Assembly: GCF_000017545.1 (NCBI RefSeq)
Contig: NC_009718.1
Location: 1,302,001 to 1,366,000, forward strand
Length of the DNA: 64,000 nt
DNA from: Fervidobacterium nodosum Rt17-B1
GTDB lineage: Bacteria > Thermotogota > Thermotogae > Thermotogales > Fervidobacteriaceae
Direction of reading: 5' to 3'
Shown: piece after piece, positions 1 to 64,000 of the stretch
Numbering within the stretch: position 1 is the first letter of the stretch
Layout: the number at the start of each line of letters is the position of its first letter
Made by a program: the position numbers and the translations under genes
The notes under the pieces: model-generated
The model's input: only the letters and a program-made list of their open reading frames with translations
Told to the model about the DNA's origin: nothing
The model's database searches: none

Positions 1-297
1 TATGTACGCACTGATTTCTTGGGGAGTGTACTCTTTGTCATCGATCCTCACCTTATAATCTGATCCCATCTTTCTTTTGATAGATTTTATAGTTCTATCT
101 GAGTTAAGAATAAGTTGTCTCTTGGCTGGTTCACCAACAAGAATTTCACCGGATTTTGTGAACGAAACAATGGAAGGGGTTGTTCTACTACCTTCTGCAT
201 TTGGAATAACCTCCACACTTCCATCTGGCTTCATCCATGCTATAACCGAGTTTGTCGTACCAAGGTCAATACCAACTACAAACTCTTTCTTTGACAT
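1..297 (-). CDS. dnaK: Molecular chaperone DnaK (Hsp70), N-terminal part
   Basis: The first 99 codons of Hsp70, read leftwards and cut by the window edge. The protein begins [18 protein letters not shown], the Hsp70 phosphate-1 ATP-binding motif (GIDLGTTNS), followed by the conserved [10 protein letters not shown] and VGEPAKRQ segments of the ATPase domain. DnaK is the ATP-dependent foldase that works with DnaJ and GrpE, whose genes lie about 38 kb away in this window; this split is typical of Thermotogae. A strong SD (GGAGGTGAAGA, 301-311) precedes the ATG at 297. A good promoter and a CIRCE operator lie upstream, so HrcA control is expected. Identity is near certain; only the rest of the gene is out of view. 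Confidence 0.97.
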
Positions 298-341
298 ATA
301 TCTTCACCTCCAAAAAATTTTTATTTTTTTAGTCCAGTTAT

Positions 342-370
342 ATTTTACAAGATTAGCAATCATTTGTCAA
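342..370 (-). promoter_or_regulatory. dnaK sigma-A promoter
   Basis: On the minus strand TTGACA (365-370) is followed after exactly 17 bases by TAAAAT (342-347). It lies about 45 bases upstream of the dnaK start and overlaps the CIRCE element. Confidence 0.8.
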
Positions 371-379
371 GAGTGATAA
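353..379. promoter_or_regulatory. CIRCE-type HrcA operator of dnaK
   Basis: TTAGCAATC, nine bases, then GAGTGATAA. The CIRCE consensus is TTAGCACTC-N9-GAGTGCTAA, so each arm differs at one position and the spacer length is exact. The element covers the -35 box of the dnaK promoter, the place expected for repression by HrcA, which is encoded at 38373-39395. Confidence 0.85.
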
Positions 380-411
380 TTAAAAAATCAAAAAATTTTT
401 CGGAGATGAAA

Positions 412-442
412 AAGTCAGCCTAAATGATTAAATGGCTGACTT
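412..442 (-). terminator. Terminator after galM
   Basis: A 9-bp stem, AAGTCAGCC/GGCTGACTT, encloses a 13-base loop and is followed in the minus direction by TTTTTC. It ends the pepF-ferritin-galM unit before dnaK. Confidence 0.6.
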
Positions 443-481
443 GATATGATTTATTAAATTTAATAAATCAATTTAAATAAT

Positions 482-1525
482 TTAAATGATACCAAACTTA
501 AAAACAGAACGATGCTTATAAATTTCTCCCGGTCTTAGCACCGTGTTTGGGAAGTTTTCATGGTTTGGTGAATCTGGAAAATGTTGTGTTTCAAGACAAA
601 ATCCCGTATGTGCATCGTAATTCTGTCCTCTTTTTCCATTTAATCCCGGCAAATAATTACCTGTATAGAATTGAAGACCTGGCTGAGTCGTGTAGAGTTC
701 CATTGATATACCAGTTGATGGTTCATATACTTTCGCGGCAAATTCAGAATTCAATACGAAGTTGTTGTCGTAACCTTTAGCATTTGAATTTTTCAATTTT
801 TCTATTGCGTCTCCAAGCCTTGTTTCCTTCCTCAAATCGTATAAAGTATCTTCAACAGGCATAATATCACCAGTTGGAATTAGATTTTCATTAACAGGCG
901 TGTATTTATCGGCATTCAAAACAACAATATGATCGTATATTTTTCCACCACCAGCTAAGTTAAAATAGGTATGTTGGGTGAGATTAACTATCGTAGGTCT
1001 ATTTGTTGTGGCCGTGTAATCAATTTTAAGCTCGTTCTCGTTTGTTAGTGTGTAAGTAACAGAAACATCTAAGTCCCCTGGGAAGCCTTCGTCACCATCA
1101 TGGCTAAAATATTTCAAAGTTAGGATTGGGCCGTTTGGCGTTATCTCATCAAAAGCTTTCCAAACTTTTTTATTGAATCCCTTATATCCGCCGTGTAAAG
1201 CGTTTGGCCTTCCTTTATCGTTCAAAGCCAATTGATAAGTTACGCCATCTATTTCAAATTTTCCGTAAGCTATTCTATTTGCGAATCTTCCTATTAAAGC
1301 CCCAAGATAACCTGGATTTCTTTCGTATTCTTCTAAAGAATCGAATCCAAGGACTATATCCACAAAATTCCCATTTTTATCTGGAACCCATAGTTCCCTT
1401 ATGATTCCTCCGTATGTTAAGACCTTCATCATAACTCCGTTTTTATTCACTAATGTATATTCCTGCACGGCTATACCTTCGGTAGTTGCACCGAATTCTC
1501 TTTTGTCTATTGAGCCAAAGAACAT
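482..1525 (-). CDS. galM: Aldose 1-epimerase (mutarotase)
   Basis: A 347-residue GalM-type mutarotase, which interconverts the alpha and beta anomers of glucose or galactose in the cytoplasm. Visible family motifs are GRFANRI near residue 78, NALHGG near 108, the TQHTYFNLAG segment holding the catalytic histidine near 185, and FCLETQHFPDSPN near 310, which carries the catalytic glutamate. Length matches the family. The ATG at 1525 follows an AAGGAGTGAG SD. It lies 33 bases after the ferritin-like gene and is probably the last gene of the pepF transcript. No signal peptide is seen, so it acts on intracellular sugars. Confidence 0.93.
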   Translation of the reverse strand: MFFGSIDKREFGATTEGIAVQEYTLVNKNGVMMKVLTYGGIIRELWVPDKNGNFVDIVLGFDSLEEYERNPGYLGALIGRFANRIAYGKFEIDGVTYQLALNDKGRPNALHGGYKGFNKKVWKAFDEITPNGPILTLKYFSHDGDEGFPGDLDVSVTYTLTNENELKIDYTATTNRPTIVNLTQHTYFNLAGGGKIYDHIVVLNADKYTPVNENLIPTGDIMPVEDTLYDLRKETRLGDAIEKLKNSNAKGYDNNFVLNSEFAAKVYEPSTGISMELYTTQPGLQFYTGNYLPGLNGKRGQNYDAHTGFCLETQHFPDSPNHENFPNTVLRPGEIYKHRSVFKFGII

Positions 1526-1558
1526 TTCAACTCACTCCTTCGCTTGAAGCGTTATATG

Positions 1559-1870
1559 TTATTTTTTATTTTTAAATTTTTCTATCTCTTCTTCTACCTC
1601 TTTAGCACCTTCTTCGTAAAATTTTTCTTCTTCTGGGTCTAACTCTTTCAGAAGTCTTAGGAATTCCCCAGCGTGAACCCTCTCTTCGTTTGCGATATCG
1701 ATCAGAACTTCTTTAGCTAACTCATTATCTGTAGATTCAGCTAATTGCATGTAAAGTTGAATTGCCTCATACTCAGCCGCAATCATAAAGCGAATTGCCC
1801 TTATTAATTCTTCATGAGTTAATTTTCTTTCAGATTTTAATCCAGAAAACGCATTAGAAAATTCTGGCAT
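1559..1870 (-). CDS. Ferritin-like diiron protein (encapsulated-ferritin-like)
   Basis: A 103-residue all-helical protein with two diiron-type motifs: EYEAIQLY near residue 35 and EERVHAGEF near residue 65. It resembles half of a four-helix ferritin, as in EncFtn-type or demi-rubrerythrin proteins that dimerise to form the iron site. Such proteins oxidise ferrous iron or detoxify peroxide. A longer frame begins 24 bases upstream, but an SD (GGAGGTG, about 1875-1881) stands just before MPEF, so the start at 1870 is preferred. There is no C-terminal encapsulin-docking peptide (it ends KFKNKK) and no encapsulin gene in the window. Family assignment is good; the exact role is inferred. Confidence 0.75.
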   Translation of the reverse strand: MPEFSNAFSGLKSERKLTHEELIRAIRFMIAAEYEAIQLYMQLAESTDNELAKEVLIDIANEERVHAGEFLRLLKELDPEEEKFYEEGAKEVEEEIEKFKNKK

Positions 1871-1907
1871 TTTTTCACCTCCGCATTTTTGCATATATTT
1901 TTATATT

Positions 1908-3668
1908 TCACTCAAATCTTACAAATTCGTCTACAGCTTTTTCTATTACTGAGAGTGAGTTTTTCCAAAATTCCTCTTTTTGAATATCTATTCCAACGCT
2001 CATCGCAACTTCTTCCGCTGTTCCCTTACCAGTTGAAGAAAGAAGTTTCTTATACATTTCAAAGAAGTTAGGATTATCTTTCATACTGTACACACCCAAT
2101 CCAAAGAGCATTCCGAATGTATACGGGAAATTGTAAAAATGGAATGTCGGAGAGTAATAATGAGGTTTAACAAGCCACATGTATGGATGCATGTAATTTT
2201 CGTCTAACCCTTCACCGTATGCTTCTTTTTGTGCTTTAAGCATTATTTCTTTAAATTCTTCAACACTTATAGGTCTAGATTTCCTTCTTTCGAATACTTC
2301 ACTCTCAAATAAAAATCTGCTGTATATGTCTATAATTATCTGTACGGCATCCGAAAGTTCTTTGTCGAGGAGTGCTAATTTTTCATCCTTTAAGGTTGCT
2401 TCATTTTTTATTTGGTTCATCAGCAAAGTCTCGTTGAATATAGATGCTGTCTCCGCTAGTGTAGCTGGAGTTGTACTGTTCAAAGGCGTTTCATCCTTTA
2501 AGCAGTAGTTATGGAATGCATGACCTAGTTCGTGAGCCAATGTTAAGACATTATCTAACGTCCCATCAAAGCTCATTAGTATTCTCGACTCTTTGAGCGC
2601 TTTCACCGATGAGCAGAAAGCCCCTCCGCGTTTCCCAGGACGTGTTTCAGCATCAATCCAATGATTTTCAAAAGCATTGTCTATAAATTTCCCAAGCTCA
2701 TCCGAAAAGTTCGAAAGTTTTTCCACAATGAATTTCCTTGCCTCATCAAATGACCATTTCTTATTGTATCCTCCTATAGGAGCGAAAAGGTCGTACCATG
2801 GAAGGCCGTTCTTGTGGCCAAGTAACTCGGCTTTTTTTCTAAGATACTTCCTAAGTATAGGCATACTTCCTTTAACTGCACTCATCATCGCATCAAAAGT
2901 TTCTTTGGATATCCTATTTTCCATGAGCATTGGTTCAAGAGGTGATGAATATCCTCTAAGGTTCACTTCCGTTAAAAACTCTCCTTTTATGCTATTTAAA
3001 CATTGTGCAACAACTTGCGAAGCATTTTCACAAGCTTTTAACTCTGCCTCGTAGGCTTTCTTTCTAATTTCAGCTGATTCGTCATAAGCCATGTTTCTAA
3101 CGCGCATCAATGGCAGTTTTTTCAATTCGCCGTTTATTTCAACTTCACAAAGAAGATTTGATGTCGTCTTTTCATATAGATTGTTCCAAGCGTTGCCTCC
3201 GGTAAGTCTCATAAGGCTGATTATTTTTTCTTCATTTTCTGAAAGAAGGTATTTAGAGAGTATTTTTTGTTCTTCAATAAAAAATTTATGAGATTTAAGC
3301 GTCTCTGATTTTAAATTTGAAAAGTCTATCTCTACGTTCTTCAAAAATTTTCTCAATTTTGTCCTTGCCAATGAAAGATTTACAAATTTGCTCCTGATAA
3401 TATCAAGATACTTTGCTGCAGTTTCATCGTTTGCATTAGCACTTAAAGTTAAGCTTGCATAATTATATAACTTCCCAGCGAGCAAGGACAATTCATTGAG
3501 TTTGTTTATAACATATTCCAATTTGGCTTCCAACCCATTGCCTTCGTTTATTAAGTTTTCATCCATCCAATTAAGAAAACCAGAAAGTTCTTTATCGATT
3601 CTTTGCAAATCATTTTTGAAACTCTCAGAATCAAAAGAAGGATAAATATTGCTCAAATTCCACCTCAT
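1908..3668 (-). CDS. pepF: Oligoendopeptidase F family M3 metallopeptidase
   Basis: About 586 residues, an M3B zinc peptidase of the PepF type that cleaves short peptides in the cytoplasm. The zinc motif HELGH is near residue 380, followed by the third-ligand region ETASIFNE about 25 residues later, as in the family. The open frame extends 12 codons further, but the ATG at 3668 (MRWNLSNIYPSF) has a GGGGGG SD eight bases upstream and matches the usual N-terminus. It is the first gene of a minus-strand unit with the ferritin-like gene and galM. Its promoter is arranged back to back with that of panB. Confidence 0.9.
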   Translation of the reverse strand: MRWNLSNIYPSFDSESFKNDLQRIDKELSGFLNWMDENLINEGNGLEAKLEYVINKLNELSLLAGKLYNYASLTLSANANDETAAKYLDIIRSKFVNLSLARTKLRKFLKNVEIDFSNLKSETLKSHKFFIEEQKILSKYLLSENEEKIISLMRLTGGNAWNNLYEKTTSNLLCEVEINGELKKLPLMRVRNMAYDESAEIRKKAYEAELKACENASQVVAQCLNSIKGEFLTEVNLRGYSSPLEPMLMENRISKETFDAMMSAVKGSMPILRKYLRKKAELLGHKNGLPWYDLFAPIGGYNKKWSFDEARKFIVEKLSNFSDELGKFIDNAFENHWIDAETRPGKRGGAFCSSVKALKESRILMSFDGTLDNVLTLAHELGHAFHNYCLKDETPLNSTTPATLAETASIFNETLLMNQIKNEATLKDEKLALLDKELSDAVQIIIDIYSRFLFESEVFERRKSRPISVEEFKEIMLKAQKEAYGEGLDENYMHPYMWLVKPHYYSPTFHFYNFPYTFGMLFGLGVYSMKDNPNFFEMYKKLLSSTGKGTAEEVAMSVGIDIQKEEFWKNSLSVIEKAVDEFVRFE

Positions 3669-3712
3669 TCTATAATCCCCCCAATCTGTAAGTAGTGCTA
3701 ACATTCAATAAC

Positions 3713-3736
3713 ATTATACCACAATTGTGGTATAAT
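3713..3736. promoter_or_regulatory. Back-to-back -10 elements in a perfect 24-bp palindrome
   Basis: The sequence from ATTATACCACAA to TTGTGGTATAAT is a perfect inverted repeat. Each end reads TGGTATAAT outward, an extended -10 element: TATAAT at 3731-3736 on the plus strand for panB and at 3713-3718 on the minus strand for pepF. No good -35 is seen on either side. It may be just two opposed promoters, or an operator shared by them. Confidence 0.6.
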
Positions 3737-3787
3737 TATAAAATAATGAAATCATTTGGAATTGAAGCACTATTGGAGGTGAAATTT

Positions 3788-4573
3788 ATGATTAATACAA
3801 AAAAGATAATAGATATGAAAGGAAAAGAACCAATAACTATGATAACTGCATACGACTATCCAACCGCAAGAATCGCTAGTGAAGCAGGAATAGATATAAT
3901 CCTTGTTGGCGATTCGTTGGGTAACGTTATACTTGGTTACGATAGTACTATCCCAGTAACGATGGAAGATATGTTAATGCACATAAAAGCTGTGAGAAGA
4001 GGCGCGCCAGATGCGTTTATAGTTGGTGATATGCCGTTTTTATCCTACGAAATTAGTCCAGAAAAAGCTGTTGAAAATGCTGGCTTAATGTTAAAAGCTG
4101 GTGCAAATGCTATAAAGTTGGAAGGCGGAGAGCCATATGCTGAAACGATAAGGCGTATAATCAATGCTGGAATACCCGTAATGGGGCATTTAGGCTTCAC
4201 GCCCCAATCTGTAAATTTATTAGGTGGACATAAAGTTCAAGGAAAGACTCCCGAGAGCCGTGAAAAACTCTTAAAAGATGCAAAAATACTCGAAGAAGTG
4301 GGGTGTTTTTCGATAGTACTCGAGCTTGTTGTAGAACAAGTAGCAAAAGAGATTACAGAAAATGTAAAAATACCTACCATAGGCATAGGAGCTGGTAGGC
4401 ACTGTGATGGACAAGTATTGGTATTCCACGATATTGTTGGATTAACCACCATGGATTTAAAATTTGTAAAAAGATACGCAAATACATACGAGATAATGCT
4501 AAACGCGGTTAAATCTTACAAAACCGAAGTCAAAAACAAGGTTTTCCCGAGTAAAGATAATATATTTGAATGA
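3788..4573 (+). CDS. panB: 3-methyl-2-oxobutanoate hydroxymethyltransferase
   Basis: A 261-residue PanB, the first committed enzyme of pantothenate and coenzyme A synthesis: it transfers a hydroxymethyl group from methylene-tetrahydrofolate to ketoisovalerate. Visible motifs are MITAYDYPTARIASEAGID near the start, the metal-binding VGDSLGNV with Asp near residue 45, KLEGGE near 115, GHLGFTPQS near 137 and IPTIGIGAG near 200. An upstream in-frame extension is ignored because GGAGGTG (3775-3781) sits just before the ATG at 3788. It is a single gene, convergent with the minus-strand operon whose last gene ends 23 bases away. No panC or panD is nearby. Confidence 0.95.
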   Translation: MINTKKIIDMKGKEPITMITAYDYPTARIASEAGIDIILVGDSLGNVILGYDSTIPVTMEDMLMHIKAVRRGAPDAFIVGDMPFLSYEISPEKAVENAGLMLKAGANAIKLEGGEPYAETIRRIINAGIPVMGHLGFTPQSVNLLGGHKVQGKTPESREKLLKDAKILEEVGCFSIVLELVVEQVAKEITENVKIPTIGIGAGRHCDGQVLVFHDIVGLTTMDLKFVKRYANTYEIMLNAVKSYKTEVKNKVFPSKDNIFE

Positions 4574-4596
4574 TTAACGAAAAGACGTTGAATTTT

Positions 4597-5604
4597 CTAA
4601 ATTTCCAGTTCATTTTTTACAAATTCATTCCACAGTGTAACAAAGAATATAGCGACCGGCACTGCAAAAAATGTTCCAACAAGCCCGTATAAAATTCCAA
4701 CTAAGAAAATAAATATAAGCATCAAAACCGGATTTATATCCGCGCGTTTTTTCATTATAAAGATAAAGAACAAAAATGCGCCTAAGTGTATGAGCATAAC
4801 AACAATGTTTACAATTATGAAATTTTTCAATCCAAGTCCAAGACTAACAATCAATATTGGAATCCATTCGATAACAACACCAACAATGGGTATAAAGTTT
4901 GTAACAAACCCCCAAAAAGCGAGTAAGATTTTGTATTCAGGCAAATAAAAACTAAATAGTATGTAGAATGCTATCGAAACTATAAATGCTCCAAGTAGCA
5001 AAACATCAACGTAACTTGACAAAGCAATGCCAAGTTTTTTTAGAAAATCTTCAACAAGTCCCCTGACTTTTTTTGGAAATAATCCAGGTAACGATTTTGT
5101 AGTCCAATTAGTATATATAGTTATGTAAACGGTAAAAAGTATGCTATAAAATATTACCACTAAGAAATTAGGAACACTTTTAGCAAGATTTACAGCCAAC
5201 GTAGTGATTAGTTCGTTTATTTTTGGACTAGCCCATTCGGCAATTTTTCCAATTATCTCAGATAGCTCTGGATTATCAACTAAATAATTCTCCCAGTATT
5301 TCGAATCTAATATATTTTTCATAAACTCATAAAAAGAATTCACCTGCTTAAAAACAGGAGGAATAATGTTTACAAATGCATATATCAGCACGCCAAAATA
5401 TATCAACAATGAAAGCGTTACAGCAATTGGATAAGGAACTTTTATTCTCATTAAAACTCTAAGCAAGAAATTGACCACTAATACAGAAACAAGAGAAAAT
5501 ACAAAAACATGAAGCAGAGTTTTAAATGCCGCAAAAGCAATAAACATTATGAGAGCGTATATTAGTATAATTAACAAAGCTTGTTGTCTAATGCTCAATT
5601 TCAT
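4597..5604 (-). CDS. AI-2E family (PerM-like) transporter
   Basis: A 335-residue integral membrane protein with about eight hydrophobic segments: two pairs in the first 80 residues, one near 150, and a cluster from 205 to 325. The layout, including the soluble stretch around residues 85-145 and the central SYVDVLLLGAF and GFVTNFIPIVG motifs, is that of the AI-2E/PerM family. Members are proposed to export small molecules or exchange ions; the substrate here cannot be told. Its start overlaps the end of the asparaginase gene by 17 bases, with a GGAGG SD inside that gene, so the two are translationally linked. It is the last gene of the long minus-strand operon. Confidence 0.85.
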   Translation of the reverse strand: MKLSIRQQALLIILIYALIMFIAFAAFKTLLHVFVFSLVSVLVVNFLLRVLMRIKVPYPIAVTLSLLIYFGVLIYAFVNIIPPVFKQVNSFYEFMKNILDSKYWENYLVDNPELSEIIGKIAEWASPKINELITTLAVNLAKSVPNFLVVIFYSILFTVYITIYTNWTTKSLPGLFPKKVRGLVEDFLKKLGIALSSYVDVLLLGAFIVSIAFYILFSFYLPEYKILLAFWGFVTNFIPIVGVVIEWIPILIVSLGLGLKNFIIVNIVVMLIHLGAFLFFIFIMKKRADINPVLMLIFIFLVGILYGLVGTFFAVPVAIFFVTLWNEFVKNELEI

Positions 5605-6604
5605 TCACCGGACCTCCTATGTGTTTTTCAAAATGTTTTCTTACCTCTTCTAAATTATTTGTTTTTCCAAGTACAACCATCAATTTTATCCTTGCTTTTT
5701 GAGCCAATGGGTGTTCACTCAATATAGCGCCTCTTTTTCGTAAATCTGCCCCTCCTCCAGTATAGCCATATATAGGATAAACTCTTCCTTTAAAACATCT
5801 TGATGTAACAATGATTGGCACACCATTCTTAGTAATTTCTTCAACCACATCGGAAAGTTGAGGAGGTACATTTCCTCTTCCAAACCCCTCAAGAACAATG
5901 CCTTTGTAACCCATATTATAAACCGCTCTTAGAATTGAGCCATCATCACCGGTAAATGTCTTAACAATCGCAACTTTTTCTTCTATTTTATCCGTTATTA
6001 TCTTTTCTCTTGTAAGTGATTTTCTAATGTAGATAACGTTATTTTCGTCAACTATTCCCAGTGGTCCGTAACCTGGAGAGTCAAATGTCGCAACGTTGCT
6101 CGTATAAGTTTTTGTTACTTCCCTTGCTGCATGTATCTCATCGTTAAGGCATACAACAACACCCATACCGTACGATTCGTCACAAGCCGCAACCATCACT
6201 GATGAGAGAACGTTCCTTGGCCCATCTGTGCTAAGTTCACCTATATTTCTCATCGATGCTGTTAAAACAACCGGTTTTTCAGTTTTTAATACTAAGTCAA
6301 GAAAATAAGCTGTTTCTTCTAATGTATCCGTACCGTGAGTTACAACCACTCCATCGTAACCTTTTTCTTCAAGAAATTCGTCTATTTTTTTTGCAAGTTC
6401 CCACATGGTATTTGGAGTCATATAAGGACTCGGTACATTAGAAAATTCGTAAACTTCTATATCTGCTATATCATAAAGTTCTGGTATATCTGTCACAAGT
6501 GCGTTCCCTTTATCAAAAGGTACAACTGTCCTCCCCTTTTTTATCATCGCAATTGTTCCACCGGTGCTAACAATAACGATTTTCTTCCTCTTTGCGTTTC
6601 CCAT
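5588..6604 (-). CDS. ansA: Asparaginase (type I, cytoplasmic)
   Basis: A 338-residue asparaginase hydrolysing L-asparagine to aspartate and ammonia. The two catalytic threonine motifs are clear: VSTGGTIAM near residue 15 and VTHGTDTLEETAYF near residue 90, with the substrate-binding DGPRN near 128. There is no signal peptide, so it belongs with cytoplasmic type I enzymes. A role as the GatD subunit of an archaeal GatDE amidotransferase is unlikely, because gatA and gatB are present upstream in the same block. It starts at an ATG with a GGGAGC SD and overlaps the following permease. Confidence 0.92.
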   Translation of the reverse strand: MGNAKRKKIVIVSTGGTIAMIKKGRTVVPFDKGNALVTDIPELYDIADIEVYEFSNVPSPYMTPNTMWELAKKIDEFLEEKGYDGVVVTHGTDTLEETAYFLDLVLKTEKPVVLTASMRNIGELSTDGPRNVLSSVMVAACDESYGMGVVVCLNDEIHAAREVTKTYTSNVATFDSPGYGPLGIVDENNVIYIRKSLTREKIITDKIEEKVAIVKTFTGDDGSILRAVYNMGYKGIVLEGFGRGNVPPQLSDVVEEITKNGVPIIVTSRCFKGRVYPIYGYTGGGADLRKRGAILSEHPLAQKARIKLMVVLGKTNNLEEVRKHFEKHIGGPVNEIEH

Positions 6605-6643
6605 AATTTTTGCTCCCTTCCATATTTATTTTTGCAATCCATT

Positions 6644-7303
6644 TTAGTACCAATATCTTTTCTTTCTAACTCTCATACCTACTATCACACCGTATATAAA
6701 ACCTCCTGCATGTGCCCAATAAGCAACCCCTGTACCTGTCACGTCAGCTAGCAAACCATTCAACACTTGTATTATAAACCAATATGGAAGGTAAATAAAA
6801 GCTGGAATTTCAACGATAAACGGCAAAATCAAAAAGACAAGAGAAACTATTCTTGAATAATAAAATAATACAAAATAAGCCCCCATTACAGCTGAGATTG
6901 CACCAGATGCACCAACAAGTGGATATGGTGAGAATGGGTTAAAAATTACATGGAAGAAGAGAGCAAAAAGCCCACCGGTGATGTAAAAAATAAAAAACTT
7001 GAAATGACCCATTGCGTCTTCAACATTGTCACCAAATATCTTCAAAAACCACATATTACCAATTATGTGAGACCAACCACCATGAACAAACATGTGTGTA
7101 AACATCGCAACAATTGGAAAAGCGTAAAACATCTTTTCTGGGACAAAACCAAATGTGCGAAAAAATCCTTCTAATACTTCCCCAGACCAATCCATACTCG
7201 AAATCATGAGTTCATAAGCAAAAACGATTACGTTCACAATTATTATCATTATGTTCACAAAAGGCTTACGTATACTAGGGATAGTATCGTACAGCGGAAA
7301 CAT
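6644..7303 (-). CDS. Rhomboid-family intramembrane serine protease
   Basis: A 219-residue membrane protein of six or seven helices with the rhomboid catalytic dyad: serine in VGASGAISAVMG (GxSG, near residue 132) and histidine in YWAHAGGF (near residue 197). The loop-1 WSHIIGNMWFL motif near 77 supports the call. It cleaves transmembrane segments of membrane proteins; its substrate is unknown. The ATG at 7303 follows a GGAAGGGAGG SD. It lies 39 bases upstream of the asparaginase gene in the same operon. Confidence 0.93.
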   Translation of the reverse strand: MFPLYDTIPSIRKPFVNIMIIIVNVIVFAYELMISSMDWSGEVLEGFFRTFGFVPEKMFYAFPIVAMFTHMFVHGGWSHIIGNMWFLKIFGDNVEDAMGHFKFFIFYITGGLFALFFHVIFNPFSPYPLVGASGAISAVMGAYFVLFYYSRIVSLVFLILPFIVEIPAFIYLPYWFIIQVLNGLLADVTGTGVAYWAHAGGFIYGVIVGMRVRKKRYWY

Positions 7304-7333
7304 CTAATTCCCTCCCTTCATTTTAAAACTTAA

Positions 7334-8053
7334 TTATTTAGCATATAACAACTTGTACTGTATCATCCCAAATAATTCATGGGAAAAATTGCAAAGTGAA
7401 TAAAACGCATTAGCAGATGGTATATAATCGAGATAAGAATTTCTAAAATCAACCGGCACATCTGCGCTTACAAAACTTACATCTTTAAAAAACTTTCTAA
7501 AAACAAAAAGGCTTCTTTTCATATGTATTGTACTTGTCACTAAAGTTATCGGTACATCACCGATAAGTTCGAATGTACACTTACCGTTTTCGAATGTATT
7601 CCTTGCTTTTGATCCTAAAATTATATCCTCTTCGGGTACTCCAAAATTTAAAAGTACATTTTTCATAATAAGAGCTTCGGGAACCCCTTTATCGATTATT
7701 CCACCAGTAACGATTATTTTTCTTGGTCTATTTTTGTATAACTCCAAAGCTTTGTACAGTCGTCTTAAAGTATGCTTACCTATCTCAACATTATTTGAAA
7801 ATTCGTCAACACCGCCTCCTAAAACAACTATAAATATACCTTTATCTTCGGTGTCTTTTAAAACAAAAGTTTTTGAAATTAAATAGGCAAACAAATTAGA
7901 TGTTAGAAAATAAAAAACCAAAGCAAATGATAAAAATAAAAAAGCCAATTTTTTTCTCTTTTTAAAGTAAAGTGCAAACAATAATAAAAACACAGTTACG
8001 AATAACCCCGGAAGAGTAATAAAAGAGCTAATTATTTTAAATAGGTGAATCAA
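7334..8053 (-). CDS. YdcF-like DUF218 membrane protein
   Basis: A 239-residue protein with two N-terminal membrane helices (about 8-27 and 35-58) and a DUF218/YdcF domain: IFIVVLGGGVD near residue 75, IIVTGGI near 115, EDIILGSKARNTFENG near 145 and LVTSTIHMKRSLFVF near 175. Relatives (YdcF, SanA, ElyC) act at the envelope and some bind nucleotides; ElyC affects murein precursor supply. The murC, murG and ftsW genes upstream in the same operon fit an envelope role, but this is inference. TTG start with a GGGGG SD, just past the fliJ stop. Confidence 0.83.
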   Translation of the reverse strand: MIHLFKIISSFITLPGLFVTVFLLLFALYFKKRKKLAFLFLSFALVFYFLTSNLFAYLISKTFVLKDTEDKGIFIVVLGGGVDEFSNNVEIGKHTLRRLYKALELYKNRPRKIIVTGGIIDKGVPEALIMKNVLLNFGVPEEDIILGSKARNTFENGKCTFELIGDVPITLVTSTIHMKRSLFVFRKFFKDVSFVSADVPVDFRNSYLDYIPSANAFYSLCNFSHELFGMIQYKLLYAK

Positions 8054-8058
8054 AGCAT

Positions 8059-8499
8059 TTACCCCCTTGTATTATCGATATTTCTGAAGTATTTTTGCAA
8101 CGCAACTTCGTCTATAGTTGCTCTTTCTTTCCTATCGTTTTCAAAGCTTTGCTTTTCGATATAGCGCTCTTTCAACTTTTCAAAACTTTTCCTTTCAGTT
8201 CGCTTTTCTAAAAACTTTCTAAGTATCTCTTCTTCTTCAAGTCTTAGATTTTCAAGCTTTTTTTTAAGAGTAAGAATGTAATCATTGTACATCCTTAATA
8301 AGTATAGTAAAAAACCAAGCTGCGCACCGGTTTGCGTACCAGTACGCAACTGACTTTCTACATCGTTTTTGGATTTTTTAACCTTATCAATTTCATCTTC
8401 AACTTCTCTTATCAATAACCTTATCCTATTTAATTCTTCCTTTATACTTTCTTCCTCTTTTTTTCTTAACGTTAAAATTTTTTCGAGTCGAAAAGGCAT
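8059..8499 (-). CDS. fliJ: Flagellar export protein FliJ family
   Basis: A 146-residue protein that is almost wholly charged coiled coil, with the FliJ signature at both ends: FRLEKILTLRKKEEE at the start and SFEKLKERY with a final DEVALQKYF at the end. FliJ is the central stalk-like chaperone of the flagellar type III export ATPase FliI. No fliI or fliH lies next to it, so it is an isolated flagellar gene inside a cell-division and envelope operon. Coiled coils give false matches, but length and end motifs fit well. Confidence 0.72.
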   Translation of the reverse strand: MPFRLEKILTLRKKEEESIKEELNRIRLLIREVEDEIDKVKKSKNDVESQLRTGTQTGAQLGFLLYLLRMYNDYILTLKKKLENLRLEEEEILRKFLEKRTERKSFEKLKERYIEKQSFENDRKERATIDEVALQKYFRNIDNTRG

Positions 8500-8523
8500 A
8501 AAATCCTCTATACTCTTTATTTT

Positions 8524-9741
8524 TTACTTTCTCAAAAACGCTGAGAGAATCTCAACAAAAACTTGGAGCAACTTTTTGCTTGCTTCTGAAAATCTTTTCC
8601 CTTCAAAGTTGTCCAAAGAAATAATCACAAGTCTCTTATCACCTATTTTTACACTCCCGACAAGAGGTATAAAGTTTGGTTCCGTAACTCCCGCCTTAAT
8701 CCACAAATCCCTTTGCGGACTCTCTAGATTAAGCTTGTAAGCTTCATCAAGTTCAACAACTTTGTTTTCTCCAATCGCAGGTCCATAATTGTCTTCGTCC
8801 GCTCTAAAGACTGTGTTTTTTATTTCATCATCGTAGTTATAAACAGCCACACATTTGTATATATCACCATCAAGCATCCAAATGGAGGCTTTTTGTGCTT
8901 CGGGTACTAATTTCACAAGTTCATTAAGCATTGATTGGAGATACTCTTCCAAAGATGTTGATTTTTCCCAAAGAGATACAAGTTTTGACAGACTTTCAAA
9001 GCTTGTTACCATTTCTTTGTAGATTTTCTGTGTTTGCAAAAATCTAATAGCCGCAAGAGCCTGAGAAGACAAAAAAGAAGATATCGCTTTTGATATGTCA
9101 GTGTATTCTTCCGGAACGTGAATGATAAATTTATAATTTTCCACAGGTATCACCATGTAATGCTTTTTCTCGACAGTAAAACTCTTTAATTCGTTTAACC
9201 CTTTTGCTTTTTCTAAAACTTTTTCATCCTCCTTACCAACAACATAATCATTATCTTTAAGTAAAGCATAAGCTATTTCCGGATATTCTGCGTGGAACTT
9301 CATCCCGAGTTCGACTGCAAATTTTGTTGGATCACCTTCGGAATTACTTAAAGCTTCAATGATTATCTTTTCAACAAACGATTGAAGCTTATAAAGTGAT
9401 TGCTCTAAAACCTTTTCGGTCATATCAAACATTACTCCTGCGACACCATAAGAACCATCACCAAGCCTAATCGGCATCCTATGGATACTAAAATACCTTC
9501 CGTTTATAACTTTTTCATGAATCTGATTCCTTCTTGTTCTCATAACTTTTCTATCAATATTGTTTATCTCTTCATCTCCCAGTATTTCTGATTCGAGCTT
9601 GCCAATTAGTTTTCCTTCAGGTAATTGGAGTACGTTTTCTAGCTCTTTATTTATCCAGATAAATCTAAATCTATTATCTTTGATAAAAGCCGGTGCCGGG
9701 AGCCTTTCAAAGAATTGTTGTAAAAAGTATAGATATCTCAC
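8524..9741 (-). CDS. PAS and GAF domain sensory protein without output domain
   Basis: A 405-residue soluble protein. Residues 1-115 form a PAS domain (FIKDNRFRFIWINKELENVL, then DGSYGVAGVMFDMTEK at its end). The middle is not assigned. Residues about 250-402 resemble a GAF domain (LVKLVPEAQKASIWMLDGD, and a terminal SEASKKLLQVFVEILSAFL helix). No kinase, GGDEF or HD output domain is present, so it may act through a partner. It begins with GTG that overlaps the smc stop as GTGA, with a GGAGGAGG SD, so it is translationally coupled to smc. The function is unknown. Confidence 0.7.
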   Translation of the reverse strand: MRYLYFLQQFFERLPAPAFIKDNRFRFIWINKELENVLQLPEGKLIGKLESEILGDEEINNIDRKVMRTRRNQIHEKVINGRYFSIHRMPIRLGDGSYGVAGVMFDMTEKVLEQSLYKLQSFVEKIIIEALSNSEGDPTKFAVELGMKFHAEYPEIAYALLKDNDYVVGKEDEKVLEKAKGLNELKSFTVEKKHYMVIPVENYKFIIHVPEEYTDISKAISSFLSSQALAAIRFLQTQKIYKEMVTSFESLSKLVSLWEKSTSLEEYLQSMLNELVKLVPEAQKASIWMLDGDIYKCVAVYNYDDEIKNTVFRADEDNYGPAIGENKVVELDEAYKLNLESPQRDLWIKAGVTEPNFIPLVGSVKIGDKRLVIISLDNFEGKRFSEASKKLLQVFVEILSAFLRK

Positions 9742-12700
9742 GCTGTTACCTCCTCCATCTTAACTTGTAATATCTTAGAAATACCATCTACCATGGTTAC
9801 TCCATGAACTATGTCTCCAGCCTCCATTATGAGTTTATTGTGTGTGATAACTATAAATTGTGAATGCTCTTGTTCCAATAAACGTCTAAATTTCTCAGAA
9901 TTGTAATCATCAAGCGGAGCGTCAACTTCGTCAAGCACGTAAAAAACTCCTTTATTAGCTTCAAGCATTGCCATTATTAATGCTATACCAACAAGCGCTT
10001 TTTCTCCGCCAGATAATAATTGAAGTCTTTGAACCCTTTTACCAGCTTTAGAAATCGTTATTTCTATACCCGATTCCAATATATCACCATCGTCTAAAAT
10101 TCTCATTCCGCCAGTTCCTCCGTAAAATAGGTTTTCTATATACGTTCTAAAAGCACTATTTATTTGATTAAATACCCTTAAAAATTGTTCACGTGCTTGT
10201 GCGTTTGTTTGCTCAATAAGTTCTTCCAGTTTCTTTTTTGCATCTTCTAAGTCTTGTTTCTGCTTTAATAGCTCGTTGTATTCTTGCTCAATGGCTTTGT
10301 ATTCATCTATCGCTGTTAAGTCTACTGCACCTAACATTTTGAGTTTGTTTTCTAGATCCTTAATTTCATTAGCAAGTTCGTCTAATTTTTCTGGTTCCAC
10401 ATCGATAGGTGTTCTATATTCTTCAGGAATATTTGATATTCTAAACGATATTTCTTGAAGTCTCATTTCTGTTTCGTGAATGCGTTCTTTTATAGATTCT
10501 ATTTCTGTCTTCTGGTCTCGTAACTCTTTCTCAAGTTGTTCAAGCTTTTGAAGCTTCTCTTCTTTCCCTGCTTTCTTTTCGCGTATGCCAGAAAATAACT
10601 CTTGAGAGGTATTTCTCAACGTTTCTAACTCTTTTTCATTTTCCAAGAGAAACTTTTTCGTTTCATCAATATCTTCTTCAAGTTTTGATATAACAGACTT
10701 TGCATTTATAAGCTCATCCTTAATCTCTTCTATCCTTGAATTTATCCTATCACTTTCTGCGTTGTATTGTAATTTTCTCTCAAACAAATTCTTTACTTCC
10801 GCACGGTAAGTAGCTATAGATTCATTGAGTTGCTCTAATTTTTTCCTATGTTCATCAAGTCCCTTTGAAAATTCATTAACACTATTTTGAAGATTTTTCC
10901 TCTTTTCATCGAGTTCTTTTGATTGATTTTCCAAAACTTCTATTCTTGCTATGTTCCCCTCGTATTTTGCGTTGTACTCTGCTTCAAGTTTAACAAGGTC
11001 AGAAATTTCATTTGTGATTTCCTTGTAGGCTTTTTGTAGTTCCTCTAATACTCTTTTCGAAGATAAAGATCGGCTTGAAACGGTTGCAAGTTCTTCCCTA
11101 ACTATATTCATATTGTTTTGCAACTCGTTGATTTCCTTATTTATAACCGAAATTTCATTTTCTGTATTTTCCTTTTCATGTTCGATTTGCTCTATATTTT
11201 CTTCCAAAGTTTTCAACCTAACTCTTCTGGCAATTATCGAATTGGCGTAATCTTCTTTTGACCTTCCACCACTCATTGCTCCTCTTCCGGAGATGAGTTC
11301 TCCATCTAGCGTAACTATCCTTGAACGGATGTTATACTTTCTCTTTATCTCTATCGCATTGTCGATGTCTTTAACTATTATATCGTTCCCGAAAAGAAAG
11401 TACGGAAGCGCTTCGTACTCTTTTGAGACGTTCACAAGTTTGGCTGCATAGCCAATGAATCCTTCTTCTTTTTCTACACCCTTTATCTCCGAAAATGATG
11501 AATCGATTAAATCTAAAGGAATAAACGTTGCCCTACCATATTCTCCGGCTTTTAGAAATTCTATTATTTTCTTTCCATCTTCTGCTGTTTTCACAACAAC
11601 ATTTTGAACAGCTCCGCCGAGAAGAACTTCATACGCGGTCGATAAAGACTTGTCAAAATCGATAAGATTAGCGACAACGTCTATCAACCCATCAAAAATA
11701 TCTTTGTTCTCAAATATTTTTCTTATAGAGTGACCAAATCCCTGGTACTCTGAAATTTGCCTCTTTATTACGTCTATCTCTGCTTTGACTTCTTTCTCGC
11801 GTTTCACTAACTTCTCTAGTAATAAACTTTTTTCCTCTTTTTTCTTTCTATACTCTTCTATTGACGATTTTATACTTTCGAGTTCTTTAACAAGCTCGTT
11901 TTCTTTTTCAACTATGTCAAGTAGATGTTTCTCTAAATCTGATATTTCGTCTTCTAATTCTTGCTTTCGATCTTCCTTATTTACCCTTTGACTTTGTATC
12001 ATCTCAAGGCGGTGTTTTATATCTTGATTGTTCTCATTTAATCTTATAATTTCATTATGAATTTTTGAAAGATTTTTTTCTATTTCTTCGTATTCCTGCT
12101 TTTTCTTTAATATTTCCTTTTCTTGTTCGGTGTATTGGGTAAAAATTTTGGATTTCTCATCTTCAAGTTCCGAGAGAACTTTTTCTTTTTCGTTAAGCTC
12201 TTCCAAAATTTTCGCCAAAATTAATTTTATTTCTTCATTCCTATTTTTTAGAGTGTTCGTTTCTTCATTGAGCATATCAACACGGGTTGTTATTTCTATA
12301 TATTTATTTTCAAGTTCGCTCAGTTTCTTTGAAAATTTTTCTTTTATTTCAAGTAGTTGATTTTCTCTTGTCTTAAATTCTTCTAATGTCTTTGTATAGC
12401 TTTCCATTTCAACATCTATCTGATTGAACTCGTCTTTTAAATTTGACCATTCCATTTCTAGTTGAGCCAAATGTCTTAATTTTTCTTTAAGGCTTACATT
12501 AAGTTCACTATGGTAATTTTCCATATCGGATAATCTTTGCTTTTCTATTTTGTAAACTCCACCAAAATATTCTTTTTTGAGTGTTTCAAGCTTCTCAGAA
12601 TATTCAATATACCTTTCTGCACGCTTGACCTTTAAATACAATGATTTTCTGTTTTTATCCATTTCAAACAATATGTCACTAATTCTGTTAAGATTTATTT

Positions 12701-13232
12701 GCGTAGTTTCAAGCTTTGAGAGAGCTTCTTTCTTCTTTTCCCTGTATATTCCTATTCCTGCTATCTCTTCTATCATAGTTCTAAGATTTTCCGGTGTAGA
12801 TGACACTATTCTATCTATTTGACCTTGGCCAATAATAGAATAAGGGTTTTTCCCATAACCATGCTGCATTAAGAAATCTCTTATATCTTTTAACCTTGCA
12901 ATATCGCCATTCAACAAATACTTACCTGTACCATCACGTGACAACTCACGTGCGATTGAAACACGTTCGTTCCCATTTTCAAAAACCAATTCAACGTACG
13001 CAAATTGAGCAGGTGGTTTCTTTTCGTTCCCCCAAAATACAACATCTTCTCTTTCCTGAGCCCTTATCTCTTTCATCGACTGTTCACCGAGAACCCATCT
13101 TATAGCGTCAACAACGTTGGACTTCCCTGAACCGTTTGGTCCAACGATAGCGGTGACTCTATTTGAAATTTCAAGTCTAACAGGCTCAGCAAAAGATTTG
13201 AAGCCTTTTATAAATATTTCCTTAAGTATCAC
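9738..13232 (-). CDS. smc: Chromosome segregation protein SMC
   Basis: An 1164-residue SMC ATPase that compacts and segregates the chromosome with ScpA and ScpB. Walker A GPNGSGKSN is at residues 31-39. A coiled coil runs to about 495, a hinge domain (FDGLIDVVANLI to SGRGAMSGGR) covers about 510-670, a second coiled coil follows, and the C-terminal head has the ABC signature LLSGGEKALVGIALIMA and Walker B VFYVLDEVDAPLDD. Length is standard. The ATG lies within the last codons of murC (11-base overlap), linking chromosome segregation to wall synthesis in one transcript. Confidence 0.98.
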   Translation of the reverse strand: MILKEIFIKGFKSFAEPVRLEISNRVTAIVGPNGSGKSNVVDAIRWVLGEQSMKEIRAQEREDVVFWGNEKKPPAQFAYVELVFENGNERVSIARELSRDGTGKYLLNGDIARLKDIRDFLMQHGYGKNPYSIIGQGQIDRIVSSTPENLRTMIEEIAGIGIYREKKKEALSKLETTQINLNRISDILFEMDKNRKSLYLKVKRAERYIEYSEKLETLKKEYFGGVYKIEKQRLSDMENYHSELNVSLKEKLRHLAQLEMEWSNLKDEFNQIDVEMESYTKTLEEFKTRENQLLEIKEKFSKKLSELENKYIEITTRVDMLNEETNTLKNRNEEIKLILAKILEELNEKEKVLSELEDEKSKIFTQYTEQEKEILKKKQEYEEIEKNLSKIHNEIIRLNENNQDIKHRLEMIQSQRVNKEDRKQELEDEISDLEKHLLDIVEKENELVKELESIKSSIEEYRKKKEEKSLLLEKLVKREKEVKAEIDVIKRQISEYQGFGHSIRKIFENKDIFDGLIDVVANLIDFDKSLSTAYEVLLGGAVQNVVVKTAEDGKKIIEFLKAGEYGRATFIPLDLIDSSFSEIKGVEKEEGFIGYAAKLVNVSKEYEALPYFLFGNDIIVKDIDNAIEIKRKYNIRSRIVTLDGELISGRGAMSGGRSKEDYANSIIARRVRLKTLEENIEQIEHEKENTENEISVINKEINELQNNMNIVREELATVSSRSLSSKRVLEELQKAYKEITNEISDLVKLEAEYNAKYEGNIARIEVLENQSKELDEKRKNLQNSVNEFSKGLDEHRKKLEQLNESIATYRAEVKNLFERKLQYNAESDRINSRIEEIKDELINAKSVISKLEEDIDETKKFLLENEKELETLRNTSQELFSGIREKKAGKEEKLQKLEQLEKELRDQKTEIESIKERIHETEMRLQEISFRISNIPEEYRTPIDVEPEKLDELANEIKDLENKLKMLGAVDLTAIDEYKAIEQEYNELLKQKQDLEDAKKKLEELIEQTNAQAREQFLRVFNQINSAFRTYIENLFYGGTGGMRILDDGDILESGIEITISKAGKRVQRLQLLSGGEKALVGIALIMAMLEANKGVFYVLDEVDAPLDDYNSEKFRRLLEQEHSQFIVITHNKLIMEAGDIVHGVTMVDGISKILQVKMEEVTA

Positions 13233-14586
13233 TACTTTCCCCCCGATTCCCGCTTGCAGTATTTAGCCCTGCAACTATTTCGCGCGAAATGTTGTATATA
13301 TTACCAGCACCAACAAACATGTAAACAGCGTTATCTTGTAGTTCGATGTTCTTTAAATCTTCTATTTTTTCTACAAATATTGCTTTGGCTATTTCGCTGA
13401 CTATATTCTTTGCCGTAACACCATTTTTAGTTTCAAACGCGCCATATATTTCCGTTATGTATATTTCATCAGCACTTTGGAGAATTCTTTTAAATCTTTC
13501 CGCTTCCCTTTTGAATCGTGTGTACCTGTGCGGTTGGAAGATTAAAACGATTTTCCTCTCCGGGTAGACTTCTCTTGAGGTTTTTAAAAGAACTTCTATT
13601 TCATCAGCAGTATGTGCGTAATCATCGACAATTGTTATTTTTCTTGAAGGATTGTCGTAACTTACATTGAATCTCCTACCTGGCAGTCTAAAATCTTCGA
13701 AAGAATCTAGTACTTTATCTATGTTGTATCCTATACTCGAAAGAAGTGAAATAACAGCCAATGCGTTGAGTGCGTTATGATAACCTGGAACTGGTAAGAA
13801 AAATTTTCTTTCGCCATACGGAGTAAAAATTGTCACCGTTTGATAAAATCCTTCTTGTTTTCTTTCCACAAGCTTAAAATCTCCAGAATAAACTCCGAAA
13901 GTTACATTACCTTTGAATTTTTTCTCATCAGCAAATGTAACTACAAATTTGGAATTTTTAATCAAAGTTTCAAAACTGCTATAGTAATGTTCCAGACTCT
14001 GGTAATTTTCTACATGATCCTCTCTAATATTTGTAATTATCAGAAATTCAGGTCTAAAAAGTTCGTACCCAGGTTGACTCTCATCCAATTCGTAAACAGC
14101 TATATCGCTCTTACCATGTCGATAATTACCGTGCTCAAGCTTATTGTGGAGTGCGCCAAGAAAAACGTAAGGGTCTGCCCCAAGATCTATAAGACTGTTT
14201 GCCAGCATCGAAGTTGTTGTAGATTTTCCATCGGTACCAGTTACAGCAAAACCGCGAAATGGTTCTAATATCCTCCTAAAATGATCAATACGCATTGTTA
14301 TGGGTATTCCCAGTTCTTGAGCCTTTACATATTCCGGGTTAGTCTTTGAAATCGCGGGTGTAACTATTACTTCATCAACATTTTCCACATTTTTTTCTTC
14401 ATGTGAATGAAAAACCTTAACTCCAATACTTTCAAGGTGCTTTGTTGTATCTGAACTATATGGGTCGCTGCCAGAGACGATATTTCCGTTAAAATGCTCA
14501 TGCATTGCTTGAGCGCTCATTCCAATGCCACCGACACCAACAAAGTGTATCTTTTTCTTTATCTGAATATTTTCCATCTTTTCCAT
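13222..14586 (-). CDS. murC: UDP-N-acetylmuramate--L-alanine ligase
   Basis: A 454-residue Mur ligase that adds L-alanine to UDP-MurNAc in peptidoglycan synthesis. The N-terminal Rossmann motif HFVGVGGIGMSA is near residue 15, the ATP-binding GTDGKSTTTS near 118, and the C-terminal VDDYAHTADEI and LIFQPHRYTRF motifs are typical of MurC. The usual GTxGKTTT loop carries a serine here. It lies 38 bases after murG and overlaps smc by 11 bases. The signature is unambiguous. Confidence 0.97.
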   Translation of the reverse strand: MEKMENIQIKKKIHFVGVGGIGMSAQAMHEHFNGNIVSGSDPYSSDTTKHLESIGVKVFHSHEEKNVENVDEVIVTPAISKTNPEYVKAQELGIPITMRIDHFRRILEPFRGFAVTGTDGKSTTTSMLANSLIDLGADPYVFLGALHNKLEHGNYRHGKSDIAVYELDESQPGYELFRPEFLIITNIREDHVENYQSLEHYYSSFETLIKNSKFVVTFADEKKFKGNVTFGVYSGDFKLVERKQEGFYQTVTIFTPYGERKFFLPVPGYHNALNALAVISLLSSIGYNIDKVLDSFEDFRLPGRRFNVSYDNPSRKITIVDDYAHTADEIEVLLKTSREVYPERKIVLIFQPHRYTRFKREAERFKRILQSADEIYITEIYGAFETKNGVTAKNIVSEIAKAIFVEKIEDLKNIELQDNAVYMFVGAGNIYNISREIVAGLNTASGNRGESSDT

Positions 14587-14624
14587 ACACTCCTTCTTTA
14601 CTTTTCTTGTTTTAAATTTTAAAC

Positions 14625-15653
14625 TTATAAGCCTAAAACAGAACTTATCGATTCAACAATTTTAATAGCGGGATTTGTTCGTTCTTCGAATTTTCTACCT
14701 TTATTTATTATACCTCTAAGTGCTTGAACAAATTTTTCTTTATTGTACTCATTCTCCCTTATCATAACACCAAGTTGTTCTTTTTCAATTATCTTTGCGT
14801 TAAGAATTTGATGAGATTCTGTCGAACCTTCCCATGGAACAACAATTGCCGGAACGTTGAAGTATATCAATTCTGATATTGTTGTTGCCCCACCTCTTGT
14901 AATTGCAGCATCAACACTTCTCCAATACGCGTACATGTTGTCTATATAATCTTTTACTTGAACGTTATTAGGAACCGTACCATCCAATTTTTTTCCACCA
15001 GAAGAGAGAATAAAATTGACATCCGGCATTTCTAAAGCAATTTCAAGTGTTATTTTATTCAAAAACTCGCTTCCCCCACTCCCGCCAATTACTATAACTG
15101 TTGGATGCGGGAGTTCTACTTTCCCATCTCTTGCCCATATTGGATTTCCAACAACTTCTATTTTATTATGAATTTTTTTTGGAAATCTTTGGATCGATTC
15201 TTCAAAAGATAAAAAAACGCGCTTTGCAAATTTTGAAATGGCTATATTTGCCTTACCAGGTAATGTGTTTTGCTCTTGAACGAAAACAGGTATACCAAGC
15301 CTTTTCGCAGCTTTTGCAACGGGATAACTAACGTATCCTCCAGATACATAAACAAAATCCGGTGAAAATTTCTTCAATTCTTCTTGAATCTTTTTCGAAT
15401 TTGAAATTAACTTGGAAAATCTAATAATATTTTCCGGATGGAAAACAGGTCTCCTCAAACCTTTTACATTAATCGTGTACCTTTTAAACTCCGGATGAAC
15501 AACCGGAAGCAATCTTTCCTCAATTTTCCCACTTACACAAAAGTAAAGTATCTCAATATCGTATCTTTTTTGAAATTCTTCCAATACAGCGATGTTTGGA
15601 TAAAGGTGTCCACCGGTCACACCACCTGCTGCGGCTATTTTCAATTTCTTCAA
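14625..15653 (-). CDS. murG: UDP-GlcNAc:lipid I GlcNAc transferase
   Basis: A 342-residue GT-B glycosyltransferase that converts lipid I to lipid II at the inner membrane face. The N-terminal glycine loop AAGGVTGGHLYPNIAV (residues 8-23), YVSGGYVSYPVAKAAKRLGIPVFVQEQN in the first domain, VIGGSGGSEFLN opening the second, and TRGGATTISELIYFNVPAIVVPW as the UDP-GlcNAc binding region are all present. It sits between ftsW and murC, as in a standard division and cell-wall cluster. Confidence 0.97.
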   Translation of the reverse strand: MKKLKIAAAGGVTGGHLYPNIAVLEEFQKRYDIEILYFCVSGKIEERLLPVVHPEFKRYTINVKGLRRPVFHPENIIRFSKLISNSKKIQEELKKFSPDFVYVSGGYVSYPVAKAAKRLGIPVFVQEQNTLPGKANIAISKFAKRVFLSFEESIQRFPKKIHNKIEVVGNPIWARDGKVELPHPTVIVIGGSGGSEFLNKITLEIALEMPDVNFILSSGGKKLDGTVPNNVQVKDYIDNMYAYWRSVDAAITRGGATTISELIYFNVPAIVVPWEGSTESHQILNAKIIEKEQLGVMIRENEYNKEKFVQALRGIINKGRKFEERTNPAIKIVESISSVLGL

Positions 15654-15672
15654 TCTAATTCACTCCTTGTAT

Positions 15673-16788
15673 TTATCTTTGTATATAATATTCTTTTATG
15701 TTTGTTTTTTCGCCAGTATCTTCACCTTGTTTTTGAGTCAACCCAGACATTATTATTCCAAATCCAATTAGTAATGAAATTATAGAACTTCCGCCTGTAC
15801 TGATGAATGGTAATGGTACACCTGTTACTGGGAAAAATCCAGAAAAAACTCCGAAATTAATTACTACATGCAACATAATTACCGTTGCGTAAGACCATGT
15901 GAAAACCCTTACCGCTACATCTTTTATATAACTTGCAGCCCTCATAAGAGCATAAGTTAAAAAGAAATACATTACACCAACAATTAAAATTCCAAAAAAT
16001 CCAAGATCCTCACCTATCACTGAAAGCACAAAGTCACTTTCCGCTTCAGGAACATAAACTTTCAACCATCCATTACCAATGCCAAGTCCTGTAGCATTGG
16101 AGTTTTTCAAAGTTTTTAATGCTATATCAACTTGTGGGGCCATTGTTCCACTGAAAAAGTATCTTAACCTTCCCAATTGATATGGATGCAGCAATCCGGC
16201 CGAGGAAGCAATTACTATGAATGTTACAGCAGCCACAAAAGAAAATATAAAATATGACAACTTGGTACCACCATAGTACATTGCAACAATTGCTATGATG
16301 AAAGTCAATAAAGATGTACTCAGATTAGGTTCTATAATAATTAGAGCGACGTATACTATAGAATAAAGTAATGGAACAACAAAGCCTTTTGTGAATTTCT
16401 CCATTTCTTTATAATTATTCTTCGCATAAATAGATAAGAAAAGTATCAAAATAATCTTTGCAAACTCTGATGATTGTAGTGTAAAACCACGAATATTTAT
16501 CCATCTGTGTGCTCCGTTGACAGGTGGAAAAACAAAAACAATAAGCAAAAGCAAAATACCTAAAAAGTAAAAAAGTTTTACATGTTTTTCGTAAAAGGAG
16601 AAAGGTATGTTCATAGCAACATAAAAAGCAATAAGACCAACAAATATGTTGAACAAATGTTTAACAAAAAAATTACTTGAAGTCCCAAGGACTCTTTCTC
16701 GTGCGATATCAAGGCTATACATAGCCAGTGCGCCAATTATGAATAATATCAAATAAGAAACAACAATTATAGTTATCTCTTGTCTCAT
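15673..16788 (-). CDS. ftsW: FtsW/RodA/SpoVE-family lipid II polymerase
   Basis: A 371-residue SEDS protein with about ten membrane helices, the glycosyltransferase that polymerises lipid II at the septum. Family motifs: NGAHRWINIRGFTLQSSEFAKI near residue 90, IIEPNLSTSLL near 152, and the long C-terminal NFGVFSGFFPVTGVPLPF with STGGSS. Its place directly before murG favours FtsW over RodA. Its ATG overlaps the hemW stop as ATGA, so the two are coupled. Confidence 0.93.
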   Translation of the reverse strand: MRQEITIIVVSYLILFIIGALAMYSLDIARERVLGTSSNFFVKHLFNIFVGLIAFYVAMNIPFSFYEKHVKLFYFLGILLLLIVFVFPPVNGAHRWINIRGFTLQSSEFAKIILILFLSIYAKNNYKEMEKFTKGFVVPLLYSIVYVALIIIEPNLSTSLLTFIIAIVAMYYGGTKLSYFIFSFVAAVTFIVIASSAGLLHPYQLGRLRYFFSGTMAPQVDIALKTLKNSNATGLGIGNGWLKVYVPEAESDFVLSVIGEDLGFFGILIVGVMYFFLTYALMRAASYIKDVAVRVFTWSYATVIMLHVVINFGVFSGFFPVTGVPLPFISTGGSSIISLLIGFGIIMSGLTQKQGEDTGEKTNIKEYYIQR

Positions 16789-17918
16789 CTAAAGTATTCC
16801 TCCCAAAAACTAAGTAGAGTAACGAAGAAAAGATTGCTGAAATCCATGCCTTTTTCTGAAAGTTTTTTTCCATCAAAGAAATCGAATTTGTTTTTTAACG
16901 CATCCATAACGGGGGAAATGTCTATATTTGTTTTTTCTTTAATATATTCTTTATCTACTCCCAACATTGTACGTAAGTTCATAAAAGTTGTTTCTAGAGC
17001 CTCGCGTTCGGGAGTATTTAAAGATTCGTAAGCCCTTGGGAATTTCCCTTCGGATATAGAAATAAAATAATCTGAAAAACTCTCATGGTTGTTGTACCTC
17101 AAAAAACCAATATGCCCACCAGCTGAGATACCTAAACCAACGTAATCTGTATTTGCCCAATATTTCAAATTATGTTTGCAATATTTGCCGTTCAAAGCAA
17201 AGTTAGATATTTCATACCTTTCGTAACCAAAACCACTAATTGCGTTCAAAAAATCATCGTATCTCTGGAAAGTTTGGTCATCTGGTTTTTTTAAAACGCT
17301 GTTGTTTTTATCATTATGAACTTCAAGCATATAAACTGAAATATGATCTGGTAAAAAATCACTAATGAACTGAACATTTTTTCCAATTGTACTCCAACTC
17401 TCACCAGGAAGGCCTATTATAAAATCAACATTTATATTATCAAAATATCTTTTGGCAATATCAAATTTCCTTATAAAGGTCTCGAAATCATAGAGCCGCC
17501 CAGACTTTTTCAAAACAACATCATCGGCACTTTGAAGACCCATACTTATTCTATTTACACCTATTTTTTTGTAAAATTGCGCGTTCTCTTTTGTGAAGCT
17601 TTCTGGATTTACTTCTATCGTTATTTCTGCGTTATTTGAAATATAAGGTTCTAATTTTTCAAAAATTTTACTGATGTTTTTTATGGGGAAAATACTTGGA
17701 GTCCCACCACCAATGTAAAGTGTGTCAATTCCAGAATTTAAATACTCTTTGTACAAATCAATTTCATTTAAAAGATATTCTGTATATTCATCAAAATTAT
17801 TCTCAACATAGCTTACAAAATCACAATAAATACATCTTTTCTTACAAAACGGTATATGAACGTACAAGCCTAATTTAAAATTTTTTATGTCGTCCAACTT
17901 GTTCATCCCCGCTATCAA
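16785..17918 (-). CDS. hemW: Radical SAM family heme chaperone HemW
   Basis: A 377-residue radical SAM protein with the HemW N-terminus LYVHIPFCKKRCIYCDF, a CX3CX2C iron-sulfur site near residue 25, then IDTLYIGGGTPSIFP near 62 and ISMGLQSADD near 125. HemW binds heme and inserts it into respiratory enzymes; older records call it a coproporphyrinogen oxidase-like protein, but the true oxidase HemN has a different N-terminus. The start is uncertain: TTG at 17918 or the internal ATG at 17906 are both possible, and neither has a clear SD. It follows the putative outer-membrane gene. Confidence 0.88.
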   Translation of the reverse strand: MIAGMNKLDDIKNFKLGLYVHIPFCKKRCIYCDFVSYVENNFDEYTEYLLNEIDLYKEYLNSGIDTLYIGGGTPSIFPIKNISKIFEKLEPYISNNAEITIEVNPESFTKENAQFYKKIGVNRISMGLQSADDVVLKKSGRLYDFETFIRKFDIAKRYFDNINVDFIIGLPGESWSTIGKNVQFISDFLPDHISVYMLEVHNDKNNSVLKKPDDQTFQRYDDFLNAISGFGYERYEISNFALNGKYCKHNLKYWANTDYVGLGISAGGHIGFLRYNNHESFSDYFISISEGKFPRAYESLNTPEREALETTFMNLRTMLGVDKEYIKEKTNIDISPVMDALKNKFDFFDGKKLSEKGMDFSNLFFVTLLSFWEEYFR

Positions 17919-17930
17919 ATTTTATTTTTC

Positions 17931-18803
17931 TTAAAAAATATCGGCCATCTTAATCTTGAAGTATCCAACGTTATTTTGGATAATCAAATCTCCCTGAATA
18001 GGGGAAAGAAATCTGAACCAAATACCGTATTTTACATTCTCCGATGATGGAATGTACGTCCCATAAGCCGAGAAAAAGAATCTAAAATCCCACAAGTCTA
18101 TAAATATTCTTCCGCCAAGCACACCTACTATTCTTCTTTCGTCAAAATCCCAACCAAGGTTCACCGTAGCGCCTTGTTCGAGAGATTTATCAGAAAACAC
18201 ATAAAATCCAAGTGAGTATATATTACCAATCTGAACAAAACTTAGCTGAAGGGTGTCAACATTTGCAAATCCCCTTTTCATATTAATTGATATATGCGGA
18301 TTACTTATACCCAGTCTAGATAAAGAAAATCCTTCGTAATTAAGTGCAAAAGGTCCTATGGTTGTTTCACCAACAGGTAGGGCAGGTATTGAAAACCAAG
18401 TTTTTGAGTATTCTGCTAAAATAGATTGCGTAGATGAGATATAATAAGTCCTTTCGTAACCTGTTGTTGGTATAGAATAATTCTCATATCCAATTGTCAA
18501 AACTACACCGTATGATTGACCTACGAAAGTTAATAAATTAAAATAGCTCTTATCAATTTGCCTTTTCATTGTAACAAAACCAAGTTTGTAAGATTCACTT
18601 CTCATTGATTCATCAAAGATTCTCAATCCTGCAGCATACTTATTGTTTTCCACAACCAAAGCTAAGTTCCATAAGTCAAGAGAGAAAGAATTGTATATTC
18701 CCTGAATTTCTGGGATAATGTCATAGCTAAAAGCATTGGAAAAAACAACAATAAGAATCATTAAAACTATGAACTTTAAAATTTTAAAAGATTTCATTTT
18801 CAT
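17931..18803 (-). CDS. Secreted protein, putative outer-membrane beta-barrel
   Basis: A 290-residue protein I do not recognise. It has a clear signal peptide (lysines, then FIVLMILIVVFSNAFS, cleavage near residue 26). The rest shows alternating hydrophobic stretches rich in Tyr, Phe, Gly and Ser, typical of beta strands, and it ends in phenylalanine (ADIF), the usual last residue of outer-membrane barrels. Thermotogae have an outer toga, so an outer-membrane barrel is plausible, but this is inference from composition. The ATG has a strong GGAGGGGGG SD. It lies between gatB and hemW. Confidence 0.6.
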   Translation of the reverse strand: MKMKSFKILKFIVLMILIVVFSNAFSYDIIPEIQGIYNSFSLDLWNLALVVENNKYAAGLRIFDESMRSESYKLGFVTMKRQIDKSYFNLLTFVGQSYGVVLTIGYENYSIPTTGYERTYYISSTQSILAEYSKTWFSIPALPVGETTIGPFALNYEGFSLSRLGISNPHISINMKRGFANVDTLQLSFVQIGNIYSLGFYVFSDKSLEQGATVNLGWDFDERRIVGVLGGRIFIDLWDFRFFFSAYGTYIPSSENVKYGIWFRFLSPIQGDLIIQNNVGYFKIKMADIF

Positions 18804-18851
18804 AACCCCCCTCCTATATCTACAAAAAAGTATAAATGCTTTGTCAATATC

Positions 18852-20291
18852 CTATCCACGGAGTAATTTGTTGAGTATATCATTGACAGTTTTTGGATTT
18901 GCCTTACCTTTTGTTTCTTTCATGACCTGACCAACGAAAAATCCAAAAAGTCCTTCTTTGCCTTTTTTAAATGCTTCTACCTGCTGCGGATTACTTTCAA
19001 TGACTTTTTTTGCTATTTCTTCAATCAAAGCTACGTCATCAACTTGCTTTAAACCCTTCTGTTCAACTAATTCACTTGGCAATTTACCACTTAAAGCGCA
19101 CTCTGAAAACACTTCTTTAGCGATGTTTCTTGAAATGGTTCCATTCTTTATCAAATCAAAGAGTTCAACAAAATGTTCCGGTTGAACTTTTACTTTTTCT
19201 TTCCCATGTTCGGAGTACAAACGGAATAGTTCTGTTAAAAACCAATTAGCAGTCTCTTTCGGCTCTTTTGTTTTAGCAACAACTACTTCATAAAAATCAG
19301 CAATTTCCTTATCCTCAACAAAAACCCAAGCATCTTTCTCAGATAGTTGATATTCTCTAACAAATCTTTTCAAGCGTTCATCTGGTAATTCTGATAATGT
19401 ACCTCTTATTTTCTCAATATACTCCTTGGTTAAAACGATGGGAGGTATATCCGGTTCAGGGAAATACCTATAATCGTGAGCTTCTTCTTTACTTCTCATA
19501 CTGACAGTAGATTTTGTACTTAAATTCCATCCTCTTGTTTCTCTTTCCACTTCTTTTCCTTCTTTCATCAACGATACAATTCTTTCGAATTCATACTCAA
19601 GAGCCTTTTCAACAAATTTGAAAGAGTTCATATTTTTCACTTCGACTTTATTACTCTGCTTTCCTGTTTGAACATCAATAACCGATATATTCGCATCACA
19701 CCTCATTGCACCTTTTTCCATATCACCACTACTAACTTCTAAGTATCTAAGTAATGTCCTAAGTTTTTCCATAAATATTCTTGCCTCTTCTGGAGACTCA
19801 ATGTCTGGTTCTGTAACAATTTCAGCAAGAGGTATTCCACAGCGGTTCATATCAACTAAAGAATAGTCAGCTTCGGTAATACTGTCTCCAGAATGGAGTA
19901 GTTTACCAGCATCCTCTTCGAGATGAATCCTTCTTATCCTGATTTTTTTACCTTTAACTTCAAGATAACCATATTCTGCCAGCGGGTAAAAAAACTGTGT
20001 TATTTGATAACCCTTTGGAAGATCTGGATAAAAGTAATTTTTTCTATCAAATCTTGTATATTCGTTTATCTTACAATTTAACGCTAATGCAAGCTTCGTA
20101 CCTAAATCGTACATTTCTTGCGAAGGAACAGGTAATGCACCTGGTTGACCCGTACAGACAGGGCATATAGCTGTATTTGGTTCTAAATCAAAAACGTCTG
20201 CACTACAATTACAAAAAGCTTTCGTCTTAGTGTTTAATTGAACGTGTATTTCAAGGCCTATTACAGGACGGTATCTATCAAATTGGGACAT
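18852..20291 (-). CDS. gatB: Asp-tRNA(Asn)/Glu-tRNA(Gln) amidotransferase subunit B
   Basis: A 479-residue GatB, the kinase and tRNA-binding subunit of GatCAB, which amidates mischarged Glu-tRNA(Gln) or Asp-tRNA(Asn). It opens [21 protein letters not shown], has the zinc-type CNCSADVF and [13 protein letters not shown] motifs within 50 residues, and [11 protein letters not shown] near 93. The C-terminal YqeY-like tail ends [23 protein letters not shown]. It is 50 bases after gatA in the same operon. gatC is not nearby. Confidence 0.97.
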
Positions 20292-20341
20292 TAAAACACC
20301 TCCTAATCATTTTCATATATTTTTCGTATCTTTGAGAAATT

Positions 20342-21730
20342 TTATGATTTTCCCAGATTTCTCTCTACCCAATCAGCGAAACCAAGTAATTTTGCATCTG
20401 AGAACCTCGGTCCCATGATTTGTATACCAACGGGAAGATTTTCGCTCTTTCCATATGGAATACTTATCGCAGGTATACCAGCCAAATTAGCAGGGATGGT
20501 AAATATATCCATCATATAGTAAACCAGCGGGTCATTCACCGATTTCACCTTAAATGCAACAACTGGGGAGGTTGGAGTTACTATAAAATCGTATTTTTCG
20601 AATACACTATACAACTTATTCGCTATAACCCTTCTAACCTTTTGGGCTTTTTCAAAGTAGGCATCGTAATACGCTGCACTTAAATTAAACGTTCCTATAA
20701 GTATCCTCCTTCTTACCTCTTCCCCAAAGCCTAAACCTCTTGTTTTTTCATACATTTCACGAAGAGAATCAGAGGATATCCTAAGACCGTACTTTACACC
20801 ATCAAACCTTGAAAGGTTTGAGCTTACTTCAGATGGGGCAATTATATAGTACGTAGCAACAGAATATTTAATTTCATCTATATCAACGACATCAACATCA
20901 TGACCATGCCTTGATAGTTCTTGTACAAATTCATTTACTCTATTTTTTATACCTTCTTCAACACCTTCACCAAAAGATTGTTTTGCAACAGCAATTTTCA
21001 TTTTTGGTATCTGCTTACCTACAAATTGCGTAAAATCAATATTTCTATCAACAGTTGTGGCATCGTTTTCATCTTTTCCCGCTATTATATTCATAAGAAT
21101 TGCACTATCTTCCACTGTCTTCGTTATTGGTCCAATCTGATCTAAAGATGAAGCAAAAGCAACCAATCCGTATCTTGAGACAAGACCATAAGTTGGTTTA
21201 AAACCTACCACTCCACAAAAGGCAGCTGGTTGTCTTATAGAACCTCCCGTATCACTACCAAGTGCGGCAATTACCTCACCAGATGCAACGGCAGCTGCAG
21301 ACCCTCCGCTACTTCCACCAGCTACTCTTTCAACATCATGTGGGTTTCTCGTCGGGCCAAATGCGGAATACTCTGTACTTGCACCCATCGCAAATTCATC
21401 AAGATTAGTTTTACCAACGAAAGCATATCCACATACTCTTAATTTTTTAATAACAGTTGCATCATAAGGGGCGACATACCCTTCTAATATCTTCGAAGCA
21501 CATGTAGTTTTCATACCCTTAACATTTATATTGTCCTTTATACCAATCGGTATACCCTTTTCAATCTCATTTTTGACAGTTATAAATGCATTAAGCCTTT
21601 TTTCTTCATCACTTATCACTTCAAGTGATCTCTCAACGAGTTCAGTTGATTCTGGATGAGTGTTTAGATATTCAATGGCAGCTTTAAGTGTCATTCCCTT
21701 GAAATTGTTTTTGTCTATAAACTTATCCAA
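20342..21730 (-). CDS. gatA: Asp-tRNA(Asn)/Glu-tRNA(Gln) amidotransferase subunit A
   Basis: About 462 residues, the amidase subunit of GatCAB. The catalytic Lys-Ser-Ser elements are visible: GIPIGIKDNINVKG near residue 60, GGSSGGSAAAVASGE near 137, and SDTGGSIRQPAAFCG near 158. The open frame could begin at 21769, but the extended -10 (TATAAT, 21758-21763 minus) lies inside that stretch. A GGAGGTG SD (21737-21743) sits six bases before a TTG at 21730, so the TTG start is preferred. It is the first gene of the long minus-strand operon. Confidence 0.95.
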   Translation of the reverse strand: MDKFIDKNNFKGMTLKAAIEYLNTHPESTELVERSLEVISDEEKRLNAFITVKNEIEKGIPIGIKDNINVKGMKTTCASKILEGYVAPYDATVIKKLRVCGYAFVGKTNLDEFAMGASTEYSAFGPTRNPHDVERVAGGSSGGSAAAVASGEVIAALGSDTGGSIRQPAAFCGVVGFKPTYGLVSRYGLVAFASSLDQIGPITKTVEDSAILMNIIAGKDENDATTVDRNIDFTQFVGKQIPKMKIAVAKQSFGEGVEEGIKNRVNEFVQELSRHGHDVDVVDIDEIKYSVATYYIIAPSEVSSNLSRFDGVKYGLRISSDSLREMYEKTRGLGFGEEVRRRILIGTFNLSAAYYDAYFEKAQKVRRVIANKLYSVFEKYDFIVTPTSPVVAFKVKSVNDPLVYYMMDIFTIPANLAGIPAISIPYGKSENLPVGIQIMGPRFSDAKLLGFADWVERNLGKS

Positions 21731-21757
21731 CTCAAACACCTCCTCTACTTCAGAAAA

Positions 21758-21766
21758 ATTATACCA
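21758..21766 (-). promoter_or_regulatory. Extended -10 promoter element of the gatA operon
   Basis: On the minus strand TGGTATAAT, an extended -10, stands about 28 bases before the TTG start of gatA. No good -35 is seen. The same TGTGGTATAAT string recurs at other promoters in the window. Confidence 0.6.
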
Positions 21767-21860
21767 CATTGTTGGTAAAATTGACAGTTTATGTTAGAAT
21801 ATATTTGATAATTTTTAAATAATTAGCAAAGCTTAAGAGGTGAATGCGAGGTGAATATGT

Positions 21861-22439
21861 ATGATATTTGTTGAAAAGAGTGGAAAATATTACTTTCATT
21901 ACCCTTTTCCGGTCGCAATAGTGGGTTCAAAGTATAATAATTCGATAAACTTTATGTCAGCAGCATGGCACACACAAATATCGTTTGATCCTCCATTATA
22001 CGGAGTAGCAATCTCTCCAAAAAGGTTCACAAAAGAACTTATTGAAAAATCTGGAGTGTTCTCACTAAACTTTATTAAATACGATGATTACAAGATATCT
22101 GGATTTGTTGGAAGAACTTCTGGAAAAGATTTGGATAAAATTAATTTTTTTGGTATAAAATATATAAAAGGCAAAAAATTAGATGTTCCTATTTTAGAAA
22201 ATGCTGTTGCTTGCTATGAATGTAAATTAATAGATAGTAAAACTTATGGTGACCACATACTCTATGTTGGCGAGATTGTTGGTATTCATTACAATGAAAA
22301 TGAGTACAAAGATGGTATCTCTGATGGTTTGCTTTTATACGCTGGTAACGATATGTACACAAAATCTGAAAATACATATCTAGTAAAATTCGGTAAAGAA
22401 GAAGTAAAAAAAGAAATTGATAAAAGAAAGAAGTTATAA
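21861..22439 (+). CDS. Flavin reductase family protein
   Basis: A 192-residue flavin-reductase-like (split-barrel FMN-binding) protein. It has the [45 protein letters not shown] segment that binds FMN, and a later [12 protein letters not shown] strand, as in this family. Such proteins use NAD(P)H and flavin or serve as flavoredoxins; the physiological acceptor is unknown. A GAGGTGA SD lies six bases before the ATG. It appears to be the first gene of a nine-gene plus-strand unit running to 31851. Confidence 0.85.
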
Positions 22440-22470
22440 AATCAAATTTTTTATATCGAGAGGTGCGATT

Positions 22471-23124
22471 ATGAAAATATTTCTTGATACTGCAAATATT
22501 GACGAGATAAGGCAAGGAGTTGAATGGGGCATCGTTGATGGGGTTACAACCAACCCAACGCTTATATCAAAAGAAGGTGCAGATTTTGAAAAAAGAATAA
22601 AAGAAATCTGTGAACTTGTTCAAGGTCCAGTTTCTGCGGAAGTTATATCTTTAAAATGGGATGAAATGGTAGAGGAAGCAAGAAAACTTGCTTCAATAGA
22701 TGATTTTGTCGTTGTTAAAATTCCCATGACTCCAGACGGTATTAAGGCGGTTAAAATACTATCAGCCGAAGGAATTAAAACAAACGTTACACTTGTATTT
22801 AGTGCAAATCAGGCATTGCTTGCCGCAAAAGCCGGCGCAACATATGTTAGTCCATTTATAGGAAGGATTGATGATAATGGCAATGATGGTTTGAGATTAC
22901 TAGAGGAAATTATGCAAATATACACAAACTATGGTTTTGAGACAGAAGTAATCGCTGCAAGTGTAAGGCATCCAATGCATGTGGTAGAAGCTGCAATGAT
23001 AGGTGTTGATATAGCAACTATTCCTTTTGATGTACTTAAAAAGATGTTCTTACATCCTCTTACAGATGTTGGAATAAAAAGATTCTTACAAGATTGGGAA
23101 GAATACAAGAAAAATAAAAAATGA
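22471..23124 (+). CDS. tal: Transaldolase / fructose-6-phosphate aldolase family
   Basis: A 217-residue small transaldolase of the TalC/MipB/FSA type: [47 protein letters not shown] with the Schiff-base lysine near residue 83, [13 protein letters not shown], and [13 protein letters not shown]. It moves a dihydroxyacetone unit between sugar phosphates in the non-oxidative pentose phosphate pathway. The track-length frame starts earlier, but GAGGTG five bases before the ATG at 22471 fixes the start. It lies 31 bases after the flavin reductase gene. Confidence 0.95.
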
Positions 23125-23157
23125 AATATTTTGGCAAAAGCTAAAGGAGGTTAGTAA

Positions 23158-24888
23158 ATGTATAGAACACATACGTGCGGAGAACTAAGGGGAACAGATG
23201 AAGGTAAAAATGTAATATTGTCAGGTTGGATTGAACGCATAAGAGACCTCGGTGGTGTAAAATTCATAGTTTTGAGAGATAGATACGGAAAAACTCAAGT
23301 TGTCGTTAACCCTGATTCACCAGTTTATCCTATTGTTAACAATATTTCTAGAGAATATGTTATTCAAGTTGAAGGTATTGTCAGAAAAAGACCTGCAGAG
23401 GCAATTACACCTGAACCAACAGGTGAAATAGAAATCGTTGCATCTGAGCTAAAAATATTATCAAAATCCGAACTTCCACCATTCTATCCCGGTGATGATG
23501 TTTCGGAAGAAATGAGATTAAAGTACAGATATTTGGATATACGAAATCCAAAAATGATGAACAACCTTATTTTAAGACACAAACTTGCCTTTGCAACAAG
23601 AGAATACCTCTCAAATAATAATTTTCTTGAGGTAGAAACTCCATACCTTACAAAAAGTACCCCGGAAGGTGCAAGAGACTTTTTAGTACCGTCAAGGCTT
23701 AAAAAAGGAAATTTCTATGCTCTTCCTCAAAGTCCTCAGCTTTTCAAACAAATACTCATGATATCTGGTATAGATAGGTATTTCCAAATCGTTAGATGCT
23801 TTAGAGACGAAGACTTAAGAGCTGACAGACAACCCGAGTTTACACAAATAGACATAGAAATGTCTTTTGTACATATGGAAGATGTCATAAACCTTGCGGA
23901 AAACCTCATAAGATACATTTACAAAGCTATAGGTATAGAGCTTCCAGAAAAATTCGACAGAATAACATACGAGGAAGCCATGGAAAAATATGGCTCAGAT
24001 AAACCTGATAGACGTTATGGAATGGAAATGGTTGATTTAACCGAATTTTTCAAAAACTCAGATTTTAAGATTATCAAAGAGGTTTTAGAAAGAGGCGGTT
24101 CAGTAAAAGGCTTTAAAGCTAATATTCCAATGAGTAGGAAAATCGCAGATGAATATTCAGAATTTGTAAAAGGATTCGGCCTTGGCGGAGTTTTGTGGTT
24201 TAAGCTTGAAAATGGCCAAATTACATCAACTACAGCAAAATACCTTGAAAATGAATACAAAGCTATAGCCGAAAAATACAACATGAACGAAGGAGAAGTT
24301 TTTATTATAGCTGCTCACGACAACAGAGAAAGAATGAACGAAGCCTTAGGAGCTTTAAGACTGAAAGTCGGTAAGCAATATGTAAAGGTCAGTGGTTTTG
24401 ATGCACTCTGGGTTGTTGACTTTCCATTCTTAGAATGGAGCGAAGAAGAAGGAAGATTTGTTGCAAGGCACCATCCATTTACAATGCCGTATATAGAAGA
24501 TCTCGAAGGTGGAGTTGAATTATCCAAGGTTAGAGCACATGCATACGATATGGTAATCAATGGTTTCGAAGTAGGAGGAGGAAGTATAAGAATACACAGA
24601 AGAGACATACAAGAAAAAGTATTTGATATAATCGGTTTAACAAAAGAGGAAGCAAAAGAAAAATTTGGTTTCTTCCTCGATGCTTTACAATATGGCGTTC
24701 CACCACATGGAGGTATCGCGTTTGGGCTTGACAGACTCGCTGCAATTGCCGCAGGAGTAGATAACATAAGGGAAGTAATAGCATTTCCGAAGACATCTAG
24801 CGGAACATGTTTGCTCACAAATGCTCCATCTGCAGTTACCCAGTTCCAACTTGACGAACTAGGAATTGCATTAAAACAAAGTCAATAA
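23158..24888 (+). CDS. aspS: Aspartate--tRNA ligase
   Basis: A 576-residue class II synthetase of the bacterial type: N-terminal OB-fold ([19 protein letters not shown]), class II motif 1 around residues 130-170, motif 2 ([20 protein letters not shown]) near 220, the inserted GAD domain at about 290-400, and motif 3 ([12 protein letters not shown]) near 525. With gatAB in the window, a non-discriminating enzyme that also charges tRNA(Asn) is possible but cannot be judged here. AGGAGG SD before the ATG; part of the plus-strand operon. Confidence 0.97.
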
Positions 24889-24921
24889 CTTTCCTCATAG
24901 AAAAATTGGGAGGTGTTCTGA

Positions 24922-25251
24922 ATGTCTATAAAATTTGAAAAGAAAGAACTTGCGGACAAACTCGTTGTTTCTATACATGGTGAAATCGATGCATATCATT
25001 CTGGAGAAGTAAAAAAGTTCCTCAAAGATGTTATTTCTGAAACAAAATTGAGCAAAATTGTGCTTGATATGTCTGAAGTAAACTATATTGATAGTGCTGG
25101 TCTTGGCAGTCTTGTAGCACTTTACAAAGATGCAAGGATGTCAGAAAAAGAACTTATCCTTGCTTCTCTTAAGCAAACAGTTATGAGAATATTTGAAATG
25201 ACAAGATTGGACAGAGTTTTTAAGATTGTTCAGACAGTTGAGGAGGCATGA
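24922..25251 (+). CDS. STAS-domain anti-sigma factor antagonist
   Basis: A 109-residue single STAS domain of the SpoIIAA/RsbV type. The conserved phosphorylation serine lies in NYIDSAGLGSLVALYKDA near residue 58, preceded by the GEIDAYHSGEVKKFL motif near residue 20. Such proteins bind anti-sigma kinases and lose binding when phosphorylated. No partner kinase or sigma factor gene is in the window. The neighbourhood aspS, STAS, cmk, ispH-S1, der resembles the order I recall in Thermotoga maritima, so it is probably conserved in the order. Confidence 0.88.
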   Translation: MSIKFEKKELADKLVVSIHGEIDAYHSGEVKKFLKDVISETKLSKIVLDMSEVNYIDSAGLGSLVALYKDARMSEKELILASLKQTVMRIFEMTRLDRVFKIVQTVEEA

Positions 25252-25257
25252 TCCAAA

Positions 25258-25917
25258 TTGCATTGTAAAATAGCAATAGACGGCCCCGCTGGATCTGGAA
25301 AGACCACTGTTGCCAAGCTAATTGCTCAAAAGCTTGGAATTGACTATTTAGACACTGGAGCTATGTACCGTATTGTCGGGTTGTATTTGCATAGCATTGG
25401 CGTAGAGCCGAAATCTACAAGTATTAAAGACATTCTGGAAAAAGTTAACATAGAATACATTGGTAAAGATTATTATTTGAATGGAAAAAAAGTGGGCGAT
25501 GAAATAAGAACACCGGAAGCAGGAATGTTTGCTTCACAGTACGCAGCTAATCCAGAAGTTAGAGAATTCCTTACAAAAATACAAAAGCAAATATGCAGTA
25601 ACAGAAGTATCGTTGCAGAAGGCAGAGATATAGGGACCGTAGTCATGCCTGATGCAACAGTAAAGATTTTTCTCGTAGCTTCGCCTGAAGTTCGCGCGAG
25701 ACGAAGGTACGAGGAACTAAAATCCAAGAACATGGAAGTTAGCTACGAAGAACTATTAAGACAAATTGAAGAAAGAGATAAAAACGATTCTAACCGTGAT
25801 GTGGCACCGCTTGTAAAAGCTCCAGATGCTATAGAAATAGATACATCAAATTTGAGCATAGAAGAAGTTGTTGAAAAAATTTTAGATATTGTAAAAGAAA
25901 GGTGCAGAATAAAATGA
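25258..25917 (+). CDS. cmk: (d)CMP kinase
   Basis: A 219-residue cytidylate kinase that phosphorylates CMP and dCMP. Walker A IDGPAGSGKTTVAK is at about residues 7-20; LDTGAMYR near 33, AEGRDIGTVVMPDA near 120 and RDKNDSNRDVAPLVKAPDA near 170 are the family motifs. TTG start: a stop codon lies three codons upstream in frame, and AGGAGG is at 25241-25246. The gene overlaps the start of ispH-S1 as ATGA, so the two are coupled. Confidence 0.95.
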   Translation: MHCKIAIDGPAGSGKTTVAKLIAQKLGIDYLDTGAMYRIVGLYLHSIGVEPKSTSIKDILEKVNIEYIGKDYYLNGKKVGDEIRTPEAGMFASQYAANPEVREFLTKIQKQICSNRSIVAEGRDIGTVVMPDATVKIFLVASPEVRARRRYEELKSKNMEVSYEELLRQIEERDKNDSNRDVAPLVKAPDAIEIDTSNLSIEEVVEKILDIVKERCRIK

Positions 25918-28478
25918 GTAATGAAACAAATAAAGTGAATTTAGAAATTATAGTTGGCCAATATGGCTTTTGTTTTGGTGTTGATAATGCTGTTAGAGAG
26001 ATAATAGACCACTTAAATAAAGGCGAAAACCTCTTTACTGATGGCGAAGTTGTACACAATAAAAATGTTCTTGAAGAATTGAAAAGACTTGGTTTGAAGT
26101 ACTCACCTCAAGAAAATGGTACTTTTGTTGTAAGGGCACATGGTCTGCCACCTGAAAAGTTGAATGAAATATCAAAAAATTACAAAGTTATCGATTTGAC
26201 ATGTCCAATTGTTCAGAATCTTTTTGCTCTTGGAAAGAAATTATCAAAAGAAGGATACAAAGTTGTAGCTTTTGGAAAGAAAGATCATGCAGAAATGGTA
26301 GCTTTTGCCGGACATGTAAAAAATTCTTTAGTTACTACTGAACCATTACCCTTGCTAGACAATAAAATAGCAATAATTAGTCAAACAACAAGCTCTAGCG
26401 AAAAATTTGCTTTGTTTATTGAAGAAATGAAAAAATTAAACAAAGGTAAAGAGATAAAAGTCATAAACACAATTTGTAAAGTCACCATTGAAAGAGAAGA
26501 ACAAGCAAAAAAGCTTGCCCAAATTTGTAATTTCGTTGTTGTCGTTGGAGGTAAAAATAGCTCAAATACCAAAAAACTATTTGAGATAGCATATAACTAT
26601 GGCAAAGCTGTACATATAGAAAGCATCAATGAAATTAACGAAATAGAAGAAATGTTGTTTAGAGAAAAATCAAAAGATATCCAAACCATCAAAATAGGTT
26701 TAATAAGTGGTACATCTACATATTCTAAAGATGTCGAACACATCTTAAAGTATCTTGTAAAAAACTACGGTGGGAGGGAACTTTACATGGAAGATTTAAA
26801 CAACTTAAAACAAGAAGTCTTGGAGGAATCTTTTGAACAGCTATTAAAAGAACATGAAAACATGAATCAAGTGGGAAGGGGAAAGATTGTTGAAGGTATC
26901 GTAACAGAAATTACACCCACGGGACTAACAATTGACCTTGGTGGAAAGGTAACAGGAGTTGTTCCTTTAGAAGAACTTTTCAAAGAACTTAATGAATATA
27001 AAGTTGGTGAACAAATCAAAGTTAGAGTTGAAAAAATTAACGAAGAAGATGGAACCGCTATCCTTTCCGCAAAGAAACCTATGGAAAAGATAATATTTGA
27101 TGAAATACAAAAAGCAAAAGAAAATGGAAAACCAGTAAGTGGAAAGATAATCGAAAGAATAAAAGGTGGATACAGGGTCATCCTCGAAAATGTTGTTGAA
27201 GCGTTCTTGCCCGGTAGTGAATCAAATATAAGAGAAGATGAAGAAATACCAAGAGAAAAAATGCAATTTGCCGTAATTTCTTACGAAACACGTGGTAGAA
27301 AAACAAATATCGTTGTTTCAAGAAAAAAACTTTTCCAAAAACTTATAGACGAATTCTTCTCAAATAGAAAACCGGGCGATGTAGTCGAAGGAATAGTCGA
27401 ATCTATTTCTGATAATGGCGCATTTGTAAAAATCGCGGGTATAACAACGGGCTTCATACCAAATAGCGAAATATCTTACAACACATCAATTAAAGCCAAA
27501 GATGCTTTGACCGTTGGGAAAATTATGAAGTTCTTAATCAAGGAAATAAATCCTGAAAGAAAAAGAATACTTTTAAGTCTTAAAGCACTATTACCTGATC
27601 CTTGGGAAAACGTTGCTAAAAAATACCAGATTGGTCAAACTGTTACCGGAGTTGTAACATCAGTAAAACCTTTCGGCTTTTTCGTGAAAATTGAAGATGG
27701 TGTTGAAGGCTTCGTACCTATTGAAGAAGTTTTCTGGGGAAGAAAAGGGAATATAAACGAAGTCGTTAGCATCAACGATTTTGTCAAAGTTCAAATTTTA
27801 GAAATTAACCCAGAGAAACGTCAAATGAAACTTAGCTACAAAAGTGTTATCGGAGATCCTTGGGAAAAAATAGCTAAGAAATTATCCGAAGGAGATATAA
27901 GCGAAGGCAAAGTAGCAAAAGTACTTCCGAATGGTGTAATTATAGAAATCGAACCTGAAGTAACCGCATTTTGCAATATTTCTGAAGTTTCTTGGAATTT
28001 TGTCGATAACATCGAAGATGTAATAAAAGAAGGAGAAAGTGTAAAATTCCAAGTACTCAAAATCGATCCAGAAAATAAAAAAATCCGCGTTAGCATACGT
28101 AAAGCCAAGCCAAACCCTTGGAAAGCATTTGCCAATGCTCATAAAGAAGGAGACATTATTAAAGTAAAAGTAATAAAAGCTGTAGAAAAAGGTTACATAG
28201 GTCTTTGTGAAGAAATAGAAGTGTACATTCCGAAATCACAAGTTTACGAAAATTTAAATTTGGGCGATGAAATAGATGGTAAAATAATTAAGCTTGAAGA
28301 GCAAAAAGATATTTACAAAATTATCGTTAGCCCAAAAGCATACGAAAACTCACTGGCAACTAATAAAAATGAATCGAAAGACTTTGAAGGAGTAACGTTG
28401 GAGGGAAAAATTTCTGATGCAAACGCCGTCAGTGAAGAAAAACAAAATACCAACAGTTATTTTAGTAGGGAAGAGTAA
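25914..28478 (+). CDS. ispH: IspH (HMBPP reductase) fused to six S1 RNA-binding domains
   Basis: An 854-residue fusion. Residues 1-285 are 4-hydroxy-3-methylbut-2-enyl diphosphate reductase, last step of the MEP isoprenoid pathway, with its three iron-sulfur cysteines at 20, 97 and 188 and the VVHNK and RAHG histidine motifs. From about 315 to 825 there are six S1/OB repeats, as in ribosomal protein S1. Such fusions are known in Thermotogae and Clostridia. The ATG at 25914 overlaps the cmk stop. In the linker, an in-frame ATG at 26787 (residue 292) has GGGAGGG eight bases upstream, so a free S1 protein may also be made. Confidence 0.95.
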   Translation: MSNETNKVNLEIIVGQYGFCFGVDNAVREIIDHLNKGENLFTDGEVVHNKNVLEELKRLGLKYSPQENGTFVVRAHGLPPEKLNEISKNYKVIDLTCPIVQNLFALGKKLSKEGYKVVAFGKKDHAEMVAFAGHVKNSLVTTEPLPLLDNKIAIISQTTSSSEKFALFIEEMKKLNKGKEIKVINTICKVTIEREEQAKKLAQICNFVVVVGGKNSSNTKKLFEIAYNYGKAVHIESINEINEIEEMLFREKSKDIQTIKIGLISGTSTYSKDVEHILKYLVKNYGGRELYMEDLNNLKQEVLEESFEQLLKEHENMNQVGRGKIVEGIVTEITPTGLTIDLGGKVTGVVPLEELFKELNEYKVGEQIKVRVEKINEEDGTAILSAKKPMEKIIFDEIQKAKENGKPVSGKIIERIKGGYRVILENVVEAFLPGSESNIREDEEIPREKMQFAVISYETRGRKTNIVVSRKKLFQKLIDEFFSNRKPGDVVEGIVESISDNGAFVKIAGITTGFIPNSEISYNTSIKAKDALTVGKIMKFLIKEINPERKRILLSLKALLPDPWENVAKKYQIGQTVTGVVTSVKPFGFFVKIEDGVEGFVPIEEVFWGRKGNINEVVSINDFVKVQILEINPEKRQMKLSYKSVIGDPWEKIAKKLSEGDISEGKVAKVLPNGVIIEIEPEVTAFCNISEVSWNFVDNIEDVIKEGESVKFQVLKIDPENKKIRVSIRKAKPNPWKAFANAHKEGDIIKVKVIKAVEKGYIGLCEEIEVYIPKSQVYENLNLGDEIDGKIIKLEEQKDIYKIIVSPKAYENSLATNKNESKDFEGVTLEGKISDANAVSEEKQNTNSYFSREE
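26772..26789 (+). promoter_or_regulatory. Internal ribosome binding site and start for a free S1 protein
   Basis: GGGAGGG (26772-26778) lies eight bases before an in-frame ATG (26787-26789), exactly at the junction between the IspH domain and the first S1 repeat. The position and spacing are those of a normal start, so a 563-residue S1-only product is plausible. Inference from sequence alone. Confidence 0.5.
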
Positions 28479-29751
28479 CGTTGGTAAATCAACCCTTTTT
28501 AATAAACTCGTTGGAAAAAGAAAATCAATAGTAGCAGATGAAAATGGTACAACCAGAGACGCGGTCGTAGACCGCGTCGTTTGGTATGATAAGACATTCC
28601 AATTAGTTGATACTTGCGGTATTTTTGAAGGAAAAAACGATGAAATTTATGAAAAAAGCAAGGAAATAACTATAAAATCACTTTCAGAAGCAGATTTAGT
28701 CATCTTTGTGGTCGATGGAAGGAAAGGGCTTTCTTCAGAAGATTACACAATAGCTGACTTGATTAGAAAATCAGGGGCGGAGGTTATTTTGGCCGCCAAT
28801 AAAGTTGAAAATGAAAAAATTTATCAGAAAAATCTTCCGGATTTTTTTTCATTAGGTCTTGGCGAACCGTTTCCAGTTTCAGCTGAGCAAAGTAGGAATC
28901 TTGATGAACTTATAGAAACAATCATTAATAAACTTACATCAAAAGGTCTTGAATTAACTGCCAGTGAATACGACGAAAATATAATAAGAGTAACGTTAGT
29001 TGGAAAACCAAATGCAGGTAAATCTTCTCTTTTCAATATGATTGTAAAAGAAGAGCGGGCTTTGGTAACACCTATCGCTGGTACTACGCGGGATATAATA
29101 GATGAAATAGTTCAAATAAATAACAAAAATTATTTGTTCGTTGATACTGCGGGATTAAGGAAGAAAAGTAGAATAGAGGATTTTATTGAACGTGTAAGTA
29201 CAATGAGAACAATTGATTCAATAGAACGATCCGATGTTGTTGTACTTGTTATAGACGCTACAGAAGGTATAACTCGACAAGACCAAAGAATAGCAGGACT
29301 TGCCGAAAAAAACGGAAAAGCCACCGTTATTGTTTTCAACAAATGGGATTTAGTTAAACACGCAGACAAAAGAGTTAAGGAATACCTAGATCAAGTAAAT
29401 GAGAAATTGTATTTTATAGATTATAGTCCTGTAGTATTCACAAGTACCGTCAGCAAAGTTGGTTACAAAGAGCTTATAAACGCTATAAACAAATCATACG
29501 AGTCGCTGCACAAAAGAGTTCCAACAAGTGCCATAAATTCTGCAATTCAGAGAATGATTATAAAACCACCACATGGTTTAAAATTGTACTACGGATTACA
29601 AGTTGATATAAGACCTCCTACATTTCTTTTCTTCGTAAACAAAACTGAAGTACCAGAGAGTTTTCAAAATGCAATTAGAAGAACAATCAGAGAAAATATA
29701 GAGCCATTCGTTGGCGCACCGATATTTTTAAAATTCAAAGAAAGAGAATAA
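28417..29751 (+). CDS. der: Ribosome biogenesis GTPase Der (EngA)
   Basis: A 444-residue tandem GTPase that matures the 50S subunit. The first G domain has GKSNVGKSTLFN near residue 18, DTCGIFEG and NKVEN. The second has GKPNAGKSSLFN near 195, DTAGLRKKSRI and NKWDL. The C-terminal KH-like domain ends the protein. The first P-loop reads GKSN where GRPN is common. The ATG at 28417 lies 62 bases inside the ispH-S1 frame, with GGAGGG at 28400-28405; a GTG at 28432 is an alternative start. The overlap suggests coupling to S1 translation. Confidence 0.96.
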   Translation: MQTPSVKKNKIPTVILVGKSNVGKSTLFNKLVGKRKSIVADENGTTRDAVVDRVVWYDKTFQLVDTCGIFEGKNDEIYEKSKEITIKSLSEADLVIFVVDGRKGLSSEDYTIADLIRKSGAEVILAANKVENEKIYQKNLPDFFSLGLGEPFPVSAEQSRNLDELIETIINKLTSKGLELTASEYDENIIRVTLVGKPNAGKSSLFNMIVKEERALVTPIAGTTRDIIDEIVQINNKNYLFVDTAGLRKKSRIEDFIERVSTMRTIDSIERSDVVVLVIDATEGITRQDQRIAGLAEKNGKATVIVFNKWDLVKHADKRVKEYLDQVNEKLYFIDYSPVVFTSTVSKVGYKELINAINKSYESLHKRVPTSAINSAIQRMIIKPPHGLKLYYGLQVDIRPPTFLFFVNKTEVPESFQNAIRRTIRENIEPFVGAPIFLKFKERE

Positions 29752-29781
29752 GTAAAAAAACAGTGAATTTGAGGAGCAAAA

Positions 29782-30105
29782 ATGGAAGAGTTTGAAAGTT
29801 TAAACAACGAATTCCTTCAAGAACTTGACAAACTTTTAAAAGAAACTAATTGCCCAGAATGTGTAAAATGCGGATGGTGTTGTAAACATACCATCTGTTA
29901 TTATGGTGAATGGGATTACGAGAAAAATCAATGTAAATTTCTAACAGAAGATAACTTATGCAGTAAATACGATGAAATCGTAGCGTTAGAAGAAGATATG
30001 AGATTAGAAATTAAACTTTTCGGTAGTGGATGTTGCTTAAATTACTCAAATCCAGACAGGTTGAAAATAATAAAACAAAGAAATAAAAAATTAGAAGATT
30101 TTTAA
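29782..30105 (+). CDS. YkgJ-type cysteine-cluster protein
   Basis: A 107-residue cytoplasmic protein with cysteines arranged as CPECVKCGWCCKHTIC near residues 20-35, then C at about 51, 61 and near 83-84. This is the CxxCxxxC pattern of the YkgJ/UPF0153 family, thought to bind zinc or an iron-sulfur cluster. Its function is not known. It lies between der and the HD-GYP gene, with a GAGGAG SD. The family call is good, the role open. Confidence 0.72.
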   Translation: MEEFESLNNEFLQELDKLLKETNCPECVKCGWCCKHTICYYGEWDYEKNQCKFLTEDNLCSKYDEIVALEEDMRLEIKLFGSGCCLNYSNPDRLKIIKQRNKKLEDF

Positions 30106-30126
30106 ATAAAGAGGTGTAAACGTGGT

Positions 30127-31851
30127 ATGCTAAGCAGTCAGAAAATAACAAAAGTTATTATGAAAAGAAATGTAACAATAGCTTTAATTGTATCAATAGC
30201 TTTTGCTGTTGTCTTTCTTGTGTGGCTTGGAAATTACATTTCAAAAGAGTCGTTTAAAACACACGAAACACTAAGTAAATCTTTCCAAAATATAGTTGAT
30301 ACACTTTCAAATCTTATTTTACTCAACGAAGAAGAAATAGAGATGCATATAAATTCTAGTTTGGCACTTGCAAAACAACTATTGGAAAATGGGAATTACA
30401 GTAATATAAACGAAATAAAGAAAATTTATCAATTTTCACTCTCAAAAAAATTTGTTGATATAGACGTCGTAATATCTAACAAAGAAGGCTCTATAATTGC
30501 AGCTACGGGCTATTATTCAAACTTTAGCTTTCTGAACTTCAAACCCATTGAAACTAAAATTAGCAACGCAGATATCACTGAACAATATCCGAAACTTCTT
30601 TCATTTGTTGGTTCAACAAGACGATTGGCGCTCCATACATGGGTAAAATTCAAAGATAACTTTATAGTATTTGCATTTTATTTAAATCCTGAGTTTTACG
30701 AAAAACCTATTGAGGCATTTACAACTAACAAAATAGGAAACATAAAAGATATAGCCATATATGTAAATGACAAAACCCGATTGGATACTTCTCAAACATC
30801 ATTAGACAACAAAATATCCGAGGTATATTCCGAAAAGGAAATTCATCAATTTTTGAAAGTGACATTCTACAAAAAATTCATACTTTCCAAATATGATACA
30901 ATTACTACACCATTGTATTTAAGAATTACAATGGAATATTTTAATTATCTATACATAAGCTTATTGTTTATTTTGGTTTTTGTTGGTACAATGCTCATTT
31001 TTACATACACATCTTCAAAATCATCTGTTGATCCGTTCATTAAAGACTTAGAAAAATTGGACACCGCTGTCCGAGAAATAGGCAATACCGGTATACTACC
31101 ACCAGCTGGAAACTTTGTTTTAGCCGAAAGTCAAGAATTCTACGAAACACTCTCTGCAATACTTCAAGAACTAAGTGCAACAATGGAAGAATTGGAGGCA
31201 ACAAATGAAGAACTTGAAAGAGCATATAATGATATCGCTAAAAAGAGTGAAGAATTTAAAAATCTATTGCTTAACATATCTGAAAGATTAGCAATTATAG
31301 CTGAAGGTTACGATGAAAATACGGGTCAGCATATATTCAGGGTTAAGTTACTTAGTGGATTTCTTGCGGAAAAGCTCGGATTGGACGAAGAAACGGTTGA
31401 AAAAGTCAAGATGTTTGCAAGTTTACATGATATAGGAAAAATATTTGTTCCGAAAGAAATTCTCCAAAAACCTGGAAAATTAACAGCTGAAGAATGGGAA
31501 ATTATGCGTCAACATACAATATATGCCAAAAGAATCTTAGATGTACCTGGTTTTGAAAGCGCACTTAACATCGCACTTTATCACCACGAAAATTACGATG
31601 GAACAGGTTATCCTTTCGGCCTCAAGGAGAAAGAAATACCTATGGATGCCCATATAGTAAAACTTGTTGATGTCTACGATGCCCTAAGGTCTTCAAGACC
31701 ATACAAGAAAGGATTTACTCATGAAGAAGCAATGAATATAATATTAAATGGTGATGGAAGAACTTCACCTGAACATTTTGATTCAAAATTACTCGAAGTT
31801 TTCGAAGAATATGAAGCTGATATAAATAGACTTTGGGAAAGTATAAAATAA
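30127..31851 (+). CDS. Membrane-bound HD-GYP phosphodiesterase-type sensor
   Basis: A 574-residue protein. A membrane helix at about 17-34 and another near 278-297 bracket an extracytoplasmic sensor domain. A coiled coil (ELSATMEELEATNEELERAY, about 345-385) leads to an HD-GYP domain at about 400-560 with LHDIGKIFVPKEILQKPG, YHHENYDGTGYPFGL and VDVYDALRSSRPYK. HD-GYP domains hydrolyse cyclic di-GMP or other cyclic dinucleotides. All core histidines and aspartates and the GYP signature are present, so activity is likely; the ligand is unknown. Last gene of the plus-strand unit, followed directly by a terminator. Confidence 0.9.
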   Translation: MLSSQKITKVIMKRNVTIALIVSIAFAVVFLVWLGNYISKESFKTHETLSKSFQNIVDTLSNLILLNEEEIEMHINSSLALAKQLLENGNYSNINEIKKIYQFSLSKKFVDIDVVISNKEGSIIAATGYYSNFSFLNFKPIETKISNADITEQYPKLLSFVGSTRRLALHTWVKFKDNFIVFAFYLNPEFYEKPIEAFTTNKIGNIKDIAIYVNDKTRLDTSQTSLDNKISEVYSEKEIHQFLKVTFYKKFILSKYDTITTPLYLRITMEYFNYLYISLLFILVFVGTMLIFTYTSSKSSVDPFIKDLEKLDTAVREIGNTGILPPAGNFVLAESQEFYETLSAILQELSATMEELEATNEELERAYNDIAKKSEEFKNLLLNISERLAIIAEGYDENTGQHIFRVKLLSGFLAEKLGLDEETVEKVKMFASLHDIGKIFVPKEILQKPGKLTAEEWEIMRQHTIYAKRILDVPGFESALNIALYHHENYDGTGYPFGLKEKEIPMDAHIVKLVDVYDALRSSRPYKKGFTHEEAMNIILNGDGRTSPEHFDSKLLEVFEEYEADINRLWESIK

Positions 31852-31854
31852 GAA

Positions 31855-31884
31855 AACATCCACCTAAAAAGGTGGATGTTTTTC
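31855..31884. terminator. Bidirectional terminator between convergent genes
   Basis: A 10-bp stem (AACATCCACC/GGTGGATGTT) with a TAAAAA loop, flanked by A-rich and T-rich stretches. It ends the HD-GYP operon and may also serve the convergent minus-strand gene. Confidence 0.85.
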
Positions 31885-31900
31885 TAACGCTTAGTGCGTT

Positions 31901-33226
31901 TTAAAAAGCACTATTTTTACTTGCTTCAAATAAAGCGTCTAATATAACTTTCTCGATATTTCTATTCTCTTCTGAATTGTAAACCTTGAAACCTAACGAA
32001 AATTGAATATCAAAACCAGAATTTAAAAGTTTCTCCCTCAAAATCCTCCTAAAACTTTCCAAAACAAATGCAGCATATGAGAATAATATAATAACATACT
32101 CATTTTCACTATATTTAAATGCAAAATCCCCTTCTCTTATAACATTATTCAAAACATTCTCAAATATATTTCTATTCTTCTCTTCAAGATTTTCTACCTT
32201 AACGACTAGGACTGAAAGTAATCGATTCTCTCTTTTCGCCAACTCTGAGTACTTTTCCGATAAAATTATTCCAAAGGTTTTGCTGTATATTTTATCATTT
32301 AATACAACATTTTCGTTACTACTTTTTACTATACCCTCTCTAAATCCCTCAATTTTTCTTTCATATTCCCTCTTTAATTTTTTCATGCTGATTTTGTGTG
32401 ACAAATACACAACTCCTAACGAAGCTATAAGAAATACTATAATTATAATCCAAAGATATCCAGGTACCTCAAATTTTTTATTTTCTTTCATTAAAAAGTA
32501 GCTATTAAAAAGCTTTTCAATCTCACCATTGGATTTTAGGTTCCTGATAGTTCTATCTATTTCCTGGACAAAAATATAATCTATGTCCTTCTTAAAAGCA
32601 AATTTCAGCAAGACAGGTGAAAAAACATAACTTGTTTGCCGAACATTTGGTACTTTTTCACTATTTACTAAGTATGAAAGCCTACTAACAACTCCAAAGT
32701 TATACTTACCATCGTTGACATTTGAAAGAACATCATAGTAAGTATCAAACTCATCAAAGTAAACTTCTATTCCAAAACTATTCATCAACTTCTTAAATTC
32801 GTTGTAATATATATCTCCTCGGTTAACCGCTACTTTCTTCCCATTCAGTTCTTGAATATCTTTAAATGGAACATTAGTTACAAGAACCCCCCAGTTTGTT
32901 AAAACCGGTTCTTCGTTGAATTTATAAATATTTCTACGCTCTTGAGTATCGGCAACAACCGTAAGTATGTCTATTTTTCCCATTCTTAACTCTTCTAGTA
33001 AACCATTGAATTCTCCAAAAACAAACTCAATTTTTTCAGACTTAACATCAAACGTTTTTTTCAATATATCTATAAACAAACCCTTGGGTTCTCCGTTTTC
33101 TTCGTAGCATAGTGGAAAATTATCATAGTAACCTATTTTTAAACCAAAGGTTTGAATACAAAAAATAAACGAAACCAGAGTCGCTAATATTACTGATTTT
33201 AAGGCGTTATTTTCAACATTTTTCAT
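31901..33226 (-). CDS. Periplasmic solute-binding domain fused to degenerate GGDEF-like domain
   Basis: About 441 residues. After a signal anchor (about 12-28), residues 30-245 form a family 3 solute-binding domain (LKIGYYDNFPLCYEENGEPKGLFIDILKK, then GKIDILTVVADTQERR). A membrane helix lies near 258-280, then a short coiled coil. The cytoplasmic tail has a GGDEF-like fold (LLSVLVVKVENLEEKN, and EGDFAFKYSENEYVIIL where GGDEF would be). The catalytic signature is replaced by SENEY, so cyclase activity is unlikely. The first in-frame ATG is at 33241, but GAGGTG five bases before the ATG at 33226 decides the start. Probably a ligand sensor; monocistronic. Confidence 0.7.
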   Translation of the reverse strand: MKNVENNALKSVILATLVSFIFCIQTFGLKIGYYDNFPLCYEENGEPKGLFIDILKKTFDVKSEKIEFVFGEFNGLLEELRMGKIDILTVVADTQERRNIYKFNEEPVLTNWGVLVTNVPFKDIQELNGKKVAVNRGDIYYNEFKKLMNSFGIEVYFDEFDTYYDVLSNVNDGKYNFGVVSRLSYLVNSEKVPNVRQTSYVFSPVLLKFAFKKDIDYIFVQEIDRTIRNLKSNGEIEKLFNSYFLMKENKKFEVPGYLWIIIIVFLIASLGVVYLSHKISMKKLKREYERKIEGFREGIVKSSNENVVLNDKIYSKTFGIILSEKYSELAKRENRLLSVLVVKVENLEEKNRNIFENVLNNVIREGDFAFKYSENEYVIILFSYAAFVLESFRRILREKLLNSGFDIQFSLGFKVYNSEENRNIEKVILDALFEASKNSAF

Positions 33227-33303
33227 ATTATCACCTCTCATTTTTAACGCTTACAGTGTTCATTAAATTTCTAATTTACGAATATATTTTACCACAATTC
33301 CTC

Positions 33304-33331
33304 TTGACTTATGAATTTAATATGATAAAAT
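33304..33331 (+). promoter_or_regulatory. rpsB promoter
   Basis: TTGACT (33304-33309), 16 bases, TAAAAT (33326-33331). It would start a transcript near 33338, giving a leader of about 130 bases before rpsB. Confidence 0.55.
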
Positions 33332-33343
33332 TCCATAGGTCAA

Positions 33344-33435
33344 TGCCAAGTCATCACTTGGCAAAATTCTCACGCTAACCGTTTCCTACCCAGGTGCTTT
33401 GCTTAAAAAGCAAAGTCGGTAGGTGAAAGGTGGCG
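33344..33435 (+). ncRNA. Structured 5' leader RNA of rpsB, candidate S2 autoregulatory element
   Basis: Two RNA helices are visible. The first is TGCCAAGT/ACTTGGCA (33344-33351 with 33356-33363) with a CATC loop and no T-run. The second is long and composite: CGC(33373-33375)/GCG(33433-33435), ACC/GGT, TTT/AAA and CCTACC(33385-33390)/GGTAGG(33418-33423), capped by CTTTGCTT-AAA-AAGCAAAG (about 33397-33415). Leaders before rpsB that bind S2 are known in several phyla; that this is one is inference. The ribosome binding site lies just downstream at 33456. Confidence 0.6.
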
Positions 33436-33467
33436 GAGGAAAAAACCAAATTCATGGAGGTGTAGGT

Positions 33468-34247
33468 ATGCCAGTAGTAACTATGAAACAACTTTTGGAA
33501 GCAGGTGTACACTTTGGCCATAGGACACAAAGATGGAACCCAAAGATGAAACCTTACATTTACGGTGCAAGAAAAGGTATTTACATCATCGACCTTCAAA
33601 AGACAGTTAAACTCATCGATGAAGCTTACGATTTTGTCAGAGATGTCGCAAGCAAAGGTGGAACAATCCTTTTTGTTGGAACAAAGAAACAAGCACAGCA
33701 AGTTGTCAAAAACGAAGCGGAAAGATGCGGCGGATTCTACGTTAACAACAGATGGCTCGGTGGACTTTTGACAAACTTCCAAACAATTCAATCAAGAATC
33801 CAACGCCTTATCGAACTTGAAGAAATGGAAGCAAACGGTGAACTTGACAAACTTCCAAAGAAAGAACAAAGCAAACTCAGAAAAACACTTGAAAAGCTTA
33901 GAAAGAACCTTGGTGGTTTGAAAAACATGAGAGGGCTTCCTGATGTAATATTTGTTGTTGACCCAAGGAAAGAAAAAATAGCAGTAGAAGAAGCAAATTA
34001 TCTTGGAATACCAATTGTCGCAATGGTTGACACAAACTGCGACCCAGATCCAATTGATTACGTTATCCCCTCAAACGATGACGCGATAAGAGCAATAGCT
34101 TTGATTGCTTCAAAGATTGCGGACGCATATCTTGAAGGAAGAGAAGGAGTACCATATTCATCTGAAGAAGCAGCGGCTCAACCTGAAGAGAAAATCGAAG
34201 AAATTGAAATAAACATACCCGAGGGTATCGGTGAAGAAGAAATATAA
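33468..34247 (+). CDS. rpsB: 30S ribosomal protein S2
   Basis: A 259-residue S2: [37 protein letters not shown] is the diagnostic N-terminus, followed by [38 protein letters not shown] and VDTNCDPD. An acidic tail follows residue 235. The start is fixed by GGAGGTG (33456-33462) before the ATG at 33468. It is monocistronic here: a terminator follows at once and tsf, the usual partner, is absent, so S2 and EF-Ts are uncoupled in this genome segment. Confidence 0.98.
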
Positions 34248-34260
34248 AAATTCATAGTAA

Positions 34261-34293
34261 AAACAGCCTTTCCAAATGGAAAGGCTGTTTTTT
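34261..34293. terminator. rpsB terminator
   Basis: A perfect 13-bp stem (AAACAGCCTTTCC/GGAAAGGCTGTTT) with an AAAT loop and T-run. The A-rich left side makes it usable from both sides, between convergent rpsB and the EamA gene. Confidence 0.93.
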
Positions 34294-34302
34294 CTCAAAT
34301 AA

Positions 34303-35199
34303 CTATCTCACAAGTTTGGATTCTTGAACCTTCATCTTAGTGCTTAAAAAAGAATTTCCAAATAGTGCAACTAAAATCATTACCATCCCCAATATCTGCA
34401 AAGGCCGAATCACTTCGTTTCTAATAATGCTCCCTGCTAATACAGAAACGATAGTCGTCAAATTTGAGAAAAGGGAAGAAATCGTCGGCGAGACCTTACT
34501 AACCATGAAATTTACCAAGAAAAAAGCAACCGTTGAAGACAAAATGCCAAGGTAAAGAGCACTTATTATAACCGGTTTTGCGAAATTCAATGTAAATTGT
34601 CTAGTAAAAATACTTAAAGACGTAAAAAACAAAAATCCGGTTACCATCATAAAAAATGTTATCTCTTCAGGCTTGAATTGTTTTGAAAGTTTCCTTGAAA
34701 AAATATTATAAAACGCGGCTGAAAAAACAGCACCAAGAATTAATAATTTACCAAATAAAGAGCCAGACATTTTCTCACCATAGCCTATTATTAAAACAAC
34801 CCCGATAAAGCTCATAAACGCAAAAACAATTTGAAACCATTTAATTTTTTCTTTCAATAAGAAAGGCGAAAGAATAACGATAACAATTGGAATCATAGCT
34901 ATTAGCATTCCTGCTTCGGAAGAAGCCGCAAATTTTAAGCCATTTGTCTCAAAAATAAAGTAAAGAACAGGCTGGAATATAGCTACTTTCCATAATTTCC
35001 AATACGGTTTTTTTTCGAGTTTTACAATTCGAGATGAGATTAATACCAACATGGCAACAGTCGCAACGAAAAAACGGTACGAAAGAAAGGTATAAACAGG
35101 AACGTAATCAAGAGCGTTTTTTGTAAAAAGGAAAGAAAGACCAAATATAAAAGACATAGCTAAACCTGATAGGATAACTCTGATGTCCAACCTAAACAC
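34303..35199 (-). CDS. EamA/DMT-family transporter
   Basis: A 298-residue membrane protein with ten hydrophobic helices in two EamA repeats (residues about 10-140 and 150-285). Typical marks are GLSFLFTKNALDYVPVYTFLSYRFFVA at the start and ISSLFSNLTTIVSVLAGSIIRNE near 250. EamA carriers export amino acids, nucleotides or other metabolites; the substrate cannot be told from sequence. It is a single gene, with a -10-like TATAAT on the minus strand at 35259-35264 upstream. Its stop lies ten bases from the rpsB terminator. Confidence 0.88.
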   Translation of the reverse strand: MFRLDIRVILSGLAMSFIFGLSFLFTKNALDYVPVYTFLSYRFFVATVAMLVLISSRIVKLEKKPYWKLWKVAIFQPVLYFIFETNGLKFAASSEAGMLIAMIPIVIVILSPFLLKEKIKWFQIVFAFMSFIGVVLIIGYGEKMSGSLFGKLLILGAVFSAAFYNIFSRKLSKQFKPEEITFFMMVTGFLFFTSLSIFTRQFTLNFAKPVIISALYLGILSSTVAFFLVNFMVSKVSPTISSLFSNLTTIVSVLAGSIIRNEVIRPLQILGMVMILVALFGNSFLSTKMKVQESKLVR

Positions 35200-35286
35200 C
35201 TCCGAAGAAATACATATAAATACACAAAAGTTCGTATAGCGAATATATTTTTTAATATATTATACTATCATTAATTAAAAAAGAGA

Positions 35287-35312
35287 ACTCCCAATCTTAA
35301 AAGATTGGGAGT
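35287..35312 (-). terminator. Terminator of the sugar-binding protein operon
   Basis: Twelve-base arms ACTCCCAATCTT/AAGATTGGGAGT around a two-base AA centre (so the innermost pairs must open), followed in the minus direction by TCTCTTTTTT. It ends the unit that reads leftwards from 37973. Confidence 0.85.
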
Positions 35313-35340
35313 CTCTTTGAAATTTTTCTTTCACTTTATA

Positions 35341-36738
35341 TTACTTTCCTTCAATTTGTTTTCTTATTTGTGGAAATTTCTTTTCGGCTTCCGCTAATTT
35401 TTTCTGGAAAATAGTCCATGATTCTTTTATAACCTTATTAGCTTTTTCTTGAGTCTCTGCTGCAACAGCTTCAGGTTGAGTTGCACCTGCTCTGATTTTC
35501 TCGTTGACTGGGAATATAATATCCCAAATAACTTCAACCCATCCCGGTACTACCTTCCACATATCAACTCTAACGGTCTTATCAAGATTCTTAAGCATAT
35601 ACTTAATCCCATTTGGTATCTTCATTTTTTCGAAATAATTTATAACATCTGGGTGCATTGTGGCAGGTATGAACCAATCGATAAGTCTTCCTTTTTCTTC
35701 ACCTTCAGACTCAAAGAGTTTTAATCTTGCTACAACTCCTCTTGGATCGTATGTGAGAAATCTTGCGAATAAGAACGCTTCTTTCGGATATTTTGTTGTT
35801 GAGGTAACGAATGTATAATTAACATGTACAGGAAACCTCTGACCAATCTTTTGATCGTAAGGAAGTGGGTAATAATCAAAATTCCAAGGTACTGTTCTTA
35901 GCCAGCTCCAATCGTACGTTGCTTCAAACCCCATAAGAACTTTTGACTCTCTGAAAGCATCCGCGTCTTTACCAAACTTCTTTTGATAATCGTCAAGCTC
36001 TCCTTTGTTTCGTGCTTCTTGATTAATCATATCGTCTGAAACAAGACCTGGTATAGATTTAAGCTCTTTTTGAAGCTTAATAGCAGGTATCCATCCACCT
36101 TTTACAAGATCAAATTCCCATTTCTCTGGATCAAAACTCCAAAATGTAGTGTGGTCACTAAGTACGGCCGCCATAAAAGTATCAAATTCCCAAAGCTGAT
36201 TTATTCCTGAATATTCTCTCGTTGTAGCTCTTCTGGCATAATTTTTGAAAAGATCAACTGTCCATTCTTCATACTTTGGAACTTGTAAGTTGAGTTTCTT
36301 AAGCAAATCAAGATTCAAAACAATACATTCGAAATGTAACCTTTCACCCAAGGCATATGTTTTACCATTGTACTTAAATGCGTTTCGCACACTATTTGGA
36401 ACATACTTTATATATGGGTCATCTTTTAAAAATTCATCTAATGGATAAACCCAACCTTGTGAGACAGGATATGATAATGGTTCCCAAGATTCGGCTATAA
36501 CATCTGGTAAAACCTGCTTAGCAGAGGCTCTTGCTGTAAGAAAACTGTTTACTTCCGGCTCGTTTACAACCAATTTAACTTCTATATCCGGATAGTACTT
36601 ATTAAACTCCGCGATAAGCTTCTTGTACCTGTCAACATTCCAACTCCACACAGAAACTGTTATCGTTGCCTTCGCAAAGATGCTGATGGAAAACAAAAGT
36701 AAAAACATCATTAAAAATACTCTTGAGTACCTTTTCAT
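35341..36738 (-). CDS. ABC transporter sugar-binding protein (family 1)
   Basis: A 465-residue secreted solute-binding protein of the extracellular family 1 type. The signal peptide MKRYSRVFLMMFLLLFSISIFA is followed by ITVSVWSWNVDRYKKLIAEFNKYYPDIEVKLV, LPDVIAESWEPLSYPVSQGWVYPLDEF and FPVHVNYTFVTSTTKYPKEAFLFARFLT. It probably binds an oligosaccharide at the cell surface. No permease genes follow; a terminator does, so the membrane part must be elsewhere. It is 120 bases after a carbohydrate-binding protein and a LacI-like operator controls the pair, which supports a sugar role. The ligand is unknown. Confidence 0.87.
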   Translation of the reverse strand: MKRYSRVFLMMFLLLFSISIFAKATITVSVWSWNVDRYKKLIAEFNKYYPDIEVKLVVNEPEVNSFLTARASAKQVLPDVIAESWEPLSYPVSQGWVYPLDEFLKDDPYIKYVPNSVRNAFKYNGKTYALGERLHFECIVLNLDLLKKLNLQVPKYEEWTVDLFKNYARRATTREYSGINQLWEFDTFMAAVLSDHTTFWSFDPEKWEFDLVKGGWIPAIKLQKELKSIPGLVSDDMINQEARNKGELDDYQKKFGKDADAFRESKVLMGFEATYDWSWLRTVPWNFDYYPLPYDQKIGQRFPVHVNYTFVTSTTKYPKEAFLFARFLTYDPRGVVARLKLFESEGEEKGRLIDWFIPATMHPDVINYFEKMKIPNGIKYMLKNLDKTVRVDMWKVVPGWVEVIWDIIFPVNEKIRAGATQPEAVAAETQEKANKVIKESWTIFQKKLAEAEKKFPQIRKQIEGK

Positions 36739-36858
36739 CCTCTCAACCTCCAGTATTCTTCTGAGAAAGTTCCAAATCTAGATATGTCAGCTATAAAACA
36801 TAATAGAAGTCTTTTATATAAGCAAATAAAAAATACTTTTATGCCAAAGCTTAGTATT

Positions 36859-37973
36859 TTACTTAACTGGCGAAACTGAAACATCATCAAAGTAAAACGT
36901 TGTCGGCTCACCTTTTCCAAGCTCAAGACTTAGAGTCACTACTGGGTCACCATTTTCTGGATGGGTATATTCGAATGTAAATGTCTGCCATTCTTTTGTC
37001 AAGTCAAGTTTCTTTTCAAAATATGTACCATACGGTGCACCAGTTTGAACTAACTTCAAGTTTATAGAGCGTGGAACATCAGCTTTTGCCTTAAGAGAAA
37101 TTATGTATTTTCCACCTTTTCTAAGTTTTATCCACTGGTTAAATTGTATATGCCATGTTTCCGTACCAGTATCTCCAACAACGATGTACCCATACCCATC
37201 TTTAACACCGTATTCTGATACTTTAGCTGAGCTAATACCATACTGACCTGCTTGCCATATCCACCATTCAGATGGCATACTTCCTTGGTCATTGACTATT
37301 TTGTAGCTAAAATCACCATCGTTGACTAAATTATCCGGTTCTTCTTCATCGAACTCGTATTCAACAGTCTCAACAGGTTCTTCTTCAGTTCTGTACTCTG
37401 GTGGAATTTCCGACTTATCAATTGGTTTGATTACAACATCTGAGAAATAAACAGTTGTTACTTCTTGTCTTCCAAGTTCAAAGCCGAACGTTACAGTTTC
37501 ATCCGCTCTGTCAGGATGAGTATAGTAAAATTCATAAGTCTTCCATTCTTGTGTCAGTTCTATCGTTTGCGAGAAATAATTCGTCCATGGATCATGAGTT
37601 TGGAGTATTTTCACATTAATTTTTCTTGGTTTATCCGCCTTGGCTCTGAAATAAATATAATAGCTCTGTTTTGGTGTTAAATTAACCCATTGATTGAATT
37701 GTATGTGCCATGTATCAGAACCAACATCCGCAAGTTTTATGTGCACATAACCATCTTTAACACCATAGCTCTCAACCTTTCCACTGCTGACACCGTACTT
37801 TGCAGCTTCCCAAAGCCACCAATCATATGGATTCTTTTGTTGATCGTTTGTTATGGGAACTAAAAACCTTCCGTTATTTACAACACTTGTACTTGAAACA
37901 TTTCCACCAAACACGAAAGACGAAATCAAAAAAGAGCACTTGTTAATAGCAAAAACTCCGCAACTCTTCTCAT
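36859..37973 (-). pseudogene. Secreted protein with two carbohydrate-binding modules, frameshifted in its signal peptide
   Basis: Two similar modules of about 145 residues (WWLWEAAKYGVSSGKVESYGVKDGY and WWIWQAGQYGISSAKVSEYGVKDGY mark their starts), resembling CBM4/9-type jelly rolls, joined by an acidic linker (about EEEPVETVEYEFDEEEPDN). No catalytic domain is seen. The best start is the ATG at 37973, seven bases after GGAGGTG, giving MRRVAEFLLLTSALF and then a stop at 37926-37928. One extra T in the T6 tract (37928-37933, minus) would join it to LISSFVFGG and make a perfect signal peptide. It may be a real frameshift, slippage, or a sequencing error. Confidence 0.75.
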
Positions 37974-38071
37974 ATTTTCACACCTCCAAATTCCTAAATA
38001 GTTAAATTAACTTTTATCACAGTTAAAGATTTTAGAATTATTCAGAAAAGTTTTTCCACCGAACGTTTAGT

Positions 38072-38100
38072 ATTATACTAATGTAACCTGTTACACACAA
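38072..38100 (-). promoter_or_regulatory. Promoter with LacI-type operator for the carbohydrate-binding operon
   Basis: On the minus strand TTGTGT (38095-38100), 17 bases, TATAAT (38072-38077). In the spacer lies a perfect palindrome TGTAACCTGTTACA (38082-38095), the shape of LacI-family operators (TGTAAN-NNTTACA). The -10 itself sits in a second palindrome (TTAGTAT-T-ATACTAA, 38067-38081). Sugar-responsive repression is inferred. Confidence 0.6.
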
Positions 38101-38240
38101 AACTTTGAAAAATTAAACATTTAATAACAATTAAATGAAAAAATGCGAACTATAGTTTTTAATTCTCGATTTATCTTTATTTTTTATACACCCCTAGCAT
38201 TTGAGCAACTGTAAAAATCGAGAGTTATTACTCTAAAAGA

Positions 38241-38268
38241 TTGACAAAAAGAGCATTTGTGGTATAAT
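38241..38268 (+). promoter_or_regulatory. hrcA operon promoter
   Basis: TTGACA (38241-38246), 16 bases, TATAAT (38263-38268) with an extended TGGTATAAT. No CIRCE of good quality is seen around it. The 37988-38372 region holds this promoter, the divergent one for the carbohydrate-binding gene, and a short upstream ORF. Confidence 0.8.
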
Positions 38269-38276
38269 TTTGGCAG

Positions 38277-38360
38277 ATGGATAATAAGTTTGCTAACATA
38301 AGTGATAATTTTCAAAGCAACGAAAATCTAACAAATAAAAAAGTAAAATTCAAGCACTGA
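38277..38360 (+). CDS. Possible leaderless upstream ORF of hrcA (27 codons)
   Basis: An ATG about nine bases after the hrcA -10 box opens a 27-residue frame starting MDNKFANISDNF and ending KFKH. It has no room for an SD, so it could only be translated as a leaderless message. Its TGA (38358-38360) leads into the hrcA SD (GAGGAGG), inside a small hairpin (AAGCAC 38352-38357 with GTGCTT 38365-38370). Coding status is unproven. Confidence 0.35.
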   Translation: MDNKFANISDNFQSNENLTNKKVKFKH

Positions 38361-38372
38361 GGAGGTGCTTTT

Positions 38373-39395
38373 ATGGATATTACAGAACGCCAAAAAAAGA
38401 TACTTTACTGCATTGTTCAGGATTACATAAACACAAAAACTCCGGTAAGTTCTAAACGTGTGCTTGAGAGCGCTATTATAGGGCGTTCTGGCGCAACTAT
38501 ACGAAATGATATGAATAGGCTTATGAGGGCTGGTTACATTTATCAACCACACACATCCGCTGGAAGAGTTCCTACCGACAAAGGGTTACGTTTTTACGTT
38601 AGTGAATTGAAAAAAATACGTGATGAAATAAAGTCGAAAAGCACACATGTTGACACAGCGGCTAATTTTCCAATAGGTGATATGGAAAAAGTTCTCACCG
38701 GCGCGGCAAAATTGCTAAGCTCTTCAACTAAAGGCATGGTAATTATAGAAAAACCAAATCCTCTAAACCTAAGAGTAAAGAGAGTTGTAATTACACCTGT
38801 TAGTAAGAATTTTTCAATAGTGAATATAGTTACCTCGCTTGGTTTAAGCTCTTCAATACCACTTCAACATGGCGAAATTGAAAATGTAGCACACGTTGAG
38901 GAAATACTTAACAAGGTTATCTCTGGACTTACTTTGAATGAGTTTAAAACAAGAATTAAAGAAATAATATCCAAGATAAATAATTTCAAAGAATTCGATT
39001 TTTCAGAAATGGGGAAAGGGTTTTTGGAAATAACTGAGAGATTGTCTATGGAGAGATACGAAGATTACATTTCAGAAGGACTGTATAATTTGTTGTCTAA
39101 TGACAGAATAAACCTTAAGAAGTTGCAAAATATACTTGGCTATGTTTCCAGTGAAGATTTTTACAAAGACGTTTTTGAATTGGAAAGCGATATATACATA
39201 GGTAAAGAACATAGCTTAAGATTTTTAGATGATTTCTCAGTAATTTTAGGTGATTTTTACGCAGAATCAACACCAATTGGACGTATCGCTGTTATATTTG
39301 ACAAGTATGGAAAGTACGATCAAATAATAGATAGCTTTGAATTCATGCTTAACAGATTGACAGAATACTTCACAGTTGTATCAAGAAATGTGTAA
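38373..39395 (+). CDS. hrcA: Heat-inducible transcription repressor HrcA
   Basis: A 340-residue HrcA. The N-terminal winged helix reads ITERQKKILYCIVQDYINTKTPVSSKRVLES, then SGATIRNDMNRLMRAGYIYQPHTSAGRVPTDKGLRFYV, the DNA-recognition part. The remainder is the GAF-like dimerisation domain. It represses heat-shock genes by binding CIRCE, one of which is in front of dnaK in this window. It heads the hrcA-grpE-dnaJ operon. The SD lies in the loop of a small hairpin, which may tune its own translation. Confidence 0.97.
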   Translation: MDITERQKKILYCIVQDYINTKTPVSSKRVLESAIIGRSGATIRNDMNRLMRAGYIYQPHTSAGRVPTDKGLRFYVSELKKIRDEIKSKSTHVDTAANFPIGDMEKVLTGAAKLLSSSTKGMVIIEKPNPLNLRVKRVVITPVSKNFSIVNIVTSLGLSSSIPLQHGEIENVAHVEEILNKVISGLTLNEFKTRIKEIISKINNFKEFDFSEMGKGFLEITERLSMERYEDYISEGLYNLLSNDRINLKKLQNILGYVSSEDFYKDVFELESDIYIGKEHSLRFLDDFSVILGDFYAESTPIGRIAVIFDKYGKYDQIIDSFEFMLNRLTEYFTVVSRNV

Positions 39396-39430
39396 ACAGA
39401 CAAGAATAAGAATATAAAGGAGGGATTTAG

Positions 39431-40015
39431 ATGGAATTCGAAAAAGAAGAAAAAAAACAACAAAATACTGAAAACAATGAAATTAAAGAAATTAAAGAAA
39501 ATACCAGTGAAGAGAATAGCGTACAAAATATAGAAGATGAGAATAAGCAACTAAAAGAAAAAGTTGCCGAGCTTGAAGCTCAGCTCAAAGAGATTCAAAA
39601 TGCTGCAAGATTTATAAAAGCATCTTTCGAAAATTACAAACTAGACGTTGAACGTCAATTAAAGGAAAATACACGTAGTACCGCTCTTAGAATTTTCAGA
39701 AATCTTATACCAATTGTGGATGATTTCAAGAGGGCGCTTAATTATTACAACCAAACTCAAGATTTGGAAGAATTTTACAAAGGAACTCAGAAAATTATCG
39801 AAAAGTTTTTCAAAACATTAGAAAACGAAGGACTAAAACCAATAGATACTTCTGGAAGATTTGATCCTTTCTTACATGAAGCTGTGGAAAGGGAAGAACG
39901 CGAAGATGTAGAAGAATATACAATAATCGAGACGATTGAAGAAGGTTACACATACAACGGGCAGGTTATAAAGCCAGCGAAAGTGAAAGTAGCAATTAAA
40001 CCAAGAAAAAGTTAA
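39431..40015 (+). CDS. grpE: Nucleotide exchange factor GrpE
   Basis: A 194-residue GrpE that releases ADP from DnaK. The first 80 residues are a charged coiled coil, then RIFRNLIPIVDDFKRALNYYN, FFKTLENEGLKPIDTSGRFDPFLHEAVERE and EGYTYNGQVIKPAKVKVA, the family signature. It lies 35 bases after hrcA with an AAGGAGGGA SD and is followed by dnaJ; the partner dnaK is at the far left of the window. Confidence 0.96.
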   Translation: MEFEKEEKKQQNTENNEIKEIKENTSEENSVQNIEDENKQLKEKVAELEAQLKEIQNAARFIKASFENYKLDVERQLKENTRSTALRIFRNLIPIVDDFKRALNYYNQTQDLEEFYKGTQKIIEKFFKTLENEGLKPIDTSGRFDPFLHEAVEREEREDVEEYTIIETIEEGYTYNGQVIKPAKVKVAIKPRKS

Positions 40016-40067
40016 AAATCGTAGAATACCAGAATTAGAATTTCAGAAAATTTGAGAGGTGATTTTT

Positions 40068-41195
40068 ATGCCAGTCAAAAAAGACTACTATGAAATATTA
40101 GGTGTTTCAAAAAATGCTAGTGATGATGAAATAAAAGCTGCGTATAAAAAGCTTGTTAAAGAGTGGCATCCTGATAGACACACTGGCGATAAGAAAAAAA
40201 TTGCAGAGCAAAAATTTAAGGATATTCAGGAAGCATACGAGGTACTTTCTGACCCTCAAAAGCGTGCGATGTACGACAAATTTGGTTACGTAGGGGAAGG
40301 TATACCTTACAATTATGAATACACCACATCTTCTGGTGGAGGCTTTGGCTTTGAAGATATATTTAAAGATTTCTTCAATGATGATATCTTCAACATATTC
40401 TTTGGCAATCAGCGCACACAATCATCGCAAAGAGTATCTGGTAAAAGGGTACCAAAACGTGGCGAAGATATAAATATAGAAGTAACATTAAATGAAGCAG
40501 ACGTATTCACGGGAAAGGATGTAACTGTTGAATACGATAGATATGAAGAATGTGCGCACTGTCATGGTGAAGGAGTTGAACCTGGTAGTAAGTGGGTTAC
40601 ATGTTCAAAGTGTCACGGGACAGGTGTTGTTCGTGAAGAAAGGAGAACACCTTTTGGTGTATTTATAAACCAATACACCTGTGATGTTTGCGGTGGACGT
40701 GGTAGTGTTCCGGGAGAAGTATGCCATGAATGTAGAGGTGCTGGAAGGATTAGAAAGAGAGTGTCCACAGTTGTAAATATTCCAGCCGGTGTTGAAAACG
40801 GCTCTGTTATAAGAGTTCCAAGAAAAGGAAACGCAGGAATTAACGGTGGAGAATACGGAGATTTATATGTCCATGTTAATATTAGGAAAACAAGCGAATA
40901 CAAACGTGAAGGCGATGATATAATAATAGATGTCCCTGTTGATTACGTAACTGCAATTCTTGGTGGAAGTGTAACTGTAAACCTGCCGAGTGGTGAGTTT
41001 GTCGAAGTTGAAATTCCTTCAGGAACACAACCAAATGAAAAAATAATTGTCAAAGGCAAAGGATTTCCAAATCTAAGAAGTGGTAAGCGTGGGAATTTAG
41101 TAGCTAATATTGTAGTAAAGATACCAAAAAGGGTATCTCATAAGGAAAAAGAATTGCTAAAAGAAATAGCAAAAGAAAGAGGGGTTAGAATTTGA
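40068..41195 (+). CDS. dnaJ: Chaperone protein DnaJ
   Basis: A 375-residue class I DnaJ. The J domain (DYYEILGVSKNASDDEIKAAYKKL, HPD in WHPDRH) covers residues 1-70; a short Gly/Phe region (SSGGGFGFEDIFKDFF) follows. The zinc centre has four CxxCxGxG repeats (CAHCHGEG, CSKCHGTG, CDVCGGRG, CHECRGAG), and the C-terminal domains end the protein. The earlier in-frame ATG is ignored because GAGGTGA lies just before the ATG at 40068. It stimulates DnaK ATPase. Confidence 0.97.
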   Translation: MPVKKDYYEILGVSKNASDDEIKAAYKKLVKEWHPDRHTGDKKKIAEQKFKDIQEAYEVLSDPQKRAMYDKFGYVGEGIPYNYEYTTSSGGGFGFEDIFKDFFNDDIFNIFFGNQRTQSSQRVSGKRVPKRGEDINIEVTLNEADVFTGKDVTVEYDRYEECAHCHGEGVEPGSKWVTCSKCHGTGVVREERRTPFGVFINQYTCDVCGGRGSVPGEVCHECRGAGRIRKRVSTVVNIPAGVENGSVIRVPRKGNAGINGGEYGDLYVHVNIRKTSEYKREGDDIIIDVPVDYVTAILGGSVTVNLPSGEFVEVEIPSGTQPNEKIIVKGKGFPNLRSGKRGNLVANIVVKIPKRVSHKEKELLKEIAKERGVRI

Positions 41196-42481
41196 AGTTT
41201 GAATCCAAAAAAGTTTCAGCGATAAAAAAAAGAAAGAAAAACACGCTCAAAAAAATCTTCTTTTCACTGTTTTTTGTTGTTTTAATTTTTGGCATTTTGT
41301 TTGCTATTTACAATTTAGCAAAGTTTGTACCACTCTTTGCAAACTCGACTCCTGAAAAAAGTAAAGATAAAAAGGTCGAATCAAAAGTTATATCTTACAA
41401 TGATTCTTATGAAGTTAGATTCCATAAAGTGATAAAAGATGGCAAAAACATAATAGCCATTGGTACTGTTATGAAAGACCCTTCTTTAAAATATCAACTA
41501 TTAGTTGTCTCTTTTGACGAAAATGGAAATGTAAAGTGGAAAACAGAGTTTGGAAAAGAAGGCGATGAATGGGGATACGATATACTTAAATCAAATAACG
41601 GTTACATTGCCCTTGGAGTCGTCTCTTCAAAATCATTAAATGTAAACGGCAGATACGATGCCTTGGTTCTTAATATAAGTAACTCGGGAGATGTAATTTC
41701 GTACAAAGTTTACGGTGGACCAGATTGGGACAGAGCTTACAAATTGCTTAAAGTTAAAGATGGATATGTCTTTGCTGGAGACAATTTTATGAAAGGTGGA
41801 GATATTTTAGAAAACTTTGGTGAGCACGATTACTGGATAGCTAAAATAGATAGTAAAGGAACCTTATTGTGGAGCAAAAGTTTCGGTGGAATTAGGTGGG
41901 ATAGAGCTTATAGCACAGATTATGATGCTGAAACTGATACCATAATAGTTGTTGGTTCTTCAAATTCGTTTACAGACGGAACAAGATACGAAGGTTATGT
42001 ACTGGCTTACGATTCAAATGGCACATTAAAATGGAAAACGTTCTTATCAAATTTAGGAACAATATGGCCAACAAGTGCCTCTATTGCTAACTCCAAAATT
42101 TACGTTGGTGGATACGCTTACGAAAACGGAAGTGAAAAATCTTTTATTGCTATGTTGAACTCATCTGGAAAAGTTGAGTATATTAAAACATTTGCTGATA
42201 AAACAAGAATAAATGCTATAAAAGTTAAAAAAACAGAAAAACAAGACATAGTATACTTTGCCGGTTATAAAGATAATGGTACAAAGCAACCTTGGTATGG
42301 GCAATTTATCTTTTCATCTGAAATGACAGAACCTGTTTTGGTAGAGTACTCTATAGATTCTGAGTATGGAATGTTATTCGATATTCTTATTGAAGATGGT
42401 TACGTAATTACTTCAGGTTCAACAATGGAAAAAGGAAAAGCAATTGGATTAATCAAAGCGGTACCGGAAAAAGGATTATAA
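41192..42481 (+). CDS. Membrane-anchored beta-propeller protein
   Basis: A 429-residue protein. A lysine-rich cytoplasmic start is followed by one membrane helix (about 22-44), so the rest lies outside. Residues 70-429 contain repeats of the type LLVVSFDENGNVKWKTEFG, YWIAKIDSKGTLLWSKSFGG and YVLAYDSNGTLKWKTFL, about 50-55 residues apart, each preceded by DxxYxLLKxxDGYVxAG. This is a beta-propeller (PQQ/WD-like) of six or seven blades. Function not known. TTG start overlapping the dnaJ stop as TTGA, so it rides on the heat-shock operon. Confidence 0.75.
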   Translation: MKFESKKVSAIKKRKKNTLKKIFFSLFFVVLIFGILFAIYNLAKFVPLFANSTPEKSKDKKVESKVISYNDSYEVRFHKVIKDGKNIIAIGTVMKDPSLKYQLLVVSFDENGNVKWKTEFGKEGDEWGYDILKSNNGYIALGVVSSKSLNVNGRYDALVLNISNSGDVISYKVYGGPDWDRAYKLLKVKDGYVFAGDNFMKGGDILENFGEHDYWIAKIDSKGTLLWSKSFGGIRWDRAYSTDYDAETDTIIVVGSSNSFTDGTRYEGYVLAYDSNGTLKWKTFLSNLGTIWPTSASIANSKIYVGGYAYENGSEKSFIAMLNSSGKVEYIKTFADKTRINAIKVKKTEKQDIVYFAGYKDNGTKQPWYGQFIFSSEMTEPVLVEYSIDSEYGMLFDILIEDGYVITSGSTMEKGKAIGLIKAVPEKGL

Positions 42482-42491
42482 ACTCGAATCA

Positions 42492-43256
42492 CTAAGTATC
42501 TATAATTTTCTTTATATTTTCTTTATACATTCTTCCAACCGGTATTATATTCCCATTTATGAGCTCTATCGCTAAACCTCCAATATAGTTTTTCAAAATT
42601 TTTTTAACTGCGTTTATCGAAATAATATAAGACTTATGCACACGTATAAATTTGTCTTTCGACAATTTCGCTTCAAACTCTTTCAAAGGAGTCTTTGTTT
42701 TAAGAATGCCTTGTTTTAAATTAACTACCGTCAATCCTTCACTTGCTTGAAATAAAATTATATCATCGCAATTTACAAGTACTATCTCATTTTCAGTTTC
42801 GATAGGTATTTTTTTTTGTAAGTTCGATAAATCGTAAGACAATCTTTCAAGCATGCTTCTAATTTTTTCCTCTATGAAATCTTGATAGTTCTCATTTAAT
42901 TTTTTCGATTCTATTGCCTTACTAACCTTATCGATTGCGTTTTTCAATCTCTCCCTACTAACTGGTTTTAAAATATAATCAATAGCATTCCTTTCAAATG
43001 CTTTAACTGCATATTCCGAATAGGCTGTTACGAAAACTACGTATGGTTTATGATTAATCTTGCTAAGCAGATAGAACCCATCCTTATCACCTAAGTTTAT
43101 ATCCAAGAAAAGCACGTCTGGCTTAAGTTCGTCAACCAATCTAATTCCTTCATCTACATTATCAGCCCATCCAAGAACTTCTATCCCTTCTTCTTTCAGC
43201 ATTTTTTCGAGCACCATCGCAAGTAATTTTTCATCTTCGACAATTACACATTTCAT
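42492..43256 (-). CDS. LytTR-family response regulator
   Basis: A 254-residue response regulator. Residues 1-120 are the receiver domain with the phosphoryl acceptor in DVLFLDINLGDKDG (Asp near 53) and the conserved Lys in NAIDYILKPVSRERL. Residues about 150-254 are a LytTR DNA-binding domain (PIETENEIVLVNCDDIILFQAS, then FIRVHKSYIISINAVKKI). It is paired with the LytS-like kinase immediately upstream and divergent from nrdGD. Targets are unknown. Confidence 0.92.
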   Translation of the reverse strand: MKCVIVEDEKLLAMVLEKMLKEEGIEVLGWADNVDEGIRLVDELKPDVLFLDINLGDKDGFYLLSKINHKPYVVFVTAYSEYAVKAFERNAIDYILKPVSRERLKNAIDKVSKAIESKKLNENYQDFIEEKIRSMLERLSYDLSNLQKKIPIETENEIVLVNCDDIILFQASEGLTVVNLKQGILKTKTPLKEFEAKLSKDKFIRVHKSYIISINAVKKILKNYIGGLAIELINGNIIPVGRMYKENIKKIIDT

Positions 43257-43271
43257 ATGATCTCACTCCGT

Positions 43272-44261
43272 TTAGTCCTTTATAATCATTTTGACAGTTG
43301 TTCCTTCGTTTTGTTTTGAAACTATCTCCATAGTTGAGTTTTTCGAGAACAGTTTTAGTCTTTCTTCCACAAGATTTATTCCAGTGCCTTTAACTATTTT
43401 ATCCGCTCCTATTCCTGTGTCTTTTACTGTTATAACAATTTGTCCATTAATGGTTGTGCATGAAATATAAATTTTACCACCTTTTTTCGACTTTGAGATT
43501 CCGTGTACGACAGCGTTTTCCACTACAGGTTGAAGAATTAACGCAGGAATTTTTTTATACAAGCATTCATCCGCAACAAATATTTCGAAATCGAGCTTTT
43601 CCCCCAACCTTGTTTTATTAATTGAAAGATAACTTTTTGTTAATTCGATTTCTTCATTAATAGTCCAAGTTTCCGGCGCGTCAACACTTTTTCTAAGCAA
43701 ATTTCCAACTTCCAAGAGGTAATTTTTTATCTTGTCTTTATCTTCATCAATTTCAATCATAGATAATGCCGTTGCGATTGTATTAAAAAGAAAATGTGGA
43801 TTTACCTTTGATTTAAGAGACTCAAGTTGAAATTTAAGTTTGAGTTCCTCAAGTCTTTTGTTTTCTGAAATTTGTCTTTCCAGTTCTCTTTTTAAAGTTA
43901 AATACGATATTCCAAATGAAACAAGTAAAAGAGTTAAAACTATTAGAAGTGTATTTAAAAAATCTAAAATAGCACTCTCTGGATAATTTTTCAGCCATAT
44001 TTTAAATATATTAGAAAGCAAGTATGAAAAAGTTACTAATGAAATAACTACCATAATAGTAAAGTACAACCATCTTAATTTAATACCTTTTTCTTTCATA
44101 TTTTCTGTAAGTATTCTGAGAACATAGTACGATAGCCCTATAGTGTTAACAATTACAAATATAGAAAGAATAGAAATAAAATATAAATTCGACGGAAGAA
44201 GGTACATTGAAAACACAAAGATAACAAGTACAAGCAATTGAAGAAATAATACTACCTTCAA
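43272..44261 (-). CDS. LytS/YehU-type sensor histidine kinase
   Basis: About 329 residues with five or six N-terminal membrane helices (residues 1-150), a coiled coil, then a His_kinase domain: KVNPHFLFNTIATALSMIE with the phosphorylated histidine near 186, and ATPase motifs VVENAVVHGISKSKKGG and DTGIGADKIVKGTGINLVEERLKLF. The frame extends to 44345, but no SD fits the upstream ATGs; GAGGTG (44268-44273) lies six bases before a TTG at 44261, giving a start directly at the first helix. It is the cognate kinase of the LytTR regulator. Confidence 0.88.
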   Translation of the reverse strand: MKVVLFLQLLVLVIFVFSMYLLPSNLYFISILSIFVIVNTIGLSYYVLRILTENMKEKGIKLRWLYFTIMVVISLVTFSYLLSNIFKIWLKNYPESAILDFLNTLLIVLTLLLVSFGISYLTLKRELERQISENKRLEELKLKFQLESLKSKVNPHFLFNTIATALSMIEIDEDKDKIKNYLLEVGNLLRKSVDAPETWTINEEIELTKSYLSINKTRLGEKLDFEIFVADECLYKKIPALILQPVVENAVVHGISKSKKGGKIYISCTTINGQIVITVKDTGIGADKIVKGTGINLVEERLKLFSKNSTMEIVSKQNEGTTVKMIIKD

Positions 44262-44291
44262 ATCTGACACCTCTTTCATTTCAACTTCAAC

Positions 44292-44320
44292 TTGACTTTC
44301 AGTGATAAATATGATACTAT
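44292..44320 (+). promoter_or_regulatory. Promoter of nrdG-nrdD
   Basis: TTGACT (44292-44297), 17 bases, TACTAT (44315-44320) with an extended TG. The -10 overlaps a perfect 12-bp palindrome, ACTATATATAGT (44316-44327), which may simply be AT-rich or may be an operator. An NrdR box pair of the usual form was not seen. Confidence 0.6.
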
Positions 44321-44404
44321 ATATAGTGTACTTTTTACAGAACATTCAATATATTGTTTATTTATTGGTTAATTAGTTGTGAAAGTATTGAAAGGGGGGA
44401 CTAT

Positions 44405-44995
44405 ATGAATTTTACCACAGGAGTATTTACTTTCCAAACTACACAAAGCCAACAAGATCTGAATAATCCACTTGTTCACACTGTGAAGGTTCTATACGGT
44501 GACCATCCTTATCTACCTTCGGTTAGTATTTACTTTCAAGGTTGTGATGCTTTTCCAAAATGCGCAGGTTGCCATAACCCTGAAACTTGGGATTTCGACG
44601 AGTCTTTCCAAATAAATTTTGACCATCTATTAGCAACAGTTGTTCAAAAAATAGAATTGCTTTTAAACAAATACCCACAAGTTGCCCTTGCTTTTCTGGG
44701 TGGGGAACCACTATCGGTTAGAAATAGAAGAAGTGCTTACCTTATTGCGAAATTTGTTAAAGAAAAATTTGAAGATAGAGTTCTAACAATTGTGTATACT
44801 TGGAGGATGCCGGAAGATTTAACAAAAATAGATATTCCTTTGGATTACTTTGATGAATTTGTTATGGGAAGATATATAAAAGAACTTCACCAAAACGGAT
44901 TCCCAGCTTCTTCAAATCAAATTTATTTCTCAAGGAGGGTGAACTCAAATGTCAGATATTCTAGAAATTCTAAATTACATGAACTTTTCAGATGA
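44405..44995 (+). CDS. nrdG: Anaerobic ribonucleotide reductase activating protein (radical SAM)
   Basis: A 196-residue radical SAM protein that generates the glycyl radical on NrdD. The iron-sulfur cysteines are 47, 53 and 56 in YFQGCDAFPKCAGCHNPETWDF, a CX5CX2C spacing in place of the usual CX3CX2C. FLGGEPLSVRNRRSAY near 99 is the SAM-binding GGEP motif, and the late MGRY motif is typical of NrdG. The ATG at 44405 follows a GGGGGG SD. It overlaps nrdD by 47 bases, so the activase and its target are translated together. Confidence 0.92.
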   Translation: MNFTTGVFTFQTTQSQQDLNNPLVHTVKVLYGDHPYLPSVSIYFQGCDAFPKCAGCHNPETWDFDESFQINFDHLLATVVQKIELLLNKYPQVALAFLGGEPLSVRNRRSAYLIAKFVKEKFEDRVLTIVYTWRMPEDLTKIDIPLDYFDEFVMGRYIKELHQNGFPASSNQIYFSRRVNSNVRYSRNSKLHELFR

Positions 44996-46877
44996 TTTCG
45001 TTGAGGAATTGAAAAATGTGCCAAAAAAATTTTTAGAGCTTGAAGGTATATATTGGCAATTGGATATAGCCAGCTTTACAGAACATTTTTTCAATAATGG
45101 AATACTGAATTCTTCGATAGATTCCAACGCGAACGTTAGAAGCACAAACGTTTATACTTACTTCAACGAAATAGTAAAACCTTGGTCTAAACTTTACTCG
45201 TTGTATTACATATACAACCGTATGAAAAGTTTGTTTGGTGAAGATGATGCGAAAAAGTTTTTGAGGTACGAAATACTTGGTGATATATATTTACATGACG
45301 CGCACCACGCGGCATTCGAACCATATTGTTATGCTTATTCACTCCGCCCAATTGCTGAAAAAGGGCTGTTCTTTATCGATAGCATCAAATCAACACCTGC
45401 AAAACACCTATCTTCTTACATACAACATGTGATTCAATTCGTCATGTTCGCCTCCAATCAGCAATCGGGCGCCGTTGGTCTACCTGATTTCTTCGTATGG
45501 CTTGCTTACTATTACAATAAAGACTTAAAAGAAGGAATTATCCCCAAGGGATTAGAAAAGCAATACTTACATCAACACTTCCAAATTTTTACTTACTCTA
45601 TCAACCAACCAATCAGAGGCACACAATCACCATATACAAACTTCACATATCTTGATAGAAATTACATAAAGACCATATTCGAAGGAGAGACATATCCAGA
45701 TGGCTCACAAATTACAGATTATGTTGAAGATATTATCAACCTTCAAAAGGAATATTGGATGTGGATTACCAGTGAACGAGAAAAACAGATGTTTACATTC
45801 CCAGTACTCACAGCTTCACTACTCTATAAAGACGGCAAATTCGTTGATGAAGATAGTGCAAGGTTTATTAATAAAGTCAATATGAAATGGCAAGATACAA
45901 ACTGGTATATTTCAGATTCGATCGACGCAGTCGCATCGTGTTGTAGACTCACAAGTTCTACAAAAGAGTTGAAATCAAAACAATTTAGCTTGGGTAAAGA
46001 AAAATTGGCCGGTATGTCCAATTCTATAGGAGGTTCTGATTTAAACATCGGTTCATTTAAAGTTGTTACAATCAATCTCCCTAGGATAGCACTTGAAACA
46101 AAAGATAAGGTGTTATTCAAAGAAAAACTTAGAGAAAAAGTTGGATTGACGCATAAAGTACTTGCGAGTATAAGAAATATTATTCAAGAGCGTATCCAAC
46201 AAGGAGTATTGCCGCTTTACAACCTTGGGTTAATGGATTTGAACAGGCAATATGGAACAGTTGGAATAAATGGACTATATGAGGCAATGGAAATTCTTGG
46301 TTTAACAACAATGGATATAGATGGTATAAAGTACACAAAAGAAGGAGAAGAATTTATCAGCGAGATACTTGACGAGATTCGCAAACTCAACGACGAAGCG
46401 TTTGAAATGTACGATTTTACATTCAATATCGAACAGATACCCGCAGAAAAAGCTGCTGTAACTTTGGCAGAGAAAGATAAAATTTTGTACAACACAAATT
46501 ATGCTCTCTATTCAAATCAGTGGTTACCTTTAACCACAAACACAGACATGCTTAATAGAATAAAATACTCTGGGATGTTCGATAAAAAAGTCTCAGGTGG
46601 TGCGATACTGCATATAAATATAGATTCACCATTCAGAAGTGAGGAAGAATCGTGGAATATGGTTAATTTAGTTGCACAAATGGGTGTTGTATATTTTGCA
46701 TTCAATCAAAAGATTAGTGTCTGTGAAGAAGGACACGCTTTCTATGGTGAAAAATGTCCAATGTGCGGAAAAGTAAAATCTGACGAGTACCTTAGAATTG
46801 TCGGTTACCTTGTACCTGTAAAATCATTCAACAAAGTAAGGCAGAAAGAAGAGTATCCAAAGAGGGTATTTTACTAA
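44949..46877 (+). CDS. nrdD: Anaerobic ribonucleoside-triphosphate reductase (class III)
   Basis: A 642-residue class III reductase making deoxynucleotides without oxygen. Visible are YLHDAHHAAFEPYCYAYSL near 118, the NQPIRGTQSPYTNFTYLD segment, and ASCCRLTSS near 325 with active-site cysteines. The C-terminal glycyl-radical loop is RIVGYLVPV (Gly 619), preceded by a metal site C592-x3-H596 and C603-x2-C606, where most relatives have four cysteines. No N-terminal ATP-cone is evident, so allosteric activity control may be missing. GGAGGGTGA SD inside nrdG; a terminator follows. Confidence 0.96.
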   Translation: MSDILEILNYMNFSDDFVEELKNVPKKFLELEGIYWQLDIASFTEHFFNNGILNSSIDSNANVRSTNVYTYFNEIVKPWSKLYSLYYIYNRMKSLFGEDDAKKFLRYEILGDIYLHDAHHAAFEPYCYAYSLRPIAEKGLFFIDSIKSTPAKHLSSYIQHVIQFVMFASNQQSGAVGLPDFFVWLAYYYNKDLKEGIIPKGLEKQYLHQHFQIFTYSINQPIRGTQSPYTNFTYLDRNYIKTIFEGETYPDGSQITDYVEDIINLQKEYWMWITSEREKQMFTFPVLTASLLYKDGKFVDEDSARFINKVNMKWQDTNWYISDSIDAVASCCRLTSSTKELKSKQFSLGKEKLAGMSNSIGGSDLNIGSFKVVTINLPRIALETKDKVLFKEKLREKVGLTHKVLASIRNIIQERIQQGVLPLYNLGLMDLNRQYGTVGINGLYEAMEILGLTTMDIDGIKYTKEGEEFISEILDEIRKLNDEAFEMYDFTFNIEQIPAEKAAVTLAEKDKILYNTNYALYSNQWLPLTTNTDMLNRIKYSGMFDKKVSGGAILHINIDSPFRSEEESWNMVNLVAQMGVVYFAFNQKISVCEEGHAFYGEKCPMCGKVKSDEYLRIVGYLVPVKSFNKVRQKEEYPKRVFY

Positions 46878-46892
46878 AAATATATGAAACAA

Positions 46893-46927
46893 AAAACAGG
46901 ATGACACTTAACGTCATCCTGTTTTTT
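46893..46927. terminator. Bidirectional terminator between nrdD and mutS
   Basis: ACAGGATGAC (46896-46905) pairs with GTCATCCTGT (46913-46922), with A- and T-runs on the two sides. It separates the convergent nrdGD and tsaB-mutS units. Confidence 0.93.
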
Positions 46928-46952
46928 TATTTTAGCTTACTTTATCTCATCG

Positions 46953-49424
46953 TTAAAACAATTTCATTTGACCTTCTGGTACACTTTTTTTCGTAGCTTT
47001 TATTTTTTTCATTTGACCTTCCTTAAGCACACCAACTTTTTTCTCCAAATCACTCTTCTCAACTATGATATTTAATATTTCCTTAGCCCTCTCTATTATA
47101 CTCTCTGGCAGCCCTGCAATCGCCGCAACCTCTATTCCATAGCTTCTATCCGCCACACCTTCCACAACTTTATGCAAGAATACAACTCCATCCGGTGTCT
47201 CCTTAACATCAACAGTTAAATTTTTTATACCACTGTACCCTTCGGAAAGCTCTGTTAATTCAGTGAAATGTGTGGCAAATATCGTTTTGCATTTTATTTC
47301 GTTGTAAATATACTCACTCATAGCCCACGCGATACTTATGCCATCGAACGTGCTTGTACCTCTCCCAACCTCATCAAGCAAAACCAAGCTTTTTTGGGTA
47401 GCTTTAGATAATATAAGTGCTACCTCGTTCATTTCGGTTAGAAACGTACTTTTCCCTGTTGAGATATCATCTCTTGCACCCATTCTGGTGAATATCCTAT
47501 CGAAAACAGGTACTTTTGCGTATTGCGCCGGAACAAAACAACCAATTTGAGTCATCAAAGCAATTAAACCGACTTGGCGAATGTACGTACTCTTACCACT
47601 CATATTTGGACCTGTTAAAATGTACATCCTCAGTTCATCGGACATATAAATATCGTTTGGAACAAATTCATCAACGAAGCGCTCAACAACAGGATGTCTG
47701 CCATTCAAAACCTTGAATTCTGAGTCTGAAATTTCCGGTTTGGAATAAGAATAAAGTTTTGAAACGTACGCAAAGTTCGAATACACATCAATCCAACTAA
47801 GCATTTCTGCCAATTTTCTTAGGTCTTGGGTGTATCCTTTCAATTCATCGCATATTTGTTTAAATATAGTCTTTTCTAATATCTCAACCTTTTCTTTAGC
47901 CGCTAAGATTTTCTGCTCAAACTCTTTTAACTCGGTGGTTGTATACCTTTCCGCGTTGACTAATGTCTGTATCCTAGTATATTCCTGTGGTGCGAATTTA
48001 ACTTGACCTTTTGGAATTTCTATGTAATATCCAAAGACATTGTTGAAACTTACCTTTAACTTTTGAATACCTGTCTTCGCCCGCTCACGTTCCTCGAATT
48101 CTTTCAATTTTTCATTAGAGTGATACAGAAGTTCTCTGTATTCATCAAGTTCTTTTGAAACTCCTTCTTTAATTATCTTACCCTCACCTAGTTCACCTTC
48201 AAATTCCTCCAAAAGTGTATTTTCTATCTTTACTTTTATTTGTGATAAGTCAGGCAACATTTGAGCTAGTTGTATTAGCTTTTCGTTCGTTGATAAAGCC
48301 TCTTTAATGGGTTCTACAACTTCCAACGTTGTTTTTAAACTTATCAAATCTTTTGGTTTTGCACTATCGTACTCAAGTCTGTTGATTATCCTTTCTAAAT
48401 CGTAAACACCATTCAAATATTCTCTAATTTCGTTTGTCAAAAGTGGATCTTCGTAAAAGGCTTCAACATACCATAAACGCTTTTCTATTTCATTTCTATC
48501 TTTAAGAGGGTGAAGTATTACCCACTTAAGAAGTCTTCCTCCCATCGGTGTATTTGTCTTATTGAGCACATCGTATAAATTCTTTCCTTTATCGCCTGGT
48601 ATGAGAGAAAGATTTTCGACTGTTGTTGAATCAAGTGTCATATATTTTGATTCATCCAAAGTTTTTGGCACTTTTAGTTTTGCTTGTCTGTTGAGTGTGT
48701 AATTGATATACTTTATCGTCGCACACAAAGGTTTTGAAGCTTCACCAAGTTCGAAGTGCTCAATTGAAACTAACCCGTAGGCCTCTTTTATGGTCTGAAT
48801 ATCATTTTCATAGTACCAATCATCCAATTTATCGACAAAAATTCCAAGCACTCTTGCAATATTAACTATCTTATCGTAAAAATTCTCTGGGCAAATTATT
48901 TGAGATACTCTATGTGTTTGCAAAAAATCACTTATTTCATCAATGCTTTCCATTTGCTTTATTATAACCTCTCCGGTAGAACTGTCTGTGAGTATACAAG
49001 AAATCTTTCCATCTTTGGTTTCGTAAAGTGACATCATGTAGTTATTTTCAGTAGTCAAAAGTTCATCTTCTATTATCGTGCCTGGTGTAATAACTCTCGT
49101 TACTTCTCTTTTTACTATACCTTTTGCAAGCGCAGGATCTTCCATCTGCTCACATATCGCGACTTTATAACCCGCATCAACAAGTTTTTTTAGGTAATTG
49201 TCAAGCGCATGATAGGGAATACCTGCCATCGGAGCATCCTGACGCTTGGTAAGGACGATATTCAAAATCTTAGAAACGGTAAGTGCATCATCAAAAAATG
49301 CTTCGTAAAAATCACCCAATCTGAAGAGTAATATGGAATCTTTATATTTATCTTTAATATCCAAATATTGCTTCATCATAGGCGTAATTTTCAAATTTTT
49401 AGTATCGAAAAGACTCTTTTCCAT
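46953..49424 (-). CDS. mutS: DNA mismatch repair protein MutS
   Basis: About 823 residues, the mismatch-binding ATPase. The N-terminal mismatch-contact motif LLFRLGDFYEAFFDDA is near residue 35, and GIPYHALDNYL follows. The C-terminal ATPase has Walker A GPNMSGKSTYIRQ near 600, VDRIFTRMGARDDISTGKSTF-type sequence, and Walker B LLDEVGRGTSTFDG. Its start is at ATG 49424, seven bases after GAGGTG (49432-49437), rather than the upstream TTG. It follows tsaB closely. The presence of F-Y-E and length near 820 mark MutS1. Confidence 0.97.
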   Translation of the reverse strand: MEKSLFDTKNLKITPMMKQYLDIKDKYKDSILLFRLGDFYEAFFDDALTVSKILNIVLTKRQDAPMAGIPYHALDNYLKKLVDAGYKVAICEQMEDPALAKGIVKREVTRVITPGTIIEDELLTTENNYMMSLYETKDGKISCILTDSSTGEVIIKQMESIDEISDFLQTHRVSQIICPENFYDKIVNIARVLGIFVDKLDDWYYENDIQTIKEAYGLVSIEHFELGEASKPLCATIKYINYTLNRQAKLKVPKTLDESKYMTLDSTTVENLSLIPGDKGKNLYDVLNKTNTPMGGRLLKWVILHPLKDRNEIEKRLWYVEAFYEDPLLTNEIREYLNGVYDLERIINRLEYDSAKPKDLISLKTTLEVVEPIKEALSTNEKLIQLAQMLPDLSQIKVKIENTLLEEFEGELGEGKIIKEGVSKELDEYRELLYHSNEKLKEFEERERAKTGIQKLKVSFNNVFGYYIEIPKGQVKFAPQEYTRIQTLVNAERYTTTELKEFEQKILAAKEKVEILEKTIFKQICDELKGYTQDLRKLAEMLSWIDVYSNFAYVSKLYSYSKPEISDSEFKVLNGRHPVVERFVDEFVPNDIYMSDELRMYILTGPNMSGKSTYIRQVGLIALMTQIGCFVPAQYAKVPVFDRIFTRMGARDDISTGKSTFLTEMNEVALILSKATQKSLVLLDEVGRGTSTFDGISIAWAMSEYIYNEIKCKTIFATHFTELTELSEGYSGIKNLTVDVKETPDGVVFLHKVVEGVADRSYGIEVAAIAGLPESIIERAKEILNIIVEKSDLEKKVGVLKEGQMKKIKATKKSVPEGQMKLF

Positions 49425-49441
49425 ATACTTCCACCTCAAAA

Positions 49442-50128
49442 TTACTTGTTTTCATTTTGCATATTCTCTAGATTTTGCTTTTCTCGGAGTCTTTTCTCAA
49501 AATTCAATTCAGCGATACTCTTTTGTAAATACATAGGTTCTACGTATTCAACAAAATTTCCCACTTTAATCTCCTCTGAAACTAGTTTAAATAAATTTCT
49601 TGACGAAGGGAAGTTAATATCGTCATCTTCGAACCTTTCATCGAAAAACTGCGCACCATCACCTATAAAAACTTTATCGTTGTATTTCTTTGCTTTCTCT
49701 CTTATAGAATCTATACTATCGATAAACGGTGCCTCAATTTCTATTAAATTTCCATCTCTCTGCCCTTTGTAAATAGCGCCATATAGATATCCTTCCCTCG
49801 CTTTTCTAACCACAACGATATAACCATCGTAAAATTTCAAATTAGAAGCGATTAGCTTTAAAGAATTTACCTGAACAATCTTTTTCCCTATCCCAAGACC
49901 TGTAGCGAAGGAAATTCCAACACGAAGTCCAGTAAGACTCCCTGGCCCAATCCCTATACCAACAACGTCTATATCACCAAAATTTACTTCCTTCATCTTT
50001 TCTACAATTTGATTTATCTGCAATCCATGTTTCTCGTGTGTCTCAAGGTCTATGAATACCTTCTTTTCATCATCTACGTAACATGATGCAACCCTCGATG
50101 TTGATGTGTCTATGGCAAAAATCTTCAA
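49442..50128 (-). CDS. tsaB: tRNA threonylcarbamoyladenosine biosynthesis protein TsaB
   Basis: A 228-residue TsaB: MKIFAIDTSTSRVASCYVDD, KHGLQINQIVEKM and VDVVGIGIGPGSLTGLRVGISFATGLG are the family signature. It is an inactive paralogue of TsaD that scaffolds TsaD and TsaE for t6A modification of tRNAs reading ANN codons. The C-terminal part is not strongly conserved. It is the first gene of a two-gene unit with mutS, 17 bases apart. Confidence 0.93.
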   Translation of the reverse strand: MKIFAIDTSTSRVASCYVDDEKKVFIDLETHEKHGLQINQIVEKMKEVNFGDIDVVGIGIGPGSLTGLRVGISFATGLGIGKKIVQVNSLKLIASNLKFYDGYIVVVRKAREGYLYGAIYKGQRDGNLIEIEAPFIDSIDSIREKAKKYNDKVFIGDGAQFFDERFEDDDINFPSSRNLFKLVSEEIKVGNFVEYVEPMYLQKSIAELNFEKRLREKQNLENMQNENK

Positions 50129-50284
50129 TTAGATGACCTCCTTGACTCTAAATCTTATATTTTCTTTTAATTATTATATCACAATTATTTTGGTTAATTT
50201 TGTGAATTAGCATATAAACATTTTTGTGGATTTAAATTTTTTTAGTATAATTTTATTACCATTCTTTCAAAAGGGGGGACTGTT

Positions 50285-51628
50285 ATGGGAGTTTGGATGG
50301 TTATCTTGTTGCTACTCTCCATTATCTTTATAGTTTATTCTACGGTTCGCTGGAGACTACATCCATTTCTTGCATTAATCTTCGCTGCGTTTTTGTACGG
50401 AATTTTATCAAAGATGAACTTAGGAGACATCGTAAAGTCCATTACTGAAGGTTTTGGTGGAACTGTGAGTTCTATAGGTATAGTTATTGTTGCTGGTACT
50501 ATCATCGGAGTGTTTCTTGAAAAATCTGGTGGAGCATTCACTATGGCAGAATCTGTTTTAAAATTAACTGGGAAGAAGAATGTTCCACTGGCTATGAGCA
50601 TAATAGGGTACATAGTATCTATACCTGTTTTCTGTGACTCTGGATTTGTTATATTAACCCCTCTCAATAAAGCTCTCACAAAACGTGCAAATCTTTCACT
50701 TGCCACAACGGGTATAGCCTTAAGTTTAGGTCTTTATGCAACACACACTATGGTTCCACCAACACCAGGCCCAGTTGCTGCCGCCGGTGCTCTAGGTGCA
50801 GATTTAGGACTTACTATACTGATGGGTCTAATAGTGTCTATTCCAGCAATAATAGTAGGTTGGATATTTTCAATAAAGTTTGCTTCAAAGATACAAATAG
50901 ACCCTGAACCAGAATTAACTGAAGAAGAAATAAATAAGAAAATGAAAGAAGCTCCTTCTGCAGCTGGAGCATTCCTCCCTATAGTTCTTCCAATAATTCT
51001 TATAGTTTTAAAATCCGTTTCAGATTTTCCAACAAAACCATTTGGAGATGGCTTTTTACGCAATTTCATTGGTTTCGTTGGACATCCAGTAACAGCATTA
51101 ATGATAGGTGTCTTGATTTCATTCTTACTACCAAAGAAAGTTGACAAAGAGATATTCTCGATGACTGGATGGGTTGGTCAAGCTGTTCAACAGGCAGGAA
51201 TTATCATCCTTATCACGGCGGCTGGTGGTGCATTCGGTAAAGTTTTGCAAAATTCAGGCATAGCAAACGTTATAGGTCAATACCTTTCCGCCGCGAACCT
51301 TGGAATGTGGCTTCCGTTTATTATAGCTGCAGCTATAAAAACGGCGCAAGGGTCATCAACTGTAGCTATAATAACTACCGCATCGTTATTAGCACCTCTC
51401 ATGGAATCTTTAGGTTTTACTTCTAATATGGCAAAAGCTTTAGTTGTCGTAGCAATAGGCGCTGGTTCAATGGTTGTATCACACGCCAACGATAGCTATT
51501 TCTGGGTTGTATCGCAACTTTCTAAAATGGATGTAAAAACTGGATACAAATTGCAAACTTTTGGTACACTCCTTGAAGGTATTACCGCAGCTGTCGTTGT
51601 TTGGATCTTCAGCTTTTTCTTAGTATAA
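50285..51628 (+). CDS. GntP-family permease (gluconate/glycerate type)
   Basis: A 447-residue transporter with about 12 helices. GntP marks: VVAGTIIGVFLEKSGGAFTMAESVL, PVFCDSGFVILTPLNKALTKRANLS, LGLYATHTMVPPTPGPVAAAG, and a C-terminal AQGSSTVAIITTASLLAP and GAGSMVVSHANDSYFWVVSQ. The family imports gluconate, related sugar acids or glycerate with protons. The glycerate kinase gene downstream suggests glycerate as substrate, an inference from neighbourhood. GGGGGGAC SD before ATG; a -10-like TATAAT at 50246-50251. Confidence 0.92.
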   Translation: MGVWMVILLLLSIIFIVYSTVRWRLHPFLALIFAAFLYGILSKMNLGDIVKSITEGFGGTVSSIGIVIVAGTIIGVFLEKSGGAFTMAESVLKLTGKKNVPLAMSIIGYIVSIPVFCDSGFVILTPLNKALTKRANLSLATTGIALSLGLYATHTMVPPTPGPVAAAGALGADLGLTILMGLIVSIPAIIVGWIFSIKFASKIQIDPEPELTEEEINKKMKEAPSAAGAFLPIVLPIILIVLKSVSDFPTKPFGDGFLRNFIGFVGHPVTALMIGVLISFLLPKKVDKEIFSMTGWVGQAVQQAGIIILITAAGGAFGKVLQNSGIANVIGQYLSAANLGMWLPFIIAAAIKTAQGSSTVAIITTASLLAPLMESLGFTSNMAKALVVVAIGAGSMVVSHANDSYFWVVSQLSKMDVKTGYKLQTFGTLLEGITAAVVVWIFSFFLV

Positions 51629-51645
51629 TACTAAAATACTAAGAA

Positions 51646-51676
51646 TCCCGAGGTTACTTAGCCTCGGGGTTTTTGT
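51646..51676 (+). terminator. Terminator after the GntP permease gene
   Basis: CCCGAGG (51647-51653) and CCTCGGG (51662-51668) form a GC-rich stem followed by GTTTTTGTTTT. A possible -10 (TATAAT, 51681-51686) for the next gene lies just beyond. Confidence 0.85.
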
Positions 51677-51705
51677 TTTGTATAATATTTTTGAGAGGTG
51701 GTTTT

Positions 51706-52944
51706 ATGAGAGAAAAATTAAAAGCGATAATTAACGAAGTAATTAACGAAGTCTTACCAGATAAAGCCGTTAAAAACAAATTGAAAGAATTAAATGTTCA
51801 AAGTGAAGTCATATTAGTTTCCATCGGAAAAGCTGCATGGCGCATGGCGAATGCCGCAAAAGAAGTTTTGGGAGATAGAATTAAAAAAGGCATAGTAATA
51901 ACAAAATACAAACACTCCGAAGGTCCTATAGAAGGAATTGAAATATACGAAGCGGGGCATCCTACACCCGATGAAAATACCATCAAAGCCACGAAAAGAG
52001 CATTAGAGATAACTTCAAACCTTTCGGAAAATGATACCGTTCTTTTCCTTGTTTCCGGTGGTGGATCTGCATTGTTTGAAATGCCAAAAGATGGGATTTC
52101 ATTGAGTGAAATGCAAGATCTTACTAACCAGCTTCTTAAAAGTGGGGCTAATATAGTTGAGATAAACACTATAAGAAAACATCTTTCAAAGGTTAAGGGC
52201 GGACGTTTTGCTCAACATGTTTATCCCGCAAAGGTTCTCTCACTTGTATTATCAGATGTACTGGGTGATAGGTTAGATACAATCGCATCCGGCCCAGCTT
52301 ATCCAGACAGTTCAACATCACAACAAGCAATTGATGTAATTGAAAAATATAAATTGAAAGTTTCAAACGATATTTTAAATGCTCTCAAAGAAGAAACACC
52401 AAAAGAATTACCAAACATTGAAACCTATATCATCGGTAGTGTAAAAGTCAGCTGTGATAAGGCAATGGAAAAAGCTCGTGAATTAGAGTTTAATACAATA
52501 ATTCTAACAACCCAGCTTAACTGCGAAGCAAAAGAAGCTGGGAGATTTCTTGCAGCAATTGGTAAAGAGATATTGGAAAATAACAGGCCCATTCCAAAAC
52601 CAGCGGCTGTTATTTTAGGTGGCGAAGCGGTAGTACATGTAAAGGGCAATGGTAAAGGTGGTCGAAATCAAGAACTTGCGTTGTCGTTTGCTATAGAGAT
52701 CGAAGGTTTAGAAAAAATAGCTCTTTGTTCTTTCGGAACTGATGGAACCGATGGACCAACTGATGCCGCTGGAGGTATCGTAGATGGTCAAACTTGCGAA
52801 AAAATAAGAAAAGCCGGTTATTCGCCTGAAAAACTTTTGGAAAACAACGATTCATATAACGCACTTAAAATAGCTAACGACTTACTGATAACAGGTCCTA
52901 CAGGAACAAACGTAAATGATTTAATTGTAATGCTAGTTGAATAA
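51706..52944 (+). CDS. Glycerate 2-kinase (GarK-type, MOFRL family)
   Basis: A 412-residue glycerate kinase of the DUF4147/MOFRL type: VILVSIGKAAWRMANAA near residue 35, YEAGHPTPDENTIKA, LFLVSGGGSALFEMP near 115, INTIRKHLSKVKGGRFA, and the C-terminal MOFRL segment GKGGRNQELALSFAIEIEGLEK, CSFGTDGTDGPTDAAGG. Enzymes of this type phosphorylate D-glycerate to 2-phosphoglycerate, feeding glycolysis from serine or sugar-acid breakdown. GAGAGGTGG SD before the ATG at 51706. Confidence 0.93.
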   Translation: MREKLKAIINEVINEVLPDKAVKNKLKELNVQSEVILVSIGKAAWRMANAAKEVLGDRIKKGIVITKYKHSEGPIEGIEIYEAGHPTPDENTIKATKRALEITSNLSENDTVLFLVSGGGSALFEMPKDGISLSEMQDLTNQLLKSGANIVEINTIRKHLSKVKGGRFAQHVYPAKVLSLVLSDVLGDRLDTIASGPAYPDSSTSQQAIDVIEKYKLKVSNDILNALKEETPKELPNIETYIIGSVKVSCDKAMEKARELEFNTIILTTQLNCEAKEAGRFLAAIGKEILENNRPIPKPAAVILGGEAVVHVKGNGKGGRNQELALSFAIEIEGLEKIALCSFGTDGTDGPTDAAGGIVDGQTCEKIRKAGYSPEKLLENNDSYNALKIANDLLITGPTGTNVNDLIVMLVE

Positions 52945-52957
52945 CCAAAAATGTGTA

Positions 52958-52986
52958 TTGACTTTGAAAAATTATTTTTGTATAAT
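52958..52986 (+). promoter_or_regulatory. Promoter of the trpL-trpB2 unit
   Basis: TTGACT (52958-52963), exactly 17 bases, TATAAT (52981-52986). Transcription would start near 52993, just ahead of the leader peptide SD. Confidence 0.9.
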
Positions 52987-53018
52987 ATGCAAAAATACAA
53001 CAAGGAGAATCAAGCTTA

Positions 53019-53162
53019 ATGAGAGATATTCAAAATGTTAGTCTAAACGTATCTTTGAATTCATATGGCAATTCAAACAATTCAAATAATCCCGCATTAG
53101 TTATGTTCTGGTGGTGGTGGACAACCGGTGGTTGTCCACCTTCTTGTTGCTGTTTTGATTAG
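53019..53162 (+). CDS. trpL: Trp leader peptide with four tandem Trp codons
   Basis: A 47-codon frame starting MRDIQNVSLNVSLNS with AAGGAG 11 bases upstream. Codons 31-34 (53109-53120) are four consecutive TGG; the downstream part reads TTGGCPPSCCCFD and ends at TAG 53162. Trp is the rarest residue, so four in a row ahead of a trp gene is the mark of a leader peptide sensing charged tRNA(Trp). The Trp codons overlap arm 1 of the attenuator. It is longer than the 14-residue E. coli leader. Not a bacteriocin: it has no processing or export genes. Highly likely to be translated, since it forms part of the attenuator logic. Confidence 0.88.
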   Translation: MRDIQNVSLNVSLNSYGNSNNSNNPALVMFWWWWTTGGCPPSCCCFD

Positions 53163-53252
53163 TTGAGGAAATCGAAAAATCAAACAGCACAAGTTGAGAA
53201 AAAACTAAGGACAACCGCCGGATATGAAAAATTTCATATCCGGCGGTTTTTT
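53116..53252 (+). promoter_or_regulatory. Trp transcription attenuator (1:2 pause hairpin, 2:3 antiterminator, 3:4 terminator)
   Basis: Arm 1 GGTGGACAACC (53116-53126) pairs with arm 2 GGTTGTCCACC (53130-53140). Arm 2 can instead pair, as GGTGGTTGTCC (53127-53137), with arm 3 GGACAACCGCC (53209-53219) over 11 pairs with one G-U. Arm 3 also starts the terminator stem: 53213-53229 with 53232-53248, 17 pairs, then a T-run (53247-53252). A ribosome stalled at the Trp codons would mask arm 1 and favour 2:3, so trpB2 is read. With ample Trp the ribosome covers arm 2 and the terminator forms. The geometry is classical; function is inferred. Confidence 0.87.
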
Positions 53253-53295
53253 ATTTACCCTAAATATCCATTATATCAAAGAGGAGGAAGAGAGT

Positions 53296-54549
53296 ATGAG
53301 AGAAAAAGTATATCTAAAGTTTGAAGAGATGCCAAAGGTGTATTACAACGTTTTAGCGGATTTGCCATTTGAACTTGACCCACCACTTGATCCAGAAACA
53401 AATAAACCTATTTCTCCAGAGAAACTTTTAGCGATATTCCCAGAGCCATTACTTGAGCAAGAAGTTAGCAAAGAAAGATTTATTCCAATACCTGAGCCCG
53501 TGCTTAAAGAGTATGCAGTATACCGTCCAACGCCACTTGTCAGAGCAACATTCTTGGAAGAATATCTCAGAACAAGAACAAAAATATACTATAAGTACGA
53601 AGGAGTAAGCCCTACTGGTAGCCACAAGGTTAACACAGCCATCGCTCAAGCTTATTACAATAAAATCGCCGGAACTAAAACACTCGTAACGGAAACAGGC
53701 GCAGGACAGTGGGGGAGCGCACTCTCATATGCAGGTCAAAAATTCGGACTTGACGTGCGCATTTTCATGGTTAAGGTTAGTTACCAACAAAAACCATTTC
53801 GAAAGATACTTATGAATTTATTTGGTGGAGATGTTCAGCCAAGTCCAAGTAACTTAACGCAAATAGGGAGGCAATTTAGCGAAGACCATCCAGGGACATT
53901 AGGTATAGCCATATCTGAAGCAATCCATACAGTTTTAAACGAAAAAGATGCAAAATACTCTCTTGGAAGTGTTTTAAACCATGTGCTTTTGCACCAAACT
54001 ATCATCGGACTTGAGATGAAAAAACAGCTTGAGATAATAGGAATAAAACCTGATATAATTGTTGCCTGTCACGGTGGTGGCTCAAACTTCGGTGGTAGTG
54101 CTCTTCCTTTCATACCAGATGTGCTATCAGGAAAAAACATAAAGATTGTGGCTGTGGAACCGGAAAGTTGTCCATCGCTTACAAAAGGTGAGTACAGATA
54201 CGATTTCGGTGACACTGCAGGATTAACACCTTTAATGAAAATGTACACATTAGGCAAAGACTTCGTACCACCAGCAATCCATGCCGGTGGGTTAAGATAC
54301 CACGGCGCTTCACCCATAGTTTCAAAACTTTACCATGAAAGACTTATCGACGCGGCTAGCGTAACCCAAGAAGAAGTCTTCGAAGCTGGAAAATTATTTG
54401 CAAAACTCGAGGGAATAGTTCCTGCCCCTGAATCTGCCCACGCAATCGCGTATGTTATAAAAGAAGCTAAAAAAGGTGATAAAGAGAGCATCGTATTCAC
54501 ATTATCAGGACATGGATACTTTGATTTAAACGCTTATATAAATCAATGA
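53296..54549 (+). CDS. trpB2: Tryptophan synthase beta-like protein, TrpB2 type
   Basis: A 417-residue TrpB2. It has the TrpB2 extra N-terminal segment (YYNVLADLPFELDPPLDPETNKPISPEKL), the PLP lysine in GSHKVNTAIAQAYYN, ETGAGQWGSALSYAG, the phosphate-binding CHGGGSNFGG and GHGYFDLNAY at the end. It makes Trp from indole (or via phosphoserine) without needing TrpA, and none is nearby. A GAGGAGG SD precedes the ATG. Its own attenuator and promoter show it is controlled by Trp as a single gene. It may salvage indole; the exact substrate is inferred. Confidence 0.94.
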   Translation: MREKVYLKFEEMPKVYYNVLADLPFELDPPLDPETNKPISPEKLLAIFPEPLLEQEVSKERFIPIPEPVLKEYAVYRPTPLVRATFLEEYLRTRTKIYYKYEGVSPTGSHKVNTAIAQAYYNKIAGTKTLVTETGAGQWGSALSYAGQKFGLDVRIFMVKVSYQQKPFRKILMNLFGGDVQPSPSNLTQIGRQFSEDHPGTLGIAISEAIHTVLNEKDAKYSLGSVLNHVLLHQTIIGLEMKKQLEIIGIKPDIIVACHGGGSNFGGSALPFIPDVLSGKNIKIVAVEPESCPSLTKGEYRYDFGDTAGLTPLMKMYTLGKDFVPPAIHAGGLRYHGASPIVSKLYHERLIDAASVTQEEVFEAGKLFAKLEGIVPAPESAHAIAYVIKEAKKGDKESIVFTLSGHGYFDLNAYINQ

Positions 54550-54571
54550 CTTAAAAACATTAAAAATCTTA

Positions 54572-54607
54572 AAAATAAGCCAAGTGAGAGTCACTTGGCT
54601 TATTTTT
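54572..54607. terminator. Terminator between trpB2 and the ECF operon
   Basis: A 14-bp stem (AATAAGCCAAGTGA/TCACTTGGCTTATT) with a GAG loop, flanked by A- and T-runs. The stop of the convergent ECF ATPase gene lies inside it (54600-54602), so it serves both sides. Confidence 0.9.
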
Positions 54608-55352
54608 TGTCGATAGCTTTACGTAACTTATACAAAGTAGGCAATTCAAGGTGGGCTTGTATAATTTTACTTTCATCTTTTAAAACTTCCTTTGTTGGTC
54701 CGTCAGAAATCACCTTTCCTTTGCAAAAAACTATGGTCCTTTCAAAATTCTCCAAAACAAAATCCATATCGTGAGTTATAGTTAAAATAATCTTACCGCT
54801 CTGAACAAGATTTTTAACTATCTCAGCTATACGACTTATCGAATATCTATCTTGGGCTATCGTTGGTTCGTCTAAGATTACTATCTCCGGCTCCATAGCC
54901 AATACGGAAGCAAGACAAAGCAATTTTCTCTCAGATAAAGTCAAATCGTAAGGATGTATTTCTTTTTTATCTTCCAGACCAACTAATTCTAAAGCTTTCA
55001 GTGATTTTTCATAAGATAAATGTTTATCTTTGAATATATTAAGGGGACCAAACATAACTTCATCTATAACCTTGCTCTTAAATATCTGATCTGAAGGATT
55101 TTGAAATACTAACCCTATAACTTTCGCAAGTTGTGCCACCGTTGCTTCTTTTGTATTTTGACCTTTGATAAAAACATCTCCTTTAACAGGTTTCAAAAGG
55201 CCTTTTAAAAGTTTTACAAACGTTGTCTTTCCTGCGCCATTTTCACCAACTATCGCTGTTGGTCTATCATCAAAAGAAAGCGTAATATCTTCAAGTACAT
55301 ACTTTCCCGGTTTGTATGCATACCACAGATTTTTAACTTCTATAATTCCCAT
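54600..55352 (-). CDS. ecfA: Energy-coupling factor transporter ATPase (EcfA)
   Basis: A 250-residue ABC ATPase of the cobalt/ECF type: Walker A VGENGAGKTTFVK near 37, Q-loop VFQNPSDQIFKSKVIDEV typical of ECF ATPases, a signature-like LTLSERKLLCLASVLAMEP, and Walker B IVILDEPT. Signature LSERK replaces LSGGQ, as in some EcfA subunits. It overlaps the second ATPase gene by 13 bases; together they form the EcfA/EcfA' dimer that drives the transmembrane T subunit. Confidence 0.92.
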   Translation of the reverse strand: MGIIEVKNLWYAYKPGKYVLEDITLSFDDRPTAIVGENGAGKTTFVKLLKGLLKPVKGDVFIKGQNTKEATVAQLAKVIGLVFQNPSDQIFKSKVIDEVMFGPLNIFKDKHLSYEKSLKALELVGLEDKKEIHPYDLTLSERKLLCLASVLAMEPEIVILDEPTIAQDRYSISRIAEIVKNLVQSGKIILTITHDMDFVLENFERTIVFCKGKVISDGPTKEVLKDESKIIQAHLELPTLYKLRKAIDKK

Positions 55353-56206
55353 TCTATTTGTGCTCCTCTCAGTACTTCAACAGCTTCTAGAAATCTTACA
55401 GGATACAAACTTTCCTTATTTTTTAAACCGTATTTTTTACATATCATCGTTTGATAAGGTTCTCCAATTTTGTATTCTTCGATTTCTGGCAGAGAAAAAA
55501 TCTTTTCTGGTTTATCGTAAGCAACTATCTTCCCATCGTGCAAGAATATTATCTTATCAACATACTCGACAAGCTTCTCGTACTTGTGGTCGACTATAAC
55601 TATCGTCATTCCATCTTCCCTGAGTTTTGATATCGTCTCATAGACCTCATTTGTACCTTGTGGATCGAGTTGAGACGTTGGTTCGTCAAGTATCAAAATT
55701 TCAGGTTTAAGAGCTAGCATGCTCGCTATCGCAAGTCTTTGAAGTTGACCACCGGAAAGTTCAAAAGGATTTTCATCTTTCTTATCCCAAAGATTAAATT
55801 TTTTCAATACTTCTTCTATTCTTTTAACCATTTCTTCTTTTTCAATCCCTATATTTTCGAGCCCAAAAGCAACTTCTTCGTAAACACTCATCTTCGCACC
55901 ACTAATTTGAGAGAAAGGGTTCTGGAATATTATTCCCACTTTTTTAACTCGTTCTTCAGGAGGTATATGCCTTATATCAATTCCATCTATGTAAACAGTT
56001 CCACTGTATTTTCCTTTAAAAAAACTTGGCACGAGTCCACTTAGTGCATAGCACAATGTAGACTTCCCTGAACCATTTCTACCAATTATTCCAACACACT
56101 CACCTTGGTTTATAGTGAATGTTATATCTTCCAATACATTCCTTTCCGTAAAAGGATACCTGTAAGTTAAATGCTCAACTTTAATTTTCTCTAATGTATT
56201 ACCCAT
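55340..56206 (-). CDS. ecfA: Energy-coupling factor transporter ATPase (EcfA')
   Basis: A 288-residue ATPase, with Walker A GRNGSGKSTLCYAL near 45, Q-loop IIFQNPFSQISGAKMSVYEEV, signature LSGGQLQRLAIASMLALKP, Walker B ILILDEPTSQLDP and a late switch histidine VDHKYEK. It is the canonical partner of the shorter EcfA. The start is ATG 56206, eight bases after GGAGG (56215-56219), rather than the upstream frame. It overlaps ecfT by 16 bases. Confidence 0.93.
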   Translation of the reverse strand: MGNTLEKIKVEHLTYRYPFTERNVLEDITFTINQGECVGIIGRNGSGKSTLCYALSGLVPSFFKGKYSGTVYIDGIDIRHIPPEERVKKVGIIFQNPFSQISGAKMSVYEEVAFGLENIGIEKEEMVKRIEEVLKKFNLWDKKDENPFELSGGQLQRLAIASMLALKPEILILDEPTSQLDPQGTNEVYETISKLREDGMTIVIVDHKYEKLVEYVDKIIFLHDGKIVAYDKPEKIFSLPEIEEYKIGEPYQTMICKKYGLKNKESLYPVRFLEAVEVLRGAQIEWEL

Positions 56207-56970
56207 AAAACGATCCTCCAAACAATTGCAAAGACAAGCGAAATTCTAAGAATGTTTAGAATAAATTTATCTAAATTTGTCTCTCTGATTTCATTTAGCA
56301 TTGTTCTTTTCCCTTGTATGTCAAATCCCCTAACTTCAATCGCCATAGCCCGTTCACGTGCTTCAACAAGTGAAGAAAGAACAAGAGGACCTAACAAAGC
56401 AACGAATGCTTTCATTTTTCTGAAAAAATTTCCTTCCGTTTCAAGTCCCCTGGAACGCTGTGCATCTATAATTGTTGAAGTCGTAGAAAGCATTTGTGGA
56501 ATTACCTGCAGCACAGATGATAGAATGTAACCAAATTTTGGTGATAACCCTCTTTGAACAAGGTTATTGACAAGGTCTGATGGTTTTGTCGTAAGGATTA
56601 GTATACCAAAAGAAATTATCATGTTGTACAACCTCAAAATCAAAACAAAAGCATGAACAAGACCTTCTTTGTAAAATTTTATATTACCAATCTCAAAAAT
56701 CACAGTTTGATTTGAAGGATTAAATAAAACTTGTATGATAAGTATGGAAATTGAAAGCACAAGCACAACAGCTAAAAGTGTTAACATATGTTTCATTATA
56801 CGAGCATTTAAAGACAATATAAACGATAATACTACAAACAAACTTCCCACCAATAGTGATGGGAATAATAATGTAATAATAACAGAAGTAACAGCGTAAA
56901 CCAATTTTGTTACTGGCGCAAGTTTATGAACTAAAGAATCACCTTCGACGTATAAACTTAAAACCTTCAC
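56191..56970 (-). CDS. ecfT: Energy-coupling factor transmembrane protein EcfT
   Basis: A 259-residue CbiQ-type membrane protein with about five helices and the two cytoplasmic Ala-Arg-Gly coupling motifs, here DAQRSRGLET near 177 and SLVEARERAMAIEVRGFD near 207. It couples the ATPases to the substrate-binding S component. GTG start. It lies between the S component and the ATPases, the standard order. Confidence 0.9.
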   Translation of the reverse strand: MKVLSLYVEGDSLVHKLAPVTKLVYAVTSVIITLLFPSLLVGSLFVVLSFILSLNARIMKHMLTLLAVVLVLSISILIIQVLFNPSNQTVIFEIGNIKFYKEGLVHAFVLILRLYNMIISFGILILTTKPSDLVNNLVQRGLSPKFGYILSSVLQVIPQMLSTTSTIIDAQRSRGLETEGNFFRKMKAFVALLGPLVLSSLVEARERAMAIEVRGFDIQGKRTMLNEIRETNLDKFILNILRISLVFAIVWRIVLWVIH

Positions 56971-56977
56971 TTGATTA

Positions 56978-57553
56978 TTATTCCTCTCCTCTGAAAGTAT
57001 AAATTAAAGTTTTTGGCAATGCTTTAAATATACCAAAAGCCACAAAAACGGAAAGTACTTTGTCAACAAGATCCACTACCAACTCATCAAAGAACGAAGC
57101 GAGCCATACACCAACATTTCTTGACCTTAAAAATCCAAAGAGTGCATCTCCCCAAACATTACCCGTTTGACCTTCCCAAAAGATAACGTTAAGAGGCACA
57201 GAAATAGCGGTTGCAACAATGGCAATGATAAGACCGCTCAGTAAAGCTCTAAAAGCATTTTTAAACATCTTGGCTTTGTAAAGTAACCCAGCGGCAACAC
57301 CTATACCTATGCTTGTGAGCGCGTATACAAAAGAAATTGGTCCAGCAGTCAAGCCATATATGATGTTGTTAATCGCGCCACTAAAACCACCTACGACAGG
57401 ACCTGCAAGCATGGCTGCAAGTATTGTACCAATTGAATCAAGCCAAAGAGGTAACTTTAAAGCTTCGGCAAAGAACTTACCAGCATAATTGATACCAACT
57501 GCTACAGGAATTAGTACAATGATAGCCGTTGTTAACTTTGAAGATTTAGCCAT
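56978..57553 (-). CDS. ECF transporter S component, substrate unknown
   Basis: A 191-residue membrane protein with six helices: LTTAIIVLIPVAVGINYAGKFF at the start, LPLWLDSIGTILAAMLAGPVVGGFSGAINNIIYGL and VYALTSIGIGVAAGLLYKA, typical of S components. It does not look like RibU, BioY or ThiT, so the vitamin or metal is not clear. It is the first gene of its own four-gene module S-T-A'-A, a dedicated (group I-like) layout. GGAGGGGAG SD. No riboswitch is evident in its short leader. Confidence 0.8.
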   Translation of the reverse strand: MAKSSKLTTAIIVLIPVAVGINYAGKFFAEALKLPLWLDSIGTILAAMLAGPVVGGFSGAINNIIYGLTAGPISFVYALTSIGIGVAAGLLYKAKMFKNAFRALLSGLIIAIVATAISVPLNVIFWEGQTGNVWGDALFGFLRSRNVGVWLASFFDELVVDLVDKVLSVFVAFGIFKALPKTLIYTFRGEE

Positions 57554-57596
57554 AGTCTCTCCCCTCCTTAAATTAAATGATTAAGGCTTATTTTAA

Positions 57597-57605
57597 ATTA
57601 TACCA
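57597..57605 (-). promoter_or_regulatory. Extended -10 of the ECF operon
   Basis: On the minus strand TGGTATAAT, matching other extended -10 elements in the window. TATAAT is at 57597-57602. No clear -35. Confidence 0.55.
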
Positions 57606-57652
57606 CATTTTTCAAAAGCATTACTTGCCTAAGATTTTTAAGTAATTACCCC

Positions 57653-57687
57653 TTTACACACTAAATTAGATATGGTATAATACAGTT
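57653..57687 (+). promoter_or_regulatory. Promoter of the suf operon with inverted repeat
   Basis: TTTACA (57653-57658), 17 bases, TATAAT (57676-57681, extended TGG). The -10 and start region carry an inverted repeat GGTATAA (57674-57680), nine bases, TTATACC (57690-57696), which may bind a regulator. Confidence 0.7.
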
Positions 57688-57735
57688 AGTTATACCTAAT
57701 ATAATAAGTAATTATATCTATGGAGGTGCATATAT

Positions 57736-58470
57736 ATGTTATTGGAAGTTAAAAACCTTACGGCAAAATTAGCTGAAGCGGATAAGACGATATTAAAAGG
57801 TGTTGACTTAAGCATTGGAAAAGGTGAAGTCCATGTTATAATGGGCCCAAATGGTTCGGGTAAATCGACCCTTGCTAATGTAATAATGGGAAATCCTAAA
57901 TATGAGGTTTTATCAGGCGATATACTATTTGAAGGAGAGTCAATTCTCGATTTAAGAACTGATGAAAGAGCTCAAAAAGGTATAATGATGACTTTCCAAA
58001 ATCCGTATGAAATTGAGGGTGTTAAGCTTGACCAATTACTTTTGATAGCTTACAGGAAACTCCACGGAGAGGATAAAACCTTCTTCCAACTTGATAAAGA
58101 AATGAAAACATTAGTAGATGAAGTAGGTTTACCACACGAATTTCTTGAAAGATTTGTTAACTTGGGTTTCTCCGGTGGGGAAAGGAAGAAAGGTGAAATT
58201 TTACAAGCAAGGTTTTTAAAACCAAAATTGCTGATACTTGATGAGATTGACTCTGGTCTTGATGTTGACGCGTTGAGAATAGTCGCATCACAGATAAATA
58301 AGATAAAAGAAGATGGTACATCTTTGCTTATAATTACTCACTATTCGAGGATTTTGAATTACCTTGATGTCGATAAAGTTCACGTATATGTCGATGGTAA
58401 AGTCGCAATGACGGGTGATAAATCCCTCGCATACGAAGTAGAAGAAACTGGATACGCAATTGTTAAGTAA
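57736..58470 (+). CDS. sufC: Fe-S cluster assembly ATPase SufC
   Basis: A 244-residue ABC-type ATPase of the SUF system: Walker A GPNGSGKSTLANVIMG near 40, GIMMTFQNPYEIEGV as the Q-loop, SGGERKKGEILQARFLKP as the signature, and LLILDEIDSGLDVDALR as Walker B. It works with SufB and SufD to build iron-sulfur clusters. GGAGGTG SD before the ATG; the first gene of the suf operon. Confidence 0.97.
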   Translation: MLLEVKNLTAKLAEADKTILKGVDLSIGKGEVHVIMGPNGSGKSTLANVIMGNPKYEVLSGDILFEGESILDLRTDERAQKGIMMTFQNPYEIEGVKLDQLLLIAYRKLHGEDKTFFQLDKEMKTLVDEVGLPHEFLERFVNLGFSGGERKKGEILQARFLKPKLLILDEIDSGLDVDALRIVASQINKIKEDGTSLLIITHYSRILNYLDVDKVHVYVDGKVAMTGDKSLAYEVEETGYAIVK

Positions 58471-58484
58471 GGGGGGGATAATAA

Positions 58485-59894
58485 ATGTCAAATCTCAATG
58501 AACTGTTGTATGAACTCAAGCAGAAAGAAAATTTTGAGCTTAAGGTAAATGTCCCAGCCGCACTTAAATTGCCAGCGGGATTAGATAGAAAGTTAGTCTA
58601 TGAAATCTCAAAAGCAAAAGATGAACCTCAATGGATGACAGAACATAGGCTTAAGTCATTTGAGATATTCGAAAAATGGCATGAGCCAGATTGGGGTGTC
58701 GAAAGAGACGAATTGGATTTGTCTAAGATAGTGCCTTATGTAAAACCCAACGCAAAAAAGACAACGTCTTGGGAAGAAGTGCCAAGTGAGATTAAAGAAG
58801 CGTTCGAAAGACTTGGTATCCCAGAAGCGGAAAGAAAATATCTTGCTGGCGTCGGTGCACAATTCGATTCTGAAATGATTTATAAAAATATAAAAGAGGA
58901 ATTGAAAAAGTTAGGAGTTATATTCATAGATATCGAAACAGCTGTTAAGGAATATCCTGACCTTGTAAAAGAATATTTTATGAAGCTTGTTCCTCCAACC
59001 GATAACAAATACGCCGCGTTACATGGGGCACTTTGGAGCGGCGGTACGTTTTTGTACGTTCCAAAAGGTGTTAAAGTGCCTCTCCCGTTGCAATCTTACT
59101 TTTTGTTTGGAAACCCAGGTGGTGGACAATTTGAACATACGGTGATAATCGCGGACGAAGGAAGCGAAGTTACATATATCGAAGGTTGTACAGCACCTAA
59201 ATACGATGTGGTGAATTTACACATTGGTACGGTCGAAGTGTACGTCAAGAAAGGTGCGAAGTTGAAGTATTTAACAATGCAAAACTGGAGTAAGAATATG
59301 TTCAACCTTGAAATAAAACGCGCGATAGCTTACGACGATGCTGTAATGACTTGGGTGTCTGGTTCGTTTGGAAGTTACAAAACAATGGTTTATCCAGCAA
59401 CGATATTAAAAGGTGACAATTCCGTATCTGAAAATATCTCGATATCATTTGCCGGTCCCGGTCAACATATCGATACAGGTTCCAAGGTCATACACATAGG
59501 TAAGAACACGCGTTCAACAGTCGACGCAAGGAGTATAAGCATAGGCGGTGGTTGGTCGTTCTACCGTGGACTTTTGAAAATAATGGAAAACGCTAAAGGT
59601 TCTAAAGCCTCTGTAAGTTGTACCGGACTTATGATAGATAACAAGTCAAAAAGTGATACGGTACCTATCATAGAAGTGCATAATACTGATTCAGACATTG
59701 GCCACGAAGCAAAGATAGGTAGAATCAAAGACGAGCAGATATTCTATCTTATGAGCAGGGGCTTAAGCGAATTGGAAGCAAAGGGATTAATCGTTAAGGG
59801 GTTCATTCAACCAGTTGTCCAAGAATTGCCATTTGAATACGCTATAGAATTGAATAGACTCGTCGATATGGAAATAGAATCTTCAATTGGTTAA
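58485..59894 (+). CDS. sufB: Fe-S cluster assembly scaffold SufB
   Basis: A 469-residue SufB: GVGAQFDSEMIY near 125, then the beta-helix core with EGCTAPKYDVVNLHIGTVEVYVKKGAKLKY, HIDTGSKVIHIGKNTRSTVDARSISIGGG and the C-terminal SDIGHEAKIGRIKDEQIFYLMSRGLSE. The ends are complete. It is 14 bases after sufC with a GGGGGGG SD and is followed 35 bases later by the truncated sufD. Confidence 0.97.
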   Translation: MSNLNELLYELKQKENFELKVNVPAALKLPAGLDRKLVYEISKAKDEPQWMTEHRLKSFEIFEKWHEPDWGVERDELDLSKIVPYVKPNAKKTTSWEEVPSEIKEAFERLGIPEAERKYLAGVGAQFDSEMIYKNIKEELKKLGVIFIDIETAVKEYPDLVKEYFMKLVPPTDNKYAALHGALWSGGTFLYVPKGVKVPLPLQSYFLFGNPGGGQFEHTVIIADEGSEVTYIEGCTAPKYDVVNLHIGTVEVYVKKGAKLKYLTMQNWSKNMFNLEIKRAIAYDDAVMTWVSGSFGSYKTMVYPATILKGDNSVSENISISFAGPGQHIDTGSKVIHIGKNTRSTVDARSISIGGGWSFYRGLLKIMENAKGSKASVSCTGLMIDNKSKSDTVPIIEVHNTDSDIGHEAKIGRIKDEQIFYLMSRGLSELEAKGLIVKGFIQPVVQELPFEYAIELNRLVDMEIESSIG

Positions 59895-59929
59895 TAGGTT
59901 AAAGTTTCGTAAATTAGGAGGCGCTTAAT

Positions 59930-60145
59930 ATGGAAAAAACATTGCGTTTGACACATCAAAACCTTAGAGCAATTGTACCTCAGAGGAAAACAATTGATAT
60001 AAAAGATTACGAAGTGGACGATTTTAAACCCAGCGGAAATAATCTCTTAGACGAATGGCGCATAAAGAGATTTTCTGAATATTTAACATATAAATTTCCA
60101 TTTTGGAAAAGGATAGTGTTAACTTGTAGTGATGAAAGAGTGTAA
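59930..60145 (+). pseudogene. sufD: 5' fragment of sufD, interrupted by an insertion sequence
   Basis: The first 61 codons resemble the SufD N-terminus (TLRLTHQNLRAIVPQRKTIDI, KFPFWKR); the frame then enters the IS end at 60112 and stops at 60145. A full SufD is about 400 residues. The remaining part is not on the far side of the IS, which is directly followed by mscL. The loss also removes any sufS and sufU downstream. AGGAGGCGC SD is intact, so only a 71-residue stub is made. Confidence 0.8.
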
Positions 60146-61170
60146 TTGTGAAAGAATGCGATTGATATTGCCATTGTGCGTTTTCCAAAGATTCTTCACT
60201 ACACAAAATCCTTGAATATATTTCGCTAAGTTCTTCGTATTCTTCAGCCCTCGCTTGAGTCGGAAAAAGTCTTTCAACAATGAAAACTTAGATTCACATT
60301 GATTGTTTTTACCGAGCGGTACCACTACGTGATTGATATTTCTGAACAACAGCTTTACTGCACTTTCATATGCACCAAGTCCATCAGTAATAAGTTCAAT
60401 GTTTCTAGGTTTTGAATTACCAAAGAACTTCTCGAGCAATACTTTGACTTGTCCCATATCACGATACTTTGAGACATGCCAACAAAGAATTAAGTTAGTT
60501 TCGTGATCAACTAATAGCCAAACATAGTACTTTTGTTCTTTGAACACAAGAACAGTTTCATCAGCATGAACTGAGAAAACATTTTCGATGGTAAATGTTG
60601 GAAAAAGTACAGAGAATAAAGTACACAATTTAATAACCCATTTGTATATGGTGACATGAGATACTTTGATATTAAGAGAATGAGCAAGAGAGCGATAAGA
60701 CATATTGTGTTTCATATACAAAACAAAAGCCTTTAAGACGAAAAAGATAGGGAAGCGGAAATATTTAAATTTCTCAGGAATAAGGGTGACTGGTTCGGGG
60801 AGGTTAAAAGGTACTCTATCTTTGGTACGACAAGCTCTACAACGGAAGACAACGAAAGAGCGACGGACTTTGTAAATTTGCATAGATTTACCACAAGAAG
60901 TGCATTTGGGATAAGGGAAAGGGAAGTTTTTGCGTTTTTGAGAATGGGAGAGTTTGAAAGAATGATGGCAGAGTTTGCAAAGGAATTGTTGGTTACCGTA
61001 TTTGTCATGACCGTTTTTGTATAAGCTGGTGGAACCGCATTTTGGACAAGAGAGCGTTGAGTTGTTCATATCGGGATACCTCCTTTGTCGAGAGTTGGTT
61101 GGGGGGTGTCCCCTCTTTATAAGGATAATGCGGTTTTTGGAAAGTTTCAATACTTTTAGTTAACATTATC
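60112..61170. mobile_element. Insertion sequence with imperfect terminal repeats
   Basis: About 1.06 kb. The ends are inverted repeats, GATAGTGTTAACT (60112-60124) and, on the opposite strand, GATAATGTTAACT (61158-61170), continuing to match at 20 of 26 positions. A single transposase gene fills the interior. No target duplication is visible (left flank TTTGGAAAAG, right flank ACTCACAAAT), which fits rearrangement through the element rather than simple insertion. Confidence 0.85.
60119..61069 (-). CDS. DDE transposase (IS6/IS240-like) with zinc ribbons
   Basis: About 316 residues. Two zinc ribbons open the protein (CPKCGSTSLYKNG with CKLCHHSF, and YPKCTSCGKS with CRACRTKD), followed by a helix-turn-helix region and a DDE core: D in VHADETVLVF, D in ELITDGLGAYESA, E in NNQCESKFSLLKDFF. 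The order is that of IS6-type transposases; the exact family is not certain. The start is ATG 61069, eight bases after an AGGAGG SD; the longer frame upstream lacks one. Its stop codon falls inside the left terminal repeat. Confidence 0.88.
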   Translation of the reverse strand: MNNSTLSCPKCGSTSLYKNGHDKYGNQQFLCKLCHHSFKLSHSQKRKNFPFPYPKCTSCGKSMQIYKVRRSFVVFRCRACRTKDRVPFNLPEPVTLIPEKFKYFRFPIFFVLKAFVLYMKHNMSYRSLAHSLNIKVSHVTIYKWVIKLCTLFSVLFPTFTIENVFSVHADETVLVFKEQKYYVWLLVDHETNLILCWHVSKYRDMGQVKVLLEKFFGNSKPRNIELITDGLGAYESAVKLLFRNINHVVVPLGKNNQCESKFSLLKDFFRLKRGLKNTKNLAKYIQGFCVVKNLWKTHNGNINRILSQLHSFITTS

Positions 61171-61193
61171 ACTCACAAATAGGGGGCAGGTTT

Positions 61194-61576
61194 ATGAAAA
61201 AATTTATGAAAGAGTTCTCGGATTTTTTAAAGCAGTATAATGTTATAGGTCTTGCCGTTGCTATAATCATCGGTGGAAAGTTAAATCAATTTGTCACATC
61301 TTTTGTAAACGACTTATTAATGCCAGCTATTTTCCAACCAGTTTTATCCAGCAACCAGTTTTATCCAGGTTGCGTTTGAGCAAAATTGAACAAATTAACT
61401 GGCACGGTATTTATTGGGGGAAAGTTGTTTCGGCTGGTATTGACTTTTTAATAGTTGCTTTCTTAGTATTTTTGCTTATAAAATCAATGAACAAAGCTGC
61501 TGAAAAAACAAAAGTAGCCGCTGAATTAGCTGCTAAGAAAGTGGAAAAAATTGAGGAAAAAATAAAGAAAGACTAA
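61194..61576 (+). pseudogene. mscL: Large-conductance mechanosensitive channel MscL, frameshifted by a 17-bp tandem duplication
   Basis: The frame begins FMKEFSDFLKQYNVIGLAVA and IIIGGKLNQFV, the MscL first helix, but stops at 61379. CAACCAGTTTTATCCAG occurs twice in tandem (61335-61351 and 61352-61368). Deleting one copy joins VNDLLMPAIFQPVLSRLRLS to WGKVVSAGIDFLIVAFLVF, the second helix, and gives an intact 121-residue channel. The second frame has its own ATG but starts too late to act as MscL. It follows the IS directly; a terminator lies after it. Confidence 0.85.
61335..61368. repeat. 17-bp tandem duplication inside mscL
   Basis: Two perfect adjacent copies of CAACCAGTTTTATCCAG. Its length is not a multiple of three, so it shifts the reading frame. 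Confidence 0.97.
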
Positions 61577-61593
61577 TGTTTACAATTAAAAAC

Positions 61594-61622
61594 AAAAGGC
61601 GACTTTATGTCGCCTTTTTGTT
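61594..61622 (+). terminator. Terminator after mscL
   Basis: AAAAGGCGAC (61594-61603) pairs with GTCGCCTTTT (61609-61618), TTTAT loop, then T-rich sequence. It lies between convergent mscL and the MEMO1-family gene. Confidence 0.9.
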
Positions 61623-61637
61623 TTCTAACGTAATCAA

Positions 61638-62441
61638 TCACCAAAGGATAAATGAAGCGTATCCAACGGTATAGGAATAATCCTGCGAAAATTCCGCACT
61701 TGTTGTGTGATAAACAAGCTCTACATTACTAAATAAACTCCTTACAACCGCGACAGGACCTGGTCCACACATCGTTATGTTGTGTTTCTTTATTCTCTCG
61801 TAAAGGCCCTCAATATCGCCTTCTAATATCTTTTCGATGGCCAATTTGTCTTTTTCTAACGTTATTTCGTGTGGATCGTAATGATTAAAATCCGAAGACG
61901 CAACTACAAGTGTGTCAGGATATTCTTTAATTATTTGCTTTAGTTTATCAACTATTTTTGAAACGGTTGATAAACGCTGATCCATCATACACACTGGGAT
62001 GATTTTAAATTCTCCAAATGCATATTGCAACAATGGTAACTGTACCTCTATGGAATGTTCGTACAAATGTGCCATTTCATCTGAAAAGATAACAGTATTA
62101 TCGATTAGTTTGTCCGCTATCTCACTATTCACCTCTATATTTCCTAGAGGAGTCTGCCAGATACCTTCACTCCAAACTGAAACAAGTTCACCGTAACCTG
62201 TATGATTCGGGCCAAATATTATAATATTTTTTGGTCGACCATATTCAGTTGCTTTTTTAATTCCCATACCTGCTGTTTTACCACTGTAAACATAACCAGC
62301 GTGCGGTAATATTAATCCAACAGGTTGGCTGAAAAAATCCTTATTAGTCGCCCTCTCACCAACAAATGCCTCACAAGTTTTCTCAAGTTGAATAGGTGTA
62401 CCTGGATAAAATTTGCCAGAAACAACAGGTTTCCTATACAT
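61638..62441 (-). CDS. AmmeMemoRadiSam system protein B (MEMO1 family)
   Basis: A 267-residue MEMO-like protein: the opening YRKPVVSGKFYPGTP, LPHAGYVYSGKTAGMGI near 45, IFGPNHTGYG near 75, HSIEVQLPLLQYAFGEFKIIPVCM near 128 and VASSDFNHYDP near 183. The histidines resemble dioxygenase metal ligands. In many genomes it partners with an AMMECR1-like protein and a radical SAM protein, neither of which is here. GGAGGCG SD before the ATG. Function unclear. Confidence 0.9.
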   Translation of the reverse strand: MYRKPVVSGKFYPGTPIQLEKTCEAFVGERATNKDFFSQPVGLILPHAGYVYSGKTAGMGIKKATEYGRPKNIIIFGPNHTGYGELVSVWSEGIWQTPLGNIEVNSEIADKLIDNTVIFSDEMAHLYEHSIEVQLPLLQYAFGEFKIIPVCMMDQRLSTVSKIVDKLKQIIKEYPDTLVVASSDFNHYDPHEITLEKDKLAIEKILEGDIEGLYERIKKHNITMCGPGPVAVVRSLFSNVELVYHTTSAEFSQDYSYTVGYASFILW

Positions 62442-62470
62442 TCATTACGCCTCCGAAAATATAAAATCAC

Positions 62471-64000
62471 TTATTCTTTCATAATATCAACTATTTTTGC
62501 TGTTAAGAATATCGTTATGCTTCTTTGTTCTGAAGCTTCTTTCGTTCCTCTGAAAAGGTACCCAAGAATTGGTATGTCTCCAAGGATTGGTACTTTCCAT
62601 TCCGACTTGCTCTTTTCTTCCCTTGAAAGGCCGCCAATAACAAGTGTCTGACCATCTTTAATTGTTATTTTTGTGCTAGCATCTCGTTTGTTAATTTTTG
62701 GAAGTCCGTTTACTAAAACAGAGTAATCAAAATTACTTACAGAAGTTGTAATTACAAGATCGATAGTGTTATCTGCGTTTACATATGGAACTATCTTTAG
62801 TTCTATTCCTCCTTCAAGGCTTATTACTTGTTCATTGGTTTGTCCTCCAGAAGTACTTACAATTTTCAAAGGTATCGAATCACCAATAAATATTCGTGCT
62901 TCTTCGCCACTTTTTGTCATTATATTTGGATTTGCCAAAAGTTTTCCAATACCACTGGTTGCTCTGAAAGGAGTACCTTGTTCCGCCCCGCGAAGATCAA
63001 GTGAAATTCCAGCTTCGTTTAATATCTTATCAATTATCGAACCATCTAAAATATCAAGTAAGCTTACATTAAGAGTTAAACCATTTGAACCAAATGTTAG
63101 ATAATTTCCAGCTTTTAGTAATGTAACAATTTCTTCTGAAAGTGAACCATTTCTTGATTCGTCTATTATTCGCGCATCGATAGAAACTATCTTTGGAGTT
63201 GTAAACTTTTCAATTAATTTGTTAATATCATCTACGTTCTTAGGATCAAGGTCATAAGCAACAATTATACCTGCAGAAGGACTTACCATTGTCTTTCCAC
63301 CATAAAATTTTATAAGTTCTTCAACTTTATCAGTGTTTCTTGGAACATTAAATGTGTAAGTTGTTTGTACTTTAGTTGCATCTGGTGTTGTATCTACAAT
63401 GTAGACATTCCCAGATTTTTTGATTGATATCCCATAATTCAGCATTATTGAATTAAATGTTTCAAAGTCAATCCCAGAAACTGACATTGTTGCTGTTCTA
63501 TCTATTGGTTTTGCAAAGACCACTTGATATCCAAGTTCATCAAAAATAGTTTGAATAACTTGTGAAATAGGTTCGTTATCTATCTTTAAATTTATCAATC
63601 CATCCTTAACAAACGCCTTTTTTGAGTCTGTCTTATTATTAATAACGCCCTTAGGTGTAATGTAAGTTATGCTTCCTACTTCTGTAAAGTTAACCCAGGT
63701 TGAAAATGTTTCTTTGAAAGTTTCATAATTAATATCTTTTAGATACATGGAACTTATACTAGCACCTATTTTCTCTAATTTATAAGACTTGTTAAGTTTA
63801 ACCATAACTTGGGTGATGATATCATCAACAGGCATATTAGAAACATTTATAGTTATAAGCCCATCTTTAACAACAACAGGTTCTGTTTTAATTTCTTCTT
63901 TTACAACCTGGTTTGCAGTTGTTGTACTTTGCTGTGTTTTCATGATTGAAATATAATAAGTATCATTTTTCAATTCATAAGTTATATTATAAGATGATAA
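62471..64000 (-). CDS. Secretin-like outer-membrane protein (PilQ/GspD family), C-terminal part
   Basis: At least 509 residues, open at the right edge: codons before the TTG at 63973 remain in frame, so that is not the start. Three repeats of about 70 residues (GLITINVSNMPVDDIITQVM, GLINLKIDNEPISQVIQTIF, ...) are N-type domains. The C-terminal secretin core has LLANPNIMTKSGEEARIFIGDSIPL, GIELKIVPYVNADNTIDLVI, KINKRDASTKITIKDGQTLVIGGL and VPILGDIPILGYLFRG. It forms the outer-membrane pore of a type IV pilus or type II secretion system. Which one is not visible. Confidence 0.88.
   Translation of the reverse strand, partial: LSSYNITYELKNDTYYISIMKTQQSTTTANQVVKEEIKTEPVVVKDGLITINVSNMPVDDIITQVMVKLNKSYKLEKIGASISSMYLKDINYETFKETFSTWVNFTEVGSITYITPKGVINNKTDSKKAFVKDGLINLKIDNEPISQVIQTIFDELGYQVVFAKPIDRTATMSVSGIDFETFNSIMLNYGISIKKSGNVYIVDTTPDATKVQTTYTFNVPRNTDKVEELIKFYGGKTMVSPSAGIIVAYDLDPKNVDDINKLIEKFTTPKIVSIDARIIDESRNGSLSEEIVTLLKAGNYLTFGSNGLTLNVSLLDILDGSIIDKILNEAGISLDLRGAEQGTPFRATSGIGKLLANPNIMTKSGEEARIFIGDSIPLKIVSTSGGQTNEQVISLEGGIELKIVPYVNADNTIDLVITTSVSNFDYSVLVNGLPKINKRDASTKITIKDGQTLVIGGLSREEKSKSEWKVPILGDIPILGYLFRGTKEASEQRSITIFLTAKIVDIMKE

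Follow-up and report, generated by a model that had tools for sequence, protein, structure and literature searches.

CcmM35 of cyanobacteria is a C-terminal proteoform that arises from an in-frame internal start. The same route leads from a type I-B cas gene of archaeal origin to its C-terminal proteoform Cas11b (PMC11899642). Over 400 'Rosetta stone' fusions of IspH with RPS1, mostly from Firmicutes and carrying 4 or 6 S1 domains, have been described (Rao et al. 2015, PMC4746011), and the fusion is also found in Fusobacteriota (PMC4746011, PMC5348791). These fusions (NCBIfam NF000907) share the protein architecture of the Fervidobacterium nodosum gene considered here, but were read by Rao et al. 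as one bifunctional protein, whereas the reading developed below calls for two products. A term search for 'internal' in PMC4746011 found no occurrence, and no internal start is mentioned there. Recombinant IspH-RPS1 was purified via an N-terminal tag (PMC4746011), so that an internally started S1 would not be retained. A two-dimensional gel report of a LytB/S1 protein in Fusobacterium states no spot mass in its text, and the open-access literature searched yielded no earlier account that mentions an internal start for the fusion gene.

The stretch analysed here (the window) comprises 64,000 nt of the F. nodosum Rt17-B1 genome, and all positions refer to it. Within this window a single frame very probably encodes two proteins, the IspH-S1 fusion and free S1, the start of the latter being the ancestral start of rpsA that now lies inside the fused gene.

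The fused gene and its domain junction

The fusion ORF (Table 1) translates into a product of 854 aa (96.1 kDa) in which the CFGV, TCP and TIC cysteine motifs as well as KNSSNT are all found. It is the sole ispH and the sole rpsA found on searching the genome, which rules out a second copy of either gene elsewhere. The whole product scores 840.8 bits against NF000907 (bifunctional IspH/S1, also PRK00087; cut-off 624), and its IspH domain 209.2 bits against the IspH model TIGR00216 (cut-off 187.85). Against the stand-alone rpsA model TIGR00717 it attains 346.9 bits, below the cut-off of 577 despite a near-complete span of the model; the fusion model NF000907, and not TIGR00717, is the right model for this ORF. 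Coverage of the rpsA model nearly end to end implies six S1 domains.

Table 1. Features of the ispH-rpsA locus (positions in the 64,000-nt window)
Feature	Position	Strand	Remarks
cmk-like gene, upstream	25258..25917	+	name from sequence
candidate SD of ispH start, AAAGGTG	25898..25904	+	-9.1 kcal/mol
ispH-rpsA fusion ORF	25914..28478	+	ATG 25914 to TAA 28476-28478; NF000907 match
IspH (LYTB) domain	25953..26756	+	residues 14-281
internal SD, GGGAGGG	26772-26778	+	-12.6 kcal/mol with the anti-SD of this genome; kept in relatives
internal in-frame ATG, codon 292	26787-26789	+	aligns with the S1 N-terminus at unfused Thermotogota loci
predicted free S1, 563 aa, 63.4 kDa	26787..28478	+	translation from internal ATG
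S1 region	26826..28310	+	residues 305-799 against rpsA model TIGR00717 (model 1-509 of 516)
der/EngA-like GTPase gene, downstream	28417..29751	+	name from sequence

The original prediction had noted a GGGAGGG eight bases before an in-frame ATG at residue 292, placed at the domain junction, and this is confirmed by the coordinates together with the LYTB and TIGR00717 matches. The former ends at residue 281 and the latter begins at 305, and M292 therefore lies between the domains, with a spacer of 8 nt to the SD (9 nt counted from the GGAGG core). The genome's own 16S 3' end reads GGATCACCTCCTTTCT, and its pairing with the internal SD is canonical. In strength this SD holds rank 2 among the 733 in-frame internal ATG/GTG/TTG codons of the window, and the codon at rank 1, ATG 3788, is likely to be the true start of a panB gene and hence not really internal. 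The panB-like ORF itself (3695-4573) is probably over-extended, its likely start at that ATG being preceded by a very strong SD (-15.2 kcal/mol). Synonymous reshuffling of the F. nodosum fusion gene with its own codon usage reaches the observed SD strength in approximately 1.5% of draws. Local folding at 37 °C does not find the internal site open (mean unpaired 0.36 vs 0.48-0.50 at control positions in the same gene); at 70 °C the site is unpaired, and the host would be a thermophile, judging from its phylum and gene content. Across a 71-fusion subset the junction site is on average more open than controls at 37 °C (0.54 vs 0.46).

Both ends of the fused gene overlap its neighbours. The TGA stop of the cmk-like gene overlaps the ispH ATG (ATGA, 25914-25917), and the der/EngA-like gene starts at ATG 28417 within the region coding for the S1 C-terminus, a 62-nt overlap, behind SD GGAGGG (28400-28405) with an 11-nt spacer, which makes the operon a chain of overlapping genes.

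The junction in fused and unfused relatives

A search of 103 Thermotogota genomes yielded 96 ispH loci that were read, and in all 96 rpsA lies behind ispH on the same strand. The fusion, expected in Thermotogae and Clostridia, was found in both, as a minority state in the former (16/96 loci, four genera) and as the rule in the latter (121/130 sampled loci). Of the Thermotogota fusions nine belong to Fervidobacterium, two to a neighbouring genus and four to a third genus within the family; the remaining one comes from another family. Two further genera of Fervidobacteriaceae are unfused, their S1 starting behind the same SD in a different frame, as seen by comparing the junction of the fused locus L014, TTAGGAGGGATGCTGCAAATGGAT, with that of the unfused L019, TTAGGAGGGATGCTGGAAAATGGAC. 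In L016 ispH and rpsA share one frame and are separated by a single stop (GGA GGT TGA GTT CTT ATG). The rpsA SD lies inside the ispH coding tail at 58 unfused Thermotogota loci, and at 62 unfused loci over both phyla. Because unfused Thermotogota S1 starts behind the same SD within the ispH tail, the internal site is best read as the old rpsA start, and the fusions are, as far as these sequences tell, the in-frame version of the ispH/rpsA overlap seen in unfused Thermotogota. The two nearest genera supply 11 fusions, all with the string GGG AGG GAA unchanged, although in their fusion genes GGG accounts for only 56/656 Gly codons and AGG for only 73/361 Arg codons. A fusion created by sequencing error is ruled out, the same junction being common to these 11 fusions in two genera.

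Bacillota loci were collected by a scan of genome contigs with a consensus IspH bait (80 loci) and in two group samples, one of 130 Clostridia loci, representing 130 of 137 matching genomes (those omitted were weak or partial matches), and one of 30 loci drawn from the phylum to which a Halanaerobium genome belongs. The bait was a made-up sequence ending in IIKEVIKKM, and no search pattern was drawn from that end. Nearly all Bacillota fusions write the C-terminal helix of IspH as NNG GAG GTN NNN NNN NNN ATG. Among 150 fusions of the two group samples, every K/E/Q residue at the two SD positions has a codon with final G (137/137 and 146/146), whereas the other 36 K/E/Q-rich ispH columns have G-ending fractions of at most 0.50 (median 0.39 over all 38); all these columns have one phylogeny, and kinship is therefore no explanation for the difference. 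The first SD codon may stand for K, R, E, Q, L, G or M, yet it ends in G, with two exceptions (AGA and TCC). In 141 of the 150 the ATG and the GGAGG core are 11 nt apart, and in eight the ATG comes one codon earlier (8 nt). Several unfused rpsA starts have a shorter spacing than this usual 11 nt (in L113 it is 7 nt), which counts against the internal-start reading. The ninth off-pattern fusion, L321, has lost the usual SD codons and carries a different SD, AGGAGGTAGAGGT, further down before its own ATG, as though the site had shifted.

Some Bacillota fusions have a long, often acidic linker of ~60-100 residues after the internal start (L097, L100-L102, L107, L114, L146, L149, L153, L156, L166), which the predicted free S1 would bear as an N-terminal tail. 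Geosporobacter ferrireducens (L110/L111) has the fusion on its chromosome and a copy of the IspH half, stopping ~11 codons beyond the junction, on a 24.6 kb plasmid record.

Counting genomes present in two sets once, the 209 fused loci, in all of which S1 was confirmed in the tail, reduce to 204 distinct fusions (16 Thermotogota, 188 Bacillota). Conservation of the SD-ATG pair in related fusions, on which the original prediction had staked its case, is complete: an in-frame junction start codon with an SD of -10 kcal/mol or stronger is present in 204/204, and none has lost it. Of 4,389 in-frame start-like codons at other positions in these ORFs, only 1.6% reach this strength, and synonymous reshuffling with the protein fixed and each gene's codon usage retained predicts that 19.4 of 204 would reach the observed SD strength. 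The reshuffling and the K/E/Q column control are the fairer tests, since the junction SD is the best of several codons. Measured from the GGAGG core, the start lies at 8-11 nt in every fusion except one, where it is 13 nt away; the corresponding range for the unfused overlaps is 4-11 nt. The position of the start codon is held although neighbouring codons vary. A chance SD-like match is ruled out by the pairing rank, the control codons and the K/E/Q columns. In 110/113 fusions, that of F. nodosum included, no candidate SD at the ispH start pairs as strongly as the internal SD. On an IspH tree the fused/unfused state switches at least 15 times; a sign test on this tree had only seven independent pairs on well-supported branches, with significance out of reach for so few.

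A separate line of evidence comes from relatives in which the frame is broken, four in Bacillota (L242, L254, L290, L324) and five in Thermotogota (L019-L023). In these the ispH tail still carries the SD, and the S1 start follows 9-11 nt behind it in another frame. Their S1 ORF is unreachable from the ispH frame, and thus the site must act as a start there. Some members of this set are draft genomes; the Thermotogota cases recur in five genomes.

Probable origin of the internal start and competing readings

A probable history begins with rpsA behind ispH and the rpsA SD within the ispH tail; both genes would then have come into one frame when the ispH stop was lost or a small indel arose, with the rpsA start retained. 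Initiation at 25914 would now give the IspH-S1 fusion, while ribosomes on the internal SD would start at ATG 26787 and produce free six-domain S1; no free IspH would be expected. The notion that one gene gives both a fusion and a stand-alone six-domain S1, as originally proposed, gains support from the nucleotide-level constraint and from the starts of unfused S1. Initiation at the internal start thus appears to take place in the fused genes, and since the internal SD outdoes that of ispH in strength, free S1 is probably made in excess of the fusion. The supply of S1 would in this way be uncoupled from that of IspH, of which the cell presumably needs less. By extension, the odds somewhat favour the view that the 'bifunctional IspH/S1' gene of Bacillota and Thermotogota is rpsA nested in frame in ispH, with free S1 as its main and the fusion as its minor product.

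Other accounts of the junction must be weighed against this two-product reading. An SD-like stretch could serve as an elongation pause that allows IspH to fold before S1 is made, with no internal initiation, and its location at the domain junction is where such a pause could aid folding. A pause, however, requires no start codon, and yet every fusion retains one, 8-11 nt (once 13) downstream of its SD, and the same SD serves the S1 start in the frame-broken relatives, so that this account is very unlikely. A similarly low probability attaches to the possibility that the SD-ATG pair is a disused relic of a separate rpsA and the fusion the sole product. Thermotogota relatives do show the origin of the pair as the rpsA start, but a relic would be expected to decay at synonymous sites, and such decay is absent in 188 Bacillota fusions across much of Clostridia.

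It is scarcely probable that free S1 is instead released by proteolysis in the linker, or that the fusion performs all the work of S1. The linker following the junction is variable, and long and acidic in some Bacillota, which counts in favour of this account, but cleavage leaves unexplained both the nucleotide conservation of the SD and the fixed spacing of the start codon. Finally, constraint on the protein or on codon usage might set the codons and render the SD match incidental, and conserved residues (GGRE in F. nodosum, KEV in Bacillota) do favour an SD-like string. Nevertheless, the final G persists whichever of seven residues is encoded, and no other of the 38 K/E/Q columns behaves like the two SD codons; protein-level constraint alone was rejected on this column comparison, and practically no weight can be given to this account.

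Implications and relation to known systems

Should free S1 also be made, database annotations of the gene as 'bifunctional' omit a ribosomal protein. A link of IspH to the ribosome, proposed because of its fusion to S1, would likewise lose much of its basis, since it would no longer follow from the gene structure. More generally, a gene pair would be able to fuse repeatedly while its second product retains its own start, suggesting a simple survey of other fused genes for hidden starts.

The unfused ispH-rpsA overlap of Thermotogota resembles the fusion in gene order and, at the 58 loci noted above, in the position of the rpsA SD in the ispH tail, but differs from it in that a stop codon or a change of frame parts the two proteins. 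With Cas11b and CcmM35 the F. nodosum locus would share the use of one reading frame for two products, the shorter being a C-terminal domain that acts alone. Unlike either of them, it would initiate its shorter product where a once separate ribosomal-protein gene began, at a start that, from the sequences compared, seems to have been retained through several fusions in two phyla. Since in-frame internal starts are already known (PMC11899642), the kind of arrangement is a familiar one, while its occurrence in IspH-S1 appears to be new.
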